Below are positions 1-42,491 of a DNA stretch of 42,491 nucleotides, in pieces (positions within the stretch are counted from its first letter, which is position 1; the number at the start of each line of letters is the position of its first letter). Origin of the DNA: Lachnospiraceae bacterium (GTDB lineage: Bacteria > Bacillota > Clostridia > Lachnospirales > Lachnospiraceae). Under the pieces are notes generated by a model. It made no database searches. It was not told where the DNA came from and saw only the letters and a program-made list of their open reading frames with translations. The position numbers and the translations under genes are program-made. The stretch is taken from contig JAFYCS010000081.1 of NCBI GenBank assembly GCA_017539565.1, forward strand, positions 1 through 42,491. The letters run 5' to 3'.

Positions 1-575
1 GGGCCGTCGAGGATCATCTGGTCGCCTGTGTAAGCGTGGATTGTGCTCATGATACCGGACTTGATGCCAGCGAGATCATTGAGAGCCTTAGCCATCGGAG
101 CCAGGCAGTTAGTTGTGCAGGAAGCAGCAGAGATGATCTTGTCATCCTTGGTAAGGGTGGTGTGATTTACATTGTATACGATAGTAGGCAGATCATTGCC
201 TGCGGGTGCGGAGATAACAACCTTCTTAGCACCAGCATTGATGTGTGCCTGAGCCTTCTCCTTAGAGGTGTAGAAACCGGAGCACTCAAGAACAACGTCT
301 ACGCCCAGCTCACCCCAAGGGCAATTGTTTGCATCGGGCTCTTTGTAGATCTTCAGGGTCTTGCCGTTAACAGTGATGGAATCCTCACCTGCGCTAACGG
401 TATCTGCCAGAGCGTACTTACCCTGTGAAGAATCATACTTAAGAAGATGAGCGAGCATCTTGGGAGAAGTAAGGTCGTTGATAGCAACAACTTCATATCC
501 CGCTGCGCCGAACATCTGACGGAATGCAAGACGACCGATACGGCCAAAACCATTGATTGCAACTTTTACTGCCAT
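1..575 (-). CDS. gap: Glyceraldehyde-3-phosphate dehydrogenase, N-terminal part (cut by window start)
   Basis: Glycolytic enzyme that oxidises glyceraldehyde 3-phosphate to 1,3-bisphosphoglycerate with NAD and phosphate in the cytoplasm. About 191 N-terminal residues are visible. The Rossmann NAD-binding motif GFGRIGR lies at residues 8-14, and the catalytic cysteine motif SCTTNCLAP is present near residue 150, followed by the start of the catalytic domain (HAYTGDQ). The ATG at 573-575 is preceded by GGAGGAAAT at good spacing. The frame stays open to base 1, so the C-terminus lies outside the window. A promoter is visible upstream at 630-658. Identification is secure; whether it is the glycolytic or a gluconeogenic isozyme cannot be read from this part. 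Confidence 0.97.
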
Positions 576-629
576 TGTAATTTCCTCCATTAAATGAATT
601 ATGTTTGTGAACTTCTCACATCGCCCACA

Positions 630-658
630 ATTCTAATACAAAAGCCGTTAAAATTCAA
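630..658 (-). promoter_or_regulatory. Probable promoter of gap
   Basis: On the minus strand TTGAAT (-35, 653-658) and TAGAAT (-10, 630-635) are separated by 17 bp, ending about 55 bp before the gap start codon. This fits a housekeeping sigma-70-type promoter. Confidence 0.6.
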
Positions 659-717
659 GCGAAAAAAACAGTATTTTCAAAAAACGCATTCGCTGTAAAG
701 ATAAATCCGGACTTATG

Positions 718-2787
718 TTAATCTTGATTTATCTGAGGGCCCTCATAGGTATATTTTCCGTTCTTTATCTTTCCCGCCGCTTTCTCATTCTTCTTATTTA
801 CCTTTACAAGTTTTGTATCTGTCGATATCGTCAGATCCCCGGTAAGCTTGATATCGCTCGTGAAAGTCATTGTATGGCCATTGCCGTTGATTGTAAGCTT
901 TTCATAGCCCTTCTTCGGAAGTACAAACTTACCCATACAGTTCACATCACCGATAAGATCAACGCTGAGTTCTTTCATCCCGCTCTTCACGTTGGTATTC
1001 ACAGCATTTACGGCATCACTCCACAGGCAGTACTTACTGCCGCAGAATTCTATCGATTCTCCGAAAATACAAGCCTTCCCATTGCAGTATGAAAGATATG
1101 TATAAACAGTATTGGATGTCAGATCAGTACAGTCAAATACATGTTTAAGATTATCATCGGTAATGTTCTTCTTTTTGGACGAGATCACCTGCGTCCCATC
1201 CGGAAGGTGTTCTTCCCCGTCAAAAGTTATCTTCCCCGATACCTTCCCCTTAAGCACCAGCGGCTTAAAGCCTTTACAAAGGTAGATCTCTGCCCCTTCT
1301 TTACCGGACAGTTTCTTATTAACGGTAAACTTATCTCCGCTGCCGATAATATACTGCGCATTGTCAATGGTAAGATTATCGGCGGTAAGGACATTGGCCG
1401 AAAGCGTTCCGGCTACCAGCATATCCTTCTTAGCCTGTATTTTGGTTGAAGCCGCATCAAATCCGACACCCGAATAAACGGTCAACCCTTCCTTTGCGCT
1501 GAAACTCAGCTTTGCCGGCTGATCCTTCGCATTAACAGTCTTTATAGTCACATCCTCAATCGTCAGGGGACACTTGGCAGTAAACTTACTCCCCTTTATC
1601 ACTATACTGTGACCGTTTCCGTATATTGTGACAGACGCAGGCTTCTTAGGAACAATCAGCGGCTTTTCCCCTGCCATATCCGTCTTCAGTTCCACAATGT
1701 AGTCCTTAGCCTCTGTCATCATATCAAAAGCTTCTTTTAACGAATGAACTTCGGTAGTAGCTGCACTGTCCTTTTCATAGAGCACTGCGATACCTGTTTC
1801 AGGGCTGCTCTTGCCGCCGGATTCTTTACCTGCAACTTTAAGCTTATATTCAGTCCATGCCTGACCGGCCGTATCTATCCGTATGCAGTAATCACCGGCA
1901 GAAAGCGTTTTGGTGATAACCGCTTCGTTTCCGGAATTATTGAACGCATATTCTATCTTATTATCTTCCTTGAAATTCTTTTTAAACAGGCCTATGCGGG
2001 AAGCCATTGCACTCGACAGATAAAACTCTACCGATGTCTTTTTCTTAAGGCTGAAGGTATAATGATCGGCAAAATCCTTTTCGATGCCGTCTCCCGAAGA
2101 ACTGATAATGACTCCGTTATATTCTTTATTCAGTCCGATCTTTTTGGGCGCAATATCCGAATCCGGTTCAGCTTCCCACAGATCACTCTTTTCAAAGCCT
2201 ATATTTATACGGTAAACATGATATCCGTTTTCATGAGCTTTATAAAACCTCAGAAGAAAACGCTGCCCTTCCTTAACTCCGAAAGACTTATTCTCAACGG
2301 TACTGAAGCCGTATTCATCACCGCCCTTGACCGTATCATCAAGACATACCGTCCCGTTACAATCCCATATGGTGATCCATCCGCTTGGAATGCCGCTGCC
2401 ATCCGGGACACATCCCCGTATGCTTACCACACCGTCAGCTTTAGTCTCAAAAAAATAATAATCTCCGGCCTCACTGAGGACACCGTCTACATCCTCATCA
2501 TATACAAGGTTCCACGGGTTCTCTATGGTACCGTCCCCTTTAGTCCGTGATCCTCCCGCTCCCTGTACCGTTCCTTCCTCTTCCTCATCCTGATCGGCTT
2601 CATCAGCATCCGCCGCCGTATCTTCATTATCCTTTTCTTCCGTTACGGTAGCTTCACCTGCAGTTTCTTCCGCAGACACAGCAGATTCTGTATCATCCGC
2701 AGCCATTGCAAAACCATTGTTTCCGATCAGCATCGCCGCCGTCATCACATATGCAAGACCTCTTTTAAATACATCCTTCAATTTCAA
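718..2787 (-). CDS. Secreted acidic protein with PPC-like domain and beta-repeat C-terminus (paralog A)
   Basis: 689 residues, not assigned to a named family. Residues 1-30 form a Sec signal peptide (basic start, hydrophobic core, cleavage near AMA-A). Residues 31-80 are a very acidic Glu/Asp/Ala linker. The next part (about 80-320) has two segments resembling pre-peptidase C-terminal (PPC) beta-sandwich domains, each ending in a pattern like LSAGDYCIRID. The C-terminal half has repeated short beta-strand motifs (YGNGHSIVIKG, INGNGHTMTF) suggestive of a beta-helix. There is no LPXTG motif or terminal membrane anchor. The start codon is TTG, chosen because AGAGAGGTA lies 8 bases upstream and no ATG fits. 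It is clearly paralogous to the protein at 8504-10672, especially over the last 350 residues. Role unknown; an extracellular binding or surface protein is an inference. Confidence 0.85.
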   Translation of the reverse strand: MKLKDVFKRGLAYVMTAAMLIGNNGFAMAADDTESAVSAEETAGEATVTEEKDNEDTAADADEADQDEEEEGTVQGAGGSRTKGDGTIENPWNLVYDEDVDGVLSEAGDYYFFETKADGVVSIRGCVPDGSGIPSGWITIWDCNGTVCLDDTVKGGDEYGFSTVENKSFGVKEGQRFLLRFYKAHENGYHVYRINIGFEKSDLWEAEPDSDIAPKKIGLNKEYNGVIISSSGDGIEKDFADHYTFSLKKKTSVEFYLSSAMASRIGLFKKNFKEDNKIEYAFNNSGNEAVITKTLSAGDYCIRIDTAGQAWTEYKLKVAGKESGGKSSPETGIAVLYEKDSAATTEVHSLKEAFDMMTEAKDYIVELKTDMAGEKPLIVPKKPASVTIYGNGHSIVIKGSKFTAKCPLTIEDVTIKTVNAKDQPAKLSFSAKEGLTVYSGVGFDAASTKIQAKKDMLVAGTLSANVLTADNLTIDNAQYIIGSGDKFTVNKKLSGKEGAEIYLCKGFKPLVLKGKVSGKITFDGEEHLPDGTQVISSKKKNITDDNLKHVFDCTDLTSNTVYTYLSYCNGKACIFGESIEFCGSKYCLWSDAVNAVNTNVKSGMKELSVDLIGDVNCMGKFVLPKKGYEKLTINGNGHTMTFTSDIKLTGDLTISTDTKLVKVNKKNEKAAGKIKNGKYTYEGPQINQD

Positions 2788-2873
2788 TTCAGCTTACCTC
2801 TCTTTCCTGTAGTATAAGTTATGTACGCCAGATCATTTTACAATATGTATATTGTCTTTTCAAGTAAGCATAA

Positions 2874-2907
2874 ATGAAAAGGAGATCCTGAAGGATCCCC
2901 TTTTCAT
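2874..2907 (-). terminator. Terminator of the chemoreceptor operon
   Basis: A 15-bp stem (arms 2874-2888 and 2893-2907, TGAA/TTCA loop) sits 20 bases past the stop of the chemoreceptor gene. Its single imperfect pair is a G-U wobble in minus-strand RNA but an A-C mismatch in plus-strand RNA, which points to minus-strand use. The T-rich tail is short. Confidence 0.65.
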
Positions 2908-2926
2908 CTGATATTTTACTGTAAAT

Positions 2927-4936
2927 CTATACCGTATACTTTGACAGATCCGAATTGATCTCATCCGAATAGCGGTTCAGGTTCTCGGAGATCTCGCTTA
3001 TATTGTCAGTCTCCGCCCGGAGCTTACTGCTCTCTGCCACTATCTTATTACTGAGCCCAAGGACTTCACTGATACCAGAAACCTGAGCCCTGGTGTTTTC
3101 CGCATTGTCCGTAGCGACTTCATTTATCTTCTCTATGCCCCCGGCTATCTCACCGATGCCGTCCGTAGCTTTACCTACATCTCCATAGATCTTTTCGAAA
3201 GATTCATTGGCTCCCGTCACACCGCTTAAACATGTTTCCATATCCTTTACGCATATATCAGCCATACGGTTGATATCCGCAATGTTCTTGGTAACACTTT
3301 CGATCAGCTTTCTTATGGTTACCGTTGCTTCCGAAGACTGGTTTGCAAGGGCTCCCACCTCTGAAGCTACTACCGCAAAGCCGCGGCCCATCTCTCCGGC
3401 CCTGGCAGCCTCTATGGAGGCATTAAGTGACAGCAGATTGGTCTGTTCGGATATTGCATTGATGGTATCCGTTATTCCTGTGATCTCCTCTATGGATTTA
3501 GCGGTATCACGGATAAGCGCTGTCAGTTCGCCTATTGTATTATTAAGCGTGGTGACATTCTGCGTCATGCTCTGCATTTCTTTCCTGCCTTTTGCCGAAG
3601 CATCAAGGGTCTCATTGCAAAGATTCCTTACCTCTTCCGCATTTCTGCTCAGCCGGTCTGAAGTCTTTGCAAGTCCCGCAGCAGAATCTGCCATCACTTC
3701 AATGGAACTGTTCATATCGTTCAGTGTGCTGTTCAGCTTCTCGATGGATTCGCCCTGATTGTTATTTGCTTCTGACAGGACTTTGGATATATCAAAGCAC
3801 TCACCTGCCCTTATGTTCATCTTACCCGCTATATCCGAAAGACTGTTTAGAGTGCCTCTCATGTTTTCGATATATTCATTCAGGCTTTCCGAAAGCGTGG
3901 TAATCTCATTGTTTCCTTCAGGTACTATCCTTACGGTAAAATCCCCCTTGCTGATATCCGTGATACGCTTAGTCACGGTAGTAACGGGGTTGATGGCCCT
4001 GCTGATTATGATATATATAAGTGCAGATATAATACCTATCAGTATTATACCGCTCACGAATGTGATTATCATAACCTTAAGTATCGCATTGCTGAGAAGC
4101 GAGCTGGGTGCAGCACTTACAACTGCCCAGGACGTATCTTCTATATCCGTTGCGGTATACATATACGATCCGGTTGAAGCTTTAGCCGTAACGACCTTTT
4201 TCCCTGTAGCTTTCGAACCCTTGTCCATGGAATCGAATATGGGAGCAAGCCCCGCCGCAACAGGATCTGTGGTATCATCTATTGTCTGTCCAACACACTC
4301 CGTAACATTACTGATCAGTATGTCTTTGCTCTCTTTGTTGATGATATAATACTTTGTTTCATCAGAAATAGAATCAAAGGCGCTTACCTGCTCTACAACC
4401 TTATCAAAATTAATATCACTGCTCAGCACCACATTATCCCTGAGCATTACAGCACATGCCAGACAGGTCTTTCCGGTAGAGGCATCAACATAAGGCTCAG
4501 ATGAATAAATCTTCCCGCCGGCCGCGAGAGCTCCTATATACCAGGGTCTGTCTGTAAACACAAAAGTATCATCAGGTATCCAGCCCGATCCGTCAAGGAA
4601 AGTCATGGTATCTCCATAGGCCATATAAATATCCTGTGAATCCGGATCAAGCTCTGTAAGCTTAAGGAGCATACTGCGTGCGTCATCGTAAGACAGGTCA
4701 GGGATGTTCTTCATAACATCCGCCGTCTGACCGACTCTTTCTTCTATATTGTTCCACCAGTTATGTATCTCGCCTGCATAAGTAATGGATTCCCTTTCCA
4801 ATATGCCGTTCGTGAGTGACTGTATGTTATCCGCAGCCAGTTTGATGCTGATCTGTGTGATGATCACGATAACAACAGCCACATAGATGATGATACGGCT
4901 AAGCAGGGTTTTCTTTAAAGAAGTCCTTTTCTTCAT
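2927..4936 (-). CDS. Methyl-accepting chemotaxis protein with dCache-type sensor
   Basis: Transmembrane chemoreceptor of 669 residues that senses an extracellular ligand and controls the CheA kinase. A transmembrane helix at about 12-31 is followed by a periplasmic-side sensor of about 260 residues with dCache features (DRPWYIGAL, then [15 protein letters not shown]), a second transmembrane helix ([18 protein letters not shown]), a HAMP domain and the MCP signalling domain with the hairpin tip [19 protein letters not shown]. There is no C-terminal CheR-binding pentapeptide. The ATG at 4934-4936 is preferred over an upstream in-frame GTG because GGAGGAGG stands 9 bases before it. It follows another chemoreceptor gene with a 39-bp gap and is probably co-transcribed. 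Ligand unknown. Confidence 0.93.
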
Positions 4937-4975
4937 TTTTGAATGCCTCCTCCAATGTATAGAACTCACATAAGA

Positions 4976-7444
4976 TCAGAGTTCAAATTGTGATATTATC
5001 TTTCTGAGCTCAGCAACAGCAGCCTTACACTCCTCGACTTTATTTACACTGTCTGAGGTATCGTTAACCATATCCGAAGTCTTTCCTGCTATATCGGAGA
5101 TGCCTCTGGTAGATTCGTTTACGGTATTGTCTATACCGTTGATGGCATCTGCAATACGTTCTATAGCATCGTTAAGCTTATCGATACTGTCTCTTATAGT
5201 ATCCATGCTCTCGCCGAAAGTCTCTGCATCAGTACGGTACTGGACACTTACCTTGCCAAACTCTTCGTAATCGGAAAGAACGTTTTTCTCAAGGAAACCG
5301 GTGGTATCTGCCAGGCACTCCGACATCTGGCTGACGGCACTTACAACTTCATCCACTATGCTTCCTATATCACGTACGGCTTCTGATGTCTGTGTAGCCA
5401 GGTTACCGACCTCGGTAGCAACAACAGCGAAGCCCCTTCCGGCCTCTCCTGCACGGGCCGCCTCTATAGACGCATTTAATGCCAGAAGGCTGGTCTGTGA
5501 TGATATCTCCATAATGGTGCCTGTAAGTGCATTTATCTTGTCGACTGCCTTTGAATCACGTATAGCCTTTTCAGACTTTGCTTTTACCGATTCGTAAATA
5601 TCGATCGTTCTCCTGCTTGCCTTTTCGGTAGTAGTCGACAGCTCGTTTGCACGTTTGGATACTTCACGTGACAGGCTGCTGCCATCATCTGCAAGCTTTC
5701 CTATGCTGTGGGCACTTTCCTGTATGTCGCCTATATTGGCGGTGATACCGGCGGTTGTAGCTGCAGTTTCCTGCATGCCGGCTGCCAGTTCCTCTGCAGT
5801 AGCCGAATTATCCTCGCAGATATTTCCGACGTTCTTTATAGTCACATCCAGCTCATCCACATTGGCATTGATACTCTCTCCTGCACCTTCGATGGAGCCC
5901 ACAGCATCTCTTAAGCTGTCATGCATACGCTCAACAGTACGCGAGATAACACCCACTTCGTCTTTTCTCTTTGCAAGTTCCTTTGTCTTTTCATCTGTAG
6001 TGAAATCAAGGCCGGCTATCTTATTGATAACAGGAACCAGAGCGCTGATACCTTTCATAAGGAAGGAGGCTATGATTATGATCGCGGCTATAGCAGCTAT
6101 CAGGCATACCACTGCATAGAAGATCATATTGTTTCTCATATTGGCCACATCTTTAAGCATTTCTGCCTTGTCTGCCGTAACGATCACAATATTTCCATCA
6201 TTTGTAAAGGAATAACCGGCAACCTTATCAACTCCCTTGTATTCATATACACATGAGCCGTCGGGAACTTCCTTTCCGGCCTGAAGATCCTCAACTATCT
6301 GCTTAACAGCCGCATTTTCAACAGGCTGGCCTATCTTTTCCGGAGTTTTGTGCCAGAGCATGGTACCGTCAGGTGCTACCATATATGCATAAGAGCCTTC
6401 CACTCCCGTCATCTCTATCTTACCGATAAGTGAATCATAATCGATCTTTATCAGCTCGTCATAATCGGATGTTACCAGTACTATGTTTCCTGTATCTGTA
6501 AAGGAATAACCCGCAAGCTTTTTGGATCCCTTGTAATCATAAATAACATATCCGTCTTCTACGGTCTTGCCGGCTTCCAGATCGGCAACTATGCCTTTTA
6601 CAGCTGCATTTTCAACAGGCTGGCCTATCTTTTCAGGTGTGGGATGCCAGAGCATGGTGCCGTCGGGAGCTACCATGTACGCATAAGAACCGTCCGCTAC
6701 GTCTATCCTGATATTACCGATGAGGGAATCATAATTGATCTTCATAAAAGCATCATAATCCGCTGTTACGATCACTATATCGCCCGCCTTGGTGAATGCA
6801 TATCCTGCAAGCTTGGTAGCATCTTTATACTCATAAAAGATAGCTCCGTCATCAACAGTCTTGCCGGCCGCCAGATCGGCCACTATACCTTTTACTGCTG
6901 CATTCTCAACAGGCTGGCCTATCTTTTCGGTAGTTTTGTGCCAGAGCATGGTACCGTCACGGGAAACCATATATGCATAGGAACCTTCAACACCGGTAAT
7001 GCTTACACCGCCGATTATGGAGGTCAGTGTGGCGTTATCCGGAAGTATACCGTAGAGTGAAGCCTGATCTACAGCATGGGCTGTATTTACTGCCAGATCA
7101 TAAGCGTAATTCTTGTAGACCTCTTCTCCGAATTGTCTTGAAAAATCTATGGATATCGCTGCTTCCTCGGCAAGATTCTTGGTATATCCGCCATATGCCT
7201 CTTCTCCGAAAGAAGTAGCGAAATCAACCGCAACCGCGGTTTCCTGCGCGAGATTAAGTGCATAATTAAGGTATGTACTCTGCATCGCATTTGATGCGCT
7301 CACAACGCCGCTTATAACCTGTATCACAACAGCTATAAGCAGAACCCCGCCTGCAAACAATGCGATCCTGGTACTGAGCCTGGAAAAGAATCCTACGTTT
7401 TCCGCTGTATTACCTTTTTTACCTGCAAAAGCTACATTATCCAT
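4976..7444 (-). CDS. Methyl-accepting chemotaxis protein with three tandem sensor repeats
   Basis: Chemoreceptor of 822 residues. Transmembrane helices lie at about 24-48 and 439-464. Between them are two sets of repeats: three helical repeats with a 26-residue period (58-135, core NLAxExAxxVDF then FGEE) and three single-Cache-like repeats with an exact 98-residue period (SYAYMV at 155, 253 and 351; each holds [20 protein letters not shown] and IVxVT). A HAMP-like segment and the MCP domain follow ([19 protein letters not shown]). The ATG at 7442-7444 has AAGGAGGGGAG upstream. First gene of a two-gene receptor operon. No CheR-binding pentapeptide at the end. The family is certain; the ligand is unknown. 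Confidence 0.93.
6149..7000 (-). repeat. Three tandem 294-bp repeats encoding sensor modules
   Basis: Three in-frame copies of a 294-bp unit inside the chemoreceptor gene (SYAYMV codons begin near 6982, 6688 and 6394). They share long near-identical stretches, for example the codons for [13 protein letters not shown], which suggests recent duplication or gene conversion. Confidence 0.9.
7040..7273 (-). repeat. Three tandem 78-bp repeats encoding 26-residue helices
   Basis: Codons 58-135 of the chemoreceptor contain three copies of a 26-residue unit (aligned tyrosines at 58, 84 and 110; NLA/DLA and VDF/IDF/VDQ cores). The copy number equals that of the sensor repeats that follow. Confidence 0.8.
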
Positions 7445-7469
7445 ATTTTCTCCCCTCCTTGGATTAGAT

Positions 7470-7498
7470 AATATATAATTATGTGTATTTTAACACAA
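7470..7498 (-). promoter_or_regulatory. Possible promoter of the chemoreceptor operon
   Basis: Minus-strand TTGTGT (7493-7498), a 17-bp spacer and TATATT (7470-7475) lie just before the ribosome binding site. No flagellar sigma-D (TAAA/GCCGATAT) motif is evident. Confidence 0.35.
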
Positions 7499-7587
7499 AA
7501 AAGAGGTGATTTCCACAATAAAATATAAAAAATGCACAACCAAAAAGACACAGGGACAGTCCCCGCGTCTTCACTTTTAAAGTCTGC

Positions 7588-7616
7588 TTGTTACCCGGGG
7601 GTTTTCATGTTATCAT
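7588..7616 (+). promoter_or_regulatory. Promoter of the PHP-family gene
   Basis: TTGTTA (7588-7593), a 17-bp spacer and TATCAT (7611-7616) with an extended -10 TG just upstream, 30 bp before the start codon at 7647. Confidence 0.6.
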
Positions 7617-7646
7617 CAGATATATTTGATCAAGGAGGAATTTGCT

Positions 7647-8468
7647 ATGCCCATTACAGCAGATTGTCATCTGCATTCGTCACATTCGAAAGATTCCGAT
7701 ACCCCCATGAGGGACATGGTTGAAAAGGCCGTTTCCCTGGGATATACCGAACTGTGCTTTACGGAGCATATGGATTTTGATTTCATCTATATGCCCGACG
7801 AGGAACCCGGAAGCTGGGAAGTCAATACCGATGCTTATCTGTACGACCTGCTGCGCCTGCGCCAGGAATACGAAGGAAAGATCAAAGTGCTATTTGGAAT
7901 AGAACTCGGTATGCAGACCTCCTGTTCCAGAAAGAACCTGATGTACTGTAAAGAGCACGAGTTTGATTTTATCATCGCATCATCACATCTTTGCAACGGC
8001 AAGGATCCTTACCTCAAAGAGACTTTCTTTGACGGCCGTCCCGAAAAAGATGCCTATCACGAATACTTCCGCTATATCTGCGACTGTATAAAAGGCTTCC
8101 AGAACTTTGACGTTTACGGGCATCTTGATTATGTACTGAGATACGGCCCCGAAAAGAACAAAAACTTTACTATGGCGGAATATGGTGACGATATAGATAA
8201 CATCCTGAATCTGCTGATTGAAAACGGCAAGGGTATCGAAGCCAACACAAGCGGCTATGCATACGGAATGGGCGCGCCCCATCCCTGCCGGGAAATTCTT
8301 CAAAGATATAAGGATCTTGGCGGTGAAATCATAACGATCGGCTCTGATGCCCATGACTGCGAACACATGGGACAGCATTTCAGCGAAGTCACCGAACTCT
8401 TAAAGGATATCGGATTCAAATACTACTGCGTATTCGAAAACAGATATCCGGAATACAGAAGACTGTAA
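7647..8468 (+). CDS. hisJ: PHP-family phosphatase, histidinol-phosphatase type
   Basis: 273 residues. PHP-family metallo-phosphoesterase; the closest known role is dephosphorylation of L-histidinol phosphate in histidine synthesis. Metal-ligand motifs of the family are visible in order: DCHLHSSHS near the N-terminus, FTEHMDF, GIELG, ASSHL, YGHLDYV and the C-terminal GSDAHD. The ATG at 7647 is chosen because AAGGAGG stands 8 bases upstream; an upstream in-frame TTG overlaps that site. It is a single-gene unit with its own promoter and a strong terminator. No other histidine gene is nearby, so another phosphoester substrate is possible. Confidence 0.85.
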   Translation: MPITADCHLHSSHSKDSDTPMRDMVEKAVSLGYTELCFTEHMDFDFIYMPDEEPGSWEVNTDAYLYDLLRLRQEYEGKIKVLFGIELGMQTSCSRKNLMYCKEHEFDFIIASSHLCNGKDPYLKETFFDGRPEKDAYHEYFRYICDCIKGFQNFDVYGHLDYVLRYGPEKNKNFTMAEYGDDIDNILNLLIENGKGIEANTSGYAYGMGAPHPCREILQRYKDLGGEIITIGSDAHDCEHMGQHFSEVTELLKDIGFKYYCVFENRYPEYRRL

Positions 8469-8471
8469 TAA

Positions 8472-8505
8472 AGTGAGCCCCGTCCCCGGGGCTCACTCTT
8501 TTTTT
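8472..8505 (+). terminator. Strong rho-independent terminator after the PHP gene
   Basis: Perfect 10-bp stem (8472-8481 with 8488-8497, loop GTCCCC) followed by a run of T from 8499. It lies at the convergent end of the gene at 8504-10672 and may also stop minus-strand transcription. Confidence 0.92.
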
Positions 8506-10672
8506 ATTCGACTGTTATCTGCGGTCCTGTGTAAGTAAACTTGCCTGTCTTGATCTTTCCTGCCACTTTCTCATTCTTCTTGTTAAGCTTGTACAGCTTA
8601 GCGGTATCGCTTATTGTCAGATCACCTGTGAGGGTTATATCACCCGTAAAGCTTAAGCTGTGATTCTTGGCATTGATCGTAATCGATTTGTAGCCTTTCT
8701 TCGGAAGCAGGAATTTACCGGCCATATTTACATCGCCTTTAATATTCACTTCAAAGCTTATCTCGGTCTTATTCTTCTTCGCTTCTTTGAGCAGGCTGTT
8801 CATTTCTGCAACAGCATCCTTCCAGACACCGTATTTATGGCCGTTATATTCTATAACTTCTCCAAATATGCAGACCTTTGAGCCGCTGAGATAATACAGG
8901 TAGGTTGAATGAGTGTTAGCCGTAAGATCCGAGCAGTCAAAAACTTTCTTTAAAGTTTCCGGAGAGATCTTTTTTGCGCTGCAGGACAATATCTGTGTTC
9001 CGTCGGGCAGTTTTTCATCGGCGTGAAATTTTATACTTCCTGATACGCTTCCTTTAAGTGCTATAGGCTTAAAGCCCTTGTAAAGATTAAGCTGTGTATC
9101 CCCTTCACCCGACAGTTCTTTTTTGACAGTCATTTTACATCCGCTGCCTAATGTAAGTGATGAGTCGGATTCAAATTTAAGTGTATCGGTGGTAAGGTTG
9201 TTTACTGATATCGATCCAAGGAGATCTAACCCATTCTTAACTGTACACTTGGTTGAGAGCGCATCAAATATTACAGCTTTAGCTACTGTAAAACCTTTCT
9301 TTGCATTAATGCTAAGTTTAACGCTCACGCCTTCCTTCTTTGCATGAACCGCCTTGATGGTCAGATTCTGAAGTCTTAAAGGGCACTTAGCCGTAAGCTT
9401 GCTTCCCTTGATCACTATGCTGTGTCCGTGTCCCATTATCATGACCGACTTGGCTTTTTTAGGGAATGTGAGCGGCTTCTCTCCTATCATATCGCTCTGA
9501 AGATCGATAACATAGTCCGTCTCTTCCGTCATATTCGCTATCGCTTCCTTAACCGAATTGTATTCTTTACCGTTCATGGTAAGCTTACCGGTAGCAGGAT
9601 ATTGTTCTTTAGCTGGTTTAGAACTTCCGCCGGGAGCTTTTATCTTAAACTCATACTCGCAATCAGCAACCCCCCTGATCTTTAGATAATACTTTCCTGG
9701 GGCAAGCTTTTTGCTGATGACGGTCGCGCCTTTATTGCTCAAATAGCTTTGTGCGATCTTATTTTCAAACTTATCATCCGAATATAATTCGGCCCAATCT
9801 CCTATCGATCCGCCTTTTTCATAAATCTTGACCGTACCTGCTTTAGTTACTTCAAATGAATAAAAGTCCGCATAATTTGATGCTTTATAATCTAAGGTTC
9901 CGTAGTATGTTGTATTGTTAGATATTGTCTTGTAGGATTCTTCGGAATCAAGTTCCTCTTCCCAGTATTCACTTTCCTTAAAATCGATCTGAAAAGCTCC
10001 CGTTTGCGGACCTTCCGAAGCCTTAATGTTATTCACGCCCACCTGTACGATATACGTGGTTCCCGGTCTCAGCCCGGCCTTTTTTGCCAGTACTTTCTTT
10101 TCGCCGGCCTCTCCTTTGACAACTCCTACATTGTGAATATCCCGTGGATTATCTCCTTGATGTACTACAACCGTAAGATCATGATCCTTATTGCCCTGGA
10201 CATATAACTCAATATAGCCTTTCTGCTCCGGAGTAAATATATACCACTGATATTCCAGTGATTTAGATATTGAAACAGCAACTTCCTTACCAAATTCGAG
10301 CTTTTCGGGCTTATCAAGGGTTCCGGTCTCATCAGAAAACTCTTCCCCTTCCTGATCCTCCTCACCAGTCTGTGCATCATCCCCCGCTGTTTCATCTTCT
10401 GTTACAGCTTCTTCATCTGCTGCATTTTCCGATACAGCTTCTGTATCAGCCTCATCCTCAGAAACAGTTTCGTTTTCGGAAACGGCTTCATCTTCCGGTA
10501 AAACTTCGTTTTCCGATATAGCTTCGTTTTCGGATACCGCTTCATCTTCGGAAACAGCTACCACCTCTGTATCGGCATCATCAGACGCCAGTACAGGTGC
10601 ATAGTTCCCAAGAAGCATCGTTGCAGTCATTAAGCCGGCGATACCTTTTTTGAAAACTTCCCTGATCTTCAT
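8504..10672 (-). CDS. Secreted acidic protein with PPC-like domain and beta-repeat C-terminus (paralog B)
   Basis: 722 residues. Sec signal peptide (1-29, cleavage after VLA), then an acidic linker (31-115) built of imperfect repeats such as SEDEAVSENEAISENE. Two PPC-like beta-sandwich segments follow; the second reads YYGTLDYKASNYADFYSFEV and ends KLAPGKYYLKIRGV. The C-terminal half has repeated strand motifs (MGHGHSIVIKG; INAKNHSLSFTGDITLTGDLTI). It matches the protein at 718-2787 nearly end to end, including the final GKIK-K-YTY/FTYTGPQI segment. The ATG at 10670-10672 has AAGGAGGAATAAAG upstream, so the longer reading from 10711 is rejected. There is no cell-wall anchor. Function unknown; an adhesive or envelope role is inferred only from secretion and fold. 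Confidence 0.85.
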   Translation of the reverse strand: MKIREVFKKGIAGLMTATMLLGNYAPVLASDDADTEVVAVSEDEAVSENEAISENEVLPEDEAVSENETVSEDEADTEAVSENAADEEAVTEDETAGDDAQTGEEDQEGEEFSDETGTLDKPEKLEFGKEVAVSISKSLEYQWYIFTPEQKGYIELYVQGNKDHDLTVVVHQGDNPRDIHNVGVVKGEAGEKKVLAKKAGLRPGTTYIVQVGVNNIKASEGPQTGAFQIDFKESEYWEEELDSEESYKTISNNTTYYGTLDYKASNYADFYSFEVTKAGTVKIYEKGGSIGDWAELYSDDKFENKIAQSYLSNKGATVISKKLAPGKYYLKIRGVADCEYEFKIKAPGGSSKPAKEQYPATGKLTMNGKEYNSVKEAIANMTEETDYVIDLQSDMIGEKPLTFPKKAKSVMIMGHGHSIVIKGSKLTAKCPLRLQNLTIKAVHAKKEGVSVKLSINAKKGFTVAKAVIFDALSTKCTVKNGLDLLGSISVNNLTTDTLKFESDSSLTLGSGCKMTVKKELSGEGDTQLNLYKGFKPIALKGSVSGSIKFHADEKLPDGTQILSCSAKKISPETLKKVFDCSDLTANTHSTYLYYLSGSKVCIFGEVIEYNGHKYGVWKDAVAEMNSLLKEAKKNKTEISFEVNIKGDVNMAGKFLLPKKGYKSITINAKNHSLSFTGDITLTGDLTISDTAKLYKLNKKNEKVAGKIKTGKFTYTGPQITVE

Positions 10673-10756
10673 CTTTATTCCTCCTTTTCTTTTTATGGTA
10701 AATACCATCATAGATCAGACTGCCTTGACTTTCTACCACGCCATCTTTGCATTTAC

Positions 10757-10771
10757 GCTACTCTATGTAGC
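10757..10771. other. Short inverted repeat upstream of paralog B
   Basis: GCTAC, a 5-nt loop and GTAGC form a small dyad in the 240-bp gap before paralog B. It could be an operator or leader hairpin; nothing shows which. No recognisable riboswitch core was found in this gap. Confidence 0.3.
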
Positions 10772-10870
10772 ATTATGATCCGGGCTATCCATGAATAAAG
10801 AAGCTGATGTATTGCAAAGACCATGATTTAAATTTTATAATCTTATCATCATATCCGTGCAGCGGCAACC

Positions 10871-10897
10871 AAAAAGGACCTGCTAAATTGCAGGCCC
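10871..10897 (-). terminator. Terminator of the SCIFF-maturase-secDF unit
   Basis: In minus-strand RNA GGGCCTGC pairs with GCAGGTCC (10890-10897 with 10876-10883, 6-nt loop), followed by TTTTT. It lies 16 bases beyond the secDF stop codon. Confidence 0.88.
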
Positions 10898-10912
10898 TTC
10901 CATGAATAATTA

Positions 10913-13234
10913 TCATTCTTCCTCTTCTGCCGGAGGGAACTTCTCTCTCAGCACGAACCACAGTGCACCGGTCACACATACAGATGAATAAGTACCGCAT
11001 ACGATACCTATTATCAGCGGCAACGCAAATTCCCTTATTGAGCTTACGCCCAGTATAAAGAGCATGATTACCATTATAACGGTGGTCAGTGAAGTAAATA
11101 TCGACCTGGAAAGTGTCTGGGTTACAGACTGGTTGACCACTTCGGTAAGGGTAAGCTTCTTTTTCTTTCTGTTCTCATTCTCTGTCAGATTCTCACGTAC
11201 ACGGTCGAATATGACTATGGTAGCGTTGATGGAATAACCTACTATCGTAAGCATACATGCGATAAATGTTGAACTTACGGAATAACGTACCAGCGCGTAG
11301 AAAGTCAGGGTTACAAGCACATCATGTACAAGTGCCGCTACCGCACTGGCGCCAAAACGTATATCACTGAACCTGAACCAGATGTAGATAAGCATACATA
11401 CCACAGCTAACAGTATGGCCTTGATCGCCTCAGTCTTCATTTCTCCGGAGATAGTTGAGCCTATAGTCTCTGTGGTTATCTTATCTTCGGGAACACCGAA
11501 CTTGGAAAGCAGTACATTATTAAGGGTTTGCCTTTCATCTACGTTCAGCACCCTGGTCTTAAATACAACCTGGTTAGAATCATTAACCGTCTGCCACTGT
11601 ACATTTGCATCATGAGTGATGGCTTCGAATTCGGGTATAACATTTGCTTCTATCTGCTCGCGGCTCATCAGCTCATTGAATGCAACGGTAGATGCTGTAC
11701 CGCCCTTGAACTCCAGGCTGTAATTGAGCGCATCTCCCGTAGTAGCCTTAAATACTATCATGGCGATGATGCCTACTACAATGACACCGATAGAGATACC
11801 GAAGCAAAGCTTCTTCTTTCCAAGGAAATCAATGATCTTATCTTCTTTCTTGTTCTCCTTCTCCTTAGCGGAAAGACCGTAAAGGCCGGGAGCCTGAAGA
11901 CCTATAGCATAGAAGGAGTTGACCAGCAGTCTGGTAACTGCCAGTGCAGTAAACATCGAAAGTACGATACCTACAGCCAGAGTATAAGCAAAGCCTTTGA
12001 TGGAACCGCTGCCCATCAGCATCAGCACAACGGCTGCGATAAGTGTTGTGATGTTACCGTCGATGATGGCTGATAATGCCTTTGAGAAACCTGCCTTAAT
12101 TGATGCCTTAACATCGCTTCCGGCCTTCAGCTCTTCCTTTATACGTGCGAATATGATGACGTTAGCATCCACGGCCATACCTACCGACAGGATGATACCT
12201 GCGATACCGGGCAGCGTCAGGGTCATCTCAAATAAGTTCATCACCAGAATGACCAGCATACAGTAGAGGCACAGTGCCAGTGAACTTGCAAAACCGGGTA
12301 TACGGTATACAATGCACATAAGCAGTACCACCAGGATCAGACCTATCAGGCCTGCAATGAGTGAAGTCTTGATAGCATCACTACCCAGCTGGGCACCTAC
12401 GACGTTGGAACGCAGTTCCTGAAGTTCAAGCTTAAGACCACCTATACGGATGTTCTGGGCCAGGTTCTGTGCTTCGTTGAAATCCCTCATACCGGTTATC
12501 TGAGCCTGTCCGCCGGATATACGTTCGTTAACGTTGGGCACACTCAGTATCTCATTATCGTAGTAGATAGCGATCGTTCTCTTAAGACCGCTCTGGGTCG
12601 TAGCTGCACCTGTAGCCTCCGCAAACTTTACGGATCCCTCTGAAGTAAAGGTAAGGCTTACGATATTCTGGGTCTGATTATACTCATCGGTATATGCCTT
12701 AGCTTCTGAACTTGCCACATCAGTACCGGAAAGGATAGCACTTCCGTCTGCAACTATCTCATCGATCGGACGGGTAAGCTCATATACGGCCTTTCCTTCC
12801 TCTGTATATACCTGCACACCGCTCTCATCAAGCTTTGCCTGATAGTTCATACTGCCGTCTGCACCGGTAGCCTTAATGAAGTACAGTGATCCGGGGCTTC
12901 CCAGTTCCTTAAGGATCGCATTTGCGTCAGTAACACCGGGTATCTCTATACTGATACGGTTGCTGCCTTCGGAATAAACATTAGCTTCCGTTGAATACTG
13001 ATCGATACGTTTCTTTAATTTGAATACGGTATCATCCAGATCCTCTTTTGAAGGATTCTCCTCACCCACTACCTCATAGGTAATAGAAACACCGCCGGCC
13101 AGATCCAGACCAAGCTTGGTCTTTGCTGCCGATCCGACACCTGTCTCATCTACACCGTACATTACGAGATAAGCACATCCCGCTATGGCCGCTATAAAAA
13201 TGAGAAGGCTTAAGAAACCCTGCCACTTTTTCAT
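10913..13234 (-). CDS. secDF: Protein translocase SecDF, fused form
   Basis: 773 residues. SecD and SecF in one chain; it uses the ion gradient to help proteins leave the SecYEG channel. The SecD half has the first transmembrane helix, the DLAGGVSITYEV motif, the extracytoplasmic P1 domain and helices with GMAVDANVIIFARIKEEL. The SecF half starts near residue 475, with LEFKGGTASTVAF and the helix motif YSINATIVIFDRVREN. The acidic tail ends in EEEE. The ATG at 13232-13234 follows GGAGGAGAG. It lies downstream of the SCIFF maturase with an 88-bp gap holding a dispersed repeat; the SCIFF-maturase-SecDF neighbourhood is common in Clostridia. Fused SecDF is usual in Firmicutes. Confidence 0.95.
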   Translation of the reverse strand: MKKWQGFLSLLIFIAAIAGCAYLVMYGVDETGVGSAAKTKLGLDLAGGVSITYEVVGEENPSKEDLDDTVFKLKKRIDQYSTEANVYSEGSNRISIEIPGVTDANAILKELGSPGSLYFIKATGADGSMNYQAKLDESGVQVYTEEGKAVYELTRPIDEIVADGSAILSGTDVASSEAKAYTDEYNQTQNIVSLTFTSEGSVKFAEATGAATTQSGLKRTIAIYYDNEILSVPNVNERISGGQAQITGMRDFNEAQNLAQNIRIGGLKLELQELRSNVVGAQLGSDAIKTSLIAGLIGLILVVLLMCIVYRIPGFASSLALCLYCMLVILVMNLFEMTLTLPGIAGIILSVGMAVDANVIIFARIKEELKAGSDVKASIKAGFSKALSAIIDGNITTLIAAVVLMLMGSGSIKGFAYTLAVGIVLSMFTALAVTRLLVNSFYAIGLQAPGLYGLSAKEKENKKEDKIIDFLGKKKLCFGISIGVIVVGIIAMIVFKATTGDALNYSLEFKGGTASTVAFNELMSREQIEANVIPEFEAITHDANVQWQTVNDSNQVVFKTRVLNVDERQTLNNVLLSKFGVPEDKITTETIGSTISGEMKTEAIKAILLAVVCMLIYIWFRFSDIRFGASAVAALVHDVLVTLTFYALVRYSVSSTFIACMLTIVGYSINATIVIFDRVRENLTENENRKKKKLTLTEVVNQSVTQTLSRSIFTSLTTVIMVIMLFILGVSSIREFALPLIIGIVCGTYSSVCVTGALWFVLREKFPPAEEEE

Positions 13235-13260
13235 TTTCTCTCCTCCGTAATACTTTTATA

Positions 13261-13320
13261 AGATCCTTCGCTTCGCTCAGGATGACACACCTTTTCCCTT
13301 CGCTTACGTTCAGGATTACA
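13261..13320. repeat. Dispersed palindromic (REP-like) repeat, copy a, two degenerate units
   Basis: Contains GATCCTTCGCTTCGCTCAGG followed by a second, diverged unit (CCTTCGCTTACGTTCAGGAT). The same motif recurs at 16338-16404, 20878-20948, 21638-21661 and 25431-25443. It lies between the maturase and secDF. Confidence 0.75.
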
Positions 13321-13322
13321 CA

Positions 13323-14699
13323 CTATTCCTCTTCCATGGCCTGTGCCACTTTCAGCATGATCGCGCATTCTATGCGCTTACGCTGTAACTCACATCCTAT
13401 CTCATAAGCGCCGTAAATGTCGCCTGAGAAATGCTTCGAATTGGCCATGCATCCGCCGCTGCAATAATACTTGGCAAAGCAGTCCCTGCACGCCGGTTTC
13501 GAATATACATTACAATTATGGAACTTGTCCCTGAGCTGTGTATTGACTATACCGTCTGTCACGTTGCCAAGCTTGAAATCTTCCTCACCGACAAACTGGT
13601 GACAGGGATAGATGTCTCCCCAGGGTGTAACAGATACATACTCACAGCCCGCACCGCAGCCCGAAAGTCTCTTATATACACAGGGGCCGCACTCCAGATC
13701 TATCATAAAGTGGAAGAAATTAAAGGGATTGCCCTCTTTCCTTCTCTTTAACATTTCATCTGCAAGTATGTCATACTGCCTGATAAGCACCGGAACATCC
13801 TCTTCTGTAAGAGCATAATCCATCTCGGGCGGTGCAACTACCGGCTCAACAGAGATCTGTTTAAAGCCCAGATCCGCAAGATGTATCACATCCGCAGCGA
13901 AATCCGTATTGAAATGGGTATATGTGCCGCGCACATAATAATTCATCTGGTCACGGCTCTCTGCCGCATGAATATACTTAGGTACTATCTCATCATAACT
14001 TCCGCCGCCTTTTCTGTAAGGGCGCATACGGTCATGCACTTCCCTGCGGCCGTCTATAGACAGCACCAGATTACTCATTTCCTTATTTGCAAACTCTAAA
14101 ATGTCATCCGTAAGGAGCGTCCCGTTGGTCGTCAGTGTAAAGCGGAAGTTCTTATCATGCTCCTTCTCAATGGAACGGCCGTATGCCACCAGCTGCTTTA
14201 CAACGTCCCAGTTCATGAGCGGTTCGCCGCCGAAGAAATCCACTTCCAGATTCTTCCGGCTTCCGGAATGTGCCACCAGATAATCAAGTGCCTGCTTTCC
14301 CACCTCAAATGACATAAGACCGCAGGGGCCGTAATACTCACCCTCTCCGGCAAAACAGTATTTGCATGCCAGATTGCAGGCATGCGCAATATGCAGACAC
14401 ATAGCTTTAACGACAGTCTCCCTGCCTGTATAAGCTTCTATCTGCTTTTCATAATCGTCCTTTGCAAACAGCCTCCCCTGGTTCTTAAGCTCCAGTATCT
14501 CCGCTAAGGCTTCCTTGCGTTCTATATCCGCAAGACCGCCTCCCAGTTCTTTGGCTATGGCATCATCTGTCTTCCCTTCTGAAAGAGCCTCTTCCACCCG
14601 GGGAATAAGATCATAAACAACATCATCCACCACATGGACGCTGCCGCTGTCTACATCAAGGACTATGTTATAACCATGACTTTTGTATCTGTGTACCAT
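13323..14699 (-). CDS. SCIFF peptide radical SAM maturase (thioether-forming)
   Basis: 458 residues. Radical SAM/SPASM enzyme that introduces Cys-to-carbon thioether cross-links into the SCIFF ribosomal peptide. The radical SAM cluster motif CNLACKYC (Cys108, 112, 115; CX3CX2C) and GGEPLMN follow an N-terminal peptide-binding region. The C-terminal SPASM region is rich in cysteine (CGAGCEYVSVTPWGDIYPC, then CRDCFAKYYCSGGC). The ATG at 14697-14699 gives the family-typical start MVHRYK; an upstream TTG in frame is less likely. The Shine-Dalgarno site is weak. The precursor peptide gene lies 79 bp upstream, separated by a hairpin, and secDF follows. The family assignment is firm. Confidence 0.95.
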   Translation of the reverse strand: MVHRYKSHGYNIVLDVDSGSVHVVDDVVYDLIPRVEEALSEGKTDDAIAKELGGGLADIERKEALAEILELKNQGRLFAKDDYEKQIEAYTGRETVVKAMCLHIAHACNLACKYCFAGEGEYYGPCGLMSFEVGKQALDYLVAHSGSRKNLEVDFFGGEPLMNWDVVKQLVAYGRSIEKEHDKNFRFTLTTNGTLLTDDILEFANKEMSNLVLSIDGRREVHDRMRPYRKGGGSYDEIVPKYIHAAESRDQMNYYVRGTYTHFNTDFAADVIHLADLGFKQISVEPVVAPPEMDYALTEEDVPVLIRQYDILADEMLKRRKEGNPFNFFHFMIDLECGPCVYKRLSGCGAGCEYVSVTPWGDIYPCHQFVGEEDFKLGNVTDGIVNTQLRDKFHNCNVYSKPACRDCFAKYYCSGGCMANSKHFSGDIYGAYEIGCELQRKRIECAIMLKVAQAMEEE

Positions 14700-14719
14700 A
14701 ATTTTCCACAATAAAACAC

Positions 14720-14750
14720 GGGAAACAGTGGCTTGATACCGCTGTTCCCC
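14720..14750 (-). terminator. Hairpin between SCIFF precursor and maturase (attenuator-like)
   Basis: On the minus strand GGGGAACAGCGG can pair with CCACTGTTTCCC with one bulge, followed by CGTGTTTTATTG. It lies in the 79-bp gap between precursor and maturase. A leaky terminator here would give more peptide than enzyme mRNA, as is usual in such systems; that use is inferred. Confidence 0.6.
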
Positions 14751-14778
14751 AGTTTATGAATGTTCCTGAAGCCCTTAA

Positions 14779-14931
14779 TTACTTAGAGCTCTTTACCTGC
14801 TCGCAGCTCTGGTTGCCTACTGTACAGCTGGTCTTGCATGCGCTCTGGCAGGAAGTCTGGCACTCACCGCAGCCGCCCTTCTGCAGGCTCTTCTTAAAAT
14901 CTCTGGTATCAAGGCTCTTGATATGCTTCAT
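14779..14931 (-). CDS. SCIFF (six cysteines in forty-five) precursor peptide
   Basis: 50 residues. Ribosomally made peptide that is the substrate of the neighbouring radical SAM maturase. The N-terminal leader KHIKSLDTRDF is typical of the family, and the six cysteines are at 21, 24, 28, 32, 36 and 43. The ATG at 14929-14931 has GGAGG 8 bases upstream (GGAGGAAAAAATAATG), so the longer frame from 14988 is rejected. It is widely conserved in Clostridia; its final biological role is unsettled. It has its own promoter at 14977-15005. Confidence 0.95.
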   Translation of the reverse strand: MKHIKSLDTRDFKKSLQKGGCGECQTSCQSACKTSCTVGNQSCEQVKSSK

Positions 14932-14976
14932 TATTTTTTCCTCCGTTAAATGTACTTGATTTTTAGCACGAGCCAC

Positions 14977-15014
14977 ACTATAACACATTTCATATTTTTA
15001 TGCAAGCTTGCATA
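14977..15014 (-). promoter_or_regulatory. SCIFF promoter with overlapping 16-bp palindrome
   Basis: On the minus strand TTGCAT (15000-15005), a 17-bp spacer and an extended -10 TGTTATAGT (hexamer 14977-14982). A perfect palindrome TATGCAAGCTTGCATA at 14999-15014 covers the -35 and lies between SCIFF and the divergent CorC-like gene, so it could be an operator for either. Confidence 0.55.
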
Positions 15015-15045
15015 TAAGAAGTTTATCTGGTATTATTGTCCCGTT

Positions 15046-16338
15046 ATGGAAACCCCTCAATTGATAAAACTTATCATATTGATCGTCCTTCTTTTGCTGT
15101 CCGCTTTTTTCTCGTCTGCGGAAACAGCCTTCACCACTGTCAAAAAAGTACGTCTTCTTCTTTTAAAAGAAGAAGGCAATAAGCGCGCCGCTCTGGTGCT
15201 CAAAATATTGGAAAAACCCGGCAAGATGCTGTCCACCATTCTTATAGGAAATAACGTGGTCAACATCTCAGCTTCCGCACTGTCAACAATGCTGGCCTCA
15301 GAGCTTTTTGGCAGTATGGCCGTCGGAATTGCCACCGGTATACTTACTCTTCTGGTGCTGCTCTTTGGCGAGATACTCCCCAAGACCCTGGCATTACGAA
15401 ACAACGAAAAATATGCCTTAGGCTACGCACCATTTATCCGCGCACTTTCTGTAATACTGACTCCACTCATTTTTCTGATCGACAAACTTTCAAACGGCAT
15501 CCTGCGTCTTTTAGGTGTAGACCCCAACCAGAAAGTCATACGCATTACCGAAAGCGAGCTGCTGGGCTACGTTGATGTTAGCCATCAGGATGGTGTCATC
15601 GAGACCGAAGAACGCGAGATGATCCATAACATGTTTGAATTCTCCGACGCCGTTGCCCGCGATATCATGATCCCCCGCGTAAACATGGTAATGGCAGATC
15701 TGCACGACAGCTACGATGATATCAAGGCTCTCTTCAAAGAGCATATGTACACCCGTCTTCCCATATATAAGGACGAGCCCGATAACATCGTCGGCATTAT
15801 CAATATAAAAGACTTCCTTTTCCTTGAGGATCCCGAACACTTCCACATGAACAAGATCATGCGTGAGCCTTATTACACCTATGAATCAAAAAAGATCGCA
15901 GACCTTCTGAATGAAATGCGCAAGAAAAACCAGTCCGTCTGTATCGTTCTTAACGAATATGGCACAGCCGAAGGCATGATCAGTATGGAAGATATGGTCG
16001 AAGAGATCATCGGCCAGATAAGAGATGAATATGACGCTGATGAAGCCGAGCTCATAAAGCCGCTCTCCGACGGCGTATATTTAGTAGACGGAACCATGAA
16101 CCTGGATGATATAAATGACCAGCTTGGCACCTCATACGAAAGCGAAGATTACGATTCAATAAGCGGTATGATCATTGAACAGCTGGATGACCGCCTGCCC
16201 GAAGAAGGCGAGACCGTTACACTTTCAGACGGTACTATACTTAAAGTTGAGAAACTGGATAATCAGAGGATCGAGACTGTAAGGTTAACACTGCCGGAGA
16301 AAAAAGGCACTGAAAACAGCGAAAACGAGGATACCTAA
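15046..16338 (+). CDS. CorC/HlyC-type membrane protein (DUF21, CBS pair, CorC_HlyC)
   Basis: 430 residues. Integral membrane protein of the hemolysin C/CorC (CNNM-like) group, linked to divalent cation efflux. The N-terminal DUF21 region (about 1-190) has several transmembrane helices with FFSSAETAFTTV and GEILPKTLA. Two CBS domains follow (DIMIPRVNM, RLPIYKDEPDNIVGIINIKDFL, then VLNEYGTAEGMISMEDMVEEIIG), then the CorC_HlyC domain (YLVDGTMNLDDIND). The ATG at 15046 is chosen because the family starts just before the first helix; the ribosome binding site is weak, so the start is less certain than the rest. Single gene, convergent with the response regulator. The transported ion is not determinable from sequence. 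Confidence 0.9.
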   Translation: METPQLIKLIILIVLLLLSAFFSSAETAFTTVKKVRLLLLKEEGNKRAALVLKILEKPGKMLSTILIGNNVVNISASALSTMLASELFGSMAVGIATGILTLLVLLFGEILPKTLALRNNEKYALGYAPFIRALSVILTPLIFLIDKLSNGILRLLGVDPNQKVIRITESELLGYVDVSHQDGVIETEEREMIHNMFEFSDAVARDIMIPRVNMVMADLHDSYDDIKALFKEHMYTRLPIYKDEPDNIVGIINIKDFLFLEDPEHFHMNKIMREPYYTYESKKIADLLNEMRKKNQSVCIVLNEYGTAEGMISMEDMVEEIIGQIRDEYDADEAELIKPLSDGVYLVDGTMNLDDINDQLGTSYESEDYDSISGMIIEQLDDRLPEEGETVTLSDGTILKVEKLDNQRIETVRLTLPEKKGTENSENEDT

Positions 16339-16404
16339 AAGATCCTTCGTCGCTGCGCTCCTCAGGATGCATTCCTGTCATTCTGAGTGAAGCGAAGAAT
16401 CTTT
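16338..16404. repeat. Dispersed palindromic repeat, copy b (inverted pair)
   Basis: AAAGATCCTTCG... at the left and ...CGAAGAATCTTT at the right form an imperfect inverted pair across the convergent ends of the CorC-like gene and the response regulator. It may act as a two-way terminator. Confidence 0.8.
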
Positions 16405-16409
16405 CCCGA

Positions 16410-17021
16410 TTATGATAATGCTACCACCAGTTTCACCCTGTCATGTATACCGGTCTTGTCATAGATCGAAGATATATAATTCTTGACCGTTCCTTCAGAA
16501 ATAAACAGCTTATCCGCTATCTGTTTATTGCTTAATCCTTCCACCAGTAAAGATGCTATCTCCCGTTCCCTGTCCGTGAGTTCATCGTACAGGGTCTTAT
16601 TATTGTTCTTACTCATCATAGCGGTAAGGCGTTGCATTACCTTGGGATCCAGCACGCTCACTCCGTTCATCAGCTGTGATATAGCGCCAAGTATTGCATC
16701 TTTTCCCGAATCCTTTAATAGATATCCGTCCGCACCGTTACTGATGGCTTCGGTGATATTGCTGTCATCATAGAATGTAGTGAGCACAAGGATACGGATA
16801 TCGGGATATTTCTTTTTAAGGTGCCCTATCAGCTCTATACCGCCCATGCCTTTCATGTTAAGGTCCACCAGGGCTATATCGCAGCTGACTTTTTTTAAGA
16901 CTTCCAGGCATTCATTACCGTCATGCGCCTTTCCCGCTATTTCCATATCGTTTAATGACAGTATGATTTCCAGACTGTCTAAAAGCATCTCTTCGTCATC
17001 TACCAGCAAAACTCTGTACAT
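16410..17021 (-). CDS. NarL/LuxR-type response regulator
   Basis: 203 residues. Cytoplasmic DNA-binding regulator phosphorylated by the partner kinase next door. The receiver domain (1-120) has the acidic pocket VDDE (8-10), the phospho-acceptor Asp53 (LVDLNMKGM) and the conserved Lys in LKDSG. The LuxR-type helix-turn-helix (about 147-203) reads LTDREREIASLLVEGLSNKQIADKLFISEGTVKNYI in pieces. The ATG at 17019-17021 has AAAGGAA upstream. It lies 51 bp after the histidine kinase and is the last gene of the cluster. It probably controls the ABC/S41/CPBP genes above it, by proximity only. Confidence 0.93.
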   Translation of the reverse strand: MYRVLLVDDEEMLLDSLEIILSLNDMEIAGKAHDGNECLEVLKKVSCDIALVDLNMKGMGGIELIGHLKKKYPDIRILVLTTFYDDSNITEAISNGADGYLLKDSGKDAILGAISQLMNGVSVLDPKVMQRLTAMMSKNNNKTLYDELTDREREIASLLVEGLSNKQIADKLFISEGTVKNYISSIYDKTGIHDRVKLVVALS

Positions 17022-17072
17022 AGTCTGTTCCTTTTCATTTAACTGTTGATCACACTTCGGCCAGGTCCGTCA

Positions 17073-18278
17073 CTACTGATCCGCATCCTTCTCTTTTCGC
17101 ACGGGAAGTTCTATTGATGAATAAAAGCCGTCCTCATTTTTATATTCCGTATTGCCTCCGCAGCGTTTCGCATATGATGTGAGCTTCTTGAGCCCGAATC
17201 CGTTCCTGATCAGCTCATCGGAATTTGTTTCGTTAAAACCGCTGTGCCCGTTATCCTTAACCTCCAGGCGGATATGGGTAGAATCCGCTGTGATCTTTAT
17301 CACAAAATGCGTCGCTTTGCCATGCTTAACACCGTTGGTCAGCATCTCACTTAATGCCCCGCTTAAGAATTCCGCATGCTCTTTAGGGAGCATCAGATTC
17401 TCAGAATACAGATCCTTAAAGCAGTCACAGGTGATCTGCGTATCCATCGTAAACTCGTTTATAATATTGTCAGTATAGCATAAGAGGTCTTTGATTGAAA
17501 CATCCTCATCCTCAGTATCCAATGCCCTGACTGCGCTTCGTATCGATTCCAGGCTGCCGCGTATACGCCCCGATGCATCGTTCATACGTTTATGAGCTTC
17601 TTCGGGATCCTTCTCAAAAAGCATGTCCGCCGCATCCAGAGTCATTATCGCTGCCGTTATCGAATGCCCCACGCTGTTATGTATATTGCGGCTTATATTC
17701 TCACGTTCTAACAGCCTGGCATTCTTACGCTCGTAAAAACTCTGCTGCATGATATCAGCATTTCTTTTTATCTCGTGCATCTCTGACAGGCTGGCCCGCT
17801 GCAGGCGCGCTGCCGTGGCTTCTCTTTGTTTTTCGATCTTCCGGACTAATGTCTGTATCAGCATAATGATCAGTGATACACCCATAAGCATCATAAGATC
17901 CTTGATCTTGTATGCCAGAAAAACAGTATTATCCTCATCAACGCTCCTTCGAACTGCCATTTCCGCGATTATCAAGAAGATATAAGGCACCGCAGCAAGA
18001 ACAAGCCTGATCCATCTGCGTTTTAACGGCAGCAGTATCAATACCAGTCCTGCATACCATTGCATTTGCCCTGCTGTCAAGACAAAAAACAAAGACAGTA
18101 TCATCTGCAGAATGATAAGTATTTTATCCTTATCATCTCTCATGAATGACATAGTCGCCAGTATCATCAATACACTGCCAAGCAGCAGCAACGGAAACGC
18201 AGATGCCGATCCCGCGTCCGCTGCAGCTACTACAGTAGTTATCATTATGCAGAAATCCGTAATAATAATATGTATCAT
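17073..18278 (-). CDS. Sensor histidine kinase, HisKA_3/NarX-like
   Basis: 401 residues. Membrane kinase with about five transmembrane helices in residues 1-145, then a coiled segment and the dimerisation/phospho-acceptor motif ENISRNIHNSVGHS (His200). The ATP-binding domain shows the N box (LSEMLTNGVKHG), G1 (VKDNGHSG) and G2 (GFGLKKL). There is no large external domain, so it is an intramembrane-sensing type, as in kinases that detect envelope stress or peptides. Its ATG overlaps the stop of the S41 peptidase gene (ATGA), showing translational coupling. The response regulator follows. Confidence 0.92.
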   Translation of the reverse strand: MIHIIITDFCIMITTVVAAADAGSASAFPLLLLGSVLMILATMSFMRDDKDKILIILQMILSLFFVLTAGQMQWYAGLVLILLPLKRRWIRLVLAAVPYIFLIIAEMAVRRSVDEDNTVFLAYKIKDLMMLMGVSLIIMLIQTLVRKIEKQREATAARLQRASLSEMHEIKRNADIMQQSFYERKNARLLERENISRNIHNSVGHSITAAIMTLDAADMLFEKDPEEAHKRMNDASGRIRGSLESIRSAVRALDTEDEDVSIKDLLCYTDNIINEFTMDTQITCDCFKDLYSENLMLPKEHAEFLSGALSEMLTNGVKHGKATHFVIKITADSTHIRLEVKDNGHSGFNETNSDELIRNGFGLKKLTSYAKRCGGNTEYKNEDGFYSSIELPVRKEKDADQ

Positions 18279-19753
18279 TTAAGCCTTTCTTTTAAAACCT
18301 CCAGCGCCTCATCAGGCCGGCATTCAATATCCGGGATTATGGGGTCTTCATCTTTAGTGATATCGACCCTGTGCCAGTCTTTTGTAGATACCTGGAAATA
18401 TATACCCGAATTCGGCAGGTTATATCCTACCACCTCACCGTAACTGCCGGGCAGGTTTCCGCAGGGTTCTCCGACAATGGTCCCGATACCGTTATCCTGT
18501 ATCAGCATCGCAAAGTCCATGGCGGCACTGAAAGTATTCACTGAAGTAATGATATAAACATCCCCGTCAAAAAGATCCGCCTTTTTAGGATTTTTAATTG
18601 TTTCCTGGGCAAAGGGTATCTTAAAGAAGTTCATTCTCCATTCAAATGCCCAGCCCTTATATTCATCAACATCCAGATAGCTTATAAATTCATCAGCTAC
18701 CTGTGATGATCCTCCTCCGTTATATCTGAGATCTACAGCCACATTACGAATATCTTTTTCCCTGATCTCTTTAAACATTGCTGCCAGGGTTTGTTTATAG
18801 GTATTGTTAAATTTACAGGAATTAAGCGTCAGTACCGCAAGGCTTAAGTCTTCATCTATATCATAATATACAAAGTCCTCTTCATCTTCTTCGCGGACAT
18901 TCACACCCATGTCCTCTTCGATAAAATCATAATAATCTTCGAGGGGGAGAAAGTCATCTGCTGTCACGGCACGGCCTACGGTTTCACCATTTTCCGTCTC
19001 ATAATTATATATTATCTCTCCGTTTATATCTATACCAAGATATCTCAATCCTTCTAAAGTATTTGTCCTGTTCTTCAGCCTGCGTATCCCATAGCTTTCA
19101 GTCTCATAGCAGACCAGCCCGGGATGATCATTCAGGAAATCTTCATACCTTTCCCCGTTTATGCCGACAGGAATATAGCCTTCTGTCTTCATCCTGTATA
19201 TGTATTTCATGTAATGCAATTCATTATAGCTTTCAGAACAGCTTGTATGTCCGTCATTCAAAAGTGCGAACACCGATTGGATCTCACGGCTCAGTTCATA
19301 TGTAAGAATGCTGTCCCTGCTCTCAAGCCCTCTGCGTACCTGTTCTGCCTTAGCTTCCGCATCTGCAGGCAGTCCCTTGTAAGCAAGGGGATGCAGGCGC
19401 TTTAAATACTTCATGGCGTAGTCAAAATCTTCAATAGCCTCCCTGCCGCTCAGCATTTTTTCACCGTCACATTCTTTGCTGAAAGCATCAAGTCTGTTAT
19501 ATGAACAGTTCCAGTACGGATTGATCATAACCAGAAAGATCACATAAGCGTAGATAAATACATCCAGCAGTATAACTCCCGTCTTCTTTTGGGTCTTTTT
19601 CCAAAACAGTATCTGCAGTGCGATCAGCCATATTGCCGCCACAGCGATCGTAATCCCTTCATTAAGATCACATACATACTTATTTAACGGTATCAGCAAA
19701 AGTATTGCTGCATGCAGTAATATAAGTCCCATAGCTTTTAAAAACTTTTTCAT
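18275..19753 (-). CDS. Membrane-anchored S41-family peptidase
   Basis: 492 residues. Serine peptidase of the C-terminal-processing (S41) family. Three N-terminal transmembrane helices (about 5-82) are followed by an external domain with LNDGHTSC (family motif near residue 169), AVDLRYNGGGSS, and the catalytic region SVNTFSAAMDFA with Ser409. The chain ends with the beta-rich segment and PDIECRPDEALE. No PDZ domain is obvious. The second of two close ATGs (19751-19753) is preferred, because AAGGAG abuts the first directly. Its stop overlaps the kinase start and the upstream permease ends 10 bases before this start. Context suggests it processes a peptide handled by the ABC proteins; that is inferred. 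Confidence 0.88.
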   Translation of the reverse strand: MKKFLKAMGLILLHAAILLLIPLNKYVCDLNEGITIAVAAIWLIALQILFWKKTQKKTGVILLDVFIYAYVIFLVMINPYWNCSYNRLDAFSKECDGEKMLSGREAIEDFDYAMKYLKRLHPLAYKGLPADAEAKAEQVRRGLESRDSILTYELSREIQSVFALLNDGHTSCSESYNELHYMKYIYRMKTEGYIPVGINGERYEDFLNDHPGLVCYETESYGIRRLKNRTNTLEGLRYLGIDINGEIIYNYETENGETVGRAVTADDFLPLEDYYDFIEEDMGVNVREEDEEDFVYYDIDEDLSLAVLTLNSCKFNNTYKQTLAAMFKEIREKDIRNVAVDLRYNGGGSSQVADEFISYLDVDEYKGWAFEWRMNFFKIPFAQETIKNPKKADLFDGDVYIITSVNTFSAAMDFAMLIQDNGIGTIVGEPCGNLPGSYGEVVGYNLPNSGIYFQVSTKDWHRVDITKDEDPIIPDIECRPDEALEVLKERLK

Positions 19754-19763
19754 CTTCATCTCC

Positions 19764-20855
19764 TTAAAACTCCGTCACATCCGCTTTGGACATTGCACGC
19801 GATTTCAGTATCACCGTAGGTATAACCACCAGCAGATTAGATATTATGAATGCCTTAACTCCAAGTGATGAGTAATACGGTAGGAACATTCCCTTAGGTA
19901 TATAATAAAGTCCGTTTATCATGAAACTGAAGAACAGAACTATCAGGCCGCCAAGTATAACTCCTATCACATCCATGGCAAGCAGCTCTGATGCGATCTT
20001 TTTAAATATACTTCCTTTATTCATTCCCAGCGCCCTGTATACCCCGAACTCATAAGTACGCTTGATGAAATGTCCTGTAAGCACGGTATTTACAGTCAGG
20101 GCATGTATCACGGAAAGTATCACTATGCATAATAAAAATATATAATCAAAGGGAACCAGCTGTTCATCCAGCATATCAGACGTAAGAGCGCTTATATTTA
20201 TCTTTCGCCCCGCTGCCTTTTCTTTGAGAAGATCACGCAGTTCACGCCCGGCCAGCTCCTTCGATATGATATTGGCACGATACAGGTTTTCGTCATGCAC
20301 TACATAGAAGACCATATAACTGTTGTCATCTGTCAGGGCCGCAATGGTATATACTCCGTTTATATCCTTATCAACCGTATAATCCAGCCTGTCTCCGACC
20401 TTAAGGTCATATTGCGATGCAAGAGCTTTAGACATTATCACCGTCCTGTCCTTAACCTGCGACAGATCACATTCAAGCCCCAGATATTCAAAGGCAGTTT
20501 TAAGATCCTCCGGTGTATTGAAAACCATTGATGCCGCTCCCATCTCCACGCCCATGGTAGTATTCCAGTCCAGCCCGCCAAACCCTCTTGAACTGCGCTC
20601 AAGCACGATCAGGCTGTCATCTTTTTTCAGTTCCTCCATATATGAGGTATAATCTTTTAAGTCTTCATCCGAAGCATCGGCTCCGATCATGCAGATCTTT
20701 GCATCATACTCCTCATTCTTTAACCAGTAATAACGCAGGCTGCTGATGTAATTACCGGCCAGGAAAAGCAGCACTGTGCACATCAGGAGCATGACCAGAA
20801 GTGCAGTGCGAAGCTTATTCTCTTTTATATAATATATCGATGATAAAGGGTTCAT
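19764..20855 (-). CDS. ABC transporter permease, FtsX-like (second)
   Basis: 363 residues. FtsX/MacB-type permease: one transmembrane helix at about 16-36, a long external domain (about 40-225), then three helices near 230-250, 285-310 and 330-350. The region between helices contains TYEFGVYRALGMNKGSIFKKIASEL, a typical coupling motif. The ATG at 20853-20855 has GGAGAAATAAA upstream. It probably pairs with the permease at 21669-22829 and the ATPase between them. A dispersed repeat fills the 91-bp gap to the ATPase gene. Confidence 0.88.
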   Translation of the reverse strand: MNPLSSIYYIKENKLRTALLVMLLMCTVLLFLAGNYISSLRYYWLKNEEYDAKICMIGADASDEDLKDYTSYMEELKKDDSLIVLERSSRGFGGLDWNTTMGVEMGAASMVFNTPEDLKTAFEYLGLECDLSQVKDRTVIMSKALASQYDLKVGDRLDYTVDKDINGVYTIAALTDDNSYMVFYVVHDENLYRANIISKELAGRELRDLLKEKAAGRKINISALTSDMLDEQLVPFDYIFLLCIVILSVIHALTVNTVLTGHFIKRTYEFGVYRALGMNKGSIFKKIASELLAMDVIGVILGGLIVLFFSFMINGLYYIPKGMFLPYYSSLGVKAFIISNLLVVIPTVILKSRAMSKADVTEF

Positions 20856-20877
20856 TTTATTTCTCCATCTACTCTTT

Positions 20878-20948
20878 CAAGATTCTTCGTCGCTATGCTC
20901 CTCAGAATTACAGCTCACATGTCATCCTGAACGAAGCGAAGGATCTTT
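20878..20948. repeat. Dispersed palindromic repeat, copy c (inverted pair)
   Basis: AAGATTCTTCGTCGC... and ...CGAAGCGAAGGATCTTT form an inverted pair between the ABC ATPase and the second permease, reaching the ATPase stop codon region. Confidence 0.8.
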
Positions 20949-21603
20949 ATTTATTTATGTCTCCATCCCACATTTCTATGATATCGTCGGCATCCTTAAG
21001 AATGCTCTTGTCATGTGTAACTACAAGCACCAGACGGTCAGCCGAATATTCCTTTAGTATCTTCATAACATTGTATGCGTTCTCATGATCCAGCGACGCT
21101 GTAGGTTCATCCGCGAATATCACCCTTGGATCGTTTATGACAGCTCTGGCAATAGCGACTCTCTGGCACTGCCCGCCGGAAAGCCTGGCAGGCTTTTTGT
21201 TAAACTCGCGCTCTTTAATGCCCAGCTCTGTCAGTATCCCTTCTGCTTTTTTTCGTTCTTCCTTATCACGGCTTTTTGCTGCCACCAGCACATTATCAAC
21301 CGCTCCCATATAGGGGACCAGATAATGCTTCTGGAATACGAAGCCGAACTCGCTGCGCCTTAACTCTTCACGCTCCGCATTGGTACATGCTGTCAGTTCC
21401 CGCCCGTTATATACTATGCTTCCTTCAGTCGGCTTTTTTAATGTTGACAGACAATACATCAAGGTACTCTTACCGCTGCCCGAAGGCCCTATGATGCCTA
21501 CCAGCCCTTTATCCGGCAGTTTCAGATCAAAGCCTTTCAGTGCGTACATCTTTTCTTCTTTTTCCATGTCATAGATCATGCAGATCTTTTTTACGTCGAA
21601 CAT
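20947..21603 (-). CDS. ABC transporter ATP-binding protein, MacB/LolD-like
   Basis: 218 residues. Cytoplasmic ATPase that drives the FtsX-like permeases on both sides. Walker A GPSGSGKST, Q-loop FVFQKHYLVPY, signature LSGGQCQRVAIARA, Walker B VIFADEPTASLD and the switch histidine VVTHD are all present. The ATG at 21601-21603 is chosen because AAGGAG is 6 bases upstream; a GTG one codon earlier is possible. The gene order permease-ATPase-permease is typical for exporters of antimicrobial or signal peptides in Firmicutes, but the substrate here is unknown. Confidence 0.94.
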   Translation of the reverse strand: MFDVKKICMIYDMEKEEKMYALKGFDLKLPDKGLVGIIGPSGSGKSTLMYCLSTLKKPTEGSIVYNGRELTACTNAEREELRRSEFGFVFQKHYLVPYMGAVDNVLVAAKSRDKEERKKAEGILTELGIKEREFNKKPARLSGGQCQRVAIARAVINDPRVIFADEPTASLDHENAYNVMKILKEYSADRLVLVVTHDKSILKDADDIIEMWDGDINK

Positions 21604-21637
21604 CACGCGCTCCTTTCATATTAAGCTACACTTCTAT

Positions 21638-21661
21638 CAAGATCCTTCGTCGCTTCGCTCC
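21638..21661. repeat. Dispersed palindromic repeat, copy d (half unit)
   Basis: CAAGATCCTTCGTCGCTTCG and a few further bases; only one arm remains. It lies between the ATPase and the first permease. Confidence 0.7.
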
Positions 21662-21668
21662 AAGTCTT

Positions 21669-22829
21669 TTATTCTTCTATCGCATCAATAGTCTTAACTG
21701 CATTTATACTCCAGGCAACAGGGATCTGCAGTATCCCCATTATCAGTACGTAGGTTGATATTATCCTTAATATCTGCTCCGGTATGATCACTCTGCATAT
21801 CAGCCCCTTTGCTACGACCACAGTCTCGTGCAATACATATGCGCCTGTAAGTCCAAATATCAGTCCCAGTACTGCGCCCGTCCCAAAGATGATCGCCATC
21901 TCTCTCATTATCATTCCGTAGACTGCGCTGCGGCTGTAGCCTATAGACATATACAGGCAGTACTCATTGACACGGTTACGAAGGTAGGATATGTATGCTA
22001 TCAACACCGAAAATGCCAGGAAGATCATTGCAACCAGGAATATCACGTTTATTACTTTATCCATCACACCTTTAACTTCCGTATCATAAAATCTCTTTGA
22101 TTCCACACCGTCGCTGATGTCTTCCGCATCCGTTACATTTATGCCCAGCTTTTTGATCAGTGCTGTCATATCGTAAATGCTCTCATCTTTTTCTACTACG
22201 ATATACCATCCGCTGTTGGTGTATCCATTTGGCGTTCCGACTACAGCCATATAAGGAGAGCTTATAACGCCCACTATCTTAAAACTGTCTCCGTAGGCAT
22301 AAGGCATGTAACTGTCACCTATCTTCCATCCGCAGTTTTTTATGATCACCTCGTCTACCAGCATCTCCCCGTCACCCGAAGGCATACGGCCATCTGTCAG
22401 TTTTGCTTCCATATGATCCAGAAAACGCGGTATCCTTTCAGGATCCATCAGCGGCACTTCGTAGCCTATCATTCCAAAAACTGAATTGTAATTGGCATAC
22501 AGTATCTGTGTAAGATAAGCATCCGATATCCCGTCTTCAGCCTTAAGCTTTCCGATCAGTTCTTCCGTCTTTTCATCATATGCAGCCTCAAGAGCTTCGT
22601 CGCTCTCATACTTCTCTTTGTTGATCCCGTATCCCTTAGTTGATATGGAAAGGAAAGCTAGTTTTTTGGGCAGTTCAAAGGAGATAGGTTCGAAGCTTTC
22701 TGTCGTGGTGTTTAAAAGCATTGCTATAACATACATTGCCACAAACACCAGAGTCAGTGCCAGCACCATTGCCCCTACCGGCTTTTTATTGTTCTTTATA
22801 TAGTTCCATGCGGATAATTCAGATTTCAT
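21669..22829 (-). CDS. ABC transporter permease, FtsX-like (first)
   Basis: 386 residues with one N-terminal helix (about 18-38), an external domain and three C-terminal helices (near 260, 315 and 355). The coupling segment reads RVNEYCLYMSIGYSRSAVYGMIMREMA, as in MacB/FtsX permeases. The ATG at 22827-22829 has AGAAGG upstream and gives the usual start just before the first helix. A longer frame opens at 22934 with a lysine-rich extension but lacks a clear ribosome binding site. It belongs to the cluster with the ATPase and the second permease. The two permeases differ strongly in sequence, so they form a heterodimer rather than a recent duplication (inference). Confidence 0.86.
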   Translation of the reverse strand: MKSELSAWNYIKNNKKPVGAMVLALTLVFVAMYVIAMLLNTTTESFEPISFELPKKLAFLSISTKGYGINKEKYESDEALEAAYDEKTEELIGKLKAEDGISDAYLTQILYANYNSVFGMIGYEVPLMDPERIPRFLDHMEAKLTDGRMPSGDGEMLVDEVIIKNCGWKIGDSYMPYAYGDSFKIVGVISSPYMAVVGTPNGYTNSGWYIVVEKDESIYDMTALIKKLGINVTDAEDISDGVESKRFYDTEVKGVMDKVINVIFLVAMIFLAFSVLIAYISYLRNRVNEYCLYMSIGYSRSAVYGMIMREMAIIFGTGAVLGLIFGLTGAYVLHETVVVAKGLICRVIIPEQILRIISTYVLIMGILQIPVAWSINAVKTIDAIEE

Positions 22830-22958
22830 AAATAACCTTCTTTCATTTTTACAATTAGCTTCCGGCGGTATTTTTCTGTATTTTCTATCTTTTTTTTTCG
22901 CCATAGTCTTTATTTTTGCAAATTTTAGCTCCATAATGTGATAAATAACAGGTAGCGG

Positions 22959-23921
22959 TCATTCAGCGCGGTTGCCTTTCAGTTTATCGTACCTGATGCA
23001 GATATATACAGCTGCAAGAGGCAGGATCACATAGTCAAAGGCGTTTCCTAAAAATTCAATGATCTTCAGTACGGCAGGCTCTGTAGTCCAGCCAAACAGG
23101 CCGTGTGATATTTTGGGCGTAATGTCGCTGAAAGCATGGAGCAGCATTACCAGAGCCAGATTTTCGCTTAGCATATATATAGCTGCGATAAACAATCCCC
23201 AAAGGGCTGTGGCAGGAACCTGGATAAGTGGATTCTCTCCAAAGAAAATATTAGGAAGATGACTCAGTCCAAAGATCAATCCGGAAATCATGACTGTAAA
23301 TAACCTTTGTTTCACGGTAGCTGTATTCCACTTAATAAGCCCGTCCATCAACAATCCCCTGTCTCTGGCTTCTTCATAAAAACCAACGGTAAACTGCTGA
23401 ATTACCACTATTGTTAAGGGTGCTATGTTTTCCGGAACATATACATCTGCAAAAATGATCTTTACCAGCGGAAGCGAGATGTATATCAGGAAGGGAAGCA
23501 TCATAAGCCAGATCTTCGGCATAAGCTTATTTGTAAAGAGTGGTCTGCGGGGGCTCTTGATAAGTATGATCGAAACCGTACCAAAAATAATCCTTAATAC
23601 CATATCCGCGATCAATAATGTATTATAGTCAGGGAAAATATCCAGATACACCATAGCTATCTCGATCGCATAGAATACCAGCATGATGACCACTGCCTGT
23701 ATGATCTGGTTTTTTATCACCTTCTTTTTGTCTGAATAGTCACTTTCAGTATAGACATTTTCTGTATGGGCTTTTTCTGTATGGTTCTTTGGTGCAGGGT
23801 AATTTTTTGTATAATCCTTTTCTATGAGTCCCTTTTTTGTAAGATCCATTTCTATCATGTTCTTTTCTGTATAATCCTTTCTTATAAGATACTTTTCTGT
23901 AATGAACTTTTTCTTCTGCAT
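22959..23921 (-). CDS. CPBP-family intramembrane metalloprotease with pentad-repeat N-terminus
   Basis: 320 residues. CaaX/Abi (CPBP) membrane protease family, linked to bacteriocin immunity and peptide processing. Active-site motifs: EEARDR (Glu183, Glu184, Arg188), FGLSH (His221) and HAFSD (His262, Asp266), set within about eight transmembrane helices (from about 70). Residues 6-65 are an unusual hydrophilic extension of twelve pentads (FITEK, DYTEK, DLTKK, DYTKN, NHTEK, VYTES and others). The ATG at 23919-23921 is the longest start, but AAAGGA lies too close to it, so translation might begin inside the extension (Met22 for example). First gene of the ABC/S41 cluster by position. Confidence 0.85.
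   Translation of the reverse strand: MQKKKFITEKYLIRKDYTEKNMIEMDLTKKGLIEKDYTKNYPAPKNHTEKAHTENVYTESDYSDKKKVIKNQIIQAVVIMLVFYAIEIAMVYLDIFPDYNTLLIADMVLRIIFGTVSIILIKSPRRPLFTNKLMPKIWLMMLPFLIYISLPLVKIIFADVYVPENIAPLTIVVIQQFTVGFYEEARDRGLLMDGLIKWNTATVKQRLFTVMISGLIFGLSHLPNIFFGENPLIQVPATALWGLFIAAIYMLSENLALVMLLHAFSDITPKISHGLFGWTTEPAVLKIIEFLGNAFDYVILPLAAVYICIRYDKLKGNRAE
23727..23906 (-). repeat. Twelve degenerate 15-bp repeats at the start of the CPBP gene
   Basis: In-frame 15-bp units, easily seen on the plus strand as recurring CTTTTCTGTATAATC-like blocks, encode pentads of the form x-(aromatic/aliphatic)-(T/I)-(E/K)-K. Threonine recurs at residues 8, 18, 28, 38, 48, 53 and 58. Confidence 0.8.
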
Positions 23922-24074
23922 ATCCTTTATGCTGTCTGCATTCTTTTTGGCAGTTAGTTCATATTATCTGTACTCTCACACCGTGAAGTTTTTTATCTAT
24001 AGGTTAAGGCTGCGTTTTTTAGTCATTACATCCCTTACCTGTCGATGTTCACATAATACTAGATATGAATATAT

Positions 24075-24116
24075 AAAAACAGTGACCGCAGTCATATCTT
24101 CATATGACCGCGGTCA
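24075..24116 (-). terminator. Terminator-like hairpin ending the hairpin array
   Basis: 15-nt arms 24083-24097 and 24102-24116 with a CTTC/GAAG loop and one imperfect pair. On the minus strand the stem is followed by CTGTTTTTATATATTC. It would end any transcript running from rlmB through the 74-bp array. Confidence 0.75.
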
Positions 24117-24119
24117 TGT

Positions 24120-24546
24120 ATTCTAATACTTTAACGTCTTCGGCTAACACATGTGCCGTTTAGGGCTTTTGTGTTAGCCGATATCAGAGAATTTATGCTC
24201 TAATATTTCCGGTTAACACATATGCCATTCAAGCCCTTTGTGTTAGCCGATATCAGAGAATTTATGCTCTAATATTTCCACTCCGGCTAACACATGTGCC
24301 GTTTAGGGCTTTTGTGTTAGCCACTATCATAGATTTCAAACTCTAATATATCTGTTTCGGCTAACACACGCTCTGTTTAAGTCACTTATGTTAGCCAAAT
24401 AGAAAAAATTCAAGCCTTAGTATAATAGAAAAGGCTAACACATCTGCCGTTTTCGACATTTGTGTTAGCCGATATCAAAGAATTCATGCTCATATATATC
24501 TGTTCCGGCTAACACATGCGTCATTTAAAGCCTTTGTGTTAGCCCC
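24120..24546. repeat. Array of six 38-nt hairpins at 74-bp period
   Basis: Six units of GGCTAACACA, an 18-nt loop and TGTGTTAGCC lie at 24142-24179, 24211-24248, 24285-24322, 24359-24396, 24433-24470 and 24507-24544. Start-to-start distances are 69, 74, 74, 74 and 74 bp. Linkers are 31 then 36 bp and related to each other; linkers 1 and 2 are identical over 31 bp. Hairpins 1 and 3 are identical. Loops differ between the other units. Stem changes in units 2 and 4 leave a wobble pair on one strand. The period is not a multiple of three, so it is not a coding repeat. Linker-like sequence also precedes unit 1 and follows unit 6. Confidence 0.95.
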
Positions 24547-24627
24547 GGATAAGGAATTTACGCCCGTCTGAGCTCTGCAAGTATCCAGTCCCGGGAAATG
24601 ATATCATATGCATTGCCGCAGTATAAA

Positions 24628-24649
24628 GGGAGATTATTTATAATCTCTC
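24628..24649 (-). terminator. Palindrome overlapping the rlmB stop codon
   Basis: GAGATTAT, TT, ATAATCTC (24630-24647) with two more flanking pairs spans the rlmB stop codon. It is followed by only a short T stretch (CCCTTTATAC), so it would be a weak terminator at best. Confidence 0.35.
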
Positions 24650-25377
24650 TGTCTTACTATCTCATACGCAAGGACTCCGGCGGCAACCGATGCGTTTAAT
24701 GAATCCAGCTTACCCATCATGGGGATGGATACTTTATAGTCACATTTTTCTTTTACCAGCCGGCTTACTCCTTCGCCTTCCGAACCTATTATCAGCCCAA
24801 TTGAACCGGTAAGGTTTGCTTTATACATCACATCTCCGTCCATATCTGCACAGGCAAACCACATGCCTTCTTTTTTCAAAGACTCTATGGTCTGAACCAG
24901 ATTTGTAACTCTGGCAACAGGCAGATAATTCAGTGCTCCTGCGGATGTTCTGGCAACAGTGGGTGTAAGTCCTACTGCCCTGTTTTTAGGAATTACCACA
25001 CCATGTGCTCCAGCCTGATATGCGGTACGGATGATCGCGCCCAGATTATGGGGATCCTCAATACCGTCAAGGAAAAAGATAAAAGGTGCGCGTCCGCTTT
25101 CTTCCGCCGCTTTCATTATGTCCTCAAGCTCCGCATATTCGTAAGCAGCAGCTATTGCGATCACGCCCTGATGCTTACCTGTTTGTGACAGCTGATCCAG
25201 GCGTTCCTTAGCTACATACTTTATAAGGCAGTCTGATTTCTTTGCCTCCCTTTTTATGGTAAGGACCGGACCATCCTGACATCCGTCCAGCACATAGATC
25301 TTATCTATCGTCTTGCCGCTGCGGAATGCTTCCAGCACTGCGTTACGGCCTTCTATCTGTGATTCACTGTATCCCAT
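24634..25377 (-). CDS. rlmB: 23S rRNA (guanosine-2'-O)-methyltransferase RlmB
   Basis: 247 residues. SPOUT-class (SpoU/TrmH) enzyme that 2'-O-methylates a guanosine of the 23S rRNA peptidyl-transferase region. The N-terminal substrate-binding domain starts IEGRNAVLEAF. SpoU motif 1 is DPHNLGAIIRTAYQAGAHG, motif 2 LIIGSEGEGVSRL and motif 3 IPMMGKLDSLNASVAAG, which form the knotted SAM site. The ATG at 25375-25377 has GGAG 9 bases upstream. It is last in the ispF-cysS-mrnC-rlmB order. Its C-terminus is normal for the family. Confidence 0.95.
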   Translation of the reverse strand: MGYSESQIEGRNAVLEAFRSGKTIDKIYVLDGCQDGPVLTIKREAKKSDCLIKYVAKERLDQLSQTGKHQGVIAIAAAYEYAELEDIMKAAEESGRAPFIFFLDGIEDPHNLGAIIRTAYQAGAHGVVIPKNRAVGLTPTVARTSAGALNYLPVARVTNLVQTIESLKKEGMWFACADMDGDVMYKANLTGSIGLIIGSEGEGVSRLVKEKCDYKVSIPMMGKLDSLNASVAAGVLAYEIVRQRDYK

Positions 25378-25430
25378 TTATTAAACTCCGTTATATATAC
25401 CTATCCCTCTTTGGCTTCTGTACTTTTATC

Positions 25431-25443
25431 AAGATCCTTCGCT
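25431..25443. repeat. Dispersed palindromic repeat, copy e (fragment)
   Basis: AAGATCCTTCGCT preceded by TTTTATC, matching the left end of copy d. It abuts the mrnC stop codon. Confidence 0.55.
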
Positions 25444-25445
25444 AA

Positions 25446-25844
25446 TTACTGATCTTCTCTCTTATCCAGTATGTCTACCGCTGCTTTCATCAGCTCCGTT
25501 GCACGTTCATCACGGCCATTGATACTAAGATATCCTATGAGAGCCTCAAATCCTGTAGCCTTACGATATTCACCTGGGCTTGAACTTTTGGGTGCAGCAT
25601 GTGCTTTGGCATTGCGGCCTCTGCGGTATACCCCCTCTTCCTCCTCCGAAAGCCCGTCCATAAGAGCCTCTATAGCCTTTGCCTGGGCAGCTGCACATAC
25701 AAAATGCGTTGCAACCGCATGATACTTTTCAACAGGCATGTTGCCGCGGCTTTCCATTATATACTCGCGTATATAACGTTCATATACCGCATCCCCCAGA
25801 TATGCATAGCCCAGTGCCGAATAGTTTTTCAGATCTTCTCCCAC
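25446..25844 (-). CDS. mrnC: Mini-ribonuclease III
   Basis: 132 residues. RNase III-like endonuclease without a double-stranded RNA binding domain; matures 23S rRNA in Firmicutes. The motif YLGDAVYERYIREY carries the catalytic Asp18, and the helical core continues through GRNAKAHAAPKSSSPGEYRKATGFEALIGYL, typical of the family. Start is a GTG at 25842-25844 with GAGAGGG 7 bases upstream, overlapping the last 16 bases of cysS, so the two are translationally coupled. rlmB follows. Confidence 0.94.
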   Translation of the reverse strand: MGEDLKNYSALGYAYLGDAVYERYIREYIMESRGNMPVEKYHAVATHFVCAAAQAKAIEALMDGLSEEEEGVYRRGRNAKAHAAPKSSSPGEYRKATGFEALIGYLSINGRDERATELMKAAVDILDKREDQ

Positions 25845-27229
25845 TTAACACCCTCTCTGGTATCCTTAATGGCTATACCCTTAGCGAGAAGCTCATCCCT
25901 TATAGCATCGGCCTTAGCAAAATCCTTATCTTTCTTTGCCTGTGCGCGCTCCTCTATTTTAGCCAGCACAAAAGCTTCCAGATCAGAGTCAACAGCTTCA
26001 ACCGCCAAAGGCTCAAGCAGTTTAAGTGAGAATACTTCGTCAAAACTTTCAACCATCTTTCTCTTAGTGGCATCATTCACATCGGCCTTGAGCGCATCAT
26101 ACAGAACAGTAAATCCACTGGAAGTATTCAGGTCATCAGTAAGAGCTTCTTCAAACTTATTACGATATTCCTCAAATACCGCCTCATCAACTTCTCCGTC
26201 TGCAGAAAGCTCTGACGTCCGCTTACGCAGTTTCTTATACGCGTCGCTCATCTGATCCAGCACCTCATATGAAAACTCCAGAGGCTTTCTGTAGTGTGAC
26301 TGCAGGCAGAAATATCTGTAAGCAAGGGGATCATAGCCCTTCTCTTCCAGCAGGGATACAGTAAGGAACTCGCCGCTGGACTTGCTCATCTTGCCTTTAT
26401 CCTTTTCAACCAGATGATGAACATGAAACCAGTAACGGCACCAGGGATGTCCAAGGAAAGCTTCGCTCTGTGCTATCTCATTGGTATGATGAGGGAAAAT
26501 ATTATCAACACCGCCGCAGTGGATATCCATATATTCTCCAAGATGCTTAATACCTATGCACGAGCACTCTATATGCCATCCGGGATAACCTTTGCCCCAG
26601 GGACTGTCCCACTTGAGTTCCTGATCATCAAACTTTGACTTGGTGAACCAGAGAACAAAGTCGGTCTTATTACGCTTGTTGGTATCCTCGTCAACATCGT
26701 CACGGACACCTACCTTCAGGTCATCCTCATTCTGATTTGAAAGCCTGTAATATTTATCAAGTTTTGAAGTATCGAAATAAACATTTTCACCTGCCTGATA
26801 TGCATAGCCTTTATCAAGCAGCACTTCGATCATATTGATGAATTCGGGGATGCAATGGGTTGCAGGCTCAACCACATCCGGCATACGCATGTTAAGCTTA
26901 TTAAAGTCGGCAAAAAATGCCTTTGTATATCTGTCAGCAATATCCAGCACCGTCGTATGCTCACGTTTAGCGCCTTTGAGCATTTTATCCTCACCGGTAT
27001 CCGCATCTGATGAAAGATGACCTACATCGGTGATATTCATAACACGCTTAACATCATAACCGGCATACAGCATGGTCTTTACAAGGACATCTTCACAGAT
27101 GTAGCTGCGAAGGTTTCCGATATGCGCGAAATGATATACGGTAGGCCCGCAGGTATAGATTGCAGCCTTTCCTTCCTCATGCGGTTTAAATTCTTCTATC
27201 AGCCTGCTGGCTGTGTTGTATAATCTCAT
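25829..27229 (-). CDS. cysS: Cysteinyl-tRNA synthetase
   Basis: 466 residues. Class I aminoacyl-tRNA synthetase that charges tRNA-Cys. HIGN (HIGH motif) is at 36-39 with the zinc-site Cys27 in YTCGPTVY; further zinc ligands lie in WHIECSC and HHTNE; KMSKS is in GKMSKSSGEF. The C-terminal DALR-like region runs to the end. The ATG at 27227-27229 follows GGAGGAATACC, so the 33-residue longer frame is rejected. It follows ispF by 28 bp and overlaps mrnC. Confidence 0.96.
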   Translation of the reverse strand: MRLYNTASRLIEEFKPHEEGKAAIYTCGPTVYHFAHIGNLRSYICEDVLVKTMLYAGYDVKRVMNITDVGHLSSDADTGEDKMLKGAKREHTTVLDIADRYTKAFFADFNKLNMRMPDVVEPATHCIPEFINMIEVLLDKGYAYQAGENVYFDTSKLDKYYRLSNQNEDDLKVGVRDDVDEDTNKRNKTDFVLWFTKSKFDDQELKWDSPWGKGYPGWHIECSCIGIKHLGEYMDIHCGGVDNIFPHHTNEIAQSEAFLGHPWCRYWFHVHHLVEKDKGKMSKSSGEFLTVSLLEEKGYDPLAYRYFCLQSHYRKPLEFSYEVLDQMSDAYKKLRKRTSELSADGEVDEAVFEEYRNKFEEALTDDLNTSSGFTVLYDALKADVNDATKRKMVESFDEVFSLKLLEPLAVEAVDSDLEAFVLAKIEERAQAKKDKDFAKADAIRDELLAKGIAIKDTREGVKWEKI

Positions 27230-27257
27230 GGTATTCCTCCCTGTATTAAGATCTTTT

Positions 27258-27818
27258 TTAGGATATTCTTTCTCTTCCCGGACAGCCGTTACATCCTGCA
27301 GCTCCGGGACATCCGGCAGCGGTAACATCCGCTGAATAAAACTCCCTGGCAGTATATAAGAGACATACCGCCTCAGCTGCGATACCCTCGCCTCTGCCCG
27401 TAAAGCCCAGATGTTCTTCGGTTGTAGCCTTTATATTTATCTGGTCAGTCTCTATCTCAAGTGTCTCACTGTACCGCTTGCACATCTCATCGATATATGG
27501 TCTCATTTTCGGTGCCTGGGCGATTATCGTAGCATCTATGTTTTCGATAAAATACCCTGCTTCCTGCAAAGCATCCCTGACCTTTGCCAGCAGAATAAAA
27601 CTGTCTATCCCTTTATAGGCATCATCCGTATCAGGAAAAAGCTTACCTATATCTCCCATAGCAGCTGCTCCGAGCAGCGCATCCATGATCGCGTGAGTCA
27701 GTACATCCGCATCCGAATGCCCTACAAGTCCCATTTCATAAGGTATTTTTATACCACCGATGATGAGATCCCTGTCGGGTCCCAGCCGGTGAACATCATA
27801 CCCCATTCCTATTCTCAT
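27258..27818 (-). CDS. ispF: 2-C-methyl-D-erythritol 2,4-cyclodiphosphate synthase with Cys-rich tail
   Basis: 186 residues. Enzyme of the non-mevalonate isoprenoid pathway that cyclises CDP-ME 2-phosphate. Metal and substrate motifs: GYDVHRL (Asp8, His10), [15 protein letters not shown] (His42), AQAPKM and [15 protein letters not shown]. The usual protein ends near residue 157 (AEAVCLLY); here about 30 more residues follow, ending in [12 protein letters not shown] with cysteines 170, 176 and 179. The start has AGGAGG 5 bases upstream and its ATG overlaps the stop of the preceding gene (ATGA). Confidence 0.95.
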
Positions 27819-28477
27819 ATGTACCTCCTGTAATTACCCTGAGGCCTTCGCTCAACATTCCTGCCGCTTTTACCTTTCTTTGTGCTTTCCGCACTTAAGA
27901 TACGTCCCGCTTCCGCATCTGAAGGTTTTACCAGTCTTCCTCTTCTGTCATAATGCGTGAGCAGGCTTGTATTTCTGGCAGGGTGCTTTTTACCGCCTTC
28001 TGTCAATTCCTCCATCAGGGCATCGGGATCATTGCTTGATATAGCAGCTCTTATGCGGCTTTCACTGTCATTAACGCTGCTGACATCCGGTTCGGTATCC
28101 TCTGCTGCATCAGGATCTTTTTCTTCTGTCTTTTCACCGCCGTACCACAGATTAAGGAAAAAGCTTTTTATGGCTTCACCTATTCGTCCCAAGAGCTTCC
28201 CGAAACCGGATTGCTTTAGTTCATCATCCTCTCCTTCAAGCTCCTGTCTCTGCTCTGTTATCGGGGGTGTATACTCTTCTTTATCTTTTTTCTTCTGTTT
28301 CTGCGCAGCGGATCTGGGTATATCATCCTTTGGTCCTCGATCCCAGATAACTCCGCCATTCTGTTCTTCGCCCGGTAATAAAAAAGCCGGCGCGTCACCT
28401 TCAACACGCGCAGCTTTTTTGCCTCCCCTTTCATAAGGGGGTGTATATGTATTTCCGTTTCCTACACGGTCTATCAT
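27815..28477 (-). CDS. Hypothetical protein, charged and low in structure
   Basis: 220 residues, not recognised. The N-terminal half is rich in Pro, Lys, Glu and Gly ([21 protein letters not shown]), with a short hydrophobic stretch near residue 105 ([16 protein letters not shown]) that is too short and mixed for a membrane helix. The C-terminal part has [19 protein letters not shown] and [28 protein letters not shown], likely the conserved piece. No good Shine-Dalgarno site precedes the ATG at 28475-28477, and the preceding gene ends 18 bases upstream, so coupling is likely. Its end overlaps ispF by 4 bases. Confidence 0.75.
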
Positions 28478-28495
28478 GCGTTATGTAATGGAGCT

Positions 28496-30223
28496 TTAAG
28501 CGCCACCACCAAGTAAAGGATTTGCATTCCCTGCAGCAAGAATAGGATTTCCTCCGCCGCCCAGCATGGGATTGGAACCTCCGGCAGGTGTCTGGGTTAT
28601 ATAAGGGATTGCTCCGTTAACAGGCGCATACGGATTACCCATTCCGGGACCCGCTGCAAATGCAGGTACGCTGGCTGCCTGGCCGGGTGTAGCTGCGTAT
28701 GCAGGCTGTGTGGACTGCTGTGCATATGCAGGTGTAGAAGGGGTAGGTGTAAGCTGATAAGCCATTCCTCCGGGGCCTGCACCGGGCTGTACTGCATAGG
28801 GAGGCACTGAAGACTGTCCGCCTCCGTTTGCTCCTGCAGCAACATACGCTGCCTGCTGGATCTGATATGCTGTAGCCTGTCCGAAAGATCCTCTTTCAGG
28901 AGCTATATAATTTTCAAATGATATCTCACCGTGCAGACCGCCTGCAGGCTGGCGTGTACCATTCTTTAATTCTTTTTCAGCCGCACGCAGATTGGGTGAT
29001 TCAAAAATGGATGCATTAGCCTTTTTCTCTTCTTCCTCCGCACGAAGCTTCTCAAGTATCGTAGGTCCGGAAACCTCACCGGAAAGAGCACCTCCACCGC
29101 CAACTCCGCAGTTGAGTGCAGCTGATTCAAACACACCGGTTACCGCAGGTGCAGGCTGCTGACGCTGCGCGTACTGCTGCTGATAAGGTGCCGCACTCTG
29201 TACGGGCCTTGCTGCAGTAAAACCGCCGGAACGGCTCAGTGATGAAGATGTCTGATATGCAGCTGCAGGAGCCTGGTATGCTGCTGCAGGAGCCTGATAA
29301 GGTGCTGCGGGTGCAGCAGGCGCAGGCTGCTGGTATAATAATGCCTCGGGGGGAATAGCCGCTGCTGCAGCTGCTGCTGCAGGGATCCCGCCTGCCGGTG
29401 CTGCAGGCTGATATGCAGGTGCTGCAGGCTGATATGCAGGTGCTGCAGGTGTAACAGGTGCCGCAGGCTGATATGCAGGTGCTGCAGGTGCCACAGGTGT
29501 TGCGGGCTGGTATGCCGGTGCAGCAGGGGCTGCGGGTGCAGGCTGCTGATATAACAATGCTTCAGGCGGAACAGCTGCTACAGGTGCCGCGGGAGCTGCA
29601 GGTGTAACAGGTATTGCTGCTACAGGTGCCGCGGGAGCTGCAGGTGCAGGTTCCTGATAAGCCGGCGCTGCTGGAGCTTCGGGTGCTGCAGGCGCTGCTG
29701 CAGGTACCTCACCGCTCTTTTTATAATTCGGATCATAAGCCGGCGCAGATGCCAGTACTCTGGGCTTATATGCCGGTCTGAATGTAGGTATCGTATCCTT
29801 AGGGAAGAGTGTCCTGGGATCTACCGTGGATACTCCTCTGCTCTCTGTCGTTGCAGGTGCGGGCTCTTCATATGTAGGTACTACAGGAGGATCAGAATCA
29901 GGATATGAAGGTTCCTCATAAGCCGGAGCTGCGGGTGCAGCAGGGGCGGGTTCATAGGAACGTACAGACTCTTCATATGCGGGAGCTGCAGGTGCAGGTG
30001 CGGGTTCAGGTGCCGCAGGTTTTAAGAATTCCAGTTCAGGGACTATATCTGTACCCGCAGAAGTCTTACTGTATACACTGCCGAAAGATATGGAACCGCT
30101 GACAGTGCCGCCCTTTTTCTTCATTTCCTTAACATATTTTTTAATGTTATACTTGCAACCGGGACAAAACTTGGCACTGTCATCCACAAAACGGCTGCAC
30201 TGCGGGCAGGTAATATTCGCCAT
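28496..30223 (-). CDS. Zinc-ribbon protein with long Ala/Pro/Tyr-rich repeat region
   Basis: 575 residues, function unknown. The N-terminal zinc ribbon has CPQC (6-9) and CPGC (20-23), followed by a lysine-rich helix. From about residue 75 to 330 the chain is low-complexity Ala/Pro with repeated PAAPAYQP, EEPAPA and IPPEALLYQQPAPAAPAAP units. After a more ordered stretch (ILEKLRAEEEEKKANASIFESPNLRAAEKELKNG in pieces) the tail has NPMLGG, NPILAAG and NPLLGG repeats. No signal peptide or membrane helix. AGGAGG stands 9 bases before the ATG at 30221-30223. First gene of the unit that runs to rlmB. The nucleotide repeats make length variation between strains likely. Confidence 0.85.
   Translation of the reverse strand: MANITCPQCSRFVDDSAKFCPGCKYNIKKYVKEMKKKGGTVSGSISFGSVYSKTSAGTDIVPELEFLKPAAPEPAPAPAAPAYEESVRSYEPAPAAPAAPAYEEPSYPDSDPPVVPTYEEPAPATTESRGVSTVDPRTLFPKDTIPTFRPAYKPRVLASAPAYDPNYKKSGEVPAAAPAAPEAPAAPAYQEPAPAAPAAPVAAIPVTPAAPAAPVAAVPPEALLYQQPAPAAPAAPAYQPATPVAPAAPAYQPAAPVTPAAPAYQPAAPAYQPAAPAGGIPAAAAAAAAIPPEALLYQQPAPAAPAAPYQAPAAAYQAPAAAYQTSSSLSRSGGFTAARPVQSAAPYQQQYAQRQQPAPAVTGVFESAALNCGVGGGGALSGEVSGPTILEKLRAEEEEKKANASIFESPNLRAAEKELKNGTRQPAGGLHGEISFENYIAPERGSFGQATAYQIQQAAYVAAGANGGGQSSVPPYAVQPGAGPGGMAYQLTPTPSTPAYAQQSTQPAYAATPGQAASVPAFAAGPGMGNPYAPVNGAIPYITQTPAGGSNPMLGGGGNPILAAGNANPLLGGGA
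29393..29530 (-). repeat. Short tandem repeats encoding Ala-Pro-Ala-Tyr-Gln-Pro units
   Basis: Plus-strand GCAGGTGCTGCAGGCTGATAT-like 21-33 bp units recur at least four times in close succession inside the zinc-ribbon gene. Confidence 0.75.
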
Positions 30224-30289
30224 TGAAACTAACCTCCTGATTTCTTAAATGAGCAACAACAAAAAAAAGCATTAAGAGTCGCATATAGT

Positions 30290-30317
30290 ATTATACACTA
30301 CTTGCCTTCTTTTGCAA
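30290..30317 (-). promoter_or_regulatory. Promoter of the zinc-ribbon to rlmB operon
   Basis: Minus-strand TTGCAA (30312-30317), a 16-bp spacer and a perfect TATAAT (30290-30295), about 65 bp before the start codon at 30223. Confidence 0.65.
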
Positions 30318-30367
30318 ATGCTTTTAACTAATAAAAGTTTACAAAAAGAGCGGCGGAATTTATCCGT

Positions 30368-30395
30368 AAAAAAAAGCCCCTCTTTCGAGGGGCTT
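30368..30395 (-). terminator. Rho-independent terminator of the small membrane protein gene
   Basis: Perfect stem AAGCCCCTC / GAGGGGCTT (30387-30395 with 30374-30382) with a GAAA loop and eight T residues after it on the minus strand. Confidence 0.95.
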
Positions 30396-30399
30396 AAAT

Positions 30400-31038
30400 T
30401 TATACCATCATTTTGGCTTTGCCAAGGAAACCTAAGTACATAAAGAAGATAACAAGTTCCATTATAGCACCTACCAGTGCGCAAAGTCCGCCGATAACAG
30501 GTATGAATCCGACAAACACAAGGATGATTGCAATAATGTAAAGCTTCTTAAAGAGCTCTGCCTTAGCCATACCCTGAGATGCAACTTCAAAGTTTCCGAC
30601 AGCATTCGCAACGGTAACGGTTGCGTTTAAAACCGTATACATTACCATGAAACCTGCAAAGCCGTTTGCCGCACCCAGTATAGCTTTAAGAAGCTTCCAG
30701 ATGAACTTGTCTCTGTTTCCGATCAGGCTTGTAAGAAGTGAAGCCACGATGCCGATAACCAGCCAGACAAGTGCATTCTTGTAACTGGGCTCATCCTGAG
30801 AAGCACTAAGTATACCCAGCAGGCCAAGTATGAAACCTGCGATCGCTCCTATAGCAGTTATTACACCAAAAAGTCCTGTAAGAACTCCTGTCAGTGCCGC
30901 AAGTCCTCCGCTCACAAAAGCCAGCACCAGGGTAGCGGCAGCAAAGATAGTTGTCAGAACACCTGCCACAGCCACTACTATCTCAAGTATCTGAGACAGC
31001 CACAATTGCTCCAGACCTTTCTTAACATTCGTGTACAT
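30400..31038 (-). CDS. Polytopic membrane protein, unknown function
   Basis: 212 residues with five or six hydrophobic segments (about 17-50, 52-78, 88-108, 120-145, 165-205), rich in Gly, Ala, Ile and Leu. No catalytic or transporter motif was recognised. Short loops and a small cytoplasmic N-terminus (MYTNVKKGLEQ). The ATG at 31036-31038 has GGGAGG 9 bases upstream. It stands alone with a strong terminator. A palindrome (CGGTCCGC-C-GCGGACCG, 31072-31088) lies 34 bases upstream of the start. Confidence 0.8.
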   Translation of the reverse strand: MYTNVKKGLEQLWLSQILEIVVAVAGVLTTIFAAATLVLAFVSGGLAALTGVLTGLFGVITAIGAIAGFILGLLGILSASQDEPSYKNALVWLVIGIVASLLTSLIGNRDKFIWKLLKAILGAANGFAGFMVMYTVLNATVTVANAVGNFEVASQGMAKAELFKKLYIIAIILVFVGFIPVIGGLCALVGAIMELVIFFMYLGFLGKAKMMV

Positions 31039-31071
31039 AGTATTTATCCTCCCTTATTTGAATATTTGCGC

Positions 31072-31088
31072 CGGTCCGCCGCGGACCG
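31072..31088. promoter_or_regulatory. GC-rich perfect palindrome upstream of the membrane protein gene
   Basis: CGGTCCGC, one base, GCGGACCG: an 8-bp perfect dyad 34 bp before the start codon. It could be an operator or a leader hairpin. Confidence 0.4.
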
Positions 31089-31113
31089 CGACACACATCT
31101 CCAAAACAAGATT

Positions 31114-31141
31114 GCGGAAGCGCTCTGAAGAGCTCTTCCGC
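31114..31141 (-). terminator. Terminator of tRNA-Met
   Basis: 12-nt arms (31114-31125 and 31130-31141, one mismatch, TTCA/TGAA loop) begin 13 bases beyond the tRNA end; followed on the minus strand by AATCTTGTTTT. Confidence 0.7.
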
Positions 31142-31153
31142 AGTATTTTTAAG

Positions 31154-31227
31154 TAGCGAGAGGGGGATTTGAACCCTCGACACCGCGGGTATGAACCGCG
31201 TGCTCTAGCCAACTGAGCTATCTCGCC
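31154..31227 (-). tRNA. tRNA-Met (CAT), elongator type
   Basis: 74 nt. Acceptor GGCGAGA/TCTCGCT with a G-U first pair, so not an initiator with a mismatched first pair; D arm GCTC/GAGC with AGTTGGCTA loop; anticodon stem CGCGG/CCGCG with loop TTCATAC (anticodon CAT); T loop TTCAAAT; discriminator A. CCA is not encoded. The T stem GAGGG/CCCCC has one A-C mismatch (positions 50 and 64). A lysidine-modified tRNA-Ile is less likely from the anticodon arm. Confidence 0.93.
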
Positions 31228-31258
31228 ATATTCCCGTCTGCTCTCACAGACGAATGCT

Positions 31259-31287
31259 ATTCTACTCCGGTGCGTTCAAATTGTCAA
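31259..31287 (-). promoter_or_regulatory. Promoter of tRNA-Met
   Basis: Minus-strand perfect TTGACA (31282-31287), 17-bp spacer and TAGAAT (31259-31264), 31 bp before the tRNA 5' end. Confidence 0.8.
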
Positions 31288-31315
31288 GGACTTTTTGCTT
31301 CGGATAAGCAACTTT

Positions 31316-32446
31316 TTATTGCACAAAGTCATCATATATGGCTACATGGTCATAAATCGCACGCCATGCGCTGTGTGAATCTCCGGTCACACAGATATAA
31401 CTGTTTCCGTCATTTGACTTTTCATAACTTACCGCACAGTTTCTGGACTCATTTACAAACCCGGTCTTGGCCCCAAGCACTTCACCGTGGGTATCCTTAT
31501 CTTCTATCCTGCGAAGGAACCAGTTGGATATCAGCAGTCCTTCGGGATGAAATTCATTAGCCGCCGTGGTATATTTTTTGGCACCCAACGCTTCCCTGCA
31601 CAGATCATTCTCAAGCGCAGCCTTCATTATCATAGCCATTGCCACAGGCGTACAATAATTCTGCTCGTCAAATACACCTACGGGGTTCGTAAAATGCGCC
31701 ACATCAGCCAGCCCCAGTTCCGCGACCTTTTCGTTCATCATATCCACAAAGGCTTCCATGCTGCCTGCCGTATAATATGCCAAAGCCATTGCCGCATCCC
31801 CGCCGCTGGGCATTATCGTACCGAATAACAGCTCACGTACCGTCATCGTTTCCCCAACCAGATAGCCGACCTGCGAGCATCCATTTGAAAATACATAATC
31901 AGTTATCTCCTGGGTCATCGTAAATGTATCTTCGGGATCCTCCATATGTTCGGCTGCCACAAGTATGGTCAGGACTTTTGTCATGGATGCGGGATACATA
32001 CGTTCAAAAGCATTACGCTGTGCCACCACGTGTCCGTCCTTCAGGTCTATGAGCACGCCGTAGCTGCTTATGACTTCCTGATTCCATATCTCACGGGACG
32101 ATGCATCCGTATAGACTTCATATCCCTCATAAAACATATCGGGATGCGAATATTTGCTTTTGGGTGTCTCCTTCACCGGTTCGGGTGTAGGTGTAGGCGA
32201 AGGTTCCACTGCCACCACCAGACGCGTAGTCTCCTCAGGCACTTCTTCAGGTGCTTCCGCCTGTGCTTTTTTTCCTTTGCCTGCTATCATGCAGACTATG
32301 GATACCATCAATATTGCGAGCAGGCCTACAGCTATGCTGTAGCGGATCCGCATCTGTCTTAATCTCCTGTAATATCTTTCCGAACGCTGTCTTACGCGTC
32401 CTTCACTGTCAATGTATTCGCCCTTTTTAAGCCTCTTATTACTCAT
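31316..32446 (-). CDS. D-alanyl-D-alanine carboxypeptidase (S11 family)
   Basis: 376 residues. Penicillin-binding enzyme that trims the terminal D-Ala of cell-wall peptides outside the cell. A basic N-terminus is followed by one membrane helix (about 36-55), a Pro/Thr/Glu linker and the transpeptidase-fold domain. The catalytic SxxK is SMTK at 154-157 and KTG is at 327-329. The place of the SxN motif reads SGG (214-216, in MPSGGDAA), lacking the usual Asn. The ATG at 32444-32446 has GAAAGA upstream. It stands alone between the tRNA and the partner-switching operon. Confidence 0.9.
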   Translation of the reverse strand: MSNKRLKKGEYIDSEGRVRQRSERYYRRLRQMRIRYSIAVGLLAILMVSIVCMIAGKGKKAQAEAPEEVPEETTRLVVAVEPSPTPTPEPVKETPKSKYSHPDMFYEGYEVYTDASSREIWNQEVISSYGVLIDLKDGHVVAQRNAFERMYPASMTKVLTILVAAEHMEDPEDTFTMTQEITDYVFSNGCSQVGYLVGETMTVRELLFGTIMPSGGDAAMALAYYTAGSMEAFVDMMNEKVAELGLADVAHFTNPVGVFDEQNYCTPVAMAMIMKAALENDLCREALGAKKYTTAANEFHPEGLLISNWFLRRIEDKDTHGEVLGAKTGFVNESRNCAVSYEKSNDGNSYICVTGDSHSAWRAIYDHVAIYDDFVQ

Positions 32447-32495
32447 ATATATCTTTCAAGTCATCATTCATATATTGGTTAACATAACAAAATGT

Positions 32496-32504
32496 ATTTT
32501 AACA
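32496..32504 (-). promoter_or_regulatory. Extended -10 promoter of the carboxypeptidase gene
   Basis: Minus-strand TGTTAAAAT (TG plus TAAAAT at 32496-32501), about 50 bp before the start; the -35 (TGGTAA, 17 bp upstream) is weak. Confidence 0.4.
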
Positions 32505-32573
32505 CAGAAATCCCCGCATTACCAGCCAAACCTCAGGCAGTATTTTTGTTAAATACTACTAATGGTGGTAATT

Positions 32574-33581
32574 TCATCTTTCATTGCCGCTTATAATATC
32601 TGCTTTTATCCTGATCTTTGCCTGGGGATTTCCGGCATTATACTCTTCCACTGCATCCTGCAGCATGACGTTGACCAGATTGGCAAACTGCCTGTTTTTA
32701 TTTCCGGCAAACATAAGATATCTGCCCTTTCCCATAAAGATGACTTCTGCATCAGCAGGCAGTTCCTGCCTTAAGATATCGGAAACGGCTTTATTATCAC
32801 CGTCGCTGCTTATGCGGATCATAACCCCCCTGCCTCTTTCACCTTTTTCCTCAAGAGTCTTGATGTATTCAAGATATGCAACGTTAAAGAATCCTGTCTC
32901 TTCCTCATAATATTTCCGGGACCGCTTAAGATATAAATAAATATTCACAAGACCAACCGCAAATCCCAGTGCAACGAAAGAATGCGGGGTAAGTTCCGAT
33001 ATGGCCACAGCTGCTACCAGCGGCAGGATCATTGGCATAGCCGAAAAGAACCTGGCGCTCCCGTGTTCCTTGCGGTATTTTAATATCACCGCCAGTGATA
33101 TCACCACATAACAATACTCTATTATCAGTATCACATTATAGAAAATACTTCTCTCACATCTTAAACCGGCATCTATCGTATATAATATACCCGTAAATGC
33201 ATTAACGATATGGAGCAGGACAAATACGGGTACCGGCATTAAATACGGCCTGTAATGCCTTTTCAGATGGTCCCTGCTGGAATAAAGCTGATAATCCACA
33301 AACAACAGCCAGTGACAGAGTATGCTGACTATAGCTATCTCAAGTGCCGTCTGGGATATAACTGCCAGTGTGTATGCCCCGGCAAATCTCTTGTCATGCA
33401 GGAAATAGCATACAGCATTACATAACGCATCAGCCATACTGCTGAAAAGCATGCCCCTCAAAAGCCTGTATCCGGGTTCTTTTTTCCATATATGTGAAGA
33501 CCTTATCAGTAATGCAGAGATCATCAGGATAGCAAGGACGTCCGAGCAGATCGTGATCCAGGGGCTGTTTAAAATATCCAT
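32574..33581 (-). CDS. Seven-helix membrane protein with degenerate GGDEF domain
   Basis: 335 residues. Residues 1-225 carry about seven transmembrane helices. The soluble C-terminal part begins EEETGFFNVAYLEYIKTLEEKG, which matches the opening D-x-LTGL-N-x-x-x-F element of diguanylate cyclases. Where the GGDEF signature should stand, the chain reads MGKGRYLMFAG, so catalysis is not expected. The C-terminal helix (FANLVNVMLQDAVEEY) fits the fold. The start at 33579-33581 lies 2 bases beyond the preceding stop, with GGAAGGAGGG upstream. Last gene of the partner-switching operon, where it may act as a membrane sensor (inference). Confidence 0.75.
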   Translation of the reverse strand: MDILNSPWITICSDVLAILMISALLIRSSHIWKKEPGYRLLRGMLFSSMADALCNAVCYFLHDKRFAGAYTLAVISQTALEIAIVSILCHWLLFVDYQLYSSRDHLKRHYRPYLMPVPVFVLLHIVNAFTGILYTIDAGLRCERSIFYNVILIIEYCYVVISLAVILKYRKEHGSARFFSAMPMILPLVAAVAISELTPHSFVALGFAVGLVNIYLYLKRSRKYYEEETGFFNVAYLEYIKTLEEKGERGRGVMIRISSDGDNKAVSDILRQELPADAEVIFMGKGRYLMFAGNKNRQFANLVNVMLQDAVEEYNAGNPQAKIRIKADIISGNER

Positions 33582-33583
33582 GA

Positions 33584-34441
33584 TCAGACACCCTCCTTCC
33601 TGCCGTATATTACCTTCATGCCTTTTACTTCAGGCAAAAGATAATCAGTCAGATTTTTAATATCCGAATCTCTTCTGCAGATCACCACTTCGGTATCTTC
33701 GGGATAATACTTAAGCGCCTGCCTGAGCGAAAAGACCATCATGGAGAAAAGGTCTTTTTTTGCATCACCCCCGGAAGCCGTAAATACTTCAAGCCTTAAT
33801 CGGTCCGAAGGTGTTTTGTGTATCAGCAGAAAACCACTGACACGATCATCTGTTTCAACATAGCTGGAAACCTGCTGTTCAAACCAGCTCATGGATATGG
33901 TTCCCAGATCTTCCATCAGCTCACGTCTGCTGTGGAAGATACAATCCATTACCCCCCTGCGGAACGGTCTTACCATAAGGCTTCCCAGCTCTCTTATATA
34001 AGGAGGTGTCTTCCCCGATCTTGAAAAAGTTTTCTCATTCAGCTCTTTGAGGGTGACAACAATTTCCGAACCTTCTGTTTCACTTATATCAAATCCGGCC
34101 TTTTCAAATACCTTTTGTGTGATACCGGACTCATCCGGTTTCAGTTCAAAAAAACAGCTTACAGCATCCTCTTCACGGATCCTGTTCCGGAACTCCTCAA
34201 GTATCCGTCCGGCTTTATCGTCGTCTTCAGCATGCATGCTTACCAGCCGTGCCTCTGTATCCTTTTCATCATCGTCCAGATGGATCATCTCCCAGATCGC
34301 TGAGGCGATGACCTTACCCTTATCATCGGTCATCACGATACCGCGATAATATTCGCGTCCTATATTCTCTGTTTCTTCCCCACCTATAAGATCGTTATAC
34401 TGTTCCAGATTATCCTCTGTCAGTTCAATGATATCGCCCAT
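33584..34441 (-). CDS. GNAT-like protein, probably two tandem acetyltransferase-fold halves
   Basis: 285 residues. The first half (MGDIIELTEDNLEQY, then YYRGIVMTDDKGKVIASAIWEM and ARLVSMHAEDDDKAGRILEEF) has the strand order of a GNAT acetyltransferase, and the second half repeats it (DDRVSGFLLIHKTPSDRLRLEVF, SMMVFSLRQALKYYPEDTEVVICR). The acetyl-CoA loop (R/Q-x-x-G-x-G/A) is not well kept in either. The ATG at 34439-34441 has AAGGAG 7 bases upstream. It sits between the RsbW-like ATPase and the degenerate GGDEF protein. Function unknown. Confidence 0.7.
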   Translation of the reverse strand: MGDIIELTEDNLEQYNDLIGGEETENIGREYYRGIVMTDDKGKVIASAIWEMIHLDDDEKDTEARLVSMHAEDDDKAGRILEEFRNRIREEDAVSCFFELKPDESGITQKVFEKAGFDISETEGSEIVVTLKELNEKTFSRSGKTPPYIRELGSLMVRPFRRGVMDCIFHSRRELMEDLGTISMSWFEQQVSSYVETDDRVSGFLLIHKTPSDRLRLEVFTASGGDAKKDLFSMMVFSLRQALKYYPEDTEVVICRRDSDIKNLTDYLLPEVKGMKVIYGRKEGV

Positions 34442-34451
34442 CAGCTTCTCC

Positions 34452-34874
34452 TTATGCACGCAGAAGTTTTTTGATCACGAGTACATTTTTACCGTCTTCA
34501 TATCTGTAACTCACATCATCCATCATCTCTTTCACAAGATAGATCCCAAGACCGCCTATCTGCCTTTCTTCCGCAGGCAGGTCAGTATCGGGAGCCGGAG
34601 CCGCAAGGGGATCAAAAGCAACACCGCTGTCAGTAAAGCGCAGTATGGCCGCACCGTCTTCAACGCTTACCGCAACTTCGGCCTCTCCTTTTGTTCCCGG
34701 ATATGCATAAGAAGCGATGTTAACAAACACCTCTTCTACGCCCAGCTCAATCTGCATAAGAACCGCCTCATCCACTCCGTACTCCGTAAGTACCTGTGAT
34801 ACAAATTCCCACACAGCAGGGAAGTTTCCGGTCTCAGCCCCAAATTTTCTTGATACGGATCCGGATACTTTCAT
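34452..34874 (-). CDS. RsbW/SpoIIAB-like serine kinase or ATP-binding regulator
   Basis: 140 residues. GHKL-fold ATPase of the anti-sigma kinase type. N box ELGVEEVFVNIASYAYP, G1 FTDSGVAFDP and G2 IGGLGIYLVKEMMDDVSY are present. In known systems it phosphorylates the STAS partner and binds a sigma factor or another target. Its ATG overlaps the stop of the preceding gene (ATGA). No sigma factor gene is adjacent, so its target is not known here. Confidence 0.88.
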   Translation of the reverse strand: MKVSGSVSRKFGAETGNFPAVWEFVSQVLTEYGVDEAVLMQIELGVEEVFVNIASYAYPGTKGEAEVAVSVEDGAAILRFTDSGVAFDPLAAPAPDTDLPAEERQIGGLGIYLVKEMMDDVSYRYEDGKNVLVIKKLLRA

Positions 34875-35503
34875 TTCTTATCATATCTTTTTATGATGGT
34901 CATCTCAACAATATCTCCGCGCACACCTACACGCACATCGTCTGCAATATTTGCAACAACGGATTTCTCAAGTTCGTCCCAGGCTTCTTCCGACTTCTTC
35001 TGATTTTTTTCCTTCTCAACCATACTCCTGTACTGCAGAAGTGACCATTCAAAGTCCATGGCATCGATGCTGCCGTCAGTACGCGCTCCCATCATGCCGT
35101 ACATAACACTGCCGTCATCATATTCATTCTGCAGTCCGTCAATGCTGTCGGGATCGTTGAGGGCATTAACCACGAGGTTTCTGATCATCTCCATGATGCC
35201 CACGCTGCTCTCGTTCTTTCCGCTTCCCGAAAGAGCTATGAGTTTCTTTTTCTTCCGGCGGTCCATATATGTATCTGCCCTTAAGCAGATATGGCATTCT
35301 CCGTCAACGCCTTCAAGCCAGAACTGCCCTTCAAATCCACCGGTGATGCCACGGACAAGCCCCATCATCTCTTCACTCAGCAGACGGATATATAAGCCCT
35401 GCTCGGCATCAAGATCTTCATACTGTGCGAAGCGTTCCGCTTCCTCAAGAGCCTTCTCTATACCGGCGCCTTCGCTGTATACCATTATCTTATCGGTTGT
35501 CAT
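34871..35503 (-). CDS. Hypothetical protein of the partner-switching operon
   Basis: 210 residues, not recognised. The first 120 residues (ALEEAERFAQYEDLD, LYIRLLSEEMMGLVRGITGGFEGQFWLEG, then ECHICLRADT) have an alternating helix/strand pattern like a GHKL ATPase fold, but the N-box asparagine and glycine motifs are missing, so a degenerate, non-catalytic RsbW relative is possible (low confidence). The C-terminal part is charged and ends with a strand (VRVGVRGDIVEMTIIKRYDKK). The ATG at 35501-35503 has AAGGAG 5 bases upstream; the frame opening at 35542 is rejected. It lies between the STAS gene (10 bases away) and the RsbW-like gene (overlap). Confidence 0.75.
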   Translation of the reverse strand: MTTDKIMVYSEGAGIEKALEEAERFAQYEDLDAEQGLYIRLLSEEMMGLVRGITGGFEGQFWLEGVDGECHICLRADTYMDRRKKKKLIALSGSGKNESSVGIMEMIRNLVVNALNDPDSIDGLQNEYDDGSVMYGMMGARTDGSIDAMDFEWSLLQYRSMVEKEKNQKKSEEAWDELEKSVVANIADDVRVGVRGDIVEMTIIKRYDKK

Positions 35504-35513
35504 ATCTTCTCCT

Positions 35514-35795
35514 TTATCCTTCGATACTGAAAATCTGCGCAAATCCGGTCACTTCAAACACCTTGCGCACCATCTCACCGGCATTCTTTATCACCATATC
35601 GCCGCCGGCAGCCTTGCATTCCTTCTGCGTTGCCAGGAGCGTACGCAGCCCCACTGAAGATATGTATACCGTATCGGCCATATCGATAGTCAGCTTATTC
35701 TTCCCCTCTGCTATCATCTCTTTCAGATCCTCTGACATTCCGGGATTGGTACTGATGTCGATCTTTTCGGGTGTTCTGTAGATTCCTGTGTTCAT
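35514..35795 (-). CDS. STAS-domain anti-anti-sigma-type protein (RsbV/SpoIIAA-like)
   Basis: 93 residues. Small cytoplasmic STAS protein whose phosphorylation state switches the partner. Motif DTVYISSVGLRTLL places the phospho-acceptor at Ser46 or Ser47 (Ser47 by comparison with RsbV). ATG at 35793-35795 with AAAGGAG upstream. It follows the phosphatase gene by 33 bp, which fits the phosphatase acting on this protein. Confidence 0.92.
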   Translation of the reverse strand: MNTGIYRTPEKIDISTNPGMSEDLKEMIAEGKNKLTIDMADTVYISSVGLRTLLATQKECKAAGGDMVIKNAGEMVRKVFEVTGFAQIFSIEG

Positions 35796-35828
35796 ATTGT
35801 CTCCTTTCGTTTATGCACTCCGTCACGA

Positions 35829-37388
35829 TCAGGTTCCCCTGTATTCAAGGCAGAGCATTGTAATATCATCTGATTGTTCAGCCCCACGGGTATATTCCGC
35901 GAGGGCATTACTTACTATCCCGATCACTTCTTCAGGGCCGGCGTCACGTCCGGTGTTCATCACCTCCACCAGCCGCTCTTCGCCGAAAAGCTCACCGGCA
36001 GTATTCATCGCTTCACTCACGCCGTCCGTATATACAAACAGCCTATCCCCCTTCTCCATCTTAAACCTGTGCTCCGCAAACGGCATATCCTCCATTACAG
36101 CTACCGGCGGGGAGTGTTTGTATATTATCATCTCATAACCGTCACCGTTACGCATATAAACAGGATGCTCATGTCCTGCATTTGCCGCCACGCCTTCGCC
36201 GGTGGATATACAGAGCACCGCTGCCCATATGGTAACGAACATATCTATATCACCCTTCTCGGTAAGATGCCTGTTGACACGGCTTAAGGCCTCCGAAGGT
36301 GATGCCCCTGCCTGCATGCTTATCTTTAAGAGTGACTTTGATACCATCATGAACAGTGACGCAGGTACGCCCTTTCCGGATACGTCAGCGATCACCAGTC
36401 CCAGGTGGTCATCATCGATCAGGAAGAAATCGTAGAAATCCCCTCCAACCTCTTTCGCAGGTTTCATCGATGCAAAGAGCTCAAACTCATGCCTTCCCGG
36501 AAACGCAGGGAACTTATCCGGCAATACATACTTCTGTATCGTTGCCGCCATAGCCATATCCCTGGCAGCTGCCGCCTGCTCTTTTCCCCTTGACACGTTG
36601 ACCACACAGTACATAAGTACCATAACCGCCATCATCACCGGATATGCAACGGAAAGTCCGTATACGGCCACCGTCATTATGCTTACTGCCAACGGAGCCA
36701 ATATGTACATGGCCATCGCCATCAGCTGATAGAGCCGCAGCTTTTTTCGTTCCCTGATGATCATCCACAAAGATATCAGTATCATAAAGAAACTGTATAT
36801 CTGATGTAGAGGATATAAAGCCGATCTGGAGTACTCCCCCATCTCATTAACTGTAAAATACTGTCCGAAGAACAGATTGGCCACGCACATCGAAAGGCTG
36901 ATGATCATGCCGATCAAAACAGCTGTATCCAGCTTCTTACGTATCTTATCATCCGGGTGGAGTATCTCTGTTATATAATGCCAGAAGAAAAAACAGGATA
37001 TGGGCATGCACATGTAATATACGGTATTGACCAGTATATTACCGATGCGCTGCTGCGGCAGGCCGTTAACAAGCCAGGCCATCCCGTCCGTGAACAATGC
37101 CAGCAGCACCACATTTAACAGGTACTGATAATGCTTAAGGCGGTTATTAAAGAGCGTCCCGTCTATCATGCTGCATATGTAGATCAGGTAACCGACCACC
37201 ATAGAAGCCAGATCAAAAGAGATATTGATCACATATGTCGACTCTAAGTTGCGCGGCTTACGGTGCATCAGCTCGATGATAATGATACCTATAAGAAATA
37301 CACATACCAGGCTGTCGACAATGATCCTGCCCCTCATGCTCCTCTTTACGATATGACTCTTTTTCTTTCTGATATCGCTATCGCTCAT
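35829..37388 (-). CDS. Membrane PP2C phosphatase (RsbU/SpoIIE-type)
   Basis: 519 residues. Residues 1-270 carry about seven or eight transmembrane helices. A helix with AAAARDMAMAATIQKYVLPDKFPAF precedes the PP2C-like phosphatase domain, which has the metal-binding motifs VGGDFYDFF, IADVSGKGVPAS, YTDGVSEA and QSDDITML. It would dephosphorylate the STAS protein in response to a membrane signal. The ATG at 37386-37388 has AGAGGG 10 bases upstream; the arginine-rich longer frame from 37532 is rejected. First gene of the operon. Confidence 0.92.
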   Translation of the reverse strand: MSDSDIRKKKSHIVKRSMRGRIIVDSLVCVFLIGIIIIELMHRKPRNLESTYVINISFDLASMVVGYLIYICSMIDGTLFNNRLKHYQYLLNVVLLALFTDGMAWLVNGLPQQRIGNILVNTVYYMCMPISCFFFWHYITEILHPDDKIRKKLDTAVLIGMIISLSMCVANLFFGQYFTVNEMGEYSRSALYPLHQIYSFFMILISLWMIIRERKKLRLYQLMAMAMYILAPLAVSIMTVAVYGLSVAYPVMMAVMVLMYCVVNVSRGKEQAAAARDMAMAATIQKYVLPDKFPAFPGRHEFELFASMKPAKEVGGDFYDFFLIDDDHLGLVIADVSGKGVPASLFMMVSKSLLKISMQAGASPSEALSRVNRHLTEKGDIDMFVTIWAAVLCISTGEGVAANAGHEHPVYMRNGDGYEMIIYKHSPPVAVMEDMPFAEHRFKMEKGDRLFVYTDGVSEAMNTAGELFGEERLVEVMNTGRDAGPEEVIGIVSNALAEYTRGAEQSDDITMLCLEYRGT

Positions 37389-37422
37389 CCGCGCACTGTT
37401 CCCTCTGCATATGATCCGTTTA

Positions 37423-37451
37423 ATTATACAAAAAAACAGGCATGCCCGCAA
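37423..37451 (-). promoter_or_regulatory. Promoter of the partner-switching operon, overlapping a terminator
   Basis: Minus-strand TTGCGG (37446-37451), 17-bp spacer and a perfect TATAAT (37423-37428). The -35 lies in the loop of the upstream terminator hairpin and its T run forms part of the spacer. Confidence 0.55.
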
Positions 37452-37459
37452 GCACGCCT
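37430..37459 (-). terminator. Terminator of the lipoprotein gene
   Basis: AGGCGTGC pairs with GCATGCCT on the minus strand (37452-37459 with 37438-37445, one G-U pair), followed by TTTTTTT. It lies 12 bases after the lipoprotein stop. Confidence 0.88.
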
Positions 37460-37471
37460 GATCGTCTTTTC

Positions 37472-38923
37472 TTATTCCCACTCTGCGGACAGCTCTCCGC
37501 CGGATCCTATCGACAGCTCTCCGAACCGGCACTCCCAGGTTTCAAGATTTAATACATCATATACGGGAATACCGTGAGACTGCGTGATCACATAGACAGG
37601 AAAAGTTACTTCTTCTCCCCAGATACAGTCTTGCTTGGGAAGGTACTGGACTCCTGCGTCAAATTCATCCACATGGCTTATCTCCCCGCCCGATAAAGTA
37701 TAGGTGTCCATATAAGAAAAATCATACTCGTCGTGCGTTAATAGCAGAACAATCTTCCCGTCTTTGTGGACAAGATACGCCTCGTAATCATAGGGCTGGT
37801 CTTCTTCATCCTCTTTGATCTCTGTCAGATTATTATTAAGATCCACAACCGCGCCTAAATTTAGTTTAAAATGATAGTCCCCTCCGCGGTTGGGTTCTTT
37901 CAGATCATATACACGTATGCTCTCACTTATGCCGTCATCTTCCGCATCAAAAACAGTCGTGCAATCCTTAGGAAGTTTCATTACCCACTCATCCGGCTCT
38001 GTAGTCAGGGGTCCGCCGGTAAAGATATCACCGTTTACATCCTCCGAAAAAAGTACCGTTGCGGATGCCACCCAGGGCATAAAAGTGAACGTATCAAAGT
38101 AAAAGCTTATGCCCTGCGGTTCCAGGACCCAGCTATACTCTCCCATATCCATGTATTCGAGCATTTCCTTCCTTGTCCGCCCGGCATCGACAGGGTAATC
38201 CTGCATGCCCATAAGCCCCTCGTGTACCGCCACACTAAGCTTTTCGGACAGCAGGTCATAAAACGCCTCTTCATCTGCCACCACATCGGAAAACTCAACT
38301 TCCGATCCGTCTTCAACATAATAGTTATATGCCCTTACGCATACATCATCATATTCGCCGTTAAGATCAAAGTAGGTATTCTCATACATAAAGCTTAAGA
38401 CATTTTCATCCGCCCTGCGGGTATATACCCTGTTATAAAAGTATTTGGGATACTCTCCCATATCTTTTTCATGTTCAAGCTCTGCAGCGCTCATGGCGCT
38501 TAACAGCTCCGCATAACCCGAACAGCTCTCGCCCAACATCTCTTCCGTATGGAAAGCAACCTCCTCAAGGGAATCACGCAGTCCCGGATGTGACTTTCCG
38601 TACTCTATGCCGGTATGCAGCAGTTCGTATGTATACGCGAGCTCATAGCCGTTTTTATCCGCATCAAAATTCTTATAACGCTCCGACATTACAAGTTCCG
38701 GCACCTCCTGCGCTGACTTAACAGACGCCTGTGTGGGTTCCGGCTCTGCCTCCGTAGGTGTGGGCTCCGCTTCCACGGGTGCCTCTGTGGGAGTGGGATC
38801 GTCCTCATCCTCTTCTTTGGGTATGTACGGCCCTCTGGGGTCGTCGATCTTCTGGCAGGCTGCGAGCATGGCAGATGCAGTTATAAGGCCAAGTGCTATT
38901 CTGACAATATTGTTCTTTTTCAT
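37472..38923 (-). CDS. Lipoprotein with DUF3298/RsiV-like domain
   Basis: 483 residues. Type II signal peptide with lipobox MLAAC (Cys23), then a Pro/Thr/Glu linker (about 36-68) for spanning the wall. The middle part (FYNRVYTR, FDLNGEYDDVCVRAYNYYVEDGSEVEFSDVVADEEAF in pieces, then GISFYFDTFTFMPW) follows the DUF3298 pattern found in RsiV and PdaC. The C-terminal 200 residues resemble an internal beta-repeat region (YHFKLNLGAVVDLN; YEAYLVHKDGKIVLLL). The ATG at 38921-38923 has AGGGG upstream. Single gene between ppdK and the partner-switching operon. Its role is unknown. Confidence 0.8.
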   Translation of the reverse strand: MKKNNIVRIALGLITASAMLAACQKIDDPRGPYIPKEEDEDDPTPTEAPVEAEPTPTEAEPEPTQASVKSAQEVPELVMSERYKNFDADKNGYELAYTYELLHTGIEYGKSHPGLRDSLEEVAFHTEEMLGESCSGYAELLSAMSAAELEHEKDMGEYPKYFYNRVYTRRADENVLSFMYENTYFDLNGEYDDVCVRAYNYYVEDGSEVEFSDVVADEEAFYDLLSEKLSVAVHEGLMGMQDYPVDAGRTRKEMLEYMDMGEYSWVLEPQGISFYFDTFTFMPWVASATVLFSEDVNGDIFTGGPLTTEPDEWVMKLPKDCTTVFDAEDDGISESIRVYDLKEPNRGGDYHFKLNLGAVVDLNNNLTEIKEDEEDQPYDYEAYLVHKDGKIVLLLTHDEYDFSYMDTYTLSGGEISHVDEFDAGVQYLPKQDCIWGEEVTFPVYVITQSHGIPVYDVLNLETWECRFGELSIGSGGELSAEWE

Positions 38924-38944
38924 AATATACCCCTAAATTCAATT

Positions 38945-38982
38945 AAAAACCGCCTGAAAGTTATCTTACACTATCAGGCGGT
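38945..38982 (-). terminator. Terminator of ppdK
   Basis: ACCGCCTGA / TCAGGCGGT (38974-38982 with 38949-38957) with a 16-nt loop, followed by TTTTTAATT on the minus strand. Confidence 0.88.
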
Positions 38983-39013
38983 GCATTTCAATCATTCACT
39001 GAAGGCGCAGTCT

Positions 39014-41650
39014 TTATTTAGCCTTCTTTGCAGCGATAGCTGCCTGTGCTGCTGCCAGACGTGCGATGGGCACACGGTAAGGTGAGCAGGATACATAGTC
39101 AAGACCGATCTTGTTGCAGAACTCGATGGATGAAGGATCTCCGCCGTGCTCACCGCAGATACCGCAGTGGATCTCGGGACGTACGCTCTTGCCCTTCTTG
39201 ATAGCCATATCCATCAGCTCGCCTACACCGTCCTGGTCCAGACGTGCAAACGGGTCGTTCTCGAATATCTTTCTCTCATAGTATGCCTGAAGGAACTTGC
39301 CTGCATCATCACGGGAGAAACCGTAGGTCATCTGTGTAAGGTCGTTGGTACCGAAGCAGAAGAACTCAGCCTCCTTAGCAATGGTATCAGCGGTAAGAGC
39401 TGCACGGGGGATCTCTATCATGGTACCTACTTCGTACTTGAGATCGCTCTTAAGTGCCTTGAGCTCATCATCAGCTGCCTTTACAACGATATCCTTAACG
39501 AATTTAAGCTCCTTAGCATCACCTACAAGAGGGATCATGATCTCGGGAACCACTTTCCAGTCGGGATGCTTCTTAGCGGTATTTACAGCTGCGCGGATAA
39601 CAGCGATGGTCTGCATCTTTGCGATCTCGGGATAGGTGACATCCAGACGGATACCACGGTGACCCATCATGGGGTTGAACTCCACGAGGCTCTCTATCTT
39701 AGCCTTGATCTCAGCTACGCTCTTGCCCTTAGCTGCAGCCAGCTTCTTGATATCTTCCTCAGTCTTGGGAACGAACTCATGCAGAGGGGGATCCAGGAAA
39801 CGGATGGTAACAGGGTTGCCTTCCATAGCCTCAAAGAGCTGCTCGAAGTCTCCCTGCTGAAGGGGCTCGATCTTCTCCAGTGCTTTCTCACGCTCCTCAA
39901 CACTGTCGGAAACGATCATCTCGCGGAATGCTTCAATCCTGTCCTCATCAAAGAACATGTGCTCTGTACGGCAGAGACCGATACCTTCTGCGCCAAGCTC
40001 ACGTGCCTTCTTTGCATCATGAGGGGTATCTGCATTGGTACGTACCTTAAGTGTACGGTACTTGTCTGCCCATGCCATGATACGGCCGAACTCACCTGCG
40101 ATCTGTGCATCAACAGTAGGTACGGCACCGTCATATATATTACCTGTTGTACCGTCAAAGGAGATAACATCGCCTTCGTGATATTCCTTGCCGGCAAGTG
40201 TGAATTTCTTGTTCTCTTCATCCATGATGATGTCGCCGCATCCGGATACACAGCAGGCACCCATACCACGTGCAACAACGGCTGCATGGCTGGTCATACC
40301 GCCGCGAACGGTCAGGATACCCTGTGAAACCTTCATACCGGTTATATCCTCGGGTGAAGTCTCAAGACGTACCAGAACGACCTTCTCTCCTCTTGCTGCC
40401 CACTCTTCTGCATCAGCTGCGGTAAATACTATCTTACCGCTTGCAGCACCGGGAGCTGCGCCCAGAGCCTTACCGATGAGACGTGCACGTACGATAGCGC
40501 TCTGATCAAAGGTAGGATGAAGCAGGGTATCAAGGTTACGGGGCTCTATCATTGCAACAGCCTCTTCCTCTGTTCTCATGCCCTCATCAACCAGGTCACA
40601 TGCGATCTTAAGAGCTGCCTGAGCGGTACGCTTACCGTTACGGGTCTGCAGCATGTACAGTTTTCCGTGCTCAACGGTGAACTCCATATCCTGCATATCA
40701 CGGTAGTGGCTCTCAAGCTTCTGACAAACATCCTTAAACTGCTCAAATGCCTCAGGGAACTTCTCTTCCATCTCGGCTATCTTCATAGGTGTACGGACAC
40801 CTGCAACAACGTCTTCACCCTGTGCGTTGGTAAGGAACTCACCGAAAAGACCCTTCTCGCCGTTTGCGGGGTTACGTGTGAAAGCAACGCCGGTACCGCA
40901 GTCATCACCCATATTACCGAATGCCATTGACTGTACGTTTACTGCGGTTCCCCATGAATAAGGGATATCATTGTCTCTTCTGTATACGTTTGCACGGGGA
41001 TTGTCCCAGCTGCGGAACACGGCCTTGATGGCGCCGACCAGCTGTACCTGGGGATCCGTAGGGAAATCCTCCCCCAGTTTATTCTTGTATTCTGCCTTGA
41101 ACTGGTTTGCGAGCTCCTTCAGATCGTCCGCATCCAGCTCTACATCCTGCTTCACGCCCTTGCGGCTCTTCATCTTGTCGATGAGCTGCTCGAAATATTT
41201 CTTGCCCACTTCCATGACCACGTCCGAATACATCTGGATGAAACGGCGGTAGCAGTCCCAGGCCCAGCGGGGATTCTGTGATTTTTCCGCCAGCACGGCC
41301 ACCACATCCTCGTTCAGACCAAGGTTCAGTATCGTGTCCATCATGCCGGGCATCGATGCTCTTGCGCCGGAACGTACGGATACCAGAAGGGGATTCTCCT
41401 TATCGCCGAATTTCTTTCCGGTGATCTCCTGAAGCTTTTCTACATATTCATTTACCTGCGCCATGATCTCGTCGTTGATCTGGCGTCCGTCTTCATAATA
41501 CTGCGTGCAGGCCTCCGTGGTAATGGTAAAACCCTGGGGCACCGGCAGTCCCAGATTGGTCATCTCGGCAAGGTTTGCACCTTTCCCCCCAAGCAGCTCG
41601 CGCATGTCCGCCGCGCCTTCACTGAACAGATACACCCATTTCTTTGCCAT
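39014..41650 (-). CDS. ppdK: Pyruvate, phosphate dikinase
   Basis: 878 residues, full length for the family. Interconverts pyruvate, ATP and phosphate with PEP, AMP and pyrophosphate; in clostridia often a PPi-linked glycolytic step. The N-terminal ATP-grasp part starts WVYLFSEG and has LLGGKGANLAEMTNLGLPVPQGF. The swivelling phosphohistidine domain has GGMTSHAAVVARGMG. The C-terminal PEP/pyruvate barrel has IGLCRTEHMFF and the end motif HCGICGEHGGDPSSIEFC. The ATG at 41648-41650 has GGAGAATGAT upstream; the longer frame from 41704 is rejected. The PPDK regulatory kinase gene is not in the window. Promoter at 41714-41722 and terminator after the gene. Confidence 0.97.
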   Translation of the reverse strand: MAKKWVYLFSEGAADMRELLGGKGANLAEMTNLGLPVPQGFTITTEACTQYYEDGRQINDEIMAQVNEYVEKLQEITGKKFGDKENPLLVSVRSGARASMPGMMDTILNLGLNEDVVAVLAEKSQNPRWAWDCYRRFIQMYSDVVMEVGKKYFEQLIDKMKSRKGVKQDVELDADDLKELANQFKAEYKNKLGEDFPTDPQVQLVGAIKAVFRSWDNPRANVYRRDNDIPYSWGTAVNVQSMAFGNMGDDCGTGVAFTRNPANGEKGLFGEFLTNAQGEDVVAGVRTPMKIAEMEEKFPEAFEQFKDVCQKLESHYRDMQDMEFTVEHGKLYMLQTRNGKRTAQAALKIACDLVDEGMRTEEEAVAMIEPRNLDTLLHPTFDQSAIVRARLIGKALGAAPGAASGKIVFTAADAEEWAARGEKVVLVRLETSPEDITGMKVSQGILTVRGGMTSHAAVVARGMGACCVSGCGDIIMDEENKKFTLAGKEYHEGDVISFDGTTGNIYDGAVPTVDAQIAGEFGRIMAWADKYRTLKVRTNADTPHDAKKARELGAEGIGLCRTEHMFFDEDRIEAFREMIVSDSVEEREKALEKIEPLQQGDFEQLFEAMEGNPVTIRFLDPPLHEFVPKTEEDIKKLAAAKGKSVAEIKAKIESLVEFNPMMGHRGIRLDVTYPEIAKMQTIAVIRAAVNTAKKHPDWKVVPEIMIPLVGDAKELKFVKDIVVKAADDELKALKSDLKYEVGTMIEIPRAALTADTIAKEAEFFCFGTNDLTQMTYGFSRDDAGKFLQAYYERKIFENDPFARLDQDGVGELMDMAIKKGKSVRPEIHCGICGEHGGDPSSIEFCNKIGLDYVSCSPYRVPIARLAAAQAAIAAKKAK

Positions 41651-41713
41651 ATCATTCTCCTTCTCTTTTAAAAGTATAGTAAAACAAAGCGGGTCTGCAC
41701 CCACATTGTATTT

Positions 41714-41722
41714 ATTCTAGCA
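41714..41722 (-). promoter_or_regulatory. Extended -10 promoter of ppdK
   Basis: Minus-strand TGCTAGAAT (TG at 41721-41722, TAGAAT at 41714-41719), about 65 bp before the start codon. No strong -35. Confidence 0.5.
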
Positions 41723-41750
41723 CAAAACGGAACTTATTGCACGATATATT

Positions 41751-42491
41751 TTACAATCTTTTCCGGCTTCGCTTCCCGAAGAATACGGGCAGAGCATTAT
41801 AAAGATATTCGGGAAGGGCCACGAGCTCATGGGCCGCCCCTTCGTTATAGTAATAGACCACGTGCTCCGGCGTGAAAGCGGCCGGCCGTGAGAACATCTC
41901 CTCCATCTGCAGATCCAGCTCACCCCGCATGGAATCCTCCGTGCCGGTGCAGGCGTAAATGAAATAGCCTTTATCGTTCAGTTTTTTCTCCCCGATCACG
42001 GACAGGATCATATCGGTATTCTGTACCGGCTGCGGATCATCGATCGCCCCGTAATACCAGCAGGCGGCGCTGATGGGAAGAAAATAGCGCATGTATTCCG
42101 CATCGTAACAGAACTCCAGCCAGGTCGTGACCGATCCCAGGGAAAAACCGCCGAAAGCCCGGTGATCCCGCGAAGCCACCAGATCCTCCCCGGAGACGGA
42201 AAGCGCATAACTGTGATAGCGCGCCTCCACAGCCGGCATCAGATCCCGGGCAAAATCATCATGAAAGGCCTCCACCTCTTCTACGGACCATTCGAAATCG
42301 GCCGACTCATTCAGTGAATCAAAAGTTGCCGCCACGATGATCATGGGCGGGATGTCTCCGTTTCCGATCATGTGGTCAAAGAGGTTTTTCACCATGCCGT
42401 CCCCGAAGGAAAAGAATTCATCGGCGTTCCCGGTCCAGCCCTGCATGAAATAGAAAATATCATAGCGTGTTTCCGTATCATCCGGATCGTA
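41751..42491 (-). CDS. Esterase of the esterase D / feruloyl esterase-like alpha/beta-hydrolase family (cut by window end)
   Basis: About 246 residues visible; the N-terminus lies outside, since the frame stays open to base 42491 and continues naturally upstream of the internal Met (YDIFYFMQGWTGNADEFF). The alpha/beta-hydrolase nucleophile elbow is GFSLGS (in FGGFSLGSVTTWLEF), and the C-terminal histidine is likely in GAAHELVALPEYL. The family includes acetyl- and feruloyl-xylan esterases, fitting a plant-fibre degrader, but the substrate cannot be told. Whether it has a signal peptide is not visible. The stop (41751-41753) lies 29 bp upstream of the ppdK promoter. Base composition is a little more GC-rich than the rest. 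Confidence 0.78.
   Translation of the reverse strand, partial: YDPDDTETRYDIFYFMQGWTGNADEFFSFGDGMVKNLFDHMIGNGDIPPMIIVAATFDSLNESADFEWSVEEVEAFHDDFARDLMPAVEARYHSYALSVSGEDLVASRDHRAFGGFSLGSVTTWLEFCYDAEYMRYFLPISAACWYYGAIDDPQPVQNTDMILSVIGEKKLNDKGYFIYACTGTEDSMRGELDLQMEEMFSRPAAFTPEHVVYYYNEGAAHELVALPEYLYNALPVFFGKRSRKRL

Follow-up and report, generated by a model that had tools for sequence, protein, structure and literature searches.

A helix-phased palindromic array in a Lachnospiraceae genome, probably a scattered copy of the repeat that partners a predicted endonuclease

Six palindromic units behind an rlmB-like gene of a Lachnospiraceae bacterium are the remote copy of a repeat. Its largest arrays found in the genome lie on another contig, where they flank an open reading frame (ORF) of 271 aa (C36:9678-10493, locus L005). 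In our reading, with a probability of about 0.6, the array of six units was dispersed from the repeat that is cognate to a sequence-specific endonuclease. The window (the whole stretch of 42,491 nt that was analysed) holds no homologue of the L005 nuclease. The cognate gene, the other arrays and the paralogous systems were missed in an earlier note on this DNA because they are not visible within the window.

The earlier note had reported six 38-nt hairpins, and all six are real (Table 1). Start-to-start measurement recovered the steps of 69, 74, 74, 74 and 74 bp, and units 1 and 3 do agree in every base. The array start, given before as 24120, is corrected here, and the array covers 24142-24544. 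The hairpins had been called near-identical; both arms are exact in four of the six units, and units 2 and 4 carry GGTTAACACA and TATGTTAGCC, respectively. The surroundings are gene-free as described, with no ORF of at least 80 aa in 23921-24634. The array is flanked by the rlmB-like stop codon and a terminator-like hairpin, both on the same strand. The exact palindrome pattern has 12 forward matches in the 3.37-Mb genome, four of them in the window array, and the reversed control pattern has none; the array is therefore not due to chance. Rfam covariance models run over the whole window at the gathering threshold found only a tRNA elsewhere and left the array unmatched. Tandem 15/30-nt repeats were also seen at 23803-23917, at the 5' end of the Rce1-like gene, where they give Lys/Tyr-rich repeated words N-terminally, and the region 28496-30223 encodes a long Ala/Pro/Tyr-repeat protein with a zinc-ribbon-like start.

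Table 1. Palindromic units of the window array and the features next to them.
Feature	Position	Strand	Remark
Palindromic unit 1	24142..24179	.	both 10-nt arms exact
Palindromic unit 2	24211..24248	.	left arm GGTTAACACA
Palindromic unit 3	24285..24322	.	identical to unit 1
Palindromic unit 4	24359..24396	.	right arm TATGTTAGCC
Palindromic unit 5	24433..24470	.	both arms exact
Palindromic unit 6	24507..24544	.	both arms exact
Stretch with five linkers and units 2-5	24180..24506	.	linkers 31 nt (units 1-2), then 36 nt each
SpoU-family rRNA methyltransferase gene (rlmB-like)	24634..25377	-	array after its stop codon
Terminator-like hairpin and T-run, beyond the array	24075..24118	-	similar one after rlmB in array-less relatives
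Rce1-like CAAX protease gene, on the array's other side	22959..23921	-	

Arms with the window stem occur on contig C36 in a run of 13 units, a run of five units and three units further along. Elsewhere in the same genome there is one unit on C29 and four on C110; five units, the last degenerate, stand at the end of C55. A scan of genome contigs, from which records near this genome may be absent, found the pattern in 21 stretches, every one titled Lachnospiraceae and two with the source given as sheep omasum or water buffalo rumen. The arms of 121 units, taken from 27 sequences, are separated by 18 nt in 75 units, 19 in 43, 20 in two and 17 in one; the unit centre is A-rich, and the T4-A pair is constant (121/121). 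The arrays mostly hold the linker at 36 nt while the linker sequence differs between arrays. Within arrays, linkers recur as near copies and loops recur too, and from this likeness local duplication clearly occurs. At locus L006, the gene of an sce7726-family protein (6875-7471) adjoins a three-unit array with the window stem.

The L005 ORF is enclosed by the 13-unit and the five-unit run, and its array carries GGCTAACACA. Two other species have relatives of it, at 82% and 59% identity, and there too window-stem arrays enclose the gene. In all three species we take the gene upstream to be comEC. The best Pfam match of the L005 protein reached only E 0.06, and NCBIfam gave none at E 1. Its C-terminal part is predicted to form an EDxHD/Vsr/TnsA-like nuclease domain, in which the candidate residues E165, D195 and E210-H211 are invariant in 23/23 members. 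A Pfam search of these 23 members at E 0.01 found no RNA-binding, transposase or Nop domain, and Pentapeptide in one. Structure prediction of the N-terminal domain alone returned no convincing fold match (mostly coiled-coil, prefoldin-like rows), so that we only infer a role of this domain in reading the arms. Its order of sheet and helix may resemble that of integrase arm-binding domains.

Putative nuclease homologues are widespread and often multi-copy in Lachnospiraceae, as judged by sequence matching. The genus has 27 matches in 15/35 genomes, with up to four per genome; one of the loci, L062, encodes a helicase-like protein with the nuclease domain at the end of a long frame and without the N-terminal region. 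In the order, 113/393 genomes and 54/174 genera match at 1e-10, mostly in Lachnospiraceae and one other family; a maximum of six candidates per genome was scored in this survey, and its weakest matches may share the domain only. A phylum sample gave 13/398 matches at 1e-20, six of them full-length and from the same family; the seven from outside it start at profile position 75 or later and lie in frames of 213-1269 aa. A phage or plasmid origin was considered and rejected. The window-stem pattern was absent from viral contigs. The ten relatives located in viral contigs are confined to residues 139-267; of nine matches in plasmid records, eight begin at residue 140 or beyond and one covers 81-220. 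One of two phage records, a 4.2-kb unverified 'Bacteriophage sp.' scaffold, showed 91% coverage at 34% identity, with no periodic array in about 1 kb of upstream sequence.

Paralogues in the genus are flanked by other stems, for example GGCTGTAATT, CACCGCC, AAAGCATCA, ATGACCCA, ACGTGTCG, CTGCGTGTC, GACACGAA and TAGGTAAA, and a few paralogue flanks had no array that the stem caller saw. Association was tested at 40 loci of 10-20 kb, hand-picked among the order matches listed, across genera and away from contig starts. At least three inverted 6-mer pairs were found in 27/40 upstream windows, 3/39 downstream windows and 26/724 control windows; periodic arrays were found in 32/40 upstream windows versus 10/576 control windows. 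Among the ten positive control windows, at least one (L121) is a dispersed array with the same stem as the neighbouring nuclease. A strict first test (three exact 8-bp hairpins) had detected an array beside only 10/40 genes, and it was replaced by the 6-mer-pair and periodicity tests because many stems are shorter. Arrays stand on both sides of the gene in three species and elsewhere mostly upstream only. The automatic caller gave a usable stem at 40/63 loci, and the 23 loci with a weak call or none were excluded from the coevolution test; the call at L038 is probably a linker word. Over the 40 loci, stem similarity correlates with protein identity (Mantel r 0.31, reached by 0/5000 permutations). 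Stem pairs sharing at least five bases make up about 2% at 20-40% protein identity and 56% above 60%. In another genus, a nuclease that shares 50% identity with the L005 protein has the stem GCTAACAATT. Stem sequence thus follows nuclease lineage, and it is almost certain that the nuclease protein and the palindromic array form a pair.

The spacing of the units was analysed across the family. The set of 109 entries (some genes twice) was reduced to 70 non-redundant loci at 80%, of which 56 had a period: 19 at 51-54 bp, 19 at 60-64, 13 at 71-75, three at 83-85, and single loci at 41 and 68. The periods cluster near 53, 62, 73 and 84 bp, equal to 5, 6, 7 and 8 helical turns. Together they fit a repeat of 10.4 bp best (R 0.81, equal at 10.5), and 0/2000 uniform sets reach this R. 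With one period per cluster, the corresponding counts are 0/5000 for 37 clusters at 60%, 0/5000 for 21 at 50% and 29/5000 for 15 at 45%; clustering at 40% leaves four clusters, too few for any statement. Steps of about 10 bp are also found within single flanks (62 and 53 at L060, 83 and 73 at L203, 85 and 74 at L126). One arm-to-arm span of 34-42, which varies with the called arm length, is found in 30/32 tabulated arrays. The unit thus stays the same and the linkers differ by whole turns, as one would expect of a protein bound to double-stranded DNA but not of RNA. It was concluded that the arrays very probably serve helix-phased protein binding on double-stranded DNA. The remark in the earlier note that 74 bp is close to seven helical turns has held up, the periods being quantised at about 10.4-10.5 bp over the 56 non-redundant nuclease loci. 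Its preference for selection over plain duplication and for protein binding is supported too; the dimeric state it proposed is one that we infer as well. At the level of whole genomes, the period lattice would serve as a signature by which protein binding to double-stranded DNA can be told from RNA structure.

Arrays with the window stem or with others are dispersed between genes, and unit number changes between close species. The single-contig genome G282 has, with another stem, 41 units spread over 13 places, among them its nuclease, against 1 for the reversed control; the units are mostly 38 nt with a period of 71-72, and an array there carries TTACGTGT. Genome G336 has 26 units across five contigs. 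The window stem is found in 6/35 genomes of the genus, and a nuclease of at least 50% identity in 5/6 of these versus 1/29 of the others (p 1.1e-4, with the cut-off set post hoc and kinship uncorrected). Behind rlmB, the window repeat is found at 2/30 loci (three loci offering less than 500 nt of sequence), namely the six units described here and one unit in the sister genome G001. Genomes G050, G020 and G048 have no repeat unit behind rlmB and keep the terminator; in G050 and G020 the next gene beyond the site is also different. Insertion edges and target duplications were sought in relatives, where the intergenic sequence is too diverged to read. The earlier note would have taken single units scattered without phase as the sign of an ordinary repeat expansion; what was found are scattered arrays, most of them phased, and some singles. 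A different repeat-like sequence, with CTCAGGATGAC words, was noticed in the corresponding intergenic site (L164 and L165; site of L007) of both G020, which has several copies, and G001.

The nuclease, probably a dimer, would bind inverted half-sites about 38 bp apart, the arms being read by its N-terminal coiled-coil and beta-sheet region. Linkers of whole turns would line the units up along the same face of the helix and allow cooperative binding, and a gene adjoining an array could be autoregulated through cooperative assembly on it. An occasional cut at an array, followed by repair from another copy, may expand the units and seed them at new intergenic sites. We give about even chances to the spread being driven by the nuclease. 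A fuller proposal, somewhat less likely than that and put forward tentatively, is a new selfish or domesticated class of bacterial repeat. In it, a palindromic address would be read by an EDxHD-type endonuclease acting as a dimer, which would assemble cooperatively on helix-phased arrays and, through break repair, copy units to other sites between genes; one genome could hold several orthogonal pairs of protein and array, each with its own palindromic code.

An RNA array, whose transcripts would be processed to give the nuclease hairpin or guide RNAs as in CRISPR or TIGR, would explain why repeats adjoin a nuclease-like gene; the perfect arms are able to fold as RNA, the window array has the rlmB stop on one side and a terminator-like hairpin on the other, and some inner pairings of the units exceed shuffles (z 2.9 for a sum of 41 in 38-nt units, z 4.2 for a sum of 38 in 39-nt units). 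Between arrays, by contrast, 0/20 registers stand out: the sum of 41 for 38-nt units is reached by 643/1000 shuffles and the lowest register, the sum of 38 for 39-nt units, by 44/1000. An inner-stem RNA hairpin was rejected on these grounds. The C.T mismatch at stem position 6 is uncompensated in 37/121 units, and no convincing inner-loop covariation was found between arrays, so that the RNA structure considered in the earlier note is not borne out. Wobble at the terminal pair (G.T in 13 and A.C in nine of 121 units) has no clear strand bias. The whole-turn periods, the lack of an RNA-binding Pfam domain among the 23 members at E 0.01, and the recurrence of linkers, which are thus not unique spacers, also speak against an RNA array, and we consider it very unlikely.

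A better though still unlikely competitor is an operator array of an autoregulated DNA-binding regulator, in which the upstream arrays are operators, the dispersed ones mark targets or chromosome structure, and cleavage is secondary. Upstream arrays do mostly end near the gene match (median 75 nt before it in 31 arrays, range 2-693), and helical phasing suits cooperative binding. Against an operator stand the invariance of the nuclease residues, the variation of array presence and unit number between close species, and the setting of the remote arrays. By crude ORF calls, 29 of the 49 remote arrays lie between co-directional genes, ten between convergent and only three between divergent ones, with three inside ORFs (129-345 aa) and four at contig edges. 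An anti-phage effector whose arrays are self-marks, decoys or regulatory brakes appears less probable again. PADLOC PDC-S68 matches 23/23 members and HEAT_CxxC_PDDEXK 14/23, and there are several paralogues per genome. The likeness to these candidate defence proteins lies in the C-terminal nuclease domain, and the PDC-S68 matches of the first member cover residues 152-264; unlike the PDC-S68 profiles of 1202-1273 residues, the paired proteins have 254-338 aa, with their own N-terminal region and array, and arrays are also found far from the gene. An ordinary minisatellite that lies near the gene by coincidence would account for the local duplication of like copies. As a whole explanation it is already contradicted by the stem-lineage match, the phasing and the enrichment beside homologues, and similar geometry is found across unrelated stems; we regard it as barely credible.

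Among known systems, the closest parallel to an endonuclease with a dispersed cognate repeat is that of REP/BIME and RAYT (REPtrons). The abstract of PMC2817692 describes REPs that flank the RAYT gene, their coevolution with that gene and an abundance that goes with its presence, and the abstract of PMC8266576 describes TnpA-REP as HuH enzymes processing single-stranded REPs. As these abstracts portray it, that system shares with ours many extragenic palindromes, an adjoining cognate nuclease gene, protein-palindrome coevolution (here Mantel r 0.31, 0/5000) and an abundance tied to the nuclease (here 5/6 versus 1/29 genomes, kinship uncorrected). As to two inverted palindromes flanking the gene, arrays lie on both sides of it here in three species and mostly upstream only elsewhere (downstream inverted pairs at 3/39 loci). 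Unlike REP/RAYT, the predicted nuclease is EDxHD/Vsr/TnsA-like and the arrays are phased at whole helical turns; no HuH motif was found among the invariant columns of the 23 members, nor a transposase Pfam match at E 0.01, and since this defining nuclease is not there the system is not classed as a member. By analogy it may work like REP/RAYT with an unrelated EDxHD/Vsr/TnsA-like nuclease on double-stranded DNA. EDxHD enzymes, the class of the homing endonuclease I-Bth0305I, can, according to PMC3943268, dimerise on very long sites, which would suit a 38-bp palindrome. Tandem, partly palindromic arrays up- or downstream of the gene also appear in the account of TIGR-Tas in PMC12045711; unlike in that system, our 23 members have no Nop domain (Pfam, E 0.01) and the arrays lack alternating short repeats with 9-nt spacers, being phased at whole turns of DNA instead. 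CRISPR arrays differ in having constant repeats and unique spacers, where these have near-copied linkers and recurrent loops.

No description of a nuclease with such arrays was found among the literature matches listed (titles and abstract openings, mostly without subscription papers and preprints). The protein family and array are likewise absent from Rfam, Pfam and NCBIfam, and the system is apparently undescribed, although an account of it may exist elsewhere. If the reading of a nuclease-cognate repeat is true, the REP/RAYT way of life would have evolved a second time, independently and with a nuclease of unrelated fold, in a bacterial family that is common. The system would also account for a class of intergenic repeats, and a protein family without a Pfam entry would gain a function that can be tested. 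The pairs would form a natural series of protein-DNA partners in which changes of specificity can be read, of use in learning how proteins recognise DNA by a code and for arrays of phased binding sites. As a side observation, a short tandem repeat at 1551-1811 of locus L008 gives a repetitive ORF (VVYRRIPDPVCRCKLT). The gene pair beside it is presumably MecI/BlaR-like.
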